From positions 2,226,055 to 2,290,054 of the forward strand of contig NW_022985550.1 of the NCBI RefSeq assembly GCF_010093815.1: DNA of 64,000 bases, written 5' to 3'. A program made the translations under genes and the position numbers. A model generated the notes under the pieces. The model had not been told where the DNA came from. It ran no database searches and saw only the letters and a program-made list of their open reading frames with translations. The stretch is from Pseudovirgaria hyperparasitica. Taxonomy: Eukaryota; Ascomycota; Dothideomycetes; Acrospermales; Acrospermaceae. Positions 1-64,000 of this stretch are shown here, piece after piece (the stretch's first letter is position 1; each line of letters starts with the position of its first letter).

Positions 1-1622
1 CGACAGCTCCGCTGCTGAATATCGGCTTCCTAGCAGTGGGCCACAATGTTCGGTGGTGAAGCTTATCTGTCCGTTGACGCACTCCTGTTGACGAATATTT
101 ATGTTTTGACGTTCTATGGTCGACGCATGTGCATTGGTTCTGACCATGGTCACGGCAGAAGGAGACATTGAAGTATGTGGAGAAGAATACTAGAGTACGA
201 CGCACCAGTCACGATGCAAATTGTTGCAGTCGATTCTGTGGTGACTGGAAAGATATTTTGTGGTGGCTGCATTCGGACGCTGATGGGATGGAATGGAAAG
301 AGAAGTGCGAAGAGGAGGGGGGACAGGCTGTGTTTATAGGTAGGTGCAATGCGCTATGAGGAACACCCTAATTAGCCTTGGCATCTCGCATCTGATTCGA
401 ACTCAGAATTACTCACAGATCATCAGCATTTACAACTCATACTAGTAGGCTATGGCTTGCATGAGCTAGCGGTACAAAGTTCAGATTATTTCTTCTCCAT
501 GTAACCATTGCTCGAAGTCGTTGAGTCCGATACCGACACCTCGAAATGTCCCTTCATGTCACACTCACACCCTAGTCTTGCCTCGATGTAAAACTTACAA
601 ATCTTCTTACAATGTCTGGAAAGATTCATGAATTATCTAGCTCTATTTAGGATATTCTACCAAGTACCACAGTATGATCGTCACTCCCCAGCATTTCTTC
701 ATCCTCGGTGATACATGCAGCTTCACCAGTCCGAAGCCTTCTACCTAAATGAGTTTGACTCAACGTGAAAGAACAGTACACTTGATCAACCGGTGCCTCC
801 ACTAATGCAATCGATATATTGATAGTGCTACGGTTAGTGTCTCCATAAAGATCTGTAGAAATACTAGGCCACTCTCAGGCAGCCGCTCTCAAAGCACATG
901 TCCGTGAAGCCGTTGAGGTACCTATGGTCTAGGCAATGTTGACGCATTAGTTGAAACAAAAATAGAGATCATAGTGTGCTAGAATTCATGACTAGATGAC
1001 TTCGACTGATGACAAGTATTCAGATTCAATAAGCCAGCTAAGCCCGCGTGGAAAAATTCATGAAGTGATAGACATTGTTGGATATTCCACATATTGACAT
1101 GACTATTATCTTTAGCAATCAGGTGCCTTATGAAATGCCACCAAGTATACACCTATTATAGTGTCATCATGCATTTAACGACTCGGGCATGCTCAAGACC
1201 TTTACTACCATAGGACCGAAAGCTAAAAGTAATCACGCAATGTAACAAAATCTAGTGGGATACAACCAAATCCAGCTACTTGGATATCCACAAATGTCGG
1301 TAACACGCGGTCATTCTCCGCATGGGCCATTGGACCAACTGGCAGCCATAACTATTCGCAACATTGAGTCGGATATGAAGGGTAGGCTCTGGTAGAAGGA
1401 TAAGCCGCCTTAACAATGTCCTTACGGCGGCATTCACCTCTATGTGTCAACCTTGTTCACGTTACCTGCACTGTGACACACTGATCATTGTTCTCAAGCA
1501 ATATGCATGGATCTACGCGTTGTTTACGCGCAGCTTTACTCTTACCTGTCTTCTCCTGGTCGCTCTCGTTTTCTCACTTAATCTATCCCAACGATCGCTT
1601 GGTGCCATCATACCTTATCCAT
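1..1622. other. No gene recognised
   Basis: About 1.6 kb with stops in every frame and no fragment I recognise. Composition is mildly AT-rich. It probably holds upstream sequence of the gene that follows and unannotated spacer. I see no terminal repeats or tRNA-like fold; a TTCGAA-containing stretch near 400 lacks a proper T-arm stem. Confidence 0.5.
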
Positions 1623-2740
1623 ATGGCAAAACTTTCTACAGCCATGACTTCTCACTACGGAAACCCCAGACATGTCACGAAGCCTGCCAAACACTCGGAT
1701 TCCATCGACGGGGCGGACATCGAGTGGAGAAGATTCGTGAGGACACTTATACGCGTTGCCCTGTTGCTCTACATGACTATGACCGCTGTACTGTATTGGT
1801 TTGCCTACGACTGGCGTTGGATTTTCTACGAACTCAACAAATGGTTCCTCACCGCTCACTTGAGCGTCGCCTTTTACGCTTTCCTGCGGAACGAAGGTAT
1901 AACTGACCTAGCCCTGAAGGCCATCTATGACGCAGTCCCAGTCGTTTTTGAATGGATACACAGCGCTAGGCGCATCTACCAGTGGTCGACTGTATCCATC
2001 ATTAGTCAGTTGACAGCACGATGGGAGTATCTCGCCACAATGTGCGAGAATGCAGTACCCGGCTGGGCTGTCATGGTATGGCACAGTCGTGTATTCTCCT
2101 TGGTCAAGTGCAGTCTAAGATTGGTATGGCTTAGTCCACAAGCTTCGGATGTGGACGCATTCATATTGGCATGGAGGAGGCTCTGGTGGAAGAACGAGAA
2201 GACTGAGACTACCCCACCTTCATCACCTCTGATACAAAACACCCCAGGCTATTTCCCGGTAGACCGAGCATCCAGTCCAGCCGATGACGAAAGTCTCCTC
2301 GAACAAACGCGATGTCCCAAAGAGCTACCATACGGTGAGTTGACTTATCCCTCTATCGGGAGGCCACTACCGGAAGTTCCAGTGGAAGCATCTACAGGCC
2401 GCACAGGTTCCACGGCTTTCATGTATTTCGATTCTCAGAGACGCTAACGGCATCATATCCAGCTTCTATAGGCCCTGATAGCCCCGAAATGTCGAAGATA
2501 ATTATCTCACCTACGTCTTCAGCCCTCCAAGGCGCAACTCCGACCTACAGTGTGGACTATTCGATGGTAGGCGCTCTTGACGTCCCCCTCGGCGAGACTG
2601 CTGACGGCATGTCCTCTCGAGACAAGCTGACTCCGGCATCGCGATCAGTGCTATGCGACTACGCCTGGAAGGGACAAGGACCGCCGCAGAAGAGTGACGC
2701 AAGGAACAGGATTCAAGACATCTTGGAGGTCGACACATAA
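1623..2740 (+). CDS. Orphan membrane-anchored protein, two exons
   Basis: I do not recognise this protein. Exons 1623-2334 and 2463-2740. The intron (2335-2462) has a GTGAGT donor, a GCTAAC branch site and an ATATCCAG acceptor, and it joins two open frames in phase. The product is about 329 aa. A hydrophobic stretch of about 22 residues (TLIRVALLLYMTMTAVLYWF) lies near residues 40-60, and the middle is rich in tryptophan and aromatic residues. The tail is Ser/Pro-rich, hydrophilic and probably disordered. The start is uncertain: in-frame Mets lie at 1503, 1623 and 1644. I chose 1623 because the region before it does not look coding; 1644 (MTSHYGNP) is equally good. It is transcribed toward the SDR on the other strand. 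Function unknown; possibly a lineage-specific gene. Confidence 0.55.
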
Positions 2741-3050
2741 AAGTAACTTCGCCGAGTGATTCGCCACATGTTTTTCCTGTGGCGGGGTTGTTGTGCGAAA
2801 AGAACATGATGACTCGCCTGTACATCGTGTCATTTTCGCTACGGATGTCGCTATGCTATGACAGTAAGTCATATTGGACTGCTGATCTGCTATACTTAAT
2901 GTAGAAAGGAAATTCTTTTGTCTATACCAAAGAGCTGTGCCAGATGCATGACGTTACCATAGATTTTGTGTGTCCTCCTAACAATGCTTGATAGCAACGC
3001 AAAGTACATGGGAAGAATGCCTCTTGATCGTGACACTTCTCTGAGATCTA
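2741..3050. other. Convergent intergenic spacer
   Basis: 310 bases between the 3' ends of two converging genes. It probably holds both 3' UTRs. No other signal is seen. Confidence 0.5.
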
Positions 3051-4012
3051 TCAATACGTCGCCGGCAGCATTCCTATCCTCCCACCATCCGAGATCTGGA
3101 TCGATCCATTCATATACGCGGCTCCGGGACTCATCAAGAACATTGCCAGCCCTGCAATATCCTCCTCGGTCCCTGTCCGCTTCAAAGGACAAATTTGCGC
3201 TGGCAGATTCCCCTCGATCCGCGGATTATTATTCTGCATCCACGGCATATGCTGCACCATCTCCGTCGGATAGGCCCCCGGCGCGATACCATTACACCGT
3301 ATCATGTAGGGCGCAAGACACGTCGATAGTTGTTTTACTATATGCGTCGCTGCACACTTGCTGATGCTATAGGCGAAGCCATTTGCAGGGCTACGACTAT
3401 AAGCGGCAATTGAGGTAGTGATAATGACTTGCGCCTTGGGTGCGGGAGTGCCAGTGGACTTCGTGTTGCCGGAATCAAGGAGGTCGAGAAATGCAACAGC
3501 GGTGTAGAAAGCGCCGCTGATGTTGATCTCCAGTGTTGAAGTGAAATCTTCCATTGGAGTCTGCCATAGTGTTGACTGGAGCTCGCTCAGCCCCGGGACT
3601 CGTCCGTCGGCGAACAGTTCGTATGTGTTAGGGCCAATGGAGCCGTGATTGATAAATAAGACGTTGATGTAGCCCTGCTCAGTCCTTACTAGCTCTGCCG
3701 CCGCCGCGATCGAGCCCTTGGAGCTGACGTCTGTGACAATGGGTATTATGCTGCCATTTTTGGCATTCTTGGCGGTTTTACTGAGGGCATCTGCGCGACG
3801 TCCAAGAATATATATAGCTTTGGCACCATTCCACTGAAAGGCATAGAGTGGCAGTTAGTGAAGTCCTCCGTCGCAGGCATATAATTGAAATGATTGAACC
3901 TCACGTCAAGAGCTTGGGCTACAGCTGCACCCATGCCAGATCCTCCACCTGTGATGACAACTACGAGGTCTTTCACGCTGAACAAAGTATTCGTGTCATA
4001 ATTCGGAGCCAT
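3051..4012 (-). CDS. Short-chain dehydrogenase/reductase, RhlG-like
   Basis: NAD(P)H-dependent SDR of 296 aa, probably a soluble ketoreductase of unknown substrate. Exons (minus strand) 4012-3905 and 3833-3051. The 71-base intron (donor GTGAGG, branch CTAAC, acceptor TTTCAG) splits the first helix of the Rossmann fold. Visible motifs are the cofactor loop TGGGSGMG (residues 21-28), NHG in place of NNAG, the catalytic Ser177, Tyr191 and Lys195 (YSISK), and IAPGAYPTEM, which resembles the segment after the catalytic helix in RhlG-type reductases. The C-terminus ends near an SDGG motif, so length and ends look complete. The start ATG at 4012 gives MAPNYDTNTLFSV directly before the first beta strand. 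Naming it RhlG-like is inference from the active-site region; the true substrate cannot be read from sequence. Confidence 0.85.
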
Positions 4013-4698
4013 TATTAAGGTTAGTAGGCAGAAATACTAAGAGTTATGTTCCGGAACTATGTAAGAACCCGCGGTGTCACCCTGTATAGGCTGCAGATAA
4101 GGCATTGAGACATACTTTTTTTTTAATATCAGTTAGTGCGTTGTCGTGTATCGCAAGAGAGGAAATAAGCGCTCCTGTAAAAGTCAGTCTCGATCATGCA
4201 CGCTTACGTCAGACGACCTTTGTACCGCATTTACTTACTCTGGTGCTTATTCCGGTGCTCTAAGCCTGCAATACAGGATGTCTCTTGACAGCAGGTAATG
4301 ATCAGCTGTATGTTCGTACTTTCTGCATCATATTTAGGCGTGGTAAGAATCATTGATTTGTCATTGCATGGGTCAAACATCCAAAACAGGTCTCTCCAGC
4401 CGGGTGTCTACTCAGCAAGCAGTCATTTGGCCTTGTAAAATCCAGATCTTGCCTACCATTATCGAAAGGATATATCTTTTAGATTAGGAAGGTATAATAC
4501 TCTGACCAACTTGATGCCCAGGACTCCACATGAGAATGCATCGGACATTCTTGTTCGTTCAGCATCGGATCATTCCTCGTGCATCCAACTAGTACGCATC
4601 CATCATTTTAGACGGGATGCTCGCATGGAGAACTGATCACCTGACAGGATTCGCAATCGATTCCAGGTCCGATAGGCAGATGCACTCTGATCACGAAA

Positions 4699-5182
4699 CT
4701 AGCTGCTTTGGTCTGCTTCTAGGATACCCTGGCTGGTCTCGTAGTTCGAAGCTTTGCCGAGAACCTCTGGAGGGTATATATTCCCTTGCATGTTGGAAAC
4801 ACGAGGACTTGAGGGTAAATCTGAAGCCTGTAAAGCATGGTGAGCATAGATTCGGAGAAGACTGCCATTAATCAATGGATCAAATGAGCCAGTTTTCCGG
4901 TTCACACCTTCGGAAGCAAAAGCTTCTATGGTATAGAAAAGGCCGATCTTGTCCCCAGACGAGTTGCTCTGAGCAAGACCAGCTGCAATCAAGGTCACAA
5001 TGTCTTACCAGGTCTCCAGGTGCATCTTGCGTACGTATGCCCAGGTACGTGAAGTCCATGCGAGTAAAGTGTGGTCGCGAGCCGTCAGCGCGCCGGAAGG
5101 TCGATGACCACAGGTCTCGTCTTCCAGGACTAGTACTTGCGTACGTTTTGGCACACCGCTTTGCGATGTACGATTGTGCCAA
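4699..5182 (-). pseudogene. Possible relic of a protein-coding gene
   Basis: Two overlapping minus-strand frames read like real protein. The first runs down to about 4998 and carries MDFTYLGIRTQDAPG. The second runs from 4998 to 4699 and carries GLFYTIEAFASEG and LLRIYAHHALQASDLP. A GT...AG pair between them would give an intron of only about 26 bases, too short, so the frames look broken. I cannot name the family. It could also be chance. Confidence 0.22.
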
Positions 5183-8100
5183 CGTCCATATTCACCAGGG
5201 CTCGTCGCGACACCAATTTAAAACATCGGTTCTTTTTCCAATGACATAGCTTGGTCTCGCAGCAAAATCGCCATAACTGTCGTATCAGCTGTAACATGCA
5301 TGCTATCTAACGCGACCAAACCGTCCTTGATGCTTTCTAAGAAACATGCGGTTTGGTAAGCTGCGCTGCAAGTTGAGCCTAGTGAGAGACTTTAGTATCT
5401 CGGCGTCGAGTGCGACCGCTGCGGAAACTGTGGGATGTATAATATGTCGGACAAGGCTGGCGATAAAGATAAAGCAGGCCGTGTGAGCCTCTGCCGTAAC
5501 GGGCTCCAGAAAGTGTGTCAGGACAATAGGACAAGAACAGCGCCAATCAAGTAGTTGCCCAGAAGGCGACCAGGCTAAGAGTACTGAGCTGCCGTCTGAC
5601 CAACATGCATTTCAGAGGACTGCTACATAGTCCTAGCAGCAATGAAAGAGGACAGGCTTCGGATGGATCATGATCTTTGAGGTGCGCCAGATTACGAATG
5701 CCGTTAGCGCAGAGATACTGCGGCAACTACCGGTTGATGGCGTGAATCGCGATACGGCAATGTCTCATTCATAATCCGTAGCCTTCTGAATCTTTGTTGT
5801 CGAATCGCATCACAGCGATTGACAGGAAGCTGCGCTACACCGGTACTTGTCCACAAGTCCAGCTTGACTACGATCGGGCAACAACGCCGCCGTCATTGGT
5901 ATTCGAGAATCCGATTTCGTTCCTCTGTCGTGGCTGAACGTTATCGAAAGTGCAACTGTTGGAAAGGCGTTTCTGTGGACCGGCCATTCCGACGAAGAGC
6001 CTCCAAGAGAGGGCGAAGACAAGGATCACTGCTGTGGCCTGCAGAAGATCTCCACTCGAGGCTGCAAGTCCGCACGAGGTGCTCGAGATCGGCGCTGCAT
6101 GCAGGTGCTTTCTTTAGCGTATAGCGTTTCGGATGGATCATGGAACCATTGGAACGAGGCGACGGAATATGCATGGATCTCTGAAGTCGCGTTCGCTGCA
6201 GTCTTTGAATGTTGGCGTACATGATGCAGCTCAACAAGGCGCAAACCGTGCATGCCTGACACTTATGTTCATCGCGTGATGAGTCGAAGATGTCCGCCTG
6301 ATAACATAACACGGATCTGGACTTTATTTGCCTGATGCAGCGTAGCACAAGGTGGATGGAGTCGTAACTGGTCGGAAACCTTTATACACGAGACATTGGC
6401 GTCCTGATTCTGCTTCGGACTTTGACGTCGCCGACCTCGGTCTAGATAACGCCAGGGCTAGCTGGTAGAGGTCCGCCAGTCCGGATAAATGTCCATTTGT
6501 CGGGGCTTGCTGTCTCTTTGAATCTCTCGCTGCTGCGACCCAGAAATCGAATTTTTGATACTCCGCGGGATACATCCCTCGGACACATCTGCTCATGCTG
6601 GGAAAGTCCATCTGAATGTCTCGTGTTGCAGCCAGATGAGTTCTGTTGCATGTATCAAGCTCACCCCGCAGTAGAGCGGTGTGTAGTCATGTTATCCCTT
6701 AGAAAGTATGCCTATACGTTGCCAAGCTCTCGCGAACTTTAAATCCATAGAATACGGAGCTTGAGAGCGGTGAAAATCACTTTTGTGTCCCGAGCAGCGT
6801 GTCGGCCAAATTCGCAGTGTATCTGCTGATAGCCAGGGAAGATGGAACGATCATCAGTGTCAAAGCACAGTTGAATAGCATTAAAAAGAAATGAGATTTG
6901 GGTATATAGTGCTGATCACAAACCTATTGATGTGCAGCGAGTTATCCACCTTAGAAACAAGCAGAGTTCCAACATCCTCACATTGCAGACGCGCAGGTCT
7001 TGATCGACACTTGCTCTGGGAGGGAACGCCAGGTCCTCCAGAAAGATTTTGTAATGTTACATAAACATTGCAACTGACGGCTGCGTAATCACCAAAAATG
7101 GTGACACGAGATGAAGAACCGACGAAACCACCCCTTGTCACGCCGCGATGCGTTGCATCATGACAAAAGTCAAGCCAGTGACGGGACGAAGGCCACCAAT
7201 GCTAGCCTTGAAACAGCGAAATAAAAGTGAAAGAAAAGCTTAAGTTAGAATGTTTGACGACTCCAGGCTGTAAAAGTACAGAGCCGAGCGGTATGCTCGT
7301 TGCAAGACACGGGGCCTACGATCCGAAAGGGGGAAACTGTGTTGAGTAGAAGTGCCGTAAGACACGAAAGCCTGGACTGGAATCGGATTGGGACTGATAC
7401 GCCGCGGCAGACAAGCTGATGGTCTCCAGTAGAATATATGAGGCCACTATGCAACAGGAAGCAGCGAATGAGGAAGCGGAAAGTGCTCATTAATACGAGA
7501 GAGCTGAGGTGGCCAGAAAGGATAGTTGCACGAATATGGTGTAGGTCCTCTCCTGATGTTATTATGCCTTCTTCAACACAATGCTAAAAAAGAAGCCGAG
7601 CCGAGCCTAGATCCATAGCTGACGCACCGTTGCCGATCGTCGAGGTGACGCAGAATGCTGTGGCCCAGATTTACACACTCTACGACCAAGTTAGCATATC
7701 TGTTCTACGCCTTGTGTGGTAAGACCCTGGAGCTAGAAATATAGTAGGCGGTTCTGGTGCTTGTGTTCTCACGGAAGACAATGAAGTAACAACTTACAGA
7801 ATGAAAATATTAATGCTTCTGTGAGCAAGGGGTGCAGGTTCTCAACTTGCAATTGCGACATTCGTAGATATACCAGTGTGGTCCGGAGTGACACAGCTGA
7901 CAGTTCCATACTATCAGGGTCGTATCTGATTTGATGACTTGGAAAGAGTGTTGGCAAGTTCCTGAGGCAGCCATTGCGATTGAGTGCTTGGTGTAGGATC
8001 TGTCGTGGGGTCAATGGTGGAGGGGGCGTGTCTATAAGTGTGGTCTGAAGCTTACCTGAATATGGAGTTCCTGATATGCAGATGTGGAGAACGATGGTAA

Positions 8101-9220
8101 GGATTGGCGATAGACGGTGTAAGCAACGGAAGTGAGAACAAAAGCAATGATGGTTTAAGTACACCAATGATCGATCTAGGCAGCACTGAAAGCGGTGGGC
8201 CTAGGTGTTAATGGTTCAAATTGGTCTTTGAGAGGAGATCCTTGATCATAAGCGAGTGTTGGCAATGAAGTGACAGGTTGTCGATGCAGGTAGTCAGGGT
8301 ATGTTTATATATCTGGCAGACGCTCGTTGGCAAGCATCAAGTAGGAGTACCGTCAATTGATGCTGTAAATGACCATTTCCACCAAAGCCATTCTGCACGA
8401 CGTATCGAGGAGTAGTGGGCGAGCGACCGTGTCGAAAAGTCTGAATAGAGAGTCATGACACTAGACTGACAGCAACCCAAGTGGATGGCATGCCGAAAAG
8501 AAATGTGTCTCAGACCAATGGAGTCCGGCTGTCCCACTACACAGAGGTTTGATGAGGAATCGGGCCTATCATACGTGCGTTCTGCAGGCGCACCCAAACA
8601 GGCCATGAGTGAAAAGAGCTTGTTGTACACTAAGGCGCCAGTTGCCGTGCCTGTGGACGGCTCGATCCCTGCTGTCTGTCTGTGCCTCCATCCCCAAGCC
8701 TTCTTTGCTGGCTGTTTTGGTTCGAGTTTGTATATCTTATAAGAAGCTTTGCCATAATAGTAGTCGTCTACTTCCGCTTTTCGCTCCTACGTGGACAGCG
8801 GCATGTTCTTCGCAAGGCCGTGTGCAACGGTGGGAGTATATGTCCCGACAGTCTTTCAAAACATCACCATAATTGTCTCCACTCCCAAAGAGTCCATCGC
8901 TTTGATGGTCGCTGTCCAGGTCGGCGAATGGACGGAGTAAAGAACAGGAGTAACGAATATGAATCCTGCTTATGGAGATGGACGCTCAAGGCTGACGAGG
9001 AGTGGGACCAAGTAGTCGGCCTACATGGCTCGCAATAAGGTTCTGAATGCACTCCATGTTGACAGCGCCATGCTGCAGAATGCTGACATGCCCGCTTACA
9101 GTACAGTACATAACCTTACGATGTTGTGCTTATGTGCGTAGTAGGTGAACTGTGTGGGAGACAGAGGGCGCGGCGCGGGAGGCAGAGGGAGACCGAAAGG
9201 CCCCGCCAGGTAGTGCGCAA

Positions 9221-9254
9221 GGGCCAGGGCCAGGGCCAGGGCCAGGACCAGGGG
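9221..9254 (+). repeat. GGGCCA hexamer repeat (G-quadruplex motif)
   Basis: Four perfect GGGCCA units followed by GGACCA and GGGG. Four GGG runs separated by three bases form a textbook G-quadruplex pattern on this strand. It is followed by CTAGGG/CCTAGG-rich sequence to about 9295 and a pyrimidine-rich tract to 9400. No gene is evident beside it. Confidence 0.8.
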
Positions 9255-9506
9255 CTAAGGCTACCACCTAGGGCTAGGGCCCCTACCTAGGGCTGGTATA
9301 CAGTACTGTAATTAGCTTACATACGTAGCCTGTCTGCCACCTGTCCAGCTGCCCCAGCTGCACCCATCTACCTCCCTCCTTAGGCTACCTAATTACTACC
9401 TATCATGAGGCGGCCGGCTTGGATCGCGCGCCAGGTCTCCGATTCCCCGGGACGGCTGCTCGCCGGGTCCTCTACACGCGCCAGTACTGCAGCAGGTACA
9501 TCCCCG

Positions 9507-9542
9507 TACTACCACTACCACTACTGCCACTACCACTGCCAC
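9507..9542 (+). repeat. Imperfect TACCAC microsatellite
   Basis: A short run of ACC/ACT/GCC triplets inside a small open frame (9405-9701). That frame translates to a His/Tyr/Cys-rich low-complexity peptide which I do not accept as a gene. Confidence 0.6.
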
Positions 9543-12500
9543 GACCAGATCTCACTACCTCATACCTCCCTCCCTCCATTATCGCGATCGTCTCTGAGCA
9601 AGGTCTTGTTCCGTCTTCAGAATGTCCAAGCTTGGCGAAGCAACGTTAGGGATCGATCGAGCTTACATGCTGCACGCCATTCTCAAGGCAGCGTTGCTTG
9701 AACGGGGTCCCTGAAACCCATCTGCCAATCCGAACCATGCCGCTCCACACAATCTGCAAATACCCTGCTACGATGAAGCTCCTTGCTTCGCTACAAATTG
9801 CCTTCTTGTATTTGTCGACCTTTTTTCTCATAGTTTCGGACATGGTTAGCCGTCCGAACGTTCTGATCGCTCTGACCGGCCAGACTTACTGCCATACCAT
9901 GCCATGCCCGCACTCTCTGTTGTAAATATCAAGAAGTCGCACATGAATGTCGTCGAAAGCGGTAAACGGCAAACGGCCCACCTATCGATGCTGGATTCGG
10001 CAACCGAAGCGAGAATCGTGGACAGAAAACACTGTCTTTGCGCGGCCCGCCAAGTGTCTTCAACGATCCGGCGCCTCCGTGCTGAGGACGATCTCTCTTT
10101 TTCGATGGCCATAATCTGCTTCAGGTCACATACCTATACTCTGCAAACAATCACGGTCCTCCGGTCTCATGAATATTTATCTGATGAGGCATTCAGCCTA
10201 CAGCCTGTGCTGTACGGGTAGAACCGTAGCACATGAACAACGGCATCTTCTCAGAACCTAGTCGTGAATTCCTATCGTACGACTAATTATACTGTTTTCG
10301 AAACATGAGGCTACATGATGCCACTGCTTGCAAGACCCCACCTTCTAGAGCTCGTTACTGTACGGCATGTGGTAAGTTTTCACAGGTGTTTATTGTTATT
10401 GCTCAAGCCTAGGTCGGGATCGTGATTTAGAGTATGAGACATGGCATTTCATGTCATGGAGGAGCTTGGTGATGTCGACCCTTTACAGTAATGGCTACCC
10501 CAAGAAGAGTGTTAGAGATACAGAAAGCTCAATCAAGGCCGTATTCCCATTGGCACCATTTATGCCTTACTCAGTGCAGCATGCCACGGTCTCGCCTTTC
10601 GATCAGATTTCGGAGACCGCTCTGGACGCACCAGGGTCATTTTTCGAAACGAGCTCATCAACGCCATCCCTGTGAGGACATCAGCTATCTTTGGATAGGG
10701 ACCAGGTCACTGAATGACAAAACCTGTCGAGCCAGACCTTCGCCCTACGAACTGTGCGTGCGATATGCCATCCTGTGTATTCAGATGCAGCCTGCTTGGG
10801 TTCATTGAAGTTTCGTCGTGGTCGACAGGGCTGATCCGCCGACGTGCCACAAAGCTAGGCAGGAAGGCGCAGTGACGTGCATGGAAGATTCGAAGAACCG
10901 ACACTGGGCGTTGGGAACGTACAGGAATACGCCCGGCGCCTTATTCCGATTGTCGTGGGACAAAATCTTGCGCGACGATCTTGGACAATTCTACAACATG
11001 AACTTTATGTAATCCTCACCGTCATGTCATCGCTTGACCTTTTATACTACATCTAGTATTTGTCGTCGTTGTTTATAGACTACGACAAGCAATTCGCTGC
11101 CACCGGTGCGCCGCACCGCTTGGAGGTGGTCCAGGACAAAGTTCAACATAGCCAAAACGTTTACCGGGCAAATAAAGATTGTGATAACCAGCCCAGCTCC
11201 TTTTTTCGGATTCCAATTTGGCAATGGGCCACGCCTACCTGGTGCTAATCATCGGCGACTGTATGGTGGAGTTGTGGCAGCCACGGTTGAACAGGAAACT
11301 ACTTTCGGGAGCTCGTATGGAATATAGGGCAATCCCATCTGTGAATTAGCAATAAAGCCACTGTTGCGTCTCATGCCAGAGAAAGCTTGACAGAAACGCC
11401 TCCTTTCATCTGCAGCAAACCAGGTCCCCGGGATACTCATAGGCACAACACTGGTGGCAGAAGCAAGGTGTGTCAATCCAGTAAAACAAGACTGTATTGC
11501 GAGGCCAGGCTAAACTTGATTTTGATGTGAAGTAACGCGATAGACGCTGAGCGGTCATATACCAGCCCTGCAAGACTTTTCCGGAAGCAAGATTCCTAAT
11601 CCAGAAGTGCGAGTCACGGAAGCATATCTCGCATTTTGCAAAATGTGCCACTGGATTATCATATTGTTGCTATAGCAGTGTTCATTTTTAGTTGGTCGCC
11701 GAGGAAAGTTCGAAAATAATTCTAGAAAGAGATTGGGGGCGTTGCTCTCAATATTCTACATCCCTCATGCTTGCTGTGCAACACTGGAACGGCAAGTGGC
11801 CTATCGTCTTACCGCAACCGGCCAGCATTGCATTTCATACCATTCGCCCGGACGCAACACATCGAAGGGTTTCTAGTGAGCAGGGATCATGTGCTGCCTT
11901 TGATCCGTACCGGAGGTATAACGGGCTTGCATAACACGCTCTTTGGCCTGCTACAAGAATATCTGGGGTGCATGGTTGCAGCGCGACCATTGTGCAGGCC
12001 TGCGCCTTTCCTTCAATTCAGTGTCCCGAAGCACGAATCGCGGACGCAGCCGTGGGAATGACGTCTCTGTGTCCACTCCAGGGCGCAGCTCTCTGGGTGG
12101 CTTCGGGATAAACATTAAACCTCGATTAGCTATACACTTGCGAACGCCCTTAACATCTCTTCCCTTACCTGCCTGGGAATATACGCTACTACTTAGTCTC
12201 CTGGACTCTCTGGGCTATCTCTATAATGTAGACGATACTGAGAATATCCGTAATGAAACCCTGGGACAATTTTCACAGAGTGATAGAGGGGGCAGTGCAT
12301 CAAGCACATAATCCGGATATCCGACCCATCATTTCATGATATATCAGTTTGTAGACTACATGATGCAGTGATCAGCTCTGGCAGCGCCCTATCTATAGTC
12401 CAAGGTCGAGGAATAGGCTGACAGTCTTTCTGCAATACTGGAAAATAGTTCCAAAACAGAGAAAATCTACGGCAGGAAGCTGCTGATGACAAATTGCTTG

Positions 12501-12710
12501 GCTCAAATCTTTTCAAGACTCTACATGGAATGTGCAAATGTGTATTCATTTTTGAAGGATACATGATCTAACCTAGATAGGATTAGGCTATCATAGATCT
12601 AAGCTAAGCTACGAAATCCTCAAGCATTCGCATCTCTCGAAGAGCTGTACAGTCGTCTGCCATTTTAGCCTTCACTTCCTTCGCTCACATAGCAACTTTA
12701 CCATCATCGC

Positions 12711-13745
12711 ATGATGCTTCGTCCTGCTTCTCGGTTATTACGGCTGTCGCCCCTCCACTCAATCCCGCGCGTTGCGCCTTCACGCAGACTTCTGAGCACT
12801 GCACCCCCAAGTCAAAAGTCGAGATCTTTCAAGAACAAATTAGTGCGCCTGGCGCTAGCTGGAGGCGTTGTATATTTTTACAACACCACTGATATATTTG
12901 CGGAAGAGCCATCCTGTACGATAGATTGATGGAATCAGCCAATAATGTCATCCCCGTACTGACATCTCACTGCAGTCGTCCCACGGAGTGCCGAGTACGA
13001 GAGCGAACCTGAAAACCTTCCCACACTCGAAGCTCTTGCAACACAGCGAAAACAACAAAGAGCCAAGGTTGAAAGTAGACAGGATCAAAGCAACGCACAG
13101 CCAGCGCCAGTTACAGGAGACGAGCACGCGTCAGGTGGAGAGCCCAATGGCATAGAACAACTGGAGGAAGAAGCAGGCCAACAAGGTGCATTCAATCCGG
13201 AGACCGGCGAAATAAACTGGGACTGCCCATGCCTCGGTGGCATGGCCCACGGTCCATGCGGTGAAGAATTCAAGACAGCTTTCAGTTGTTTTGTATTTTC
13301 GGAGGCGGATCCCAAGGGGATGGACTGTATAGACAAGTTTCAGTAAGTACACCACTTCAATGAAGACAGGGAGCATACTCGGAAGGATACGGAACTCACG
13401 AAACACAGGGGCATGCAAACCTGCTTCCGAAAGTACCCAGAGATCTACGGCTCTGAACTCGAGGACGACGATGAAGATGAACAGCAAGCACAAGATAAAG
13501 ATGGTAGCCAAACTCGACCCGATCCCGAAACGACTCCTGATACATTGGCGCTGGCATCTAAAGATGATACAAGTATGCGTACAAGCACTGAGCAACCGAA
13601 ATACACGGTTGGCGAAAAAGTGGCGGATAGAGGCCAAGAATACACATCTAGCCATGATTCAGCCATCAAAGATAAGCGTGCTCCTGGACAGGTAGCCCAT
13701 CAAATAAAAGATCCTCACAGTAAAGCGACAGATGACAAATCGTAG
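12711..13745 (+). CDS. MIA40: Mia40, mitochondrial intermembrane space oxidoreductase
   Basis: Mia40 (Tim40) oxidises and traps small cysteine-rich proteins in the intermembrane space and passes electrons to Erv1. Exons 12711-12915, 12976-13342 and 13409-13745 give 302 aa; introns are 60 and 66 bases with GTACGA and GTAAGT donors. The N-terminus is an Arg/Ser-rich presequence (residues 1-40), followed by a membrane anchor ([15 protein letters not shown]) near 45-60. The functional core has the redox CPC pair (C152, C154) and the twin CX9C frame (C163/C173 and C186/C196), with all six cysteines present. The second intron lies inside the second CX9C helix. The tail is acidic and then hydrophilic, as in filamentous fungi. 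ATG 12711 is used; a second ATG follows at once. The neighbour downstream is another mitochondrial membrane protein in the same orientation. Confidence 0.97.
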
Positions 13746-14250
13746 GAGGACTTTGAATGGCTACAGAATAAGTCTAGGCCTAAAATGTACATTATGTAAA
13801 TAACCTTTTGATAGAGAACGACAGCGCCCTGGAACGGATACTAGAAAAAATCTCTATGATTATATATCGTAGCTGGCTAAAAGCTGGCTAATAGGTGATT
13901 CTGGCCATATAGTTAAATGCATGTCTTCACGTTGATGCAACAATCTTAATATAATAATAAGCTTAGTTCCGCCTTCCCCAATTTGGCTTGAGCATCTAAT
14001 AGTAGGTCTCCGACGCCGAGGTGGTGACGTCGTCTCCAAGAGCCCTAGACTGGTAACCGAAGATATACCGGCCCCAAGCTTGCTGCCCTGTTTCTCCTTG
14101 TGCGTCACACGACAAGCTTCCCAGTATCACGAGCATCTATTTGCGTTGACAAGTCACACTGGTCCTTTCTCATCTTCAAATTATCCAACAGCCTGGTATA
14201 TCGAGCTCTACCTCGCCCAAACCAGTCTCAATTCTCCATACGCCGCAGAT
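13746..14250. other. Spacer between MIA40 and OM14
   Basis: 505 bases holding the MIA40 3' end and the upstream region of the next gene. No further gene or repeat seen. Confidence 0.5.
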
Positions 14251-15044
14251 ATGAGCTCGTACGCAGACGTCGCGGCCAGTGGGCCACAGCAGAGTGCCGA
14301 AGAGGTCAGTTACGAAATAATACTATTGAAATGGTACATGCACTGACAGAACCTCGTAGGCGTAAGTGACTTTCTCCTATACTGTAAAACATTGCTCGTT
14401 GCAGTCGCTATACCTCGTGCATCATGTTCAACGCAACAGACACCTCTTACCAACACAAGCGCTCGACGTCACAACCGCACTAAACCCCTGCGAGATACAT
14501 GAGTTTCAAAGCATCAACCTCAACTAACATATTCCCTAGCCGTGCGCCCCCACCCACCGAAGTTGAATCCATAACCTCCGAATCTACCCACTCGCTCATC
14601 GACGTCGACACCCCACACGTCTCTACCGTCCCCTCAACCTTTTCATCCCAGGAAATCCAGACCGACACGCAAGCTGCTCGCATTGAGCGTGAAGAACAGG
14701 CAGCCGATGCACGCGCGAAGGCTCAGGCCGCAGCCGATAAAGCCAAGGCAAAGTCACGCCGCGCAGGTGGTATTTTGAGCAAGAACGCCGACAACCCGGT
14801 CGTGTTGGGCAACTTGGTGACGGCGGGCTTGCTGACGGGTGTGCTGGGCCTCGGTGCGTATAGAAAATATACTGCCGGCGAGTTGTCATGGAAGGTCGCG
14901 GGTGCATGGGCAGGTGCTGTTGGGCTATTTGCTGCGGCGGATTACTTTGTTTCGCAGTATGTTGTACCGGCCGATCGAGATGGAGAATGACTTTGCTAAC
15001 TGATGAGTAGACGCTTGTTCCAGAAATACCCCCCCAAGAAGTAG
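14251..15044 (+). CDS. OM14: OM14-like mitochondrial outer membrane protein
   Basis: Small outer-membrane protein of the fungal OM14 family, which in yeast is an abundant outer-membrane protein reported to bind ribosomes. Exons 14251-14304, 14360-14361 (2 bases), 14540-14956 and 15011-15044 give 168 aa. The order is a conserved N-terminus (SYADVAASGPQQS), the acidic SLIDVDTPHVSTVPS segment, a charged Ala/Lys/Arg-rich coiled region, then hydrophobic segments (LGNLVTAGLLTGVLGLGAY; VAGAWAGAVGLFAAADYFV). The last exon adds the basic tail RLFQKYPPKK, which reading through the final intron would lose. The 2-base exon gives EEARAPPPTEVE across the junctions. Joining exon 1 directly to exon 3 shifts the frame to an early stop. 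An alternative start joined through GTACGC at about 14259 would keep the frame but delete the conserved N-terminus. The name is recalled from family pattern. Confidence 0.82.
14360..14361 (+). other. Predicted 2-nt microexon (GC) in OM14
   Basis: Upstream intron 14305-14359 has the branch motif CACTGAC with its A at 14346. The first AG (14348-14349) is only 2-3 bases away, so the next one, GTAG ending at 14359, is the plausible acceptor. A strong GTAAGT donor begins at 14362. The next intron (14362-14539) ends with CTAACATATTCCCTAG. Only GC remains between the introns, and it keeps the frame. Confidence 0.6.
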
Positions 15045-15808
15045 ATGCATTAGCTTCAATGGAAACGCGGTGTTATGAAGCCGCATATCGCACAACCTGT
15101 GCCATCCTCCCCCCTCTCCTGTATTTATCTCTGCATTCCCTTCTCTTTAGCTGCTCTGGGAGACGTTAATGGTCATGTCACAACAATGGCAAGGTGGTGT
15201 CACAGATGATCGTGATGCGGTAAATGATAATATTCTTTCGCTTGCTCTGAAAACGGACCCTGAACTGATAGTGATCATAAGTTGACATTTGGACAGTCTC
15301 CAGTCGAGCAGATCCGCAGGTGTGGTCCGTATGCACGTCTGGATACGGTCAAGCATGTCTTACTCCATGGAAATAGATGGAACGGCTCGATCTGGGCATA
15401 GAAAGAGATGTTTGAATCAATCATCAACACGCAACGTAGTCGTGAGATCTGCCAAGTGCATGACAACGTGACATCCAAAGGGTTCTTGACCTGCTTTTCA
15501 AGTGACCCGGCCTGAGAAGACTGTGTCAGAAGGCTACGTATATACACTCGCACGTTCAATGATACCTCACGTACTTCTACCAGGCCTCTAAAACGGTTGT
15601 GCCATGCAAGAGTTCTCCAAAGCTTGCGCCCAAGCTGAAATACATCCCCCACCAAAGCTTGCCGTTGCGGATCCATACGTCAGAAATAATGACTATTATA
15701 AGTGGTTAATAAGCGGAATACGCTCACGCTATATGCCTGGTTACGGTGGCATGAAACGCCGTCTATAGAATACAAAATCTGCGAACTCGTGATGAAACGT
15801 CTAAACAT
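15045..15808. other. Convergent spacer, OM14 and ERG5 3' ends
   Basis: 764 bases between two converging genes. The open frames seen here (for example 15275-15676) have no recognisable content. Both 3' UTRs are expected here. Confidence 0.5.
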
Positions 15809-17552
15809 TCAAGCCTCGCGCTTCGAGAACGTGAGGTAGCAGTCATCCTGTTAGTGATTAGTAATGGTTATCAAGGGTTGGGAACTGGACTTACCATCGG
15901 AAAGATGGTTGCGAACACCTTGATCTCTTCCGACTTCTCTGTGACAGTATGTTTCCAGTCAAGAAACATACTCGCCATACCAATCATGGCCATGAGATTG
16001 TGTGTAGCGTAGACCTGGCCGAGACAGTAATGGGGTCCGGTTCCAAAAACAAGCCAGTTCTTGACTTGCTTCTCGGCATCGCCAGTGATCCATCGATCGG
16101 GATCAAATGTATCTGGGTTGGGGTAGACTTCCGGGTCGTGAAGCGCAGGGTAAGTCGTTGGAATTACCATGGAGCCCTTGGGCGCAGTATATGTGTCGGT
16201 GATGGGGAAAGCCTTCTTCGCAACGTAAGGTACCATGAGCACAGGTGGCCGGTAACGTAGAGTCTCCTTGACAACGGCGCGAGTAAATGTCATGTTTTCC
16301 AGCATATCCATGCTGAGGGGTGCATTACGGTCGCCGTTGCGTAGGCGCAAGTTCTCCTCGCGGACCCTTTCAAGATAGTGAGGCTGATCAGCCATGAGTT
16401 GGTACAACCAAGTGCAAGCGCTCGAAGTCGCGTCCTGAGATGCGAAAAGGAAGGTGAAAAGGGTCATGGAAATCTCGAAGTCGGTGAATTCGCGGATAAG
16501 CATTGATGGCTTCTCAGATTGCGGGACATCGATTCCTTGCGCGATCTTTTGACGGTATTTCTCACACTGGACCATCTGCAGTACCCAGGCATCTAGAATG
16601 CAGTTGGGTTCACCTCCCGCAGCGATTCTGACCTTGCTCTTTGCAGCGCACTTAGAGAACTCCTCAAGTACCATGTCCGCAGCCTTTTTACCCCAGTATG
16701 TCTTCGTAAAAGGAATGATGATAGGAAAGTTGACCAGTTCCAAAGCGGCAGTAATTAGATAGTAGTCGTCCGCAATCTTTTTCACCGATTCGTCGGGCAT
16801 GTAGTGACCGACGAAGCTTCGCATGGATACGGCGCATTGCAGCTCCCGGAACTCGGGCATAAACTGCACAGGCTTTCCATTGGCCTCCTCGGTGACCTTA
16901 AGAAATCGCGCGAAGTACAGGTTGTAAATTTCCTCCTGTCCTGGCAGGTACATCTCAAGAGCCTGACGAGTGAACAGACCATTGAGACCCTTGCGATAAT
17001 CAACGTGTGCCTTGCCATCGAGGAAAACCCAATTGTTTGGACGTAAGAGCTTGTGAGCAACATCAACCACGCAGGGTTTGACGAATGAGGGCGAATTGAA
17101 GACTTTGCGGGCCATGTCGCGAGTGGAGGCAATGACAACGAACCTGGGCTGATAAGTGATTGCGAAGTCAAACTCCGCAGAAGGGCTTACTTGTGAAAGA
17201 CAGAAACGCAGCTCAACGGCCCGCTCATCCATTTGGCATAATATTTCTCGAATTTAGGATTAACAGATTCTAGGAATGGACCAATGAATGGTGCTTTCCA
17301 CGCAGGCCCCTCGATTGAACCCTTATTCAAGATGTATTTGACTGTTGTTTGTCAGACGAATCTTCTCCTCTATCTGTTCCAGATTATCTCACACTGATCG
17401 TAAGCGATAGCGACCAGGATTATAGTCAAAAGGGCCGACCATCCGTTTATGTGCGCTAGGATTGAGAACGCGAGATTGTTCTTAACGAAGTCCGTTGAAG
17501 GCGCGAATTGAGCATCCGCAGTGGGCGACGCGAAGTTTGCGTTCACCGACAT
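15809..17552 (-). CDS. ERG5: Cytochrome P450 CYP61, sterol C-22 desaturase
   Basis: ERG5 introduces the C22-C23 double bond in late ergosterol synthesis at the ER. Exons (minus strand) 17552-17393, 17341-17191, 17143-15895 and 15847-15809 give 532 aa, the usual CYP61 length. The first exon carries the N-terminal membrane anchor ([14 protein letters not shown], residues 38-51). The K-helix motif is ETLRYRPP, and the haem loop [10 protein letters not shown] has its thiolate Cys477. The last exon is 39 bases and supplies the family tail [12 protein letters not shown]; without it the frame runs into intron sequence. All introns are 46-51 bases with canonical ends (GTGAGA, GTAAGC and GTAAGT donors). 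ATG 17552 is the first Met before a hydrophilic lumenal start. The gene is separated from its upstream neighbour by 1.1 kb, which probably holds its promoter. I did not find a sterol regulatory element that I would stand behind. Confidence 0.96.
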
Positions 17553-18683
17553 GGTGAGACCGTTGCTAGTGGACGTCCCAGCGATCCGAAAGGATTGAAA
17601 AGTAGTTCAAATAATCACGCTGCGAATCTGAGGACGCAATTGACGTAGACCACAGTGGTCGGGAGAAATAAGGAGAACAGTGAAGAGGAGAGGCTGAAAG
17701 GAAGGAACGGTCTTGCGTAAGAGACGAGAGTGAGGCAAGGGAGGTGGAGGTGAAGAGAAGGGGAGAAGGTGATAAGTGGTATTAATTTCCTGAACCCTTC
17801 TTTCTTCTTGCAGCGTCCAGCCGAGCGGAGTGGAGACAGACTGGAACAGGTAAAGATACGTGGGTAACGAATACTCAGCAGGCTTACTAATACTTGAGTA
17901 CTCGCGAAGCTTGGATCATGTTATTGAAATCCAGCCGGCCAGAGAGCCCAGGCCAAGATTCTCTTTGTAACGTATAATGAGTCATTCATCATAAAGCGGT
18001 ATACCAAGACTCATTCAGCGAGACTTAAACGACCCTAGCAACAGGCCCTCAAACGAACCATTACACACGCGATGGGTGGATACAATCGGCACAATCACAA
18101 TGCGCCGGAATCTTAAAGTTCTTACCCCTGCGTGACGTGATATCGCATCAAGAATCGGCGAGGGACCCGTTATAACGAGATAAGGCTAGAATAGAATATC
18201 TGAGAGCACGTTTCTGAGGCCATGTTAGCACTTGAACACTCCCAGTATTACGTAACTACGTACAAGCCTCATGAACACTGCATAGACTACAATTAAAACA
18301 TGGAGAAGGTCTCAATGTTTTCAGTATATTCCCAAAGCTATGATACTACTGTAATTAAGCGGCATATCCATGCGCTAGTGCTCGGCTATGGTCTCGGGAA
18401 GTTGTTGTCCGAGAGGAAATAACCTGCGCGACTGTGGCAATACCGCACCAACTCATCCACTACTCATTGTCCATGTCCAATGTCTGCCATTCCATTACCA
18501 CCGCTATACACCATGAAACCACATAGATCATGGCGTTTGCCTTATCTGGCGTGTTTCCATCCATAGCTCAATAATACAGTGTTTCGATATGCACGTCTAG
18601 TGCACTTCAACATCCTACCAGAAATGTAGTCGTACATCGTTGATCCAACCATGGACCGCACACAAGATAACTCCTAGACAAGA
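17553..18683. other. ERG5 upstream region
   Basis: 1.13 kb between the ERG5 start and the 3' end of the SNF2 gene, both on the minus strand. It contains purine/pyrimidine-rich tracts near 17640-17830 but no gene. It should hold the ERG5 promoter and 5' UTR. Confidence 0.5.
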
Positions 18684-21464
18684 CTATGCCCTCAGCCCTT
18701 CTAGTAAAGCTCCTTCGCCCTTGCTCTCCACTGTCTTGAACACCTCGCCCTCAACATCCAGGCCTTTCTCAGCTCGGTCATACGCGTCCTCGCTTCTATC
18801 AAGTAGGATTTCCAGCTCCCTCCCTCCAAGGATGCCCTGATCCTTGCCTTCTTTATCCATGTCCCACCTTTGACCGTCTTCTCTCCTCAACAGGCGCTGC
18901 AGCTCCTCAAATTCCTCTTTCTGTTCTCGTTCCACCCTGGACTTGCTATTGCCGCCCGTCAATCCACCTTTGCGAATGACAAGCTTTTCCAGCCGTCTCT
19001 TAGAATTCGCTGATTCGAGGAGTTGTGATTCTATTGTGTTCCTCGTTGCAAACCTGTACACAATCACGTTGCGCGTCTGTCCGATGCGATGTGCTCGGTC
19101 TTGGGCCTGGAGATCTTGCTGCGGATTCCAATCGCTGTCGAAAAGTATTACTGTGTCTGCTGCAGCAAGGTTTATACCTTGTCCACCAGCCCTAGTGCTT
19201 AGTAGGAACAGATTGCGAATATCGTCAGCTTCTGTATCCTTAGTCGCAGGAGTGTTGAAAGCCTTGATTTGTGCATGCCGTTCCGACTGTGGTATACTAC
19301 CGTCTATCCGACAGACAGGCCAACCTCGGAGGGCAGTGGCATACATTTCCAAGAGGTCGAGTTGGGTCTTGAACTGACTAAAGATCAAAACCTTGTGTCC
19401 CCGGTCAAATAGTGCTGTTAGAAGGCTGTCAAGTAGGTGCATTTTGCCCGAAGATGTGACTAAGCTTTCGTCCGGGACTATGTCTCCATCATCCGAAGCT
19501 CTCGCCAGAAATGGATTAAAGAAATTATAAGGGCTGTTGCAGCAAAGCCGTAATTGCATCACCGGGTTCTGCAGCTTTTTTAATGCTATCTGTCGCTTTG
19601 CCAACTGAAGATTCTCTGCCTGTATCCGTTCGTCTTCGTCCTGGGACTCCTCGGGATCAGACGCCGGGGTATCGTTGGCTTCGTCTTCGAGAGATGCGAA
19701 GTAGGCCCGGTCACTGACTTCTTCATAGCTCTTGCGTGCGGCTTTTCGACGACTGCGTGCACTCATGGTGGAGGCTGGCGTAGCTTCACGGCTTGACTTG
19801 ACGCTCTTGCTTGGCGTATTAGCTCTACTGTCCCAAAGAGCTTTACGTTTTCGACTTGCGGTGCTCGTAGCACTCTGCGGAGTTGCAGTGCCACTGATGG
19901 ACTCAAGAGCCTTTTCTTCGAGATATGAGCGTGTAGTACCATCAAGAATGGCCTGGTATAGTTCTCTCTGCATGGGCGAGAGAGGTGCAAACAAGACGTA
20001 CTCCCGTTTCCTAGGCATCATGTTTTCGACATCAGTCTTTACGCGCCGTAGCAAGAACGGCTTCAAGATCGCATGTAGTGAGGAGACTAATTGCTGCTGG
20101 CGCTTCTCCGATAGAATTTCCTGGTAGCCATTACGTTCCTTGAGTGCAGAGAAATCAAACCAGCTCTCGAATGCCTCCAGTTTGTCGAAAATGTTGGGCA
20201 TCAGGAAATGAAGGAGAGACCATAGCTCGGTCAAGTTATTCTGCAGGGGCGTTCCAGTAATCAGTAGTCTGTTGGCAGACTGGTAAGATTGGAGTTCTCT
20301 AATCAGTCGACAATTAAGATTCTTAATACGGTGTCCCTCGTCCTGATAAAGTTAGTTGACGCGCCTGTAACATAGATGGTTGACATACTATGATGATGAA
20401 TTTCCAACCAAAGTTCGCCAGGTGTTTGCGATCATTCATGCAAATTTCATAGCTAGTCACCACTACTGGAAATTTATCCCCTCCTGGACTACTTAGTCGG
20501 GTCTTCCTTAGCTCTTCCCGCTCCTGTTTTGATCCATGATATAGCAACACAGGAATGTCTGGAGTGAACTTATTGAACTCATCGACCCAGTTGCTTGTAG
20601 TGCTCAGCGGTGCCGCAATTAAGAATGGCCCATAAGAATGTTTCTCTCTCAAAAAAGCTAGAAATGAGATGGTTTGTATTGTCTTCCCGAGGCCCATCTC
20701 ATCAGCAAGAATGCCATTCAACCCGTTCTCGTAAAGGGATATAAGCCATTCTAGGCCTTCCAATTGGTAAGACCTCATGGTACCACCGGATACCAAAGCG
20801 GGCTGTCTGGCAGACCTGAGGTTCTGTATGCCTATATCGCTCGTCTTTACATCTGATTCAGCGGCCTGCTGAAGGGCTTCCTTAATATCTTTTTTGCCAG
20901 CTTTTGCCTCGACGTCTTCTCTTTTTAGATAGTCAGATATCTTTCCATAAGGCTTACCCTTTTTCCCAGATCGCCCGCGTTCCTTTGTCTTATTCAGTTT
21001 CGACTGCGCATTATTGTCAATTTGACTCTCGGGGTCTTCCTGTTTCAGATTGCTTCTGCCCGTTCGCGTTGACCGCCTCTGAGCAGCTGCAGCAATCTCC
21101 TCTGCTTTCTCTTCTCTCTTCTGCGCCCGTTTGCGACCCTTCTCGTCGTTTGCAATCTCCGTTTCTTCTTGCTGTTGCATCTGAGACAACATAATGGTGG
21201 AATAAAGCTAGAATTCTTTGTTAGTGTGTCTACATCGCACCAGTGATCTTTGGGGTTTTCTAGATCTGGACCGCGCACCTTGCTTTGGTTCAAGAGGTAC
21301 TCCAATGCCTTGAACTTTTTATCGATTACTTCCTCTCCACCTTGCTTGTCTTCCAGTACTTTCATTTGCATCTTCTCTTCTCGCTTCCTGTCTTCATTCT
21401 CGCGACGCTCGCGCATTTCTTCCTCCTCTTTCACCATACTTTCTGAAATTTCTTTGAAACCCAT
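18684..21464 (-). CDS. SNF2 chromatin remodeller, LSH/DDM1/Irc5 type
   Basis: DNA-dependent ATPase of the SNF2 family, subgroup of mammalian LSH, plant DDM1, yeast Irc5 and Neurospora MUS-30, which act in nucleosome remodelling, heterochromatin/DNA methylation and genome stability. Exons (minus strand) 21464-21279, 21207-20389 and 20342-18684 give 887 aa from the chosen Met. An N-terminal charged coiled coil precedes a basic region. Motif I is DEMGLGKT (Lys237). Motif II is DEGH (336-339), formed right at the second intron, and motif III is LLITGTPLQNN. A long acidic insert follows, then motifs V-VI (STRAGGQGINLAAAD; QAQDRAHRIGQT). The 5' end is uncertain: the frame stays open upstream to about 21582 and could join an exon beginning at ATG 21708 (MTTPLDATRRAS), but I found no good splice pair. 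The two internal introns are 71 and 46 bases. Confidence 0.9.
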
Positions 21465-22778
21465 CTCGAGTGACTCTAGGGCGGCGGCGACGATGCTGGG
21501 GTAGATTTGCGCGTGCTTGAATATGTAATTGAACTGGTAGGCATAACTCGTGTGATGCTTTATTCCAGATAGTATTACTGCTCAGGCCGCGTAGGCAAAC
21601 AGTGCGCTTCTGAGAGCCCGGAAAGAGCTGTGAACGGATGCGCGAAACAATTGACCGTGTAGTCTGAGGTGCACTAGCCCGTCGCGTCGCGTCAAGTGGT
21701 GTCGTCATTGCGAGAGATCCATACATGAGCGCTAAGCGCGTCCACACTAACGCGCTACCGTGGACCCTTGCATTTGGATCTCGATTCTACAGAGTCAGAC
21801 AGAGTGACGGCTATTTGCGTGGAGTGAGTGAGTGATCTTCGAACCCTGAATTAGCCATAAGCCAACGCTAATGATAGAAGCATTCATTATATTTGATTCA
21901 AATGGCATCACAATGCCCGTCCTTGCCACCTACCTCAATACACATGCATTATAGCTCAACCCACAAAATATGGTCAACATCAATGTCTAAGCGTACAGGA
22001 CCTAACCATGGGGAAAGTTTGGTCGGTCTTCAAATCGCTGGTCGGAGCTATAGACTGCCTGTCAGGTAAATATCGAGTTTGCATGTTATAATAGTCCAGG
22101 AGAGCTGTGAAAGCGTGACTGTTCGAACCAGACACCAGACGCAATATGACTGACCATTCTAAAAGCAGAGAGAGTAGCCTGATGTGCTGACACCTGAGCA
22201 GTAAGCTTCAGCCTGGTTTTGAACAACTTATCTCCTACGTTTAGACTCTCAAAGCTTATTACCCAACACGCGTTATGAGCTCTGCTGCCTCGGATGGAAG
22301 AGCAAGAAAGTGTAGCACATTCTCTTCTGATCACATTTATAGCTCGATCATCTGTGCCACCCCAGCTACACCGGACAGATCCTTGCTGCAGACGTTCACA
22401 AGGAAGGTCGATGGCTTTCGCGACACCAGTGAGTCATGGCAGCGTGTAGCTACAATGAAGAGCGACTCAGAAATTGATGGGGAAAACGACGAGCGAGTAA
22501 TACCTTTAGGACCCTCAGTATCCTCATCTATCCTCTCAGCATATTGTCGATAGTATCTGTGACTCATATCGGCGTGTTAAAAAAGGCCGCAGTTCGTCGT
22601 CAGACACTCCACCGACCTTCTTCAGCCGATCAAATCTATCATTCTATGACGCAAAGGCTTCTTCGAGAAGTTTTCTCAACCACATTCTACTTAGTAGATG
22701 CCTCGCCCTTAGAAATCAGGTTTTGAAGATCAGGTGAACTCAGAAGAAGTTTGTGGACTTGACAAGTTTAATGTTGCT

Positions 22779-22853
22779 ATAATTATCACACTTGCGGCCC
22801 GTAGACAGGCATCTCCTGCAAGAAGGCTTTCCTATCACATTTAATACGTACAC
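22779..22853 (-). pseudogene. Decayed Zn2Cys6 DNA-binding domain
   Basis: On the minus strand one frame reads GKPSCRRCLSTGRKCDNY, the second half of a fungal Zn2Cys6 cluster (C-x2-C-x6-C). Directly upstream, in a frame shifted by one base, is RIKCD, the expected middle of the cluster. The first CxxC pair is missing and no intron can bridge the two pieces, so the domain is broken. The frame stops soon after the cluster. Open fragments further along the same strand (22567-22086) may be the rest of the gene but show nothing I can name. Most likely a dead transcription factor gene. Confidence 0.45.
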
Positions 22854-22933
22854 CTGTAAGATGCATGAGTGAACATCCAATGGGCGAACAGGCCTAGAGA
22901 CTACATTGCACGACGGTCGTAAAGGGCCCCCGA

Positions 22934-23212
22934 TCAATCCTTGCTAGGTTCCTTATCAGATTCAGACCATCCCCTTGTATGCCCATTATTGCTAGAGCAG
23001 AGGGCTGGGGCCACTTGGGGTCCATCAACGCTAGTGCACTCTTTTCCCATTGGTTTGTCCGTATACTCTTCTAAGCATAGCGTGATAATGGAATGCCTAC
23101 TCGGTACAAAAGAAAACATTCCAACCAAAAGCACTAGCATGCCTTTGTGGTATTCAGTCCGTATGAGGTCTAACAAGGTCGATTCACTCCATAAAGCAGG
23201 AGTCCTCTTTGC
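22934..23212 (-). pseudogene. Unnamed open fragment, possible gene relic
   Basis: A 279-base open stretch without a good start. Its translation looks protein-like (LLDLIRTEYHKGMLVLLVG, SIITLCLEEYTDKPMGKEC). It lies upstream of the zinc-cluster relic on the same strand but is not in a sensible order to be part of it. Family unknown; it could be chance. Confidence 0.2.
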
Positions 23213-23991
23213 TCATTCACGGTTATCATTATGACCTGTATATATGAATCGCAAGCCTGCTTGGCAAGTGATGTACAGTGCATGTTTCCTTATAATATGC
23301 AGAGCACAAGATTAAGGGAAGATCCCGATGCTGGTCTAGACTCTAGACCGCTGCCCGATAGCTTCCCCACAGGAGCATCTAAATATAGGATACCGTACGA
23401 CCTGCCGGCCACCAGCGGAGACTGCGAATAAGGCTTAATTTCAACCTTAAATCTACTTCAAATGTCCTCTCTATTCAAAGAACCATGTCGTACAAGGTGC
23501 AAACACGTGGGAGATGTTCTTCAGCTTCATGATTAAGAGGCGGCACGGAACATCTCTCTCTGCTCCACATTGACGAGCTTTCACCCGACTTATTGCCTCG
23601 GGGCAGCTAGACTCTCTGCGGCCTGATCTGCGAAATCCAAACAAGTAACGACGCCGCAGAAACCGAGCTGTTACATCTAACGTCGAAATTCCTCGTATGA
23701 AGTCAAACAACGCAACATTGACGGTTTGCCATCGTTGCTTGTCAGCTGATCTCCTACATCCTCTCGGAGCTCGAGTCACGCATTCTCTAGCACACTCTGC
23801 GCGTGCGTGTGTGTCTGGTGCTCCGTGCACAGGTGGTGCTAATTACTTCTATCTATCCATTGCTGTTCTTCGTCAGCTACCACCAATCCCACGAACAAAG
23901 TTTACACCGCCCTCGACAACGTGCCCCTAGTCTTGTCTTGCGTCGCACTTCAAGGTTATGTTGCTGACTAACCACCGGACCAACTCTTTTC

Positions 23992-25319
23992 ATGGTACCC
24001 AGGCGAACGCATAAGAAGTCGCGCAATGGATGCGTGCAATGCAAGCAGCGTAGGGTCAAGGTAAGTCTCTGTGAGGTCAGGCAACACCAGCTCTCTCATC
24101 GTCACCCCCTCAGATCAAAGCGCGTTTCTCACATTGCATGTAGTGTGACGAGAAAGGGCCCATTTGCCATAATTGCACAAAACGACAGTTACCATGCAGC
24201 TTCAAAGACGCGCCTCCAGAGTCGCCAGTTGACTCGCTATCTGAGAAGAGCGCTGATGTTTCCTCCACGGCCCGGGAGAATCAAGCTACCACTCGACGCT
24301 CAACCGTCTTGACAATCAATAAACGTCTAATCACCCCGAACGATGCCAACGCAAAACAGGTCCGGTCACTGGAACTGGGACTACTCCACCACTGGACCAC
24401 CGTCACATATGCGACGCTCGCGCAGGACCGCTTCGAGCATGGACCCAACATAGAGTACAGACTCTGGCAAATTGACGTTCCCAGAGAGGCCATGAAGCAT
24501 GAATACCTCCTGAACGCCATCCTCGCCGTCGCCGCCCTCCATGTGCTCTCCCTGCCTCCAGAAAAACAATACGTCCCCGTCACCCTCGCCCACGCCATCG
24601 AATACCACACCGCATCCTGCGCCACCCTGCGCTCCGAACTAGCCACCGTCAACGACAAGAACTGCCACGCCGTCTTCGCCTGCTCCATCCTCATGATCCT
24701 CTCCGTGCTAGCCCTTCCGCCGCCCGCCGACGAGCGCACGGGCCATACGTCCTCTCTATCCGCAATCTTCGCCTACACAGACATCCTTACCGGCACCCGT
24801 GATGTGCTCTACTCGCTGCAGGCGCAGCTCATCGAGGGTCCCTTTCGCCGCATGATGGACTACTGGCAGACCCGCTTCGAGTTCCACGCGCGCCCGGACA
24901 CTAAGGCTGCGATTCAGATCTTGCGCGGGCTGAATCACGAGACACATGTCGAGAACAACCCCATCCAGTGCGCGACCAATGCCATGGCCATTGACATTCT
25001 CGAGACATGCTTTGCCGAGCTGGACAATCGTCCGGATTTCGGGGTTAGTATTGCTTGGCTTGGCAGTCTGGACGGGAGCGTGATTGCGAATTTGCAGCGG
25101 CATGAGCCGGTCGCGCTGGCCATGCTGATTTGCTGGGGCGTCATGTTGGAACAACCTAGTCCGATGTGGTTCGTTCATAGGCCCGGAAAAGCTCTTATAC
25201 AGGAGATTCTCTCGCTGAAGCTACATGAGGAGAAGAAGTGGACGTTGCTAGTCGCGTGGGCGAAGGACAGAGCAGGCATGGAAACGTCTAGTATTCCGGT
25301 GACATGCGAAGCTTCATAA
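23992..25319 (+). CDS. Zn2Cys6 transcription factor
   Basis: Fungal zinc-cluster regulator of 414 aa. Exons 23992-24060 and 24144-25319; the 83-base intron (GTAAGT...CATGTAG) falls exactly between the second and third zinc ligands, a common place for it in this family. The cluster is C14-x2-C17-x6-C24-x6-C31-x2-C34-x6-C41, complete, preceded by a basic stretch (RRTHKKSRNG). The rest resembles the middle and C-terminal part of fungal regulators (MKHEYLLNAILAVAALHVLS, then a helical region). It is similar in layout to UPC2/sterol-uptake-type or short regulators in which the domain is not strongly conserved. The target is unknown; it stands alone between a relic-bearing gap and a Rab-GAP gene, so there is no cluster to assign it to. 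GC content of the second exon is higher than its surroundings. Confidence 0.9.
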
Positions 25320-25964
25320 GTGAGGATGCCTTTGAATATTTTCTGCAGCTCATTTGTCCATAATAGCTGGCGTTTGGGTAATTTTTAACCAGATCGCATT
25401 GGCGTGGGTCACGGACGTCGTGTTTCCCTTGATAACGACAATGCAACTTATACTACGATACAGACGACACGTCAATATCGTGACATACAGCAACAAGTTC
25501 GTCTTGTTAGGATAGAGATCATAGGTAGACGAGCAACTTGTCATCATCTCCACATCCCGTGTCGATCCCTGCGCCACAGTCCCTCTCGCCGTTCCTCATC
25601 GTGAGTACAAGACTAGTGCTAAACTTCCATTTGAATGCTGAGTATCCTGTAACCAACATCCAAAACGACGCATATGCGTCTCCTCTTAACGTTCCATGCG
25701 AAGGACACACAACCACAACACATTCTAGTGTAAGACAACGTGAACCCCCACGGACAAAACAACGCTAATGGCGATGTGTGAAGAATGAAATGAGCCAAAG
25801 CAATGCGACCCTGAGATGATTGCGTGTCCGTCATGCCATTCGTGGAGTACAAGTGATAAATATATAGACAGTGAAAAGAATATGGTCAATCATGGTCAGT
25901 CAATAAGTGCGCTGCTCTCGATGACCTATGCGGCGGGATATATGTTAGCAAAAGTCTACTAAGG
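25320..25964. other. Convergent spacer
   Basis: 645 bases between converging genes; no gene or repeat seen. Both 3' UTRs are expected. Confidence 0.5.
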
Positions 25965-28807
25965 TCACTCGCCGCTGACCATTGCAGAAAGGTTTTTCCA
26001 CCTCTGCTTTAAGGTTTCATTTTCAGCATCCGTCTGATGAAGTCGTTAGTAAATTACTGATAGTGGCGCTCATGGCTGACTTTACCTCAGCATTTCTCAT
26101 TTTCGACTCAACGAGCGCTTTCTCTGTTTCTGCCAGCTGTTCTTCCAGCGAACGGTTGCTGTTCTGGACCTCCATGTTACGCGCCATGAGACTATCAAGT
26201 TGTGCCTTGAAGCGCTCTTCAACCTCTTGAGGCTGCTTGTCGACAATCTTCTTCAGCTCGTCGACTTGCCCTTGCAGACTTTCGTTCTCGTCTCGAAGGT
26301 TTTCATTCTCAACTTTAGTCCGTACAAGATCTGAAGCAACCTGCACGTGTTCAATGTCGGCGTTCTCGATTCGACCTTCCAAACTGCGTACGCGCTTCTG
26401 GAAATCCGCATTCGTCTGACGTAGGTTCTCTAGCTCAGACTCGCGTTCTTTCTCTATGCGCTGTTTCTCGTTCCATTCAGCTGTGTAGACCTTTAGCATC
26501 TCGGGTGTGATCTTGATAGCACATGCGTCCTGTACGAGCGTATCTGCTCTGTATACATCTTTGTCCACACCACCAGCACTGCCAAAGAACCCGGAGTCTA
26601 GTAATGAACCAGCATTAGGCGACTTGTCTATGTATATATCGAAGATGCGTTCTTTCAAGAAGACACTTAGTGAACTCATGTCTTTCATGCCAAGTAACGT
26701 TTCGGCATTCTTCTGCATCAGAACGATGCCGAATTTCAGGATAGCTCCCTCCAAGCCTTCGCTCAGAATCAAATCATAAATTCGCAAGACGAGTTGTAGT
26801 GGAAATCGATAAGCAAACAGAGTGAGAAACCATTGTGTTGCGTAGAGCTGTGGGCTGACACCGCGTCGATGCAGGTGGCAATAAAGTGCAGGCTCAAAAT
26901 CTTCTAGCAGTCGTTCGAATTGATAGAGATGTAGGTGCAAGCCTGGCATATCCTGAATAAACATCTCCCGCAATCCGTACTTGTTCATGAGCTTGACGAG
27001 CAGGCAGAATGCTTCTTCCTCCGTCATATTAAATAAGAGTGGCATTGCAATGAAGTTCATGCCTTGTGCATAGCCAACAGCTTCGTCGAAGAGGGCATAG
27101 GCCTTACATACTCCAAAGAGACCTTCTTGAAGACCCGCAGACATGAGGTATTTCGAATAGCTCGTCCTCGCGCCAAGATCGCGTCGTATCACCTTCTCGA
27201 GTTTCATGATTGCAGCCTTGTCCTCCTTTTGTCTTTTAGACCTTTCTGCCTGTAGCTTTGCGATCGCATCCGCAGCCTGCCCGTCGCTTGAAGAGGGTGA
27301 AGCTAGAGGACTTCCTTGCGCTGTCGATGTCGTGGTGGCCGGAGTGGAATAGTTTGAGTGTATGCTTGAAGCAGACGATTTGATCGAGTCCCCTCGCTCC
27401 TTGATACTATGCGTTTGACCTGGCAAGCTAACTCTCTCTTTGTCCGTACCTCTAACCACCAGCTCTCTGTACATCGATTCGAGGTCGTCATTCTTGCTTT
27501 CAGCCAGCACTTGCCAGACCACACCCCGTATAGCCTGTGGAATCCCACTAGCAATGGCTTGGTTCAACTCTTCTGCGCTTGTACGTGCAACCGCCGCCGG
27601 GCCTTCGTAGACCACGGACTGCCATAAATCCCAGTCGACTGGGGTAGCTTTCCCGACTGTTGGCCCTACACCCATGCCTGCGGCGTTTCCTGGTGCTAGA
27701 CCCTGTGTCATTGATACTTGTCTACTTGGGCTATGTGGTCCCGGACTCGATCGGACTCGATGCATCGGCGGAGGCGACCCTTGGTTTTCATCTGCCGTGT
27801 TGCCAGGACTTGCCATTCCGATTCCTACACTCATTGAGCGTCCAATAAGTCCAGCCAAGGCTCCACCATTCTTGTCTGACCCGTGGCCAAGCTCATCGTC
27901 CAAAGAGGTAATACCAGCTTCTTCTCTCATTCGGAGCAATTTAAAGCGGTCTTTCAAGCTATTGCGCCCAGAGCCTTTGGTTGAAGGACTTTCCGATCCT
28001 TCACCATCTAATCTGTTCACCATAAGCTCGGGATTACTGTTGATAGTATTGATTGACGTCACGGTGCCCGTTCTGTCTCGGGTCGCACTAGTGGGCTGCG
28101 TATTCTTGTCGACCTTTTCTGTACTGGCAGAGTTCCTTGTAAGCCATGAGAATGGACTTGTATATTTACGCGTTGTGGGAGGCGGAGCGATGTTCTCAGA
28201 TTTAGCTGGCGCAAGAGGGAGAGGAGGGGGTGGAGGAAATTCATTGATTGGGACCTTCCCGGAGAGGCCTGTGGATGCAACATCCTTGTCGGCCTCCGTT
28301 CGAGGCGGCAATGGGGGTTTAGAGACATGTTCAGAAGTCGTAGGCGTCTTGTTAGAGTCTGTGAGATATAAGTACTCATCATCGCAAGGGGTGCGGCAGA
28401 CACAGCTGTGCCGCTTACTATGCACTTACCTTCGAGATTCACTTCGTCCATACTCCCTACAGATATTCTTTTCGCAGAGCTCTGTGGGCTGGGAGGCGCT
28501 TGGCTTTCATGATTCTGCTCATCTACTCCATCTACGGCTGAGCCCGTAGTCTCACCATAGCTTGAAACAGCGTCCTCATTTTTTTCTTCTCTCGTTGCCG
28601 TATCTGCTGAGGTAGATCGACTCCTATTGGTGAGGGACCGGCCGGGACTTCGTGTCTGCGTAGAGTTACGATGGCTCATATCAGAGGCATCCTCGAAGTT
28701 GTCCTACCCAAGAGCGTATTAGCAAACAGACGAGTGACATGCAGCTGTCTGCAACATGAGGGTCAAAGTACCTCGCGATCAGAGCCAGGATCGCTTCGAG
28801 GCTCCAT
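25965..28807 (-). CDS. Rab GTPase-activating protein, Gyp5-like (TBC domain)
   Basis: TBC-domain GAP, like yeast Gyp5/Gyl1, which act on Ypt1/Sec4-class Rabs in ER-Golgi and polarised secretion. Exons (minus strand) 28807-28772, 28703-28430, 28358-26086 and 26033-25965 give 883 aa. The tiny first exon (MEPRSDPGSDRE) joins DNFEDASDMSHRN across a GTACTT...GGGTAG intron with a TGCTAAT branch. A long Ser/Pro-rich disordered N-terminus with proline runs (EFPPPPPLPLAP) is followed by the TBC domain at about 370-670. The arginine finger is R501 (RRDLGAR) and the glutamine finger Q535 (GYAQGMN), both present. The C-terminal 180 residues form a coiled coil that continues through the 69-base last exon to SAMVSGE. 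Starting at 28679 instead would lose the first exon but keep the frame. Confidence 0.93.
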
Positions 28808-30002
28808 GGATATCGTGCGAGGGGACTATCTAGAAGTAAGGTCAATCGTCGGGTCGGATCTCCTTGCGCTGGTGACCGGACTTGGGACAAAGGAGCTGCA
28901 CCGTGGCAGATACAGGACTGTGTGGGAGATATGCAGAGAGATTCTTAGAGAAGGTTAAGGTAGTTCAGGGAGCGACGGACATGCCAGAGGGGAGTGATAT
29001 GAAGCGAAGAGAAGAGATAACTATGGAGCTGCACGCGAGTTTTTTAATTATTGCAGCGGTGGACACTTTTTCCCGGGATAGGGATATGGACGTCCTCTGA
29101 TGGCACACAAAGCACAAAGCAACTCAAAGGAAGGGACGGGCCACGCAACACGCATGCTAAAGTTGGCTGGGTGCTGGCGCCTTTGGGGGGGCGGATGGGC
29201 ATTCGGGAGGGGGTTGAACACCGGGCTGGGCTGGTGGTCTGGTGGGCTGGTGGGCAGGGAAGCCACCCGTTGCGTACCTTACTTGACCGCCACCACTAAC
29301 ACCCTCCTCAATAATAATACATGGCACATTCCTGAACAAAACACCACAATAGTCTGGTACTTATCTGGCGTTATGCGAAAGACACGGTGGGCCCAGATTG
29401 CGAGAGTAAACGCTGTAACCAGAGCGGTTCTGTTATTACATGACTTTTGCTTCAGACTCGTCCGACCTCGAGATCCTCTTTGGCCGCTTTGATATAATTA
29501 TCTTGACAGCCAGAACTGCTCACTTGGTTGCAGCTTGCGATCCTGGATTGACCCTGGAAGCGGCAGGTTTACACCCCACTGTTTTGGCGGAGACGTTTCA
29601 CCCTCCTTCTTTGCACCCACCAGTCACGCCTTGTCTCCAGCCACAACTTGCGACGAGCGTCCTGTCTGCCCGGCTGACTGCGGGCCTGTCCAGAATATAC
29701 GGATTTATCTTGGAAAGCAATCTTTCGGCCTGTACCACCTCGCCTGCTTCATGTTATTTGTCCCATAATCCATGCTTCAAATGGGAACGATTACTTTATG
29801 CCGTGAAACAAAGGGGTTAAGGGGCACTACGCTTTTCTGGCGACGGAGCCCCTAGGGAATCCCAACTCCGCAAACGACAACACTTACCACATCCGGTCAA
29901 ATTTTACTTTGGAAATCTTTCATTCACCATATGCATTGTGGTCAACTCCTCTAATTGACATGATCTAAGCCAAACAGACACGCCATGTCGACAAGAATTG
30001 CC
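28808..30002. other. Upstream region of the Rab-GAP gene
   Basis: 1.2 kb between two minus-strand genes, holding the GAP promoter and the carboxypeptidase 3' UTR. It contains a strongly G-rich stretch (29184-29260). Open frames here are low-complexity and unconvincing. Confidence 0.5.
29184..29260 (+). repeat. G-rich GGGCTGG-type stretch
   Basis: Many GGG runs (for example a run of seven G near 29185, then repeated GGGCTGG and TGGTGGGC units) within about 80 bases, a likely G-quadruplex-forming region on this strand. It lies about 380 bases upstream of the Rab-GAP start. Confidence 0.6.
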
Positions 30003-32064
30003 TCAGAACCCAGGTCTGACCTTCTGTACCCGTTGCACTGGGCCTCCCTTTGCAAACATTCCTGGCATACCAGTCTCTTCTGGCAACGGGACATATGGCT
30101 CAGTATGAGTTGAGTTTGCACTGCCCTCCGAGCTCAGGTCGGCCGTCACCATCTCGTTGCCGTCTGCAATTGAGAAATGATTAATCGTTCTGTTGAACAT
30201 GGCCAGACTGGCTTCAGGCTGGTAGTACGGTACAAGATGACCAGCTTCGTATATTCTCAGGAATGAGAAGTTACCGTACTGTCTGACTGCACCATATTCG
30301 ACGCCATTGACAGTAAAAGGCTCGTATCCAGCCGCGGTGAATTGTTTACTGTGCGTGTAGTTCACGGCCAAGGATATTGCTTCTCCACCAAACCAGTTAC
30401 AGATGTACTAATGGACAAGGTCAGACATATATTCAGGGAGCATGAAGAACTGCTTACATCAGCGTCACCGTAGTACAATGCTACGCGCACACCAGCATCG
30501 AGAAGCATCTCAAGGTCTTCAATGAAGTTTGGATAAACAAAATCTGCATCGTTGTGAGTAGAGCGCAAAGACAACTGTGCCCATAGAGTCTTACCTCCAG
30601 TCTGCTGGAAGGCCCAGTACACCTCGCTATTGCTAGATGTGTAGTTCAGATTGACTCCGAGTGCATCTTGGACTTCCGGCTGGTTCAAATACTCGGGGAA
30701 GTAGCCTGCGGGTTCAGGATCGTCAAGTGGATGACGAATGTCGTAGACACCCCGGTTTCCGACAGCATAGTACGGTCCCTCGACATTATCACGGCACATT
30801 GATTGCGCCTCACTGCAGATAGCCTGATCTGATAGCGTGGTGCGGTTGGTAGTTCTACAAGCCTTGACTTGGTCCAGACATCCCATTCCAGGCATATTCA
30901 GAGCAAACTTCATGTAATTATACACAGTGTCGTTGATGGCTTTGATTCCGTATGTATTGTTCGTGGCGAACTCTGGATAGTAGGGTGCTTGAATTAGCTC
31001 GTCAATTATACCGTTACCGATCTAGATCTCGATTAGCTGCCCGATTGTACGCTTCAACGTTTGAGACATACCCCAAGACTGTTCAGGTTCAGCTCGACGC
31101 CTTCTACGGTACCGTCGGAGATCAGCTGGTTCTGCTCGTAGAAGTAGTTGTAGAAAGCAGGTCTAGCAGACAGTCAGTAGTGTCAACAACATTCGTCAGG
31201 GCGTAGTGAAGCTCACCCATAGTGGCCACCATAAGACTCTGTCCAGAGATTGAACACTTTCGATGTGATTGTCGAGGCAAGTTGAGGCAGTCCGCTATAA
31301 AAACCCTGGAGAACATGATAGGCAGCCACGGCAGAGAGATCTGTGGTGTCGAGCAGTTGTGCGTCAATGACAGGATACCTTCCGGTGACATCCTGCACGG
31401 TAGAATTGACAAAAGCTCCAGTGAATTCATCATACGAGCCTGCTTCTGCTTCCGAGTACGAGTATCCTACACCCAGGGGCTGCGAAAGGAAGAGTAAGTT
31501 CGAAAATGCATTCCACGAGTAAGGATTCAAAGCTGTTTCGAGATCTTCTGTTACATTGCAAGGGCCAAGTTCTGTATAGCGTGTCAACGATATGCACCGC
31601 AGCCAGTGTTGATGAGACTATTCACCTTGAAAGAGCCCGATCAAAGAATCGCTTCCCGGTCCTCCGTTGAGCCAAAGAGTAATTGGATCGTTTGCGGGAT
31701 CATTTCTGCTCTCGAAGAACCAAAAGAAGGTCTAGCACAGCGTCAGTCAAGTCCTAGCAGGGGATTGAACTCCATACGTGGGCATTAGGCGCAATGTCGA
31801 TGTAACCAGCATATGAATTCACTCCTTGAATGAATGGGTAAGTATGTCACGGTCCCTTTGGTGCTCTTGCTGACCTTCAGTAGTCTCGCAAACACCAGCT
31901 TCTCCTGGATGTTTGTATCGTATTTGCACACCAGTGGGGGTAGTAATAGTCTTCACGCCAGTCGCATTTGCGGGTAGCTGTCTGGCACCGAGAGGAAGCT
32001 TGATGAACGCGTCGATTGGCGATGCCAGAAGCGCAAACACCGTAATACCAAGTTTCCCTAGCAT
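30003..32064 (-). CDS. Secreted serine carboxypeptidase (S10)
   Basis: Extracellular or vacuolar acid carboxypeptidase that removes C-terminal residues from peptides. Eight exons (minus strand): 32064-31875, 31824-31778, 31731-31626, 31571-31217, 31162-31072, 31021-30595, 30543-30458 and 30407-30003, giving 568 aa; all seven introns are 46-54 bases. A signal peptide ([19 protein letters not shown]) is present. Family motifs are the oxyanion segment [10 protein letters not shown], the nucleophile Ser227 (ESYGG), the Asp of GDADYICNW (432-434) and His491 ([10 protein letters not shown]), so the triad is complete. Several N-x-S/T sites are expected for a glycoprotein. I see no C-terminal GPI or transmembrane segment, which favours secretion. 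Every intron phase was checked by frame continuity. The exact subfamily is not clear. Confidence 0.95.
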
Positions 32065-33153
32065 ATTTTCGACACAATCAGGCTCTTGTTGGAAGACACA
32101 CCAAGCATTTAGACTCCGGCAATCGGCGACTGTTCATCCTTTTAAAGCTGGGTCCGCTGCTGTTCTACTATGTTGCCTCCGCACATCAATCCTGGTAGCA
32201 GAAAAGTTCCTGCATTTGGATCCTTTCAACAATTTGGGTAGCGTATCATAAGCCCAACCCACCAGCGGATATGCCATCCTAGACCAAGAATGTCAAGTGT
32301 CAAGGGCGCATCCAAGCATCAAATCCTGCAGGCCCTAGAAATGATAAGCTTCCTGCAAGGCCTTGGTGAACAGGAAGTGCTAGGCAAGGCCGAAAGAGGA
32401 AGGTGAAGTAGCCGACGGACAGGAAGAAGCTGCGGCGTAGGTTCCGGTTGGCGCGGATGCCAAGTCAAAGAGGCCGAGAACGGGTCGTAGATGTTGATTT
32501 TGACGTCGATGTGTTCTATCGATTACGGGGAGATTTGCGGTGTAATATCGCCATTGCGCCTATGAAATGCATCCCGCCATCCACGTTCCACGAGCCTTGG
32601 GAGGCGGGGGCAAGGCAAGCAAGGTAACTGTTTTGCGGGAGCTCTGTACGTAGTAACAGTACTTAAAGGCGGATGAGATGTTAGATCCTAGGTCTCAGTA
32701 TTGTCGACATGATTGCTAGTCGCACTGAGCCCACGGTCGAAGACAAAGGTGATCATGCGAAGTCCTTGGAACTCCCTCTTTCTCCACGACTTTGTGCGAG
32801 TCCATCTAAAGAATGGAACTTGAGAGTTGCCTGTATGATAGATCTATCGATTCAATCCACATGTGCTGATGTCGAATGACATATCAAAATTTTAGATTAA
32901 CATAATATAATAACAATAATTATTGAGCTTTCGACCCATCCATTTTTAGCTAGACTCGCCTCCTGTCTACTTCCGACGCTAGGTTCGCGGGCGGCTCTGC
33001 TATCAGTCTCCCAATACCACCAGTCAGTCGGACGGGGTAGTTCCAATGGTCCCTCAATATTACGACTTTTCATGTACGCGTTCTGAAATGAGGCTATGAT
33101 GGTCTCGAGATTACAAACTAAGCTCACATCGGTCTATTGGTTCTTACCTCGCC
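32065..33153. other. Divergent intergenic region
   Basis: 1.09 kb between the divergent carboxypeptidase and the type II membrane protein genes. It probably holds both promoters. An AT-rich patch lies at 32880-32930. No gene seen. Confidence 0.5.
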
Positions 33154-34593
33154 ATGTTCACTCGCAGACTCGTATTCATCCTGCCGCTGGCAGCATGTCT
33201 CGTCTTCTTCGGTTTTATTGCACAGCGCCTCCTCCTGGAAAGAGGAGCGGTACGATACCCATCAGTGGTGACCCCAGATCATCCTCCCGATTCATCAACA
33301 TCATCCTGGCGCCCAGGAACCCCACGGAATGCGTGGGATACAGGCAAATATGAACTCATGAGACGGCCGAAAGATGCCTCTGCCCCATGGACGCATCGCG
33401 AATTAGTGTCGCTTACAACACCAGGTGGGGAATACATCATGATCAATTTCGGAGTCGTCGAAGGTGCCATCAATCCAAACATGTTACCACATCCTAAATT
33501 GAACGACACATGGATCCTCGTTGCACAACACGGTAAACTAAAAGGATTCCCGAATTTCTCTCCCGAGGAATCATTTTACTTTGATGAATTGACATGCCTG
33601 GCAAATTTCACGTCTCCGGGAACATTACAATGCATGACTCCGCCTCTGCTACTCCCGATAGCCAATGCACCAAACAGCCATGGGTGTGTAGGCAAGAGTA
33701 TCTGGATTCTTTCTACCAATATTGGTCCTCATGATGCTCGAGTGGTCTATGGTCCGGAGTTTCCAATCATTGTATACGGAGAGAAATCACAATACACCTG
33801 CTTCAGTCTATGGATGCAAGATTTTCGCGTCCTTGTGGACTGGGAATACGACACATCTTGGGACAGAGTAACGGCAGTCAATACCTCTGGCTTACGGCAT
33901 GCTGTCGAAATGCAGCGCCCGCCGCCTATTGGAATTGTAGAGAAGAACTATTTTCTTTTCTGGGATTTCGAAAACCAAATGTACGCTCATTTCGATATTG
34001 CACCTGAACGTGCTTTCGCAAAAATCGAGAACGACGGCTCTGTGGGCCCAAACCTCGCATCCGATGTGTCCATCACCGATCTGGAGTGTATGAACAAGTA
34101 TATGCCCAAGACTGGTCCAGAATTGGAGGACATCCACCAAGCAACGAATTCTTTGTCCATCACCCTTTGTGACCGCGCGGATCCCAAATGTAGTCCAGAC
34201 ACTGAGAACACCTTCATAATGACAATATGGCAGTGGAAATCCTACCATTCCTTCCATGGTGCTTACGAGCCATATCTTGCACTTTTTAAGCGAATGGCAC
34301 CCTTCGAGCTCTATGGCTTGACCACGAAACCTTTCTGGATGCGAGGCCGAGGCGGATTTGGCGAGGGAAGGCTGCCTGATCCAAACGCAAATGACCAGAT
34401 AAAGGCTGAATGGAACCAGACCGAGATGCTCTACGTTACGAGTATGGCCTGGAAAGAACCTGGTCTTAGATATCATGGCTTCCTGGACGATATCATCTGG
34501 ATTGGTTTTGGTATCGAGGACAACTACACCGCGGCTATGGACGTGAAAGCAAGAGATTTGTTTCCCGATCTGCAGCGATGCCAGTTGCCATGA
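33154..34593 (+). CDS. Type II membrane protein, possible glycosyltransferase
   Basis: Single-exon gene, 479 aa. A short cytosolic N-terminus and one signal anchor (LVFILPLAACLVFFGFIAQ, residues 6-24) are followed by a lumenal domain with many aromatic residues, the layout of Golgi glycosyltransferases. Recurrent-looking segments include INFGVVEGAINPNMLPHP, NIGPHDARVVYGP, WMQDFRVLVDW, DIHQATNSLSITLC and EWNQTEMLYVTSM. I believe these recur in a family widespread in filamentous ascomycetes, often left as hypothetical. A relation to the fungal beta-mannosyltransferase group (GT91) is my guess only; I see no DxD motif that proves it. Several conserved-looking Cys suggest disulphides in the lumen. 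ATG 33154 lies just before the anchor, so the start is well supported. Confidence 0.75.
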   Translation: MFTRRLVFILPLAACLVFFGFIAQRLLLERGAVRYPSVVTPDHPPDSSTSSWRPGTPRNAWDTGKYELMRRPKDASAPWTHRELVSLTTPGGEYIMINFGVVEGAINPNMLPHPKLNDTWILVAQHGKLKGFPNFSPEESFYFDELTCLANFTSPGTLQCMTPPLLLPIANAPNSHGCVGKSIWILSTNIGPHDARVVYGPEFPIIVYGEKSQYTCFSLWMQDFRVLVDWEYDTSWDRVTAVNTSGLRHAVEMQRPPPIGIVEKNYFLFWDFENQMYAHFDIAPERAFAKIENDGSVGPNLASDVSITDLECMNKYMPKTGPELEDIHQATNSLSITLCDRADPKCSPDTENTFIMTIWQWKSYHSFHGAYEPYLALFKRMAPFELYGLTTKPFWMRGRGGFGEGRLPDPNANDQIKAEWNQTEMLYVTSMAWKEPGLRYHGFLDDIIWIGFGIEDNYTAAMDVKARDLFPDLQRCQLP

Positions 34594-34876
34594 GAGTGAC
34601 AGCCAAACTTGTATTACTTTTATGAATCATGTAAAACCATGCGCTTGATGTAAATTGGATGATACCCTCATACATGATCGAGCTAAGATAGCGACGATTC
34701 GGAATAGATATCATTTACTACTATTTGTGCTTGTTACAGCAACATGTCGAGCCTTAGGCATCAACATCACCCGCGAAGCTACCACCGCGCGTTATCAACA
34801 TCCCGCGACCCATCGTACCACTTGTAAATCCACGTCCTGTCGGCTCTCTGTACTATTGTAATACAATCGAATCACA

Positions 34877-36388
34877 ATGTCTAGGCAATCGATGGCCCCG
34901 TCACGCAATCCTTCTCTGCTCGAAGAACTAGAGAAGCTTGAGCAATCTATAACTTTGACGCTTCAAGGTATGTACTATGTTGTTCCTCCAAGCGACAGGG
35001 TCTCACACCGTTCCCAGAAATCGATTCGAACTTTAGTCGCGCACACCGTATTGTAACCACATCGATTATACCAGTGGTACAAGAATATGCCAAACATTCT
35101 GAGGCCGTGTGGGAAGGTTCGAAGGTACATTTCGACCCCGCAGCACTTTTCTGCCAGCATAGACTGACGCTTTTATACACTCACAGTTTTGGAAACAATT
35201 CTTTGAATCCAGCGCGAATGTCTCTCTCGACGGATATGAAGTTGCGCCGCCAGAAGATTCCATCATTCCGGATGAGAACAACACCACTCAACAATCCTCT
35301 AGCTATGACACGAATGTCGATGAAGATACCATAACAGGCTCCTCCATAACCCCTCCCAAACCTGCTCCCACCGAAGCAGACGATGAACTCTCCACCGAAG
35401 TCCTCTCTTCTCCCTCCGCCGCGCACGCGCACAGTACACCCCGCCAACCAGGCGCTGCCGGCACATCATTCGCATCCTACGGCTCGCCGTACGAGTCCAT
35501 GAAGCGCTCCATGGCCGGCCTATCCACACGCAGTCCCCCATCCTCTCCTATAATCGACCCCAGAACGCCCGCAGGCAACACCCGCGCCACGCTTCCAGAT
35601 ACCTCCATGACCCCTGAATCCTCCCCTTTCAATCCGCCCACATCCACAGCAACACGCACAAACGTCAATCAAGATCCGTTGCTCCACCAGATGTTGGACA
35701 AAACCTATCGTATTGCAGCGACACCTCATACTGCCCGCAAGCAAGCCCAGCCTCCAGCGTCCCGCACAGGCTTGGGCCCAAAGCAAAGAGCTCACAAGCC
35801 GTCCACGGGCTTGACGCCCTCAACGCGCGGCCATCAGTCTGCGCCATCAGCGCTCGATTCCTCGCCGTTTGGCTCGTCGCCTGAGATCGCGGCGCCGCAA
35901 CTGCGTGCGGATATATTTTCTAGTCCCATAAAGGGCGGGTTCGGAGGCCCGCGAACACCGGGTGTGAGTGTGATGGCGTCGGCGCGGAAGAATATTGCGA
36001 CTCCGGCGCAGAGGGAGGGTGTGGTTGGCGCCGGCGCGAATTTGTTTAGCCAAAACCGTACGGACCGTACGGGTGGTGGCTTTGGGGCCGAAAAGACTTT
36101 GGAATGGGATAGCGACGATGATTTCGAGGAAGAGCTGGGCTTCAGTCCACCTAAGACTATGCAGTTCCATGTACCGCAGAGCCGCCTTCTACAGACACCT
36201 GGTAAGTTCGTGTTATGCTGCGTATGTTACATTCTAACAGACATACAGCACGAGAGGCAAGCAAGAGAATTGTAGAGGACCTGCTACTGACCGCCGGAGC
36301 CGACTTCACAGACGAATTGGACTCAAAGCAAGAGGATGATAGTCCTAGCGTGGTGCGCAGGCACAATGAGATGGATGACACCTTTTGA
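34877..36388 (+). CDS. ASK1: DASH complex subunit Ask1
   Basis: Subunit of the fungal DASH/Dam1 kinetochore ring, which couples chromosomes to spindle microtubules; Ask1 is a CDK target in yeast. Exons 34877-34967, 35018-35124, 35187-36201 and 36249-36388 give 450 aa. The conserved Ask1 helix spans the first three exons: LLEELEKLEQSITLTLQEID, NFSRAHRIVTTSIIPVVQEY and the FWKQFFE segment. A long Ser/Thr/Pro-rich region with many S/T-P sites follows, fitting phosphorylation. A short C-terminal motif (REASKRIVEDLLLTAGADFTDEL) is supplied by the last exon. The final intron has two AGs; only the second (36247-36248) keeps the frame. It shares a 207-base convergent spacer with the next gene. Confidence 0.94.
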
Positions 36389-36595
36389 GGAACAGAACAG
36401 TATACGTTCCAGAACTCCGACAATGCATTGTACGACGTGTACGTAAGACTACAAATTTCAGCGAGTGTAATACTCCTTAACGAAAATCCGCGAGGCCAAG
36501 ATTTGCACCAGTATCTTCCAAACGCCAATTCATCATTCTGCGCCAAGTGTAATTTGGGTATAAAGCTGTCCCACGCGTTCAAACTATGATGCCTC

Positions 36596-37600
36596 TCATT
36601 GGCGGTGTTCTAAGTCCCATTCGCTCCCGGCTTCACTCCCAACATCTGTCCAGCTGGAGGGAGTATCTCGCCCGTGCCCAACCTCACTAAATTCACTCAT
36701 GGCATCGTCATCATTGTGCAACGAGTGCAGGGAGGGTGACATAACGGCGATGTCATCAGCGTGTGTTCCGACAACGGAAGCACCAGTCGCAAACCCATCT
36801 GACGTCGGTGTAAGGATACCGGATGACATGGATGCGGCTCGGGAGTGGGGAGGAGAAACGAAGGAGTGGTAGGATTCTTCCGTGGAATAGACAGAGGCAT
36901 CTTGAGAATGTATGGCAGTAGCCCCGGCATCGTGAGCAAGGCTCTGATCAGGAATCATCTTAGGTGTATCGGCTGCCAGAGTCGAGGGTGACTGCAGGGC
37001 TTCCTGTGTATGATCATCGGCCGTTCCAATCAAGCTTTCATCATGTAGACCATCCAACTCATCAGCGAAAGGATTCGCAAAGTGAGTACCACACTTCAAA
37101 CCCGCTTCGGCACGTCCTCTAGCTTTGAGTCCACTGTGATCTTCGGTCGTCTCTCTTGCAGTTGTGGCGGCTTTGTCGGCTTTATTTCTCGCCCTTCGCT
37201 CCGACTTGAGCATGCCATCAGCACCAACAATGTCGTCGAAACTCTTGCCACTGTCAGCTCTCTTGACAGTGCGGTTCGTATGCCAGCCTTCGTCTTGGCC
37301 TACGCTTGCCAGCTCGTCCAAGTCAACAGCTACACCCTCGTCCCTCGCCTTACGAATTATAGCTGATCGTCGTCTTCGAATGAGCATCTCCTGTAGTCTG
37401 CGACGCTCTTCTTCCTCGGTCGTGCCACTGCTTGAATGTTGTGACCTTGCCGAACTATCGCCCTGGCCGTTCCAGGCTACGGCGATCTTTCGGCGGTTTT
37501 GTTCGAGCCATCGTCGAAATTCAGGGCTCTCGTAGATGGCGATTCCGGCGGCTATGATGATGCCGGACGCGAGGATGATGCCTGGGTGGCGAGTCAGCAT
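36596..37600 (-). CDS. Orphan membrane-anchored protein, 334 aa
   Basis: Single exon. It begins MLTRHPG and has one N-terminal transmembrane segment (IILASGIIIAAGIAIY, residues 9-24), then a basic stretch and an EEEERRRLQEMLIRRRRSAI coiled region. The rest is a hydrophilic, Ser/Asp-rich, largely disordered chain with a short FANPFADELDG motif near the middle and an acidic, Trp-bearing end (WTDVGSEAGSEWDLEH). I do not recognise a named family; the layout resembles hypothetical proteins conserved across filamentous fungi. It probably sits in an internal or mitochondrial membrane with its tail in the cytosol. The complementary strand also has open frames (37082-37535), which I treat as shadows. 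Confidence 0.75.
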   Translation of the reverse strand: MLTRHPGIILASGIIIAAGIAIYESPEFRRWLEQNRRKIAVAWNGQGDSSARSQHSSSGTTEEEERRRLQEMLIRRRRSAIIRKARDEGVAVDLDELASVGQDEGWHTNRTVKRADSGKSFDDIVGADGMLKSERRARNKADKAATTARETTEDHSGLKARGRAEAGLKCGTHFANPFADELDGLHDESLIGTADDHTQEALQSPSTLAADTPKMIPDQSLAHDAGATAIHSQDASVYSTEESYHSFVSPPHSRAASMSSGILTPTSDGFATGASVVGTHADDIAVMSPSLHSLHNDDDAMSEFSEVGHGRDTPSSWTDVGSEAGSEWDLEHRQ

Positions 37601-38388
37601 TTTCAGGGTCTGAGGGGTCTGAAGAGGAGAATAAATGGTAGCGTAGAGTGTACAAGGCTTTTATGCAGGTTTCAGGATCGAAAGGCCTTGTCACACGACT
37701 TGATCTACTGTTGCGGCAGTGCTTCGCCACGGGCGGCGTCATTGGTGCGATGGAGGGGCAAATACCTTTGGCAAGTGGGGCAGGCATATCGACTGTTTCG
37801 TCCTCAAGACAGCAGTATCTGCGATGATAGATGTCTGAACTATATTCAGATTCAGTTCACTCACTCGCTCGGAGAAGGAGAAGAAGACGAAAGCAACCTC
37901 GAGTAAGCTGATGAGAGCGGCCAATGTGGCGGTTAAGTAGGCATTGTGCAGTGGCGGCCCAGAGCTATGGCCGCGTATCCACCTGCCCCAGCTCACAGAA
38001 CCTTGGAACGGAGGTTGGTTCGAAGGTTCATAGTCGCGATGATTGGCTTGGTATTCGGACACTAGCCACAGTGCTTCCCAATTTTGATGTTGACGGTGAC
38101 ATCCTGTCTCAAAGTGTGACTTTCGTAGTGGAGTGACATGCAAGTGGACTGAATGCAAATTTGCCCAGATGTAGACCGTGAGCTTTTACTACCCTGTTAC
38201 TGTAGCTTATTAGTTCACGAGAAGAGCCGTTTCACGCGAACATATCTAATTTTACAACAAATTATTGAGACAAGTACAAATCCTACAAATCCTATTCCGA
38301 AGCTCCGTATATATGCTATTTATTGAATCTACTAGATTGTTAGATGAACCCTTTGTTTGCCCACAATCTACTGTCATATATTTCTCTA
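37601..38388. other. Spacer upstream of the orphan gene
   Basis: 788 bases between two minus-strand genes: promoter of the orphan gene and 3' UTR of SDH1. The terminal part (38200-38390) is AT-rich. No gene seen. Confidence 0.5.
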
Positions 38389-40540
38389 TTAGTAGGATCT
38401 CTTCTTTGGTGGCACATGCTGATGATAATTATCAGTACAAGAATTCACGATACTAAACAGGAGACTTGACTCACTTCGCACTCGCTCTGATCAAGCGTGT
38501 TCATCTGTACGGCTCTCGTCCCAAGTCGGACTTTGTCCGTGATGTCCTTTTGCCAACTCAAGCTGTGTTTCATCCACTTCTCATCTATCCGGTCAGGAAA
38601 GTCGTCTCGGGCGTGGCTTCCTCTGCTTTCCTGTCGCTCTAGAGCTGAGGACACAGTCTGTGCTGCATTAGTCAGGAGGTTCCGCGTTTCCAGTGTCTCG
38701 ATCAAGTCCGAATTCCAGATTAGAGACTTGTCCCGAACGTTCACATCTTCAGAGAAATCGTGACAGATCTTTTCCAGCTTCTCAACGCCTGTGGCTAGTG
38801 ATTCTTCTGTTCTGAAGACGGCTGCGTTAGCCTGCATGTTCGTTTGCATATCACCCCTGAGAGATGCGGTCAAGGTCTTGCCGTCAGCGTTCAGGAACTT
38901 TAGGACGTCCGTCAACGAATCATTTCCAATGTCCTTCGGTGCTGGTTCGTGCTTTTCACCCGGAGAGAATTTTGCTTGAATGTCCAATGCTGCGGCGCGC
39001 CCGAATACGACAATGTCTAACAGCGAATTTGCGCCTAGACGATTGGCACCATGAACACTAACGCAGGCGACTTCGCCAACTGCGTAGAGTCCCGGAACGG
39101 CATGTTCAGATCCGTCAGTTGAAACGTCGAGCACTTCGCCTTTGTAGTTTGTGGGAATACCACCCATGCAGTAATGCACGGTTGGTAGAATTGGAATCGG
39201 CTCTTACAGAGAGTCAGTTCTGACTCTCGTTTTGGGATTTCGTTACTCACGTTTTGTAATATCAACGCCCGCAAAGATAGCGGCTGTCTCCGCAATACCA
39301 GGCAGTCGTTCCATGATGATATCCTTAGGAAGATGGGATAGTTGCAAATGTATATGATCTTTATTTGGTCCAACGCCACGGCCTTGTAGAATCTCGAGGT
39401 TCTCAGATCGTGATACAACGTCTCGGGAGGCCAGATCTTTCGCCGTTGGAGCATATCGCTCCATGAACCGCTCTCCCTCGCTGTTTAGGAGGAAACCACC
39501 CTCACCTCGGGCGCCCTCTGTGATAAGCACACCGGCACCATAAATACCAGATGGATGGAACTGCACAAATTCCATGTCCTGGAGAGGTAAGCCTGCGCGT
39601 GCTGCCATAGCCGTGCCGTCTCCAGTTGAAGTATGCGCACTTGTGCAGCTAAAGTATGCCCGACCGTAACCTGAACGTTTGTTAGATAATCAAGATCGTA
39701 TCGATTGCGACATTGTATTTTACCTCCGGCAGCCAGCACAGTATTCTTCGCGAAGATGCGATGGAAAGTCCCATCTTCCATCGACATTGCAGTCACACCA
39801 ACACACTTGCCGTCAATCATCATCAGGTCCTGAGCGAAATACTCAATGAAGAACTTGCAATCATGCTTTAATGATTGACCGTATAGAGTGTGCAGCATAG
39901 CATGCCCTGTTCGGTCTGACACACATGCTGTTCGATAAGCCTGTCCTCCAGTCCCGAACTGTTGACTTTGTCCTCCAATAGCACGCTGATAGATCTTACC
40001 CTCTGACGTTCGTGAGAAAGGCATTCCATATCTCTCGAGTTCAATGATTGCTTCCTCTGCCTCGCGCGTCATGTAATGGATAGCATCTTGGTCGCCAAGC
40101 CAATCTGATCCTTTGACAGTATCGTACATATGCCATCGCCAATCGTCGTGATGGATATTTCCAAGCGCCGCGTTAATGCCTCCTTGCGCTGCTACAGTGT
40201 GTGATCTAGTTGGGAACTAGGTTCAGGTTAGAAGAGATGGACAAGTCTCGTGATCATGGCTCCCTACCAATTTTGTTATACATGCTGTATTCATGCCAGC
40301 TTCAACCAGACCCACAGCAGCCCTGAGGCCTGCACCACCAGCACCAATGACTATCGCGCTACAAAATGTCAGCTTCGTGCAACTTGTATAAAGAATGCCA
40401 TACTCATAGTGATGGTCGACGACGGTGTAATCCTTGAGATTAATTGAGGTCGCATAAGTGTGTCTTGCGCCTGGTAATGTTTTCCATTGATGTGCTTTAT
40501 ATCTAAGAAGGCCACGTAACGTAGAGCTTGAGGTGCGCAT
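38389..40540 (-). CDS. SDH1: Succinate dehydrogenase flavoprotein subunit
   Basis: FAD-carrying catalytic subunit of complex II; oxidises succinate to fumarate in the mitochondrial matrix. Six exons (minus strand): 40540-40404, 40358-40268, 40216-39724, 39670-39251, 39202-38475 and 38418-38389, giving 632 aa. A presequence ([20 protein letters not shown]) is followed by the FAD dinucleotide fold ([14 protein letters not shown]) and the segment [17 protein letters not shown] with the FAD-linking His. Then come the capping domain, [21 protein letters not shown], and the active-site [10 protein letters not shown] and [12 protein letters not shown]. The last exon is only 30 bases and gives HVPPKKRSY, the expected end of SDH1; read-through instead gives a wrong tail. 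The first ATG is 40540. Introns are 45-56 bases. Identity is certain by motif. Confidence 0.98.
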
Positions 40541-42887
40541 GATGGAGAGTAGGCCCAAGTCTCACGCACACATGCTCATACTGTGAAGGTGAAAGAAGAA
40601 CACCTTTTTGACACGATCCACTCCCATCGACATTGGTAACGCCCCGCGTGGCTCACCCAAAGTGCCGACGAAACCAAGGTAATTGAATGATCTCCCGGCT
40701 AATGGGTTGAATCGTAGGGCTAGTTATGTAGATTTAGTCTTGGTTTATTTCCTCCAATCAGCGCTCGTGCATTTTGAAGCTTAACGGAGACTTATAGTTA
40801 AACGCTTCGCGACATGAGTTTTATTTCCCATGATGCACATGTCTTGTCTAATTAGCCTTTGCGGGGAAACAGCTCTCGGGAATAAAATATACACCATTGT
40901 TATCTCCAGATATATGTGCCGAATCGAGACTAGCTCCACTCCTGAATTGAGAAACACCCAAAATGAGCACCACGTTTGAGCAGAGTATATCATCGCATTG
41001 ATATTTCAGTCCAGAACCTGTCGCATGCTTTTTACCATATTGAAGTTTTGAAACATACATGCAGCCCATGAAACTTCTGGATAAACACCAGACTTCATCG
41101 TTAAGATTGAAAACCCACGCCAACGCTGCATCATGCGACTTCTCAGGCTCAGAGCAGCTATACGGGAGCCTCGGGAGCCTCAGGGGGTAATTCCATGTAA
41201 AGTGCAGAACACGGCCTGGAATAATAATCTAAGATGTATACTGATGGACATTCGATGACTCGAAAGCTAGAGCCTCAGGCTGCCTGGTCGTCGGTGCCTT
41301 AGCAAATTAGGTAAGCTTCGCACGCATCGCAGTCTATGTCTTTGGTATAATTAGAAGCATCAAGTAAATTGACCTATAGCATGCAAAGATAGTTTCGGAT
41401 GGGATACGCTCAAGTTGACTGCAATTATAGCTTTGCTATGATTGCAGTCAGCAGTGACGGTGGAAACTATGCAAATGCTCTGTAGAATACAAAACAAAGG
41501 TTTGTTTTGCAATATAAATGCTGCGAATCTCTATGCACTGATTCTCGGGTAGCCGGCGAAGCTTTCAGCAATGTGTTCTCGGTTTTTTTATCCCAATTTA
41601 CTGCTCAGCTCAGCACTCTTGGAGCGAAACAACTCCGTCGAGACCCAGACTTCTATTATCACTCAATATCCTTATGGCGCTCTTCTGTGTCCGCAGCGTA
41701 CATGAACTTAAAGGGGTATAACAGGCAGTTTTCGAATCGGATACTAGTCACTAATTAACCTTCCGACGTGGATTCCGCACACTTTCTGCGCATTTCCTAG
41801 CCCGTCAACGCCCATACATAAAAACGAATATAAAAAGAATAATGAACATCAAGACAAGAGCTGATTGGCTCTTACATCTCCGGAAGGCTACATGCTGGAG
41901 CCTGGACGTATGCACGCAGCCCCCAGATCACCCGCTCAGCCTCAGCGGCCGCCCCCATTCTATATCGAGCTTCGCTAAAGGCCCCCAAACATATGCATGC
42001 ATCCTCGGAGCCTTGTTTTCTCAGCCTTCATGTCCCCTTGGGATCCTGGCCTGTACCAGTGGCTTACTGGAGACAAATCAATTGACTTGCTTCATGTCAC
42101 ATCACATATTGGGCCATTCAGATGGCCGCACGTCCGGAGAGTCTCGCTTTAGCAGGCGTTAGCCCCAATGCATCAAGCTGCAGTTACAGTCATGATAGCG
42201 ATGCGTCTCTACGACTTTCTCCTTTTTGTGGCCAAGATCGTCTCGACGTCGACTCTCGATGGATGATCGACTCAGCTGGACCACGACTCAGCTTCAGTGT
42301 GCACAAAATAGTACAACCGACACATTTCCCGGCAGCGATGAGGATCGTTGCCAGTTGTATGCGCGAACTCGTGAGGCAACTCACCAAACTGACCGGTCAG
42401 TACCCAATGCATATGCGCATCTATACATATCTGTCAGCCCCTCAATCTGGTTCTGTGATTGGAACGAAGATTTTATGCCAAGGAGTTATTACAGGGGTCT
42501 AGAGCTTCGCCAAAGTTGTATCGAGATAGGTAGTCATTTGGAGGCGTGTGGTTCCGTTTCTCCCAATGCTATGGAATCTCGCCTCCAACTGCAGCCAGCT
42601 TGAGGCGTTTGGGCTGGACGGAGTCGATCCTTTTCTAATGCTCTATTCGCCTATTTTGGCTAGATTCTCTCCCAAGATCTCGGTGGCTGAATTTCAGATC
42701 TGTTCATGGCTCTGCTTCTGGGGTTAGTTGGATGCATGCTTGTTGTTGGGCTTGATGGCCTTGACCGGGCATCTCAAGAATATAAGGCCCAGGCAAAAGC
42801 CCATTGGTAAGAGCAAGTACTGTCCAACACGGGAATCCTCACCTCATTCCTTCAATTCTGTTTCAATTCCTCTCTTGAACAGATCAA
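40541..42887. other. Long divergent region between SDH1 and LtrA gene
   Basis: 2.35 kb between two divergent genes. Both promoters must lie here. One 126-residue frame beginning with ATG (42122-42502) and overlapping small frames have no recognisable content. A GGGAGCCTC direct repeat (two copies) lies near 41164-41182. I would not annotate a gene without transcript evidence. Confidence 0.5.
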
Positions 42888-44842
42888 ATGGCACACTCAC
42901 ACGAAGAGCATCATCATGAGGAGGAGGAGAAGCTCAGGTTCTTCTCCTCACCCCTGAAACATGAACCAGCTTCCTTGCCAAGGCATGAATCCAAGATCAG
43001 CGACGAGGAGAACAGGAAGGATGGTCCACATACAACGAACAATGAGATACCCTGGAATCGGGACGGCCAATTACACGAAAGCCCTGAGTTTCATCGTCAC
43101 GAAGCAGCTCAGTCAATTGAGCTCTTCTATGACCTGTTCTTTGTTGCTAACCTTACGACTTTCACTGCGAATCACAACATCAATACAGTTCGAAGTGAGT
43201 TTTGCTTACGCTTTCATTCCAAAAAGGAGGCCTCGTTACTAATAATTGCTTAGCCTTGTCCTCATATGTCGGGTTTTTCTGTATTTTGTGGTTCACTTGG
43301 TACCAATCCACACTCTACGACGTTCGCTTCGCTGTCGATAATGTTGTGGAGCGTGTCTTCAAACTCGTAAACTTCGGTGTGATGATGGGACTTGCTGCCG
43401 TGGGATCCGGATTTGATCCCGACGATACGGCTAACAAGTGGAAGACATTCAGAGAATTGACTCTTATACTGATGGTTTCGAGACTGACGCTCGTTGCTCA
43501 GTACTCCTTCACGCTGTTTTGGACCAGAAAGTATCGGCAAATCGTACTCCCTCTTTTGATGGTCATCGCCATGAGCTTCATCGCGAGCATGGTATATCTT
43601 GGTCTGTACTTTGCTTTCCAGGAAGGCAAAGACACGAATGCTTATGTCGCCTGGTACATCGTTGCTGTACTCGAAACTGTCCTCACCACTTGCGTGTCTA
43701 TGAAGTGGCGAGTCATCAGTTTCAAAGGTACCCATATTCAAGAGAGGTATGCGGCATTCTTGTGTTCATGGAATGAATCAGCACTGACCTTGCTTTAGAC
43801 TGAGTTTACTGACCTTGATTATTCTTGGCGAGGGTATAATCCTTCTGTGCAAGAGTATATCATACATCATCAAGGGTTCGTGGGTCTTCACTTCCGATAC
43901 CATTGGTAGCATCATAGCTGCTCTTTTGATCATATACGGTGAGTTCATCCCGAGTAGGCTCGCCAACAATCACTGACACCTACCACAGGCCTTTACCAGG
44001 TGTATTTTGATAGAGTAGTCGAACATCATTTCGGTACGATCAGGCAGCAAATATGGTCGTTCGCCCATTTCCCTATGCATATTGCGCTTGTACTGGCTCT
44101 CGAAGGTACCCGTCAATTTGTCATCTGGAGACAAGCGATTCCTATGGTGGATACAGTCTACGCCAATGTTTTTCAATGGGATTTTACAGTGCCTCAGGCA
44201 CCAGAGGTCTTCGAATCCGCCATCACCACGATATGGGACTATGCCGTGTACTCTTTCTCGTTTGTGAAAGACGCGGATATCTCCAGCACGAACCAAACAG
44301 TCTACGATAGTCTGGCAACGATTGCAAACTTGACGAACACAGCTGACCTCGCCTGTAACGAGGATTTCACGGTCTGCACTGACGACGTGTACACTATCGA
44401 CGGAGCTCTCTTCGACATATTTGTTGCGATTACGAAGTTCGAGTTCGACTTGCTCGGAATAAAGGCTCCTAAGCCAAAGGGCGACAAGAAGCCAACTCAA
44501 TCAGACGTCATCACATCGTATAGCGCAATCTTCGACATGATCTTTACATATTTCTTCATCACGGCCGGTCTCACTCTCATCCTGATAGGTATGCTGCACT
44601 GGATAGCCACTCCGCCGAAGAAACTTGGCGACTACCTTCGTGGTGGTTCGAACTTTGTTATTGGTCTTGGTCTGTGTCTGCTTTCAACAATGTCACTAGC
44701 ACGAAGTCCCGACACTTACGGCAGCGTGGACAAGTACCAATATGGGTCTTGGGTTCTATCAACATTCGTATTCGCGTTGTTCGCTAACGTTGTGCTAAAC
44801 CATGTTCGCCGGCCTGCGTTCATGACGAAGACGCACAATTGA
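42888..44842 (+). CDS. LtrA-family multispanning membrane protein
   Basis: Protein of the 'low temperature requirement A' family, membrane proteins of uncertain biochemical role. Exons 42888-43194, 43254-43746, 43799-43938 and 43989-44842 give 597 aa; introns are 50-59 bases with GTGAGT, GTATGC and GTGAGT donors. The N-terminus is hydrophilic and His-rich (HSHEEHHHEEEE). The family signature is SIELFYDLFFVANLTTF, followed by about ten hydrophobic segments, including LIILGEGIILLCKSISYII. A large loop (about 400-500) with several N-x-S/T sites suggests that part is lumenal. ATG 42888 has a good context (ATCAAATGG). The assignment to LtrA rests on the ELFYDLFFVA and LGEG motifs, which are typical. 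The transported substrate, if any, is unknown. Confidence 0.9.
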
Positions 44843-45262
44843 AGTTACGAGATCAAACGGCGCAAGATGAGAGAAGCTGTATGATTTATACCAGTTCCTT
44901 TCCTGCCCACAGGGTAATGGCGGTATTTCCTGTTGGATATTGTTGTCCTGTCACGGCATCTGATCCGATACTTGTTCTCATTTATAGAGTTTGTAGCGAT
45001 TTTGTTAATGCCCTGCGACTGAATTAAGATACCACTTGCTTCGCCTGATTCATTGACGCTTCATCGGGTATGGGAATTTACTTATAAACCTCATATTTAC
45101 TACATGTCATACAAAATGATCTGTCACGCACTCCTCATTACCTAAGTCCCATACGTGCAAGCTTCATGGATAAAAGTTTCACAGTTGGCATTTCCTCCCA
45201 GCGTAAGCTGTTCAGCGTCTGTATAGACAGGCTCCTCAGCTATCATAGATCCATAGTACATC
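44843..45262. other. Convergent spacer
   Basis: 420 bases between the LtrA gene and the SDR gene 3' ends; nothing else seen. Confidence 0.5.
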
Positions 45263-46261
45263 TCAGGTGTATATAATTCCGCCATCCACTACCACCGTCT
45301 GTCCTGTCATGAAGTCGCTATCATCACTAGCCAGGAAGCCAACCACGTTGGCCACGTCCTCCGGCGTACTCGTCCTCCCCAGAGCCGTCAACTCCTCTAC
45401 ATACTTCTTAATTGTCTCGCCACGCTTGCGCCCATCCAGCTTCCCTAGCCCCTCATCGATCAAGTCCCACATCGCCGTGCCTACGATCCCCGGCGCATAC
45501 GCATTGACAGTGATCTTATGCCGCGAGACTTCCATCGCAAAGGCCTGCGTAAGACCTCTCACTAACACACCGAGTCAGCCACAATTCACCATCGCTGTGC
45601 CTGTCAACAGGAAACGAAATACTAACCAGCCCACTTCGATGCGCTGTAATGGCTCAACATGGGAAACGGCTTAAACGCCACGATACTCGCCGCGCCCAGA
45701 ATCTTCCCACCGCCTCCCTGTGCAATCATCTGCCGTGCTGCGCTCGCGTAACAGTTGTACACACCGAACACGTTGACCTCAAACATGCGGCGTAAATCCT
45801 GTTCGCTGAGATCGAGCAGTGGCTTGACCTGCGCGATGCCAGCGTTCGCGACCATGGTGGATAGGGGCCCGAGCGAGGATACCGAGTGCGCGACGAGTGC
45901 CTCGACTTCCGGGAGAACCGAAACATCGGCGGCATAGGTGGTTGTTTGCACAGAGTGGATGGACGAGAGAGAAGATGCGACCGAGGCGAGGTCGGCGGAT
46001 AGGGCAGGTACATCATTTAGGCAGAGGGCGTAGCCATCAGATGCTAGACGTGTTGCAATTGCTTTACCTCTGTTGCGAGTGTCAGATGGTTCGAGATGAG
46101 GGTCGAGGGTGTAATGAGTCTTACATCCCTCGACTTGCGCCTGTCACGATAGCTGTCTTGTCACGACGCACTGAGGTGCTGAAAGCTGCACGAGAAAACC
46201 GAATATTGGCAGGTCGGAGGCTCGAACATCTTCGCACGAACAAGTGACGGCTCAGTGCCAT
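45263..46261 (-). CDS. Short-chain dehydrogenase, acetoin/diacetyl reductase-like
   Basis: NAD(H)-dependent SDR of 292 aa. Exons (minus strand) 46261-46125, 46069-45627 and 45561-45263; introns 55 and 65 bases. It carries an extra N-terminus of about 33 residues rich in Arg/Ser (MALSRHLFVRRCSSLRPANI), which looks like a mitochondrial presequence. Then come the cofactor loop TGASRGIG (40-47), VANAG, Tyr187 and Lys191 (YSASK), and the end GQTVVVDGGIIYT. The segment after the catalytic helix (MWDLIDEGLGK, ITVNAYAPGIVGTAM) resembles bacterial acetoin reductase/2,3-butanediol dehydrogenase (BudC), hence the name. The substrate is inference. The first intron splits the cofactor loop and the second follows the catalytic helix, so a genomic read without splicing breaks both motifs. 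Confidence 0.88.
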
Positions 46262-46758
46262 ATCTGTGAGTTAAACTATACGGAAGATTGGTCCGAGGCA
46301 GCTGCAAGCTTCCAGTGATCAGTAGTTGTGAAGTGAATGAAGTGCTGTGCCATGAATTTGAGTCGGGACATTAATGCTCCGCCGGCGGAGTGGAAGACGT
46401 ATTGCCCCCCTGCAACCTGGTACTACCATCACCCCACAACGGACGACATTGAAGTTGCGATACCTGCAACATCATCTACTTTATATAGTAGGTACCCCGA
46501 TCAGCTATTCCGGGGAACGTGTGACCGCTCGCCCTAGCCTTGTTCCGTCCTCGGTCGTGCTCCTCCTGAATCCGCTATAAAATCCAAAATCCCACTGCTC
46601 CTTCGTTTTCTATTCTGCTGTCTGCGTCCTTCCCTCCTCTACTCGATGCCATCAACTCGTTCGCCCTGTGACTCTCTAGGCTGCTCCGCCTCCTCATCGG
46701 TGATCCGCCTTCCGGATCATGTGCGTTGCACCACACCCCCTGGGGCCTAGAGTCTGAA
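46262..46758. other. Spacer between SDR and F-box genes
   Basis: 497 bases between minus-strand genes: SDR promoter and F-box gene 3' UTR. No gene seen. Confidence 0.5.
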
Positions 46759-48326
46759 TCATAGCACTTCTGCTCTTACAAATTCTAATGTTTTCATCTT
46801 CGGTAACTTCATTAAACTCAAAGCTTCTCTAGCCTCCTCAAGCGACTTCGGTATGGTGTGAGCCGCAACAGCTGGACCCTTCCGGCTTGCTTTTGTTTCT
46901 GGCCAGATTATCCTGCTGTGGTCTCCCAAGCTCCACCAACCTTTCCCTCCCATCATATAGATTTTAGATCTAGCTTCCCATGACGCCTCCATTTCAGCGC
47001 GACGCTGGATACAAGCCCTCGAATCCTCTTCGTTAGGATATGGTGGCTCCCAACTGCTGTGGAATATGGCGCACTCCTCAAGTCGAGCGCGATCCCACAT
47101 GACATATCCCCACTCTCGCAGAGTCTCCCGATTATTTTGATTGACGAAATGGGCCCAGGTCTCATCCTGGTGTGCCCACCGCCAGATATCATCAGGACCA
47201 GTATCTGCTTCAGCGACGAATGGCCGATTTATATGGGTTCGCTCGATGGTTGGGCTAAAGTCAGATAGGTAATTACCATCATCTCTCCTGTTCGCATGAT
47301 TCAATGCTTCACAGAGGAAATTAAATCTGGTTTTTGGGTACACGCCCGAGTACAGACGCTCATACCGAGTTTCATACGATTTGGCCGCCATGATTCGTTG
47401 TAGCTTTTCTAAACCAAGCGAAAGGACATATTGGATGAAGGGAGAGTCCCGTTCATCGTCGTACTCAACCCTAAATTCGCCCCAGGCTATATCGTGTTCG
47501 GCTATGTCGTTGAATGCTTACTTAATTTAGCAACTTGCACATGTACAGTAAATATGCTCATACCGGGATAGACTGCCTGGGCAAAGTAGTCATGAACACA
47601 GGCGAGTTGCTCGTTCTCCCACGGAGAAAATTTCAAGAAGAAAGCGTCCCAAGTCTGTGTCGGAGCAGGGTTTTCAAAGCCGCGGAACAAGTTACAAAAG
47701 ATTTCGAACCGATACATAGCCCGTTGGATTCGAGTTTCTTCCGTGCGCGTTGCAGGTCTGTAATTACAGCCAGGAAATTTCGTTGCGGCGGTGTTTATGA
47801 ACTGCGATGCAAGCTCGCTCACACATACATGGACGTTGGCGACGGCTACCGCATCCTTGAGCGTCCAAGCTTTAGGGGGAAGCTGTCTGTTCTCGAGATG
47901 TGTTGTGATAAAGGCCTGGACTTGGTCTTCGGTACAAGGCTTCAAGCGCAAGGCCTCCTGCGCAATGTGGGCTTCGGGAAGCACGTCGTCCATCTGCTTG
48001 AATAGCACGGTCGTTGTCGTGAGTATTTCAGCGCCGCGAACAGCGGCTAAAAATCTACGGCAAACCAGCATCGACGATCGCAAAGATAAAACATCTGGCA
48101 GGTTGGATAGTATGATTTGTAACACTTCAACAGGAAGTTTTTCGAACGGAGATGAGAGTTGCTGGTCCATCGTAGTAGGTATTGTGGCTTTGAGAGCAGT
48201 GACTGGAGCGCGCATGGGCTGACGGCGGGTTGGTATCGTTGCCAAGTTATCGCGGTCTGCGGTTTGTGAAGGGGAAGCCTCTCCATAAGAAGCTGCTGAT
48301 TTGTCATCATCAGGGCGGAGCTGCAT
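46759..48326 (-). CDS. F-box-like protein
   Basis: Exons (minus strand) 48326-47564 and 47516-46759 give 506 aa; the 47-base intron has GTATGA and TAAG ends and joins AVYPAFNDIAEHDIAWGEF in frame. After a disordered Ser/Thr-rich start, an F-box lies at about residues 57-100 (SSPFEKLPVEVLQIILSNLP; MLVCRRFLAAVRG). F-box proteins usually recruit substrates to SCF ubiquitin ligases through Skp1. The rest is an alpha-helical region rich in Trp (TWDAFFLKFSPWENEQLACV; DIAWGEFRVEYDDERDSPF), typical of the large and variable F-box family of filamentous fungi; no WD40 or LRR repeats are visible. The target is unknown. ATG 48326 gives MQLRPDDDKS; a second Met (MDQQLSSPF, about residue 53) would start nearer the F-box and is possible. 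Confidence 0.85.
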
Positions 48327-49119
48327 ATGGCTGCCTGGAATTTAGAAACGTAGAACGGACTTCACCAAGCCACCTCCCTGTCTGATATTAATAGTCTACC
48401 AAATACTAAGACTAGCGATACGCGCGGTAATCTGATACAGCGAGACGCTAGGCATAGCGCCCGAGCCCGTTCCCGTCCAGATTAGTGGTTTAGGGTTGCC
48501 CTGGTTGACGACTGGACATTGCTGCATGCGACATAATAATTATCCTGCAGTGCTGCCTACCTCATGATGATCTATATTTGCAGTTTGGGGCACGGTTACA
48601 CAATCTTGATTGGCCATCGTTTCCTCTGGTTCTGCATCCCACAGTCGCTCCCAATCGTCTCTGGTCCTTGAGTTGATAATGAGGCTGTGAAGCGATGCGT
48701 CCCCGTCTTAGCCGGACTCATCGCTCCTGATAACGTCGCTGCTACTCATTAAGAGGATCTAGATTCTCAGACCGAGTTGTCGCACCCGATCGATCTAATA
48801 TATGTGGTGGTGGAGGCACGTCTAATTGTTGAATAGTTTCAGCCAAGCCGAGCATGTTTGTCGCATTTGAAACTGTACACAAAGCCATCAACGTGGACTT
48901 AGGGAAGCTTCTGGCCGTTGATATACTGAATCACCTGTCCGGCACATCCCTCGGTCGCAATCTGGCTACCGTTCTTTATGATGTGAAGATATTGCAGCTT
49001 CCCCTAGAGGCAACGCCATTAATGTTTAAATATCGGAAGGAACTATGGAAGGAGGGCGGATGGGGAACCGAACCAGTTTAGGGCGAAAGATCCCTGGCGT
49101 TGCAGTATCACTCTGCTTT
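48327..49119. other. Spacer upstream of the F-box gene
   Basis: 793 bases between minus-strand genes. A 75-residue plus-strand frame (48854-49081) has no recognisable content. Otherwise nothing is seen. Confidence 0.5.
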
Positions 49120-51056
49120 CTATGCTCCGCGGTGGTCATCCTGTCTCTCTTTTTCTAGCCGTTGCTGCACGGTACGCTGATGCCTCACACCCCACCAGGA
49201 AACCGCTATGCCCGCTATGCTCGCAAAGAATGTCAATATGTAAGCTTTCTTGAAGCATGCTAGACCATCTCCACACTCACGCTCGCCACCCGCCGCGACG
49301 GTCGAGTGATGGTCATAGATTACTCCGTAGAATAGATTGAAGATATTCCCGGATACAATCGGCGCCAAAGTGATGAAACCCCAATTCACTGACAAATTAC
49401 TCCCACCGAAAGAATCCACCACTAGGGCAGGCATGACTCCAAATAAGAAGCCGTATGCCAGTCCAGTAAGACTGGATACTATCCACAGCTTGTGCGGGTT
49501 TTCGATGTTCATTGCTGCGACCTGTGCGAGGGCAAAAATAGTTCCAGCGGCAGTAGCACACCAGAACCGACTTGCATGCAGTCTCTTAACGAGTATGTCT
49601 GAGCTGACGCCGGACAAAAGACGCCCTGTGAATGACATGAACGATAACACCGAAACATGGAACGACTGCTGATTCATAATGGTGGCCTCAGGTACTGAAG
49701 TATCAAAGTGCCTCCAAAGGGCTTGAGTCTTGAATGACGTTAGTCTAAAGCCAGAAGCAGCTCTCCTTTCTTGCTTACATTGTTGCCAATATTGTTGATG
49801 GTCATGAGGCCTATACCAGATAGTAGACCCATTTGTAACCAAAGTTGCCAGAATTCTTGCTTCAATAGAAGGGCAAGTCCCGACATATCTACCCAACGTG
49901 AGCATTTGCTCCTCATATTCTGGACGGCGTCGTCCGGGATCGAGGCTACGGAAGCGATATCGTCATCTGCGGTGGACGCTGTGGCAAGACCGTCGTTTTC
50001 TGTTCATGATAGTCCGCAAGAGTCTCTCAGATTCACAAGGATATACATAGAGTGAAATGTAACCAATACAGACAGATAGAGCAGCCAGTCGCAGCAGGCC
50101 TCATCGAATCAGGAAATCACACGCGTAAGATGGACTGCTCTCCTGGCATGACCACCTTCATCTGTATCTGCACGATGTGGGACGGAGGGTCTCTTACCTG
50201 GTTCATTTAGCACGGGCTGGGTCGATCGGCTGGATGAAGTAGAGTGAGTGCGATATAGCTCGGTAGAGTCTACCCTTCGTCCCCCATCACTACTAGGTAT
50301 TGCTGTATACGGAGAGTGCGCAGGTACGATGTGTAGAAAGAAGATAGAACCGAAGACAATAGCGGACGTGCCGATCGCTAAGAGTAGCAGGAAACCGGAA
50401 GTGTTATCAGGGAACACTATGCTGGAGATCGTTGAGAAGAAGAATGCGCTGAGACCGAACGCTGCGACTGGGAAAGCTGTTGCTGTCCCACGATGTTGTG
50501 GCCAGTTCAATGCAGCTACTAACTGTGAGCTCCAGTTTCTGAGCCAGCTGCCACTACCTACCAGTTTTCAGAGACGCCTGGAAAGAGCTGCAGCTGCCCA
50601 TACCAGTCAAAAACGAGAAGAAGCACAACAACGAGGTGCTCATCCCGTCCATCCCTCTGTCATATGCTTGATGGATTGGGAAGTATCCTGCGGCGAGACA
50701 AAGGGCACCTATCAAAGCAGCTGCTCTTGGTCCTTTCTGGTCCACAAGTATTCCAAACGGTATTCCCGTGATGTACATGCCCAAGTTCCCAAATGTCCCC
50801 TGGTTGAACTCAGTATGTAGAGGCTTGGTTTGCGGCGAGGAGCACGTACGATAAGCTCACCTTCGGTGGCGGAGAGCTTCAAACGCTCAGCAAGCTGAGG
50901 CTCCCATGCTGAATATGCATACTGCTCATTGCTTTATCAGCATTAGGACACTATGGCAGCTATCGTACGTACGTTTGTCCCGCTTGCAAGTGATGCTGCA
51001 GTTGCTGCCACGAGGGAAACGATGCGTATGGTGTTCTGAGCTTTGATTGAACCCAT
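49120..51056 (-). CDS. MFS transporter, Mch1/nodulin-like type
   Basis: Multispanning transporter of the major facilitator superfamily. Exons (minus strand): 51056-50973, 50921-50850, 50799-50562, 50515-50123, 49999-49779 and 49728-49120, giving about 538 aa. TM1 holds IRIVSLVAATAASLASGTNYAYSAW, and the loop motif LSATEGELIGTFGNLGMYITGIPFG is typical of fungal Mch1 and plant nodulin-like carriers, a monocarboxylate-transporter-related group. The second half begins with FWQLWLQMGLLSGIGLMTINN and continues to VVDSFGGSNLSVNWGFITLAP. The middle loop is poorly fixed: the intron 50000-50122 (donor GTGTGA) is my best choice, and 50162-50197 could be a 36-base in-frame intron or simply coding. Substrate unknown. 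The membrane could be vacuolar or plasma. It shares a short promoter with the Serinc gene. Confidence 0.85.
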
Positions 51057-51440
51057 GTCGCATCTAGACGCCTAGAAGATGCGCACGCCAGGACAATCAC
51101 TCAGATCACCGAGAGCCCATAAGTGAAAGCTCAGTATGTATGTCGGCTGAGGAGGTCGCTACAAAAGTGGTAGAGAAGTCGCGACAAACACGTTTGCTTG
51201 ACCGGACGCGCAGCTGAGAATGGCGAACCGGTGGTAGGAGGACAGACAATGGTTTTATAAGCGAGTGGTTCTGTCACCGGGAGTGTTTATCAGTTCCTAA
51301 TGTTTATTCTTGACTAGCGGTATCTCCGACGATCACGTGTCAGAATCTAGCGTCGTATGTCATTTGGAACCTCTGCTGTGCACGAGGTCAACGCTGTTCA
51401 GGCTTCAACACACTCAACGTCGATATACCCTACCACGATC
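51057..51440. promoter_or_regulatory. Bidirectional promoter, MFS and Serinc
   Basis: 384 bases separate the divergent starts at 51056 and 51441, so both promoters and 5' UTRs must share this piece. I cannot name specific factor sites. Confidence 0.5.
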
Positions 51441-53037
51441 ATGGGCGCGCTACTTTCTATACCGCTGCTTGCTGTGCCAAGTATTGGCACTGTATGTTAT
51501 CACTTCAGGATGTTTCTTGCGACTTCAGAGACTAACGGTTGCTTAAACAGATCGGAACCTTTGCCGCTTCATGTTGCGGAGCCGCGACATGCTCTGCTGT
51601 CTTCAGCGCCTGTGGAAAATGTCAAAACAGGTATGCGGAAACTGCTTAGAGTATATTCGTTGCCCCAAATGTTTACGTAGAATAGCATGGCTACTCGTAT
51701 CGCATACGCACTCATACTCCTCGTCAACTCAATCATATCTTGGCTTATGCTCACGGACTGGGCAATGAAGAAGTTGGAACACTTGACGCTTGACTACATG
51801 CACTTTTGCACCGGCGGAGATTGCTTTGGGTTCGTCGCAGTACATCGAATGAACTTTGCGTTAGGTATCTTTCATGCGATCATGGCTACAATGTTACTTG
51901 GCGTTCGCTCCTCGAAGGACGGTCGCGCGCCCATCCAAAACGGCTTCTGGGGCCCAAAGATACTGGCCTGGGTCGGTCTTATCGTCGTAAGCTTCTTCAT
52001 ACCGGAGACCTTCTTCGCGACGTGGGGCAAGAACCTAGCTTTAATCGGCGCCATCCTCTTTCTCTTCATCGGCCTAATACTACTCGTGGACCTCGCGCAT
52101 AACTGGGCCGAATTTTGCCAGGAGAAGATCGAGACTGCCGAATCGAGAGTATGGACTGGTCTGCTTGTTGGAACTACGTTGTCCATGTACTTGGCTTCCT
52201 TTGCGATGACCATCGTCATGTATATTTTCTTCGCGAAGAGCGGATGTCAAATGAATCAGGCTGCAATCACGGTATGTAGCTTCGGCTCAGACACAAACAT
52301 TTCTGACAGAATAACAGATCAATCTTCTCCTTGTATTCATTGCTTCGATTGTATCGATCCACCCAGTTGTTCAGAACTACAACACTCGCGCAGGTCTAGC
52401 CCAGTCGGCCATGGTTGCAGTGTATTGCACATACTTGACGATGTCTGCTGTAGGGATGGAGCCGGACGATCACCAATGCAACCCTCTTATCCGCGCTCGA
52501 GGCACACGTCGCGCTTCAATTGTTGTTGGAGCCATTGTGACTTTCGTAACTGTTGCATACACCACGACTCGGGCCGCCACTTATGGCTTGGCCCTAGGAA
52601 GCCAAGGCAACTCATACTCACAACTCGCAACCGAAGATTACGAGGCAGGCCCAATCTATACCCAACCCGAAAGCCGCCGTGAATTACGAACGGCTGCACT
52701 ACGCGCTGCAGTCGAAAGTGGAAGTCTACCGGCCAGTGCTCTCGATGATGATTCTGACGACGAATCCGACGACGGCAAGAACCATCCACGAGACGATGAA
52801 CGTAGCCAGACACAGTACAACTATGCCATGTTCCACATCATCTTCTTGCTCGCCTGTTGCTGGGTATCGACGTTGCTCACAATGAACTTCGACGAAACGA
52901 GTCACGACGACTTTGTTGCAGTCGGAAGGACTTATTGGGCAAGCTGGGCAAAGATCGTCAGTTCTTGGGCTTGCTATGGTATCTATATCTGGTCTCTGGT
53001 TGCGCCAGTGGTGGTGCCTGATCGATTCGATTATTAA
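51441..53037 (+). CDS. TMS1: Serinc/TMS1 family membrane protein
   Basis: Serine-incorporator family protein (yeast Tms1), a multispanning protein of vacuolar and plasma membranes linked to serine-derived lipids. Exons 51441-51491, 51551-51630, 51686-52271 and 52318-53037 give 478 aa. The Cys-rich start typical of the family is present (FAASCCGAATCSAVFSACGK), followed by about ten transmembrane segments, a conserved VHRMNFALGIFHAIMA segment, and WAEFCQEKIETAESR. A long acidic loop (SALDDDSDDESDDGKNHP) lies before the final helices (NFDETSHDDFVAVGRTYWAS). The second intron ends at an AG just before C-ATG (51685) so that CQNS joins MATRIAYALILL; starting at that Met instead would lose the Cys-rich segment. 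Introns are 46-59 bases. Confidence 0.95.
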
Positions 53038-53612
53038 ATATTGTACGTCCGTCCAGGGAGCATTGTACTGTATAGTTTGTCATTGTCCTCTCGTATTCCT
53101 AAATCCCTACAACTACCAATTTACCTTGATGTCTTGGCTTTCACTGCACATGTCTAGGCTCTGTTTAAGTATTTATTAACCACGCAGTGATAACTGTCTG
53201 ATATTCTGAGCTTGTTTGAGGTTTGAACAAGAATCTTGAAACAAACACACGTCTATCTCACCAAATCACTATTCTATCGATGCATGCGATGTGGCTTGGA
53301 GCTAGTAATAAAAGGGGAGTCGTGCTCTACGCTCCAACGCGGCTAGCTCACTACTTAGCAGAACTTCTGCTAATAGCTACGAGATCTGCCGCCAATTTGG
53401 GAGGACACAATTGTGTGTACACTTTTGGCTACGTGTCTAACCAGAAGACAGCATACAAGCACGATACGCAGACCCACCCACCCACTCATACAATCAAAAC
53501 ACTTTTCAACACGCCCAATGAAATACGAGAAGTAGATTTACATGCCCCCCGATGCCCCCCCTAACTGTCATATACATATGTAAATCCCCCCTCAAAGGAA
53601 CACTAGCGTTAG
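53038..53612. other. Convergent spacer
   Basis: 575 bases between converging genes. It contains two short C-runs (about 53540-53562). No gene. Confidence 0.5.
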
Positions 53613-56321
53613 CTAGTACCATTGAATATCCTGCATAGCGTTTCTGAGGACCTCTGTCCGTGTCTTTTGCATTTCCGGCGCGTTTGCACCAATCTGCTCC
53701 ACGATCTCGAGCATGCGTCGTATATCGATGCGTACGAGCGCGTGCAGGGGATCCGAGACGAGAGGAGTGCCTGAGACGGCTTCCTGTTCGATAGCAAGGA
53801 TACGCGCCATCATAAGCTTGGGAGAAAAGAATCACGTCAGCAATAGATTCGCGAGTTGGAGCAGGGTCGACCAGGGGAATAAAAGGATTCGGCGTGGAAG
53901 GATGCATAGTAGAGGAGATCGTGCGCTTACCGCTTCTTCGAACGCGCGGTGCTGAAACACCCACCATACCCCGGCGTCGACCTTCATGTACTCCCACATC
54001 TGGAAATACGTCTCGAGGCCCATGCGCGCAGCCTCGAGGGCGCCGCGCACATCACAGGCTACCCCAGCGGCCTCGTTTTCGTCGGCCTGTAGGATCATGT
54101 AGCAGTGCCAATACACACTGCGGCAGAGCATGTTCTGGCGGAAGCCGCGCGGGTCTGCCACGGCCAGACTGCTAATCGAGTCGCGGTCGCCCACGGTGAG
54201 ATGCGAAGGAAACGAGGAAAATAGGTCCCGGAACGCGCCGCTCAGGTCCTCTTTCTCGCGCTGCGAGTTGCATAGGGGTCGTGTGAGGGACCGGGGCATG
54301 CAAATGATGCGCTGAACCAAGTTTCCCATGCGCCACATGCATCGTATGTATTCGCGATCGGAGAGCTCGTATGGAGGATAGGGATTCGACGGAGCGATAT
54401 TGCTGATGCTCATAGGGTTGATGTTGATATCACTGTCACCGTTGATGGAAGAACTGGTGTTGAATGGCGAGTTGGAAAGATTATCGGTGAGGAATTCTAC
54501 AGGTATATCCGAGAACGTGCCGGTGGGAGGAAGTTTAAGAAGGACGGTGAGGAAAGTATCTTGTACCATGACTGCCTGCCAGACCTTCAGCCGTGACAGT
54601 TTCTCTTGTGGTGTCCCTCTTGGCACAATGGTTTCGGGATCTCGATTAAGCCCCATGGCATAGGCCTGCCGCATGAGTACACCCCCAAAAGACCATGCGT
54701 CCGAAGCATGGTTATCGTTCATAAGGAAGTAGCAGTGGAGTATCATGGCTTGGATTGTTCGTATTGACACTCGACTGAGATAGCTGGATATGCGAAGAGC
54801 CTGGTGTGCAGCAGAGACATAAAATTCAGCCATTTGTGATCTTTCCTGCTCAGACGTGCCTGTCACGAAATGCAGCCCCATTGCGTACATGACTAGATGC
54901 AAGGATAGTAGAGCAGGATCTGCTGTGTGTTTTTCTTCCTGTGGCATCGCCCAGAAGTCTTCGTAGTCAACATAAAACGAATGACGTTCTATCATTGGAT
55001 ACACAGGGTCGACTGTGTCGAAATATGTCGAAATGAGAAAGTCTGCCTGGTCTTTACTAGGCAGTACGCCGATGACCTCGGAAAGACCCCCTTTACTTGT
55101 CCAGTAATTCGCAAATGGGTGTTCGGCACTGAAGCCGAAAACCGGAGACGGCGCATGCTTTGTGTTAGGAATGTTGGATAGGAGAAATGGTGACGAAGAT
55201 GTTGAAGAAAGAGAATTCTGTCGGAACAGAGATCGTGGAAGGGGTATCTAGGCAACACTAGGGTTAGTACAGAGAGTACTTATAGGAGTTGGGTTACCGC
55301 TGCGACTTAAGACATCGAATTTTGCGAACCAATAAGAGGCCGAGGGGGTTAATCAAGGATTCAAATGAGAGTCTCTCGGCCGGGCAATGTGCAATAGACC
55401 GAAGGCACGGAAAAGCCCGTGAAGGTGTAGAGAGATTCGAGATCTTCAGATTGTGGAAGCACAACAAGGTACCCGCAAAACGGCGGCGCGAGATTGACGA
55501 ATTGACATACCTCTGGCGGAACAGTCACATTTGTGGGATCTGGTGGAGGGAAGACGGACTCTTTCTTAGTTCTTTGGGGCACTCTGGGGGCTGATTTGCT
55601 GTATAGCGTGCATCAGCGAGGATCTTCCCGATAGTGAAAGTCGGGCTGCAGATCCGGGGATAAAGATGATGCCGAAGATCAGCAAACGGCTATAAGAGCG
55701 GGGACGTACTCTACGGATGCTATAGCATTGGCGACGTCTGAGTACTTGCATTCGGACATGCGCTTGATACATGCTAAACATTGTGGTCGAGCGCGATCGC
55801 ACTATATGAGATTCGGTCAGTCTCAGTATGCCGACGACGATGAATTGCGACGTCTGATTGAGCGAGTAGAGAATGGGACGTCATGTATGTATATTGAGTG
55901 CTGAGTCGTGCCCCCACGTAATATTTGCTTGAGAAGCGCATTTGTATGTTGTTGCATATTGCTATAGTCGCCTATACCACAGAAGGCCGTAACCCCTTGT
56001 CGTGTGCTTGTGCAACACTTGTAGCAGACAACAGGGGATTAAATTAATGGGATCATAGTGACAAACCTTTGTCTTCCTTTCCACACATTCGGCACAGCTC
56101 AAGGTGGGTTTGTTACGCTTTTGCTTCTTCTTTGGCGGAACATCGCATTTCTTGGACCTGGATACCCCAGATTCCTGCGGAGATGCAGTACTTGGGCTGC
56201 TATGTGATGGCGCAGCAACCAGACCAACAACACTCAATGCTGATGACGGGGAAGGAGAGGGCTGATGCTCATGCTGATGGTGTTGGTTGATATTGGAGCC
56301 GGCTCCAGCGTTGTCAGCCAT
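53613..56321 (-). CDS. Zn2Cys6 transcription factor with fungal_trans domain
   Basis: Zinc-cluster regulator of 651 aa. Exons (minus strand) 56321-56067, 55801-55710, 55598-55511, 55247-53931 and 53816-53613. The first intron (265 bases, donor GTTTGT) lies between the second and third ligand: CAEC-x6, then C-DRARPQ-C-x2-C-x6-C, all six Cys present. The N-terminus is His/Gln/Ser-rich with a basic stretch (PPKKKQKRNKP). The middle-homology domain (fungal_trans) runs from about residue 200 (FANYWTSKGG; FLISTYFDTVDPVYPMIER) through LRISSYLSRVSIRTIQAMIL and LMRQAYAMGLNRDPE. Two introns of 111 and 263 bases around a short third exon are less certain, but they keep the frame and have GTACGT and GTATGT donors. 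The last exon adds a helical tail. Target genes unknown. Confidence 0.87.
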
Positions 56322-56988
56322 CTGGCTTATCTGACAGCCGCATTGGCATTGGAAATTGACTGTGCGTCTGCGGTGCAAGTGTGTCGCGTTGCGATTGAAG
56401 AGTTATTTCCGTCTGCTTCTGCTGGAAATAACTTGCGACGGTCACGCCGTATTCAAGGCCTGAAGCTTCCTGGAACGCAGAGCGGGGAAACAGAGACCCA
56501 CTATTTCCTAACCGAATATTCCCAAGGACTGTCATTGGCCACATTCTTGAATCGATCCACTGCATTGTTCGTCTGTGATATATACATACCTATTACCTGG
56601 TAAATGAGAGCAAAGAAAGAAAATTTTGTCTGTCCTGACTTGCAATACAGCCTTACTGAGGACATCTGAACCAGGTTCCGGCTTGCGATCCGAGACTGTA
56701 CACGGTCGGAGCATTGCCTTGCCCTGCAACGTAATTAAAGCAAAGGTTTCATGCAAATGGAGGTCCGATTATCATCTTGTTTTTTTCAGGCTTCTTTCAA
56801 GCATACCGTCGACAAGACAACCTCCCTATCAAAAGCAACGACGAGCTTTCTATCCGAATGTGAATTTATCTCATTTAATGTGATAGTGTTCGAACAACAT
56901 CCCCGCCGTTGTTTCGTAATGTTGGTTCGCGAAGCTTCGCTCACATACTATGACATCGCGAAGTTGTCACTTCTGTCTGATATGAAAC
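56322..56988. other. Spacer upstream of the zinc-cluster gene
   Basis: 667 bases between minus-strand genes: promoter of the regulator and 3' UTR of the RRG7-like gene. No gene seen. Confidence 0.5.
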
Positions 56989-58038
56989 TCAGGTTCTCTC
57001 GGGTCGCAATTTGGTCTCTTGGGCTTTGGTTGCAGTATCAACCATTGGTGCTTTGGCGGCAAGGCTCTTGATAGGCCAACCATTATATGTCAAGCATATC
57101 TTCGTGTTCACGCATCCGCCTCCGTCTCCGCTCGCGCTTGAGGAATCACTGCTGCCATAGTTGAGTGACACTCCCATTCCCTGGAGTCCTATCCCGGTCG
57201 CCTTCCGATTCCAGTGAAATTGCTCTACCACACCATCCAAGCTAATTTTGAGAAATCCCATGGGCATCTCGCTTTTCTCAATTGCATCCCTGACACCGTT
57301 CGTGACGTTGCCTGGACTGGCGACCAAACCAAGGACGTCTTTTTTAAACCATGTCGGTATGCCTGTGAAGGCTCCAGCTAGCTCGCGAACATGGCTAGGG
57401 AAGAGACCAGAATTAAGTGCCTTACATTGTATGAAGATACGAAGAGGCTCTGCGGAACTAGGTACCGACCATCGGCCGATCAAGTCTATACCCAGATCTG
57501 ACCGACGACCTGTCCGTGTCAGGTCGAAATGGTATCGCCGCAGTGTGTCGGCAACTGTGTACTCGTATTTTGTGCCGTTGAAGACGGTCGTTGACCGACC
57601 CAGATTCTCGCGTTGCGCATATTGTAAGAAGCTCTCGAGATCGTTATGGTGACTTGAACCAGCACTAAAGCGAGGTTCTGATGCCATTCGCATGTCGTCA
57701 AACCCTTGCACGACTTCATCCAGTGCAGTGGCGGAAGCAGTGCTGACTTCGTCCAAAATTTCAGTTTTGATGGGAGATTTGCTTCTGATATTCTTCTCTT
57801 TTCTGGGTCGACCTCGTTTCGGAGTATCGAGGATCAAGGTTGGCTGCGCCTTATTATCATTAATAGGGCGTTCGTGCAATCTTTGGGAAATGTCACGAGC
57901 TTCATCTGACATGAATCTAGCCGCACATGGCCCTCGCTGGAGAAGCCATCGCGAGCGTAAACGCGACGATGGCCTCGTTCGGGAATGTAATGTCCACGCA
58001 GCTTGTGCTCGAGAGACGGGAGAGACGGAAGTGAACAT
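56989..58038 (-). CDS. RRG7: RRG7-like mitochondrial protein, nuclease-like fold
   Basis: Single exon, 349 aa from ATG 58038. The N-terminus is Arg/Ser-rich without acidic residues (VSRAQAAWTLHSRTRPSSRL), a likely mitochondrial presequence, followed by a basic AT-hook-like GRPRKEKN. The core has GTKYEYTVADTLRRYHFDL, then RTGRRSDLGIDLIGRW and IFIQCKA. The D...GID...QCK layout (Asp181/185, Lys206) is that of restriction-endonuclease-like (PD-(D/E)XK) folds and matches yeast Rrg7, needed for respiratory growth and mtDNA maintenance. The nuclease-like fold is inferred; activity is unknown. The frame is open to about 58083 but has no earlier ATG. It is divergent from MED21 with a 304-base spacer. 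Confidence 0.82.
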   Translation of the reverse strand: MFTSVSPVSRAQAAWTLHSRTRPSSRLRSRWLLQRGPCAARFMSDEARDISQRLHERPINDNKAQPTLILDTPKRGRPRKEKNIRSKSPIKTEILDEVSTASATALDEVVQGFDDMRMASEPRFSAGSSHHNDLESFLQYAQRENLGRSTTVFNGTKYEYTVADTLRRYHFDLTRTGRRSDLGIDLIGRWSVPSSAEPLRIFIQCKALNSGLFPSHVRELAGAFTGIPTWFKKDVLGLVASPGNVTNGVRDAIEKSEMPMGFLKISLDGVVEQFHWNRKATGIGLQGMGVSLNYGSSDSSSASGDGGGCVNTKICLTYNGWPIKSLAAKAPMVDTATKAQETKLRPERT

Positions 58039-58342
58039 CCAGATCACAAGATGAAGTCTAGCAATGCATGATGCTGTTGGCAACTGGGTTGACGTCGAAA
58101 CGCGCGTGCCCAGTAAAGTGTGGCGCCGGGGGCCCAGTAAAGTGTGGCGCCGGGGGCCCAGGCCGAAGCAAGCGCTTGACGCTTAACCTCACCTTAAAAT
58201 CGCGATCACCAACTTGTTCATGAACTAACATCCTACGCAAAGCTGGACACCAAACAGCGCACTCACCGCTACGGTACTTTCAAACTTCGCCTACAGCTTG
58301 TCAAATCATTCGCTCAGACCACCTAGGCAAAGTTTTATTGAC
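58039..58342. promoter_or_regulatory. Bidirectional promoter, RRG7 and MED21
   Basis: 304 bases between divergent start codons at 58038 and 58343; both promoters must lie here. It contains a 24-base tandem duplication (58108-58161). Confidence 0.55.
58108..58161 (+). repeat. 24-bp tandem repeat, about 2.2 copies
   Basis: Two perfect adjacent copies of a 24-base unit (58108-58131 and 58132-58155; each starts GCCCAGTAAAGTGTGGC) and the beginning of a third. The repeat is GC-rich and lies 70-125 bases upstream of the RRG7-like start. Confidence 0.85.
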
Positions 58343-58876
58343 ATGGCAGATCGATTATCGCAACTCCAGACCTGTCTGGACCAGGTACGGCTAGTATGAC
58401 CTGGCAGTCGAAATTGCCCACTCTGACAATGCACATAGCTCACAATACAAATGTACTCTTCCCTTATGTATATTAACACACGTGCTCCGTACCGAGCGAT
58501 AGATGGTCAGCCAGACTGGGATCCTCTGAAAGAAGACGAATATGCGAAACAAGACACCCAAACACAGTCTCAGACAAAGTTGTCCAAAGATCCGGACTCG
58601 GCAGAATATGATCCAGAGAAGCCGCACCCTCCAGAATACTTTTACGCTTCAATGCGAGAGCTGTCGAGAGATCTTGTTACGAAACAGCAGCAGATCGACT
58701 TTCTGATAGATGTGCTCCCTGGTATTGGACAGAGCGAGCAACAGCAGAAGAAGAGGCTTGAAGAATTGGAACAGCAGCTAGTAGCAATGGAAGAAGATCG
58801 GTTGGCATCTCTGAAAGAGAAGGATAGACTATTGGAGAAGCTGGATGAGGTTGTCTCCAAAGTCAAGCGGATCTGA
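58343..58876 (+). CDS. MED21: Mediator subunit Med21 (Srb7)
   Basis: Subunit of the middle module of Mediator, the coactivator of RNA polymerase II; it pairs with Med7. Exons 58343-58384 and 58439-58876 give 159 aa. The conserved start MADRLSQLQTCLDQLTIQMY spans the 54-base intron (GTACGG...CATAG, branch CTGAC). A variable Gln/Asp/Pro region follows, then the helix RELSRDLVTKQQQIDFLIDV, LPGIGQSE, and a C-terminal coiled coil (residues about 110-155). All of this is normal for filamentous fungi. The first exon is only 14 codons, so starting at the downstream ATG 58451 would miss it. Confidence 0.96.
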
Positions 58877-59027
58877 GCTGTTGGGCGATACACGAGACGA
58901 CCTAAACATTCTCGCCACGAGCCACAGCTGGGGTCTGGTGCTGGCACATGGCTCATTTGAGCAAGGAGAGATCTATACAATCTAGATACCCAGCAGGACT
59001 TTTCATTCTTCACAGGCGTCCCATCAG

Positions 59028-60040
59028 TCATTCTCCCCCTGGCAAGATTCTACCCTCGGCCTTGTCTGGAAATCCAAAGTTCACACCAAAAGCAGGGTAC
59101 ACATAGCGAGTAATGCCCTTCTCTTTGTGGATCTTCTCCAGCGATTCAAGCTCCTCCCCAGAAAGCACGATCAACTTCGTGTTTTCCTCGATTCGCGAAG
59201 GCGTTACCGATTTGGGAATGACGACGATGCCTCTCGCAATAGCATAGCTCAGGAGTACTGTGCCGGGCGATACTTTGTGTTCGTCTGCCACAGACTTGAC
59301 GGCGACCTCATTGAATAATGGACTCCCGGTGCTGCCGAAAGGACTATAAGCTGTGACGAGAATGTTGTTCTGCCTGCATGTGTCGACGACCTCTTGCTGC
59401 GGAAGATACGGATGGTTTTCGATCTGGTTTACTGCGGGCACAGTCGTAGCATGCTTCAGGAGAATTTCGAGGTACTTCTTCGAATAGTTTGAGACTCCAA
59501 TGGCACGGGTCTTCTCTTTGGGAATCTTCTCCATCCGTTTCCAGGTCTCGATGTGCGAGGTGGAGACGTCCAGGTCTCTGCTACCGTCCTCAAGCTTGGG
59601 AAACAAAGGATGGTTACCTGCACGTTCAGTTATTCCCACTTTGTGGCACGTAGGCCATGAATCTATTTACCTTTTGGATTCATGGGACAAGGCCAATGCA
59701 TCAAGAACAAGTCGACATAATCTAAGCCCAAGTTCTTCAAGCTCTCGTCCAGACCCTCCTCAACGCGTGTGTGAAACGTGCACCACAACTTGGTTGTTAC
59801 GAAGATGTCCTCCCGCTTCACAGCACCCGAGGCGATGGCGGCTTTGATGCCCTCACCAACCTCATTCTCATTCTGATAGCAGTATGCGGCATCGATGTGC
59901 CTGTAGCCACTTTTTAGAGCATGTTCGACGGCCTGCTTGACTTCGCCAGGCGATGATTGCCAGGTGCCTAACCCCAAAGCTGGGATAGTGGTGCCGTTGT
60001 TAAGGGTGAAGCGGGTGTTGATATCTGGACTTGGCGACAT
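59028..60040 (-). CDS. Aldo-keto reductase
   Basis: NADPH-dependent aldehyde/ketone reductase of the aldo-keto reductase superfamily, 319 aa, probably cytosolic. Exons (minus strand) 60040-59671 and 59617-59028; the 53-base intron has GTAAAT, an AACTGA branch and a GTGCAG end. The tetrad is complete: D50, Y55, K84 and H115 (HIDAAYCYQNE, VTTKLW, LMHWPCP). The cofactor side shows IGVSNYSKKYLE, VNQIENHPYLPQ and IPKSVTPSRIEENTKL. The end is a full-length loop. Its nearest neighbour is a myo-inositol oxygenase gene, and D-glucuronate is a known substrate of fungal members of this family, so a role as glucuronate reductase is a reasonable guess; yeast Gcy1-type general reductases are equally similar by eye. 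Confidence 0.92.
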
Positions 60041-61194
60041 GACGTGTGATGATGTGATCTAAAGCAGGCGTCAGGTTGTCTTTCGCGAGCGAAGGTCACA
60101 GCCGGTCTTTTAGGATAAGATTCTTAACAGCACGACGACGGAGAAATATGCTTGCACAGTCGGCGACGCAGCTGCTACGGAATGTTTGCCGGGCTTCTAG
60201 CCGCATAGATCATCAAATTAAGGACAGTGGTCGGTGCTTTCAGCTCAGAAACCGACGACATTTCGCTGCTTGATTGCCCGAGATTCTTGGTGGCGGGGTA
60301 GCAGTACCTTAGCAGTCGAATATCTGCCTGAGGGCATTTAGGCTTTTATGCCTGAGGCTCAGATACTTAAAGATCAGCGCGGACAACTCACCTCATATAT
60401 TGTTCTCTTATCCTCATCCTTCATCCGCACGCCGCTTACAGATTTCGAACATGTATAATACGCATTTCGAAGATCATCACGCATCATCATCCATGCGTGT
60501 GCAGAAGCCCGACATGTCACTACGTTCCCTGACCATGCCAATAGCCTTACCCCGCTGGCCAAGGAGGAAATTTTCGCCGCAAGGTCAAAACTTCAACCGC
60601 CAGACTTGCTCCACCTATATCCGCGCCTCATGCACGTTGAAACTTCTATGCTATGATACATGTGCCTCTTCGGGCGTTTTTCTACTTTTTTCAACTTATG
60701 GGAACGCGCGTGGTGCCTAGAGATTTGCCTCCCCATGGATCTGGTGGCTAGGCTAGCCGTCCACCCTGGAACAATATGGAGACTTGGAGCGTCACGACAC
60801 GCAGCATGATCATGGCACGGTCTTTATCCCGGCCACTTTACATCTATCAATTTTCTCGAATGGCGTACATGGTAAGTGGGTTCTCGTCAGGTTTGTTCAC
60901 CACTTTCGACTCGGCAGACGAGGTAATATCTTGGTGGTCAACACCATCTACTTTCCCTGCTCGTGCTGGCTCCACCTGGGGCTGCTAGGATGGATTGTCT
61001 GCGGATGTACGGGCTACATATACTCAATGCTACGTTCAAATCTATTGTTTCTCCCCAGACCATAGAATTCCCAGTCTCTGTCTCTCTCCGCAATTAAGCA
61101 CCCAGAATTAGCAATCACTCTTCATATCTCGTGGGTTTGTTTTCTCGAAGTCCAAATAAATACATTGTCGCATACATACACACACATCTGCATC
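60041..61194. other. Divergent region between AKR and MIOX
   Basis: 1.15 kb between divergent genes, holding both promoters. Small frames (for example 60784-61065) show nothing recognisable. Common regulatory sites might be sought here if the two genes are co-regulated. Confidence 0.5.
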
Positions 61195-62172
61195 ATGGCC
61201 CCTGGCGCTATATTCGAAGCTCCCAACGTTGCCGAGGATTTCAACAGCCATCGAGATGGCCTCGCGCTAGAGGCTACATCCGATGCCATTGACGAAGTCA
61301 ACGTGCTCAAAGCTGCCATGAAAGTCAAGCAAGGCAGCGCCACCCAGAAAGAAAAGGACATCTACGAGCAATCCCAGTTCGATGCCGAGAAGGACAAGAC
61401 GCAATTCCGACAGTACGAGGAGGCATGCGACCGGGTGAAGAACTTCTACCGTGAGCAACACGAGAAGCAGACCGTAGCATACAACCTCAAAGCCCGCAAC
61501 GACTTCCGGAGCAAGACACGCGCCGAAATGACAATCTGGCAGGCAATGGAGAAGCTCAACACCCTCATCGACGAGTCCGACCCGGACACTTCCCTCTCCC
61601 AAATCGAACACCTCCTACAGGCCGCCGAAGCCATCCGTCGCGACGGCAAACCCCGCTGGATGCAACTCACAGGCTTGATCCACGATCTCGGCAAGCTGCT
61701 CTTCTTCTTTGGCGCCGAGGGCCAGTGGGACGTCGTTGGCGACACGTTCCCCGTCGGCTGTGCGTTCGACCGCAAGATCATCTACCCGGACACCTTCGCC
61801 GGCAACCCGGATTCTCGAGACTCGATCTACGCCACTGAGCATGGCATCTACACGCCTGGCTGCGGCCTCGACAATGTGATGCTGAGCTGGGGCCACGACG
61901 AGTATCTGTACCACATCGCAAAGGAGCAGAGCACGTTGCCGGACGAGGCGCTGGCCATGATCCGCTACCACTCCTTCTACCCGTGGCACAGCCAGGGCGC
62001 ATATATGTGGATGATGAATGCGAAGGACAAGAGGATGCTGGAGGCTGTGCGGGCGTTCAACCCCTACGATCTGTACAGCAAGAGCGACGACGTGCCCAAG
62101 GCTGAGGAGTTGAAGCCCTACTACATGGAGCTGATTGACGAGTATTTCCCGAATAAGGTCATCAAGTGGTAG
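61195..62172 (+). CDS. myo-Inositol oxygenase (MIOX)
   Basis: Di-iron enzyme that cleaves myo-inositol with O2 to D-glucuronate. Intronless, 325 aa, full family length. The metal ligands by position are H139 (IEHLLQ), H163/D164 (GLIHDLGK), H234 (SWGHDEYL), H259 (IRYHSFYPWH) and D292 (FNPYDLY), all present. Other family segments are LIDESDPDTSLSQ, VVGDTFPVGC and YYMELIDEYFP. ATG 61195 follows a clean leader (MAPGAIFEAPN); the upstream in-frame codons lack an ATG. It lies between an aldo-keto reductase (divergent) and a KduD-like SDR (convergent), which suggests a small inositol/uronate catabolic group. Confidence 0.97.
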   Translation: MAPGAIFEAPNVAEDFNSHRDGLALEATSDAIDEVNVLKAAMKVKQGSATQKEKDIYEQSQFDAEKDKTQFRQYEEACDRVKNFYREQHEKQTVAYNLKARNDFRSKTRAEMTIWQAMEKLNTLIDESDPDTSLSQIEHLLQAAEAIRRDGKPRWMQLTGLIHDLGKLLFFFGAEGQWDVVGDTFPVGCAFDRKIIYPDTFAGNPDSRDSIYATEHGIYTPGCGLDNVMLSWGHDEYLYHIAKEQSTLPDEALAMIRYHSFYPWHSQGAYMWMMNAKDKRMLEAVRAFNPYDLYSKSDDVPKAEELKPYYMELIDEYFPNKVIKW

Positions 62173-62969
62173 GAGACACACTGAGATACCGTTGTTTCTT
62201 GTATCTTGTAATTGTTCTTTATTGTCATTCTCCCTTTGGGTTTTTACTAGATAGAGCATAGGCTTGATTTGCCTGTGTCCGGAATACGGACAGGCTACGA
62301 ATAATGACCATGACACTTCCTCCTTGACTATTGGACGCTGGTCTGTTTTGCAAATGGTGATTGAACCTATGTATGTGCATATCTGCCCAGCCACCTACAC
62401 GCACGGCACTTGCGCCTTTTAAAAAAGACTGGAAATACAACATACATAGCGCTCCCTCCGCGCGGGGCCGCACGGCATTCACAATCGGTGTGCGGCGCTG
62501 AGAGGTACGCAGACCTTACTTCCCTGATGCATAATCTAGCGGCCAATGGAAGTCCGAGCACGGTAGCTACCGCCCACATCTACCAATGATGCAGCAAGCT
62601 TTGCAATCCTGTGCAGCCTCCGGTGGACACCGGTAGGGATGTCGACACGTTTTCTCATGGCACGAAGACTCATCATGGGGACGGAACCACTTGCCTGCGC
62701 AAGGAGAGACTGGCCAATCGAGGCCTTTTCCGGATGGATGTCCCTGCGGCTGATAGTCGGTGTGGACTATGGATTCCGGTACTACCTTGCCTACCTTAGC
62801 TTGCAGGAGCTGGAGGACTCTCCGGTGCGGAGACTCACGACGAACGGCTGTACTACTTGCCAGAAATAAGTCGAGACGACCAATGAGGGATTAGTCACAC
62901 AGTATTCTCTTCGAAACACGAGCAAGTCTGGCAAAACAGAGCATCACGGCCGCCTCGGGCTGTTCCGAC
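62173..62969. other. Convergent spacer, MIOX and SDR
   Basis: 797 bases between converging genes. Small frames (62611-62869) are unconvincing. Both 3' UTRs are expected; nothing else seen. Confidence 0.5.
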
Positions 62970-63818
62970 CTATCTCGCCATCCATCCCCCGTCAACAGTG
63001 AGAATCTCTCCTGTCACATACGCACTCGCTCTCCCTGCAAGAAACACCACCGCTCCCTTGAAGTCCTCCGGCCGTCCCCACCGCCCGGCCGGAATCCGCT
63101 CTAGAATCGACGCTGCCCTTTTCTCGTCGTTGATTAATGCTGTATTCATCTCCGTCGCAATGTAACCTGGCGCGATCGCATTCACATTGACCCCTTCTCC
63201 GGCCCACTGGTTCGACAGCGCCTTCGTAAGCTGCGCAATGCCACCCTTCGACGCAGCGTAGGCCGGGACGTTGATGCCGCCCTGGAAGGAGAGCAGAGAG
63301 GCGACGTTGATGATGGAACCGCGCTGGTTCGTGGTGTTAGGAAGCGGAGGTAGGGTACGCATGTGTGCGCCTACGTCGCGGCAGAGAACGAAGTTACTTG
63401 AGAGATTGACTTGCAAGACCTCGTCCCAGTCCTCAATCGGGAACTCGTGTGCTGGGTGGCGGCGCTGGATACCTGCGCAAGTGAGGAGGATGCGGATCTG
63501 TAGTTCTGGGCTTTGAGAGAGGAGAGTTGGGACGATGCTGGAGACGGCAGCGCGGTCGGAGAGCTCGGCGACGTGGATAGTGCATTTGCGACCGAGGGCT
63601 AAGATTTGGTGCTGGGTTTCAGTGTTGGATGTGTCGCGCTGGAGTAGATGTGAGTTGCTTGAATGATTAAAGACGAGAGAGGAACGGACCTGGATGAGGA
63701 TAATGTCGGCGCCAGCTTCAGCTAAGGCTAGGGCCATTGCTTGCCCGATTCCTCGAGTTCCGCCTGTGACGAGGGCGGTTTGGCCCTCGAGAGAGAAGAG
63801 TTGCTGGATCGAGCCCAT
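62970..63818 (-). CDS. SDR, KduD/2-deoxy-gluconate dehydrogenase-like
   Basis: NAD(P)-dependent SDR of 265 aa. Exons (minus strand) 63818-63690 and 63638-62970. The 51-base intron (GTCCGT...CTCCAG) has no stop and a length divisible by three, so the gene also reads open without splicing; splicing restores IILIQRDTSN, and the unspliced form carries 17 extra residues that break the beta-2 strand. Motifs are TGGTRGIG (18-25), TCAG, Ser157, Tyr170 and Lys174 (YAASK), then [14 protein letters not shown] and the end [11 protein letters not shown]. The segment [24 protein letters not shown] is close to KduD-type 2-deoxy-D-gluconate 3-dehydrogenases. It lies beside MIOX, so an uronate/ketogluconate step is plausible; the substrate is inference. 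Start at ATG 63818 (MGSIQQLF). Confidence 0.9.
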
Positions 63819-64000
63819 GATTGGGGTTGTGCTGTATTGCAAACTGATGCTGCCCTCAATACAATAATATGAGTAGAAAGGAAAGGGTGTGATATATCAG
63901 AATCTTCTAGACCCGATCGGCAAGACAAGCCGCCAAACTCAGGAGCTCAAGGAGGCTTCGTGGCGGGGTGTGAAGACTGCCCCGCCAAAATGAGGCCTCC

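Follow-up and report, generated by a model that had tools for sequence, protein, structure and literature searches.

Gene content of the window and layout of the OM14-like gene

The window, i.e. the whole 64,000 nt stretch of Pseudovirgaria hyperparasitica contig NW_022985550.1 that was analysed, contains short introns and genes of fungal families, a content that suggests a filamentous ascomycete. Pfam matches were obtained for a succinate dehydrogenase flavoprotein, Serinc, a serine carboxypeptidase, a P450, an aldo/keto reductase and others, and genes matched in this way were the source of the training introns described below. The succinate dehydrogenase flavoprotein gene (36596–40540, minus strand) was apparently fused to the next gene by the gene finder. 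In the segment 4400–12700, which holds an acceptor–donor pair at 8082–8096 on the plus strand, no gene was called by the retrained finder, and the 8 open reading frames tested of the 25 with at least 90 aa gave no Pfam match. On the minus strand, 15512–15574 forms an intron-like stretch that scores 8.2–8.5 and belongs to no predicted gene, being located downstream of that for the P450; it is possibly an intron in a 3' untranslated region, part of a missed small gene, or a chance occurrence. Scans of the window with Rfam at the gathering threshold and for tRNA genes found none.

The gene upstream of the locus under study, at 12711–13745 on the plus strand, encodes a protein with a match to a CHCH domain (23.8 bits, cutoff 27.2). 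Its stop codon at 13743–13745 is our own reading, the gene finder having spliced past it. We take the product of this gene at about 12711–13745 to resemble Mia40. The OM14-like gene follows in the same direction, and the two apparent mitochondrial protein genes adjoin. The finder fused the OM14-like gene to the CHCH gene and made further fusions among other neighbours; its joint model was set aside, and enumeration was confined to the locus.

The OM14-like gene is likely to be made up of four coding exons of 54, 2 (GC), 417 and 34 nt, all on the plus strand. Exon 1 (14251–14304, 54 nt, phase 0) begins with an ATG, encodes MSSYADVAASGPQQSAEE, has a coding score of +3.07 nats and, by direct reading, ends at 14304 with the codon GAG. 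The start at 14251 was chosen by us; the gene finder used the same exon end, 14304, but fused exon 1 to the upstream gene. Intron 1 (14305–14359, 55 nt) has the form GTCAGT...TAG and a total score of 7.87. Its branch motif CACTGAC lies at 14341–14347, with the A at 14346 positioned 13 nt from the exon, and is followed by a nearest AG at 14348–14349 and a second at 14358–14359. The predicted 2-nt exon GC occupies 14360–14361 and would form GCC (Ala) with C14540. Intron 2 (14362–14539, 178 nt) has the form GTAAGT...CTAG, the GTAAGT being at 14362–14367, and includes the branch motif AACTAAC at 14522–14528, with the A at 14527 located 12 nt from the exon. Signals are complete in both introns, branch motifs included, and only 2 nt separate the acceptor of intron 1 from the donor of intron 2. 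Exon 3 (14540–14956, 417 nt) is entered in phase 2 (C|CGT GCG ...) and has a coding score of +20.5 nats as computed over 14540–14987; its end at 14956 is the choice of the gene finder. Intron 3 (14957–15010, 54 nt; GTATGT...TGCTAAC...TAG) has a donor score of 4.77 and a score for acceptor plus branch of 4.42, and the predicted terminal exon (15011–15044, 34 nt) encodes RLFQKYPPKK followed by the stop codon. The letters, coordinates and frames described in the initial annotation are confirmed.

The last intron and exon had been missed in that annotation. They replace the C-terminal YVVPADRDGE by RLFQKYPPKK, and 14957–15010 together with 15011–15044 probably fits better than the unspliced C-terminus. 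After this correction the Pfam OM14_C score of the whole protein rose from 17.6 to 21.3 bits (E from 0.0056 to 0.0004) and that of the C-terminal part from 19.5 to 23.4 bits, which supports both the terminal exon and the assignment as an OM14-like protein. The 168 aa given initially for the protein coincide with the length of the corrected model, but the C-terminus was probably wrong. The proposed OM14 identity is based on a sub-threshold match to the profile: at 21.3 bits the corrected protein does not reach the gathering cutoff of 26.1 bits, and nor does its C-terminal part at 23.4 bits; therefore, membership of OM14 is not claimed and the protein is called only OM14-like. A match to Pfam Herpes_UL56 (18 bits, cutoff 25) is below threshold and was taken as compositional. 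Relatives of the protein were sought in collections not meant for fungal nuclear genomes: viral contigs gave 7 pattern matches and genome contigs 57, none of which was confirmed, plasmids gave none, and the PDB sequences, likewise not meant for this purpose, gave two chains at E 0.5 and 0.57 with no relative of the protein. Peptide strings of the protein matched no text in the literature searched. OM14-like proteins of other filamentous ascomycetes presumably start with a similar SYADVA...EE.RAP stretch, which was not counted as evidence.

Reading frame and splice sites of the predicted 2-nt exon

As stated in the initial annotation, the exons that end at 14304 and start at 14540 are not joinable in frame. 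The direct join encodes MSSYADVAASGPQQSAEEPCAPTHRS and terminates 8 codons beyond exon 1. Since exon 3 opens with C|CGT, two upstream bases are required, and inclusion of GC restores the frame to give ...EEARAPPPTEV..., so that the peptide previously proposed for a GC exon ahead of the GTAAGT donor (14362) is a direct reading of the letters. When intron 1 is kept, a stop is reached after 13 further codons, and when intron 1 alone is removed, GCG TAA is read and a stop lies one codon past exon 1. The sole GT ahead of that stop is the GT of GTAAGT. Thus, with 14305–14359 removed and phase 0 giving GCG TAA, only the donor at 14362 saves the frame. The GC exon is frame-restoring in this sense, and in-frame models lacking a micro-exon also exist.

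Splice-site strength was evaluated using our own gene finder, which has no minimum exon length, was seeded with a hand-set fungal splice consensus, was run on both strands, and was retrained with the locus (13900–15100) left out. The final round yielded 60 predicted introns, and the position weight matrices were built from 51 of them, 45–139 nt long and all outside the locus; introns within the locus, those longer than 150 nt and those adjoining exons shorter than 15 nt were dropped. All training introns are predictions, several of them in genes with protein products largely covered by Pfam domain matches, and agreement with the seed consensus is partly built in because they come from a finder started from it.

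Compared with the 51 training introns, the four sites of introns 1 and 2 are ordinary to good. The donors are mid-range, that at 14305 scoring at least as high as 24 of the 51 training donors and that at 14362 (5.10) at least as high as 21. The acceptor at 14360 (5.87) equals or exceeds 36 of the 51 training acceptors and that at 14540 (5.19) equals or exceeds 26, and each of the other candidates among the 16 acceptors in 14290–14610 does so for at most 3. The preference for the acceptor at 14359, earlier argued from the spacing of branch and AG, is borne out by these scores, the alternative acceptor at 14350 reaching only 1.69, for which it was rejected. The intron 14305–14359 as a whole (7.87) outscores 39 of the 51 training introns, the other 12 being as high or higher. 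Order-2 random sequence totalling 384,000 bases contained 9 candidates at this level (0.023 per kb per strand), and the window, examined on both strands for lengths of up to 150 nt, contained 18. Twelve of the 18 are training introns, and the remaining six comprise intron 1 itself, three candidates with one splice site in common with a training intron, and two that overlap and begin at 15574 on the minus strand. Intron 2, at 178 nt, is longer than any of the 51 training introns, which were selected at up to 150 nt; five other introns of more than 178 nt were predicted in the window, some of them probable artefacts.

The finder used the GC exon in its first run and again once it had been retrained with the locus left out. 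A pruned enumeration with a flat exon-length prior then covered in-frame models that terminate at the 14988 stop, allowing up to three introns for the start at 14251 and at most two when every ATG in 13900–14620 was considered. Sites scoring below -4 and introns shorter than 30 nt were excluded, and a path was dropped once its running score fell below -25 (-10 in bootstraps); GC donors were permitted in the main enumeration and excluded from the bootstraps. The 2-nt exon model ranked first in every enumeration run, and the summed posterior of models with the GC exon was 0.984 for the start at 14251, 0.978 for that start when the tail of the intron-length distribution was made heavier, and 0.951 for all ATGs. 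The best model without the GC exon was only 3.3 nats below. When the introns were bootstrapped 40 times, the 2-nt model ranked first in 38 cases, with a posterior of 0.895 at the median, 0.396 at the 5% quantile and 0.314 at the minimum, and its lead over the best structure lacking the GC exon was 2.43 nats at the median and 0.01 nats at the 5% quantile. It came first at intron costs from -3 to -6 and lost at -7 and -8. Among the other sites considered, a donor at 14259 was rejected at 9.0 nats below the best model. An extra 12-nt exon at 14405–14416 (3.9 nats below) and intron 2 acceptors at 14495 or 14504 (3.5–4.0 nats below) were rejected as well, the GC exon being retained in each of these structures.

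The frequency of such an arrangement by chance was estimated from 4000 dinucleotide shuffles of 14311–14516. A frame-restoring exon of up to 15 nt with an equal summed site score arose in 10 of them; regardless of frame, exons of up to 15 nt with the same site score arose in 35 and exons of up to 2 nt in 5. In the whole window only three acceptor–donor pairs within 15 nt have an equal summed score while neither site falls below roughly the lower quartile: 8082–8096, the GC exon, and 43189–43194, which adjoins the donor of a training intron. Of the 82 exons predicted in the retrained run, 41 are internal, and the GC exon is the sole internal one shorter than 15 nt. The finder is not free of tiny-exon errors, as judged by its tiny first exons: three first exons shorter than 15 nt were called in the first run, and a 2-nt first exon at 46125–46126 (minus strand), in a gene related to short-chain dehydrogenases, is probably an artefact.

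Alternative structures for the N-terminal part

The initial annotation regarded the micro-exon as needed if exon 1 is to be used. The structure containing it is indeed the best-scoring one, but two in-frame rivals, one 3.3 and the other 4.1 nats lower, had been overlooked. The nearer rival starts translation at ATG 14499 (MSFKASTSTNIFPSRAPPP...), so that the N-terminus is encoded in a single exon, the upstream sequence is 5' untranslated and there is no micro-exon. This model is open in frame, needs no intron, lies 3.3 nats below the best one and takes first place once the penalty per intron reaches -7. However, it leaves unexplained the high-scoring intron 14305–14359 and the good branch and acceptor at 14522–14539, the ATG at 14499 is preceded by those at 14251, 14338 and 14424, and it has T at position -3, where ATG 14251 has G; as a whole the model appears unlikely. 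Slightly less probable again is a single 206-nt intron, with exon 1 extended to 14333, a donor GTACAT at 14334, the acceptor at 14540 and the protein EEVSYEIILLKCRAPPP. Here, too, the frame is kept, the sites are ordinary (donor 4.63, at least as high as 16 of the 51 training donors; acceptor 5.19) and the score is 4.1 nats below the best, but the stronger donors at 14305 and 14362 and the high-scoring intron 14305–14359 would all be bypassed, and the bootstrap margin against this model has a median of 4.0 and a 5% quantile of 1.47 nats.

Nested introns of the stwintron kind are established in ascomycetes (PMC12403724, PMC6616335), and an in-frame [D1,2] stwintron can be drawn at this locus. 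Exon 1 would end at 14303, G14304 would open an external intron whose donor G|TGACT is split by an internal intron 14305–14366, and the acceptor at 14540 would give QSAEDRAPPP. The reconstituted donor GTGACT scores only 0.10, where even the weakest of the 51 training donors reaches 1.87, and the acceptor AAG 14366 scores 2.69, so that the site sum is 8.2 versus 16.4 (5.39+5.87+5.10) for the 2-nt exon; moreover, the TAG at 14359 lies upstream of 14366 and closer to the same branch point. We consider this arrangement very improbable, and give as little weight to an assembly or sequencing indel, by which exon 1 would join exon 3 directly and the frame break would be an error in the DNA sequence. 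A run of five C at 14547–14551, near the start of exon 3, is a place where such an error might be sought, but the GC/GTAAGT arrangement would then be a coincidence of the kind seen in just 10 of 4000 shuffles.

Real 2-nt exons are far rarer than the flat exon-length prior implies, and a stern prior against them would outweigh the margins of 3.3 and 4.1 nats. Given this, the sequence alone would not settle the structure. The strength of intron 1, the GCG TAA frame that follows its removal and the shuffle rate of 10 in 4000 nevertheless favour the 2-nt exon, which is probably real.

Proposed splicing of the predicted 2-nt exon and comparison with known tiny exons

Splice sites in ascomycetes are paired by intron rather than exon definition, according to PMC12403724. 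If the spliceosome pairs sites across introns at this locus, introns 1 (55 nt) and 2 (178 nt) would be recognised independently, and, as both carry full signals, bridging across the GC exon would not be needed. The TAG and the GTAAGT are 2 nt apart and unlikely to be held by two spliceosomes together; hence, we infer that these sites are used one after the other and that the introns leave in turn. The ligated GC would complete an alanine codon (GC|C), restoring the frame to EEARAPPPTEV. More tentatively, the exon may be constitutive and kept across the relatives of this fungus, in a gene that would be OM14 itself, in which case the annotated N-termini of the lineage would be wrong. The exon might in that reading gate production of the protein, because skipping it or retaining intron 2 gives an early stop.

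The initial annotation described exons of this size as very rare, and the kind is indeed rare but already published. In Fusarium, CYP621A genes contain a 1-nt exon for which PMC12940212 cites 18 SRA reads and 20 orthologues; the authors call it the first 1-nt exon in a fungal gene and mention exons of 2–5 bp in Arabidopsis, Drosophila and humans. Like the CYP621A exon, the GC exon belongs to the smallest size class in a fungal nuclear gene, lies between tandem introns and was discovered from neighbouring exons that are out of phase; it differs in being 2 nt instead of 1 nt long, in not belonging to a P450 gene and in being predicted from sequence, whereas the CYP621A exon is confirmed by reads (PMC12940212). 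No fungal 2-nt exon was found among the literature matches listed, subscription literature being mostly outside the search, and micro-exon terms do not occur in the available part of PMC5639578.

In plants, 1-nt exons of APC11 and VPS55 have been validated by constructs or RT-PCR (PMC4674806, PMC8831610), and these share with the GC exon the restoration of the frame by an exon too small for exon definition. The VPS55 donors are GTRAGT, and introns flanking plant micro-exons are reported as likely to be removed consecutively, the upstream one being more often detained (PMC8831610). When the 1-nt APC11 exon A was replaced by TT, the TT was found in cDNA from Arabidopsis protoplasts, which shows that an exon of 2 nt is within the capacity of a spliceosome; in rice protoplasts the same construct was mis-spliced, with 56 further intron bases kept (PMC4674806).

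Other systems are less similar. Stwintrons (PMC12403724, PMC6616335) likewise involve two introns consecutively removed from one apparent long intron under intron definition, but leave no nucleotide between them, whereas 2 nt remain in the mRNA predicted here and the splice signals are uninterrupted. In the mitochondrial rnl genes of Ophiostoma and Ceratocystis (PMC12308204) a single base lies between two introns, also in a fungus; unlike the present case, these are group II introns in a ribosomal RNA gene and no spliceosome is involved. A micro-exon is also present in the filamentous ascomycete gene Xlr2 of Trichoderma virens (PMC11121469), but is regulated, its inclusion or skipping giving two isoforms. 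With respect to the protein, OM14 of yeast acts in the mitochondrial outer membrane as a receptor for cytosolic ribosomes (PMC4268710). The C-terminal region of the protein described here matches positions 4–67 of 70 of the OM14_C profile, but with a score under the curated cutoff and with the N-terminal part outside the profile.

Exons of this kind tend to escape gene-prediction programs. The present analysis suggests that a simple finder can flag them if no minimum is set for exon length, and that models of genes for small mitochondrial proteins may carry wrong N- and C-termini. If confirmed, the locus would provide a compact test case, with two introns and 235 nt altogether, of how spliceosomes deal with an acceptor–donor pair spaced too closely for joint binding. 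The GC exon is thus not without precedent and is probably a further case of a rare kind already published; should reads confirm it, a 2-nt exon of a fungal nuclear gene would stand beside the 1-nt exon of Fusarium CYP621A.
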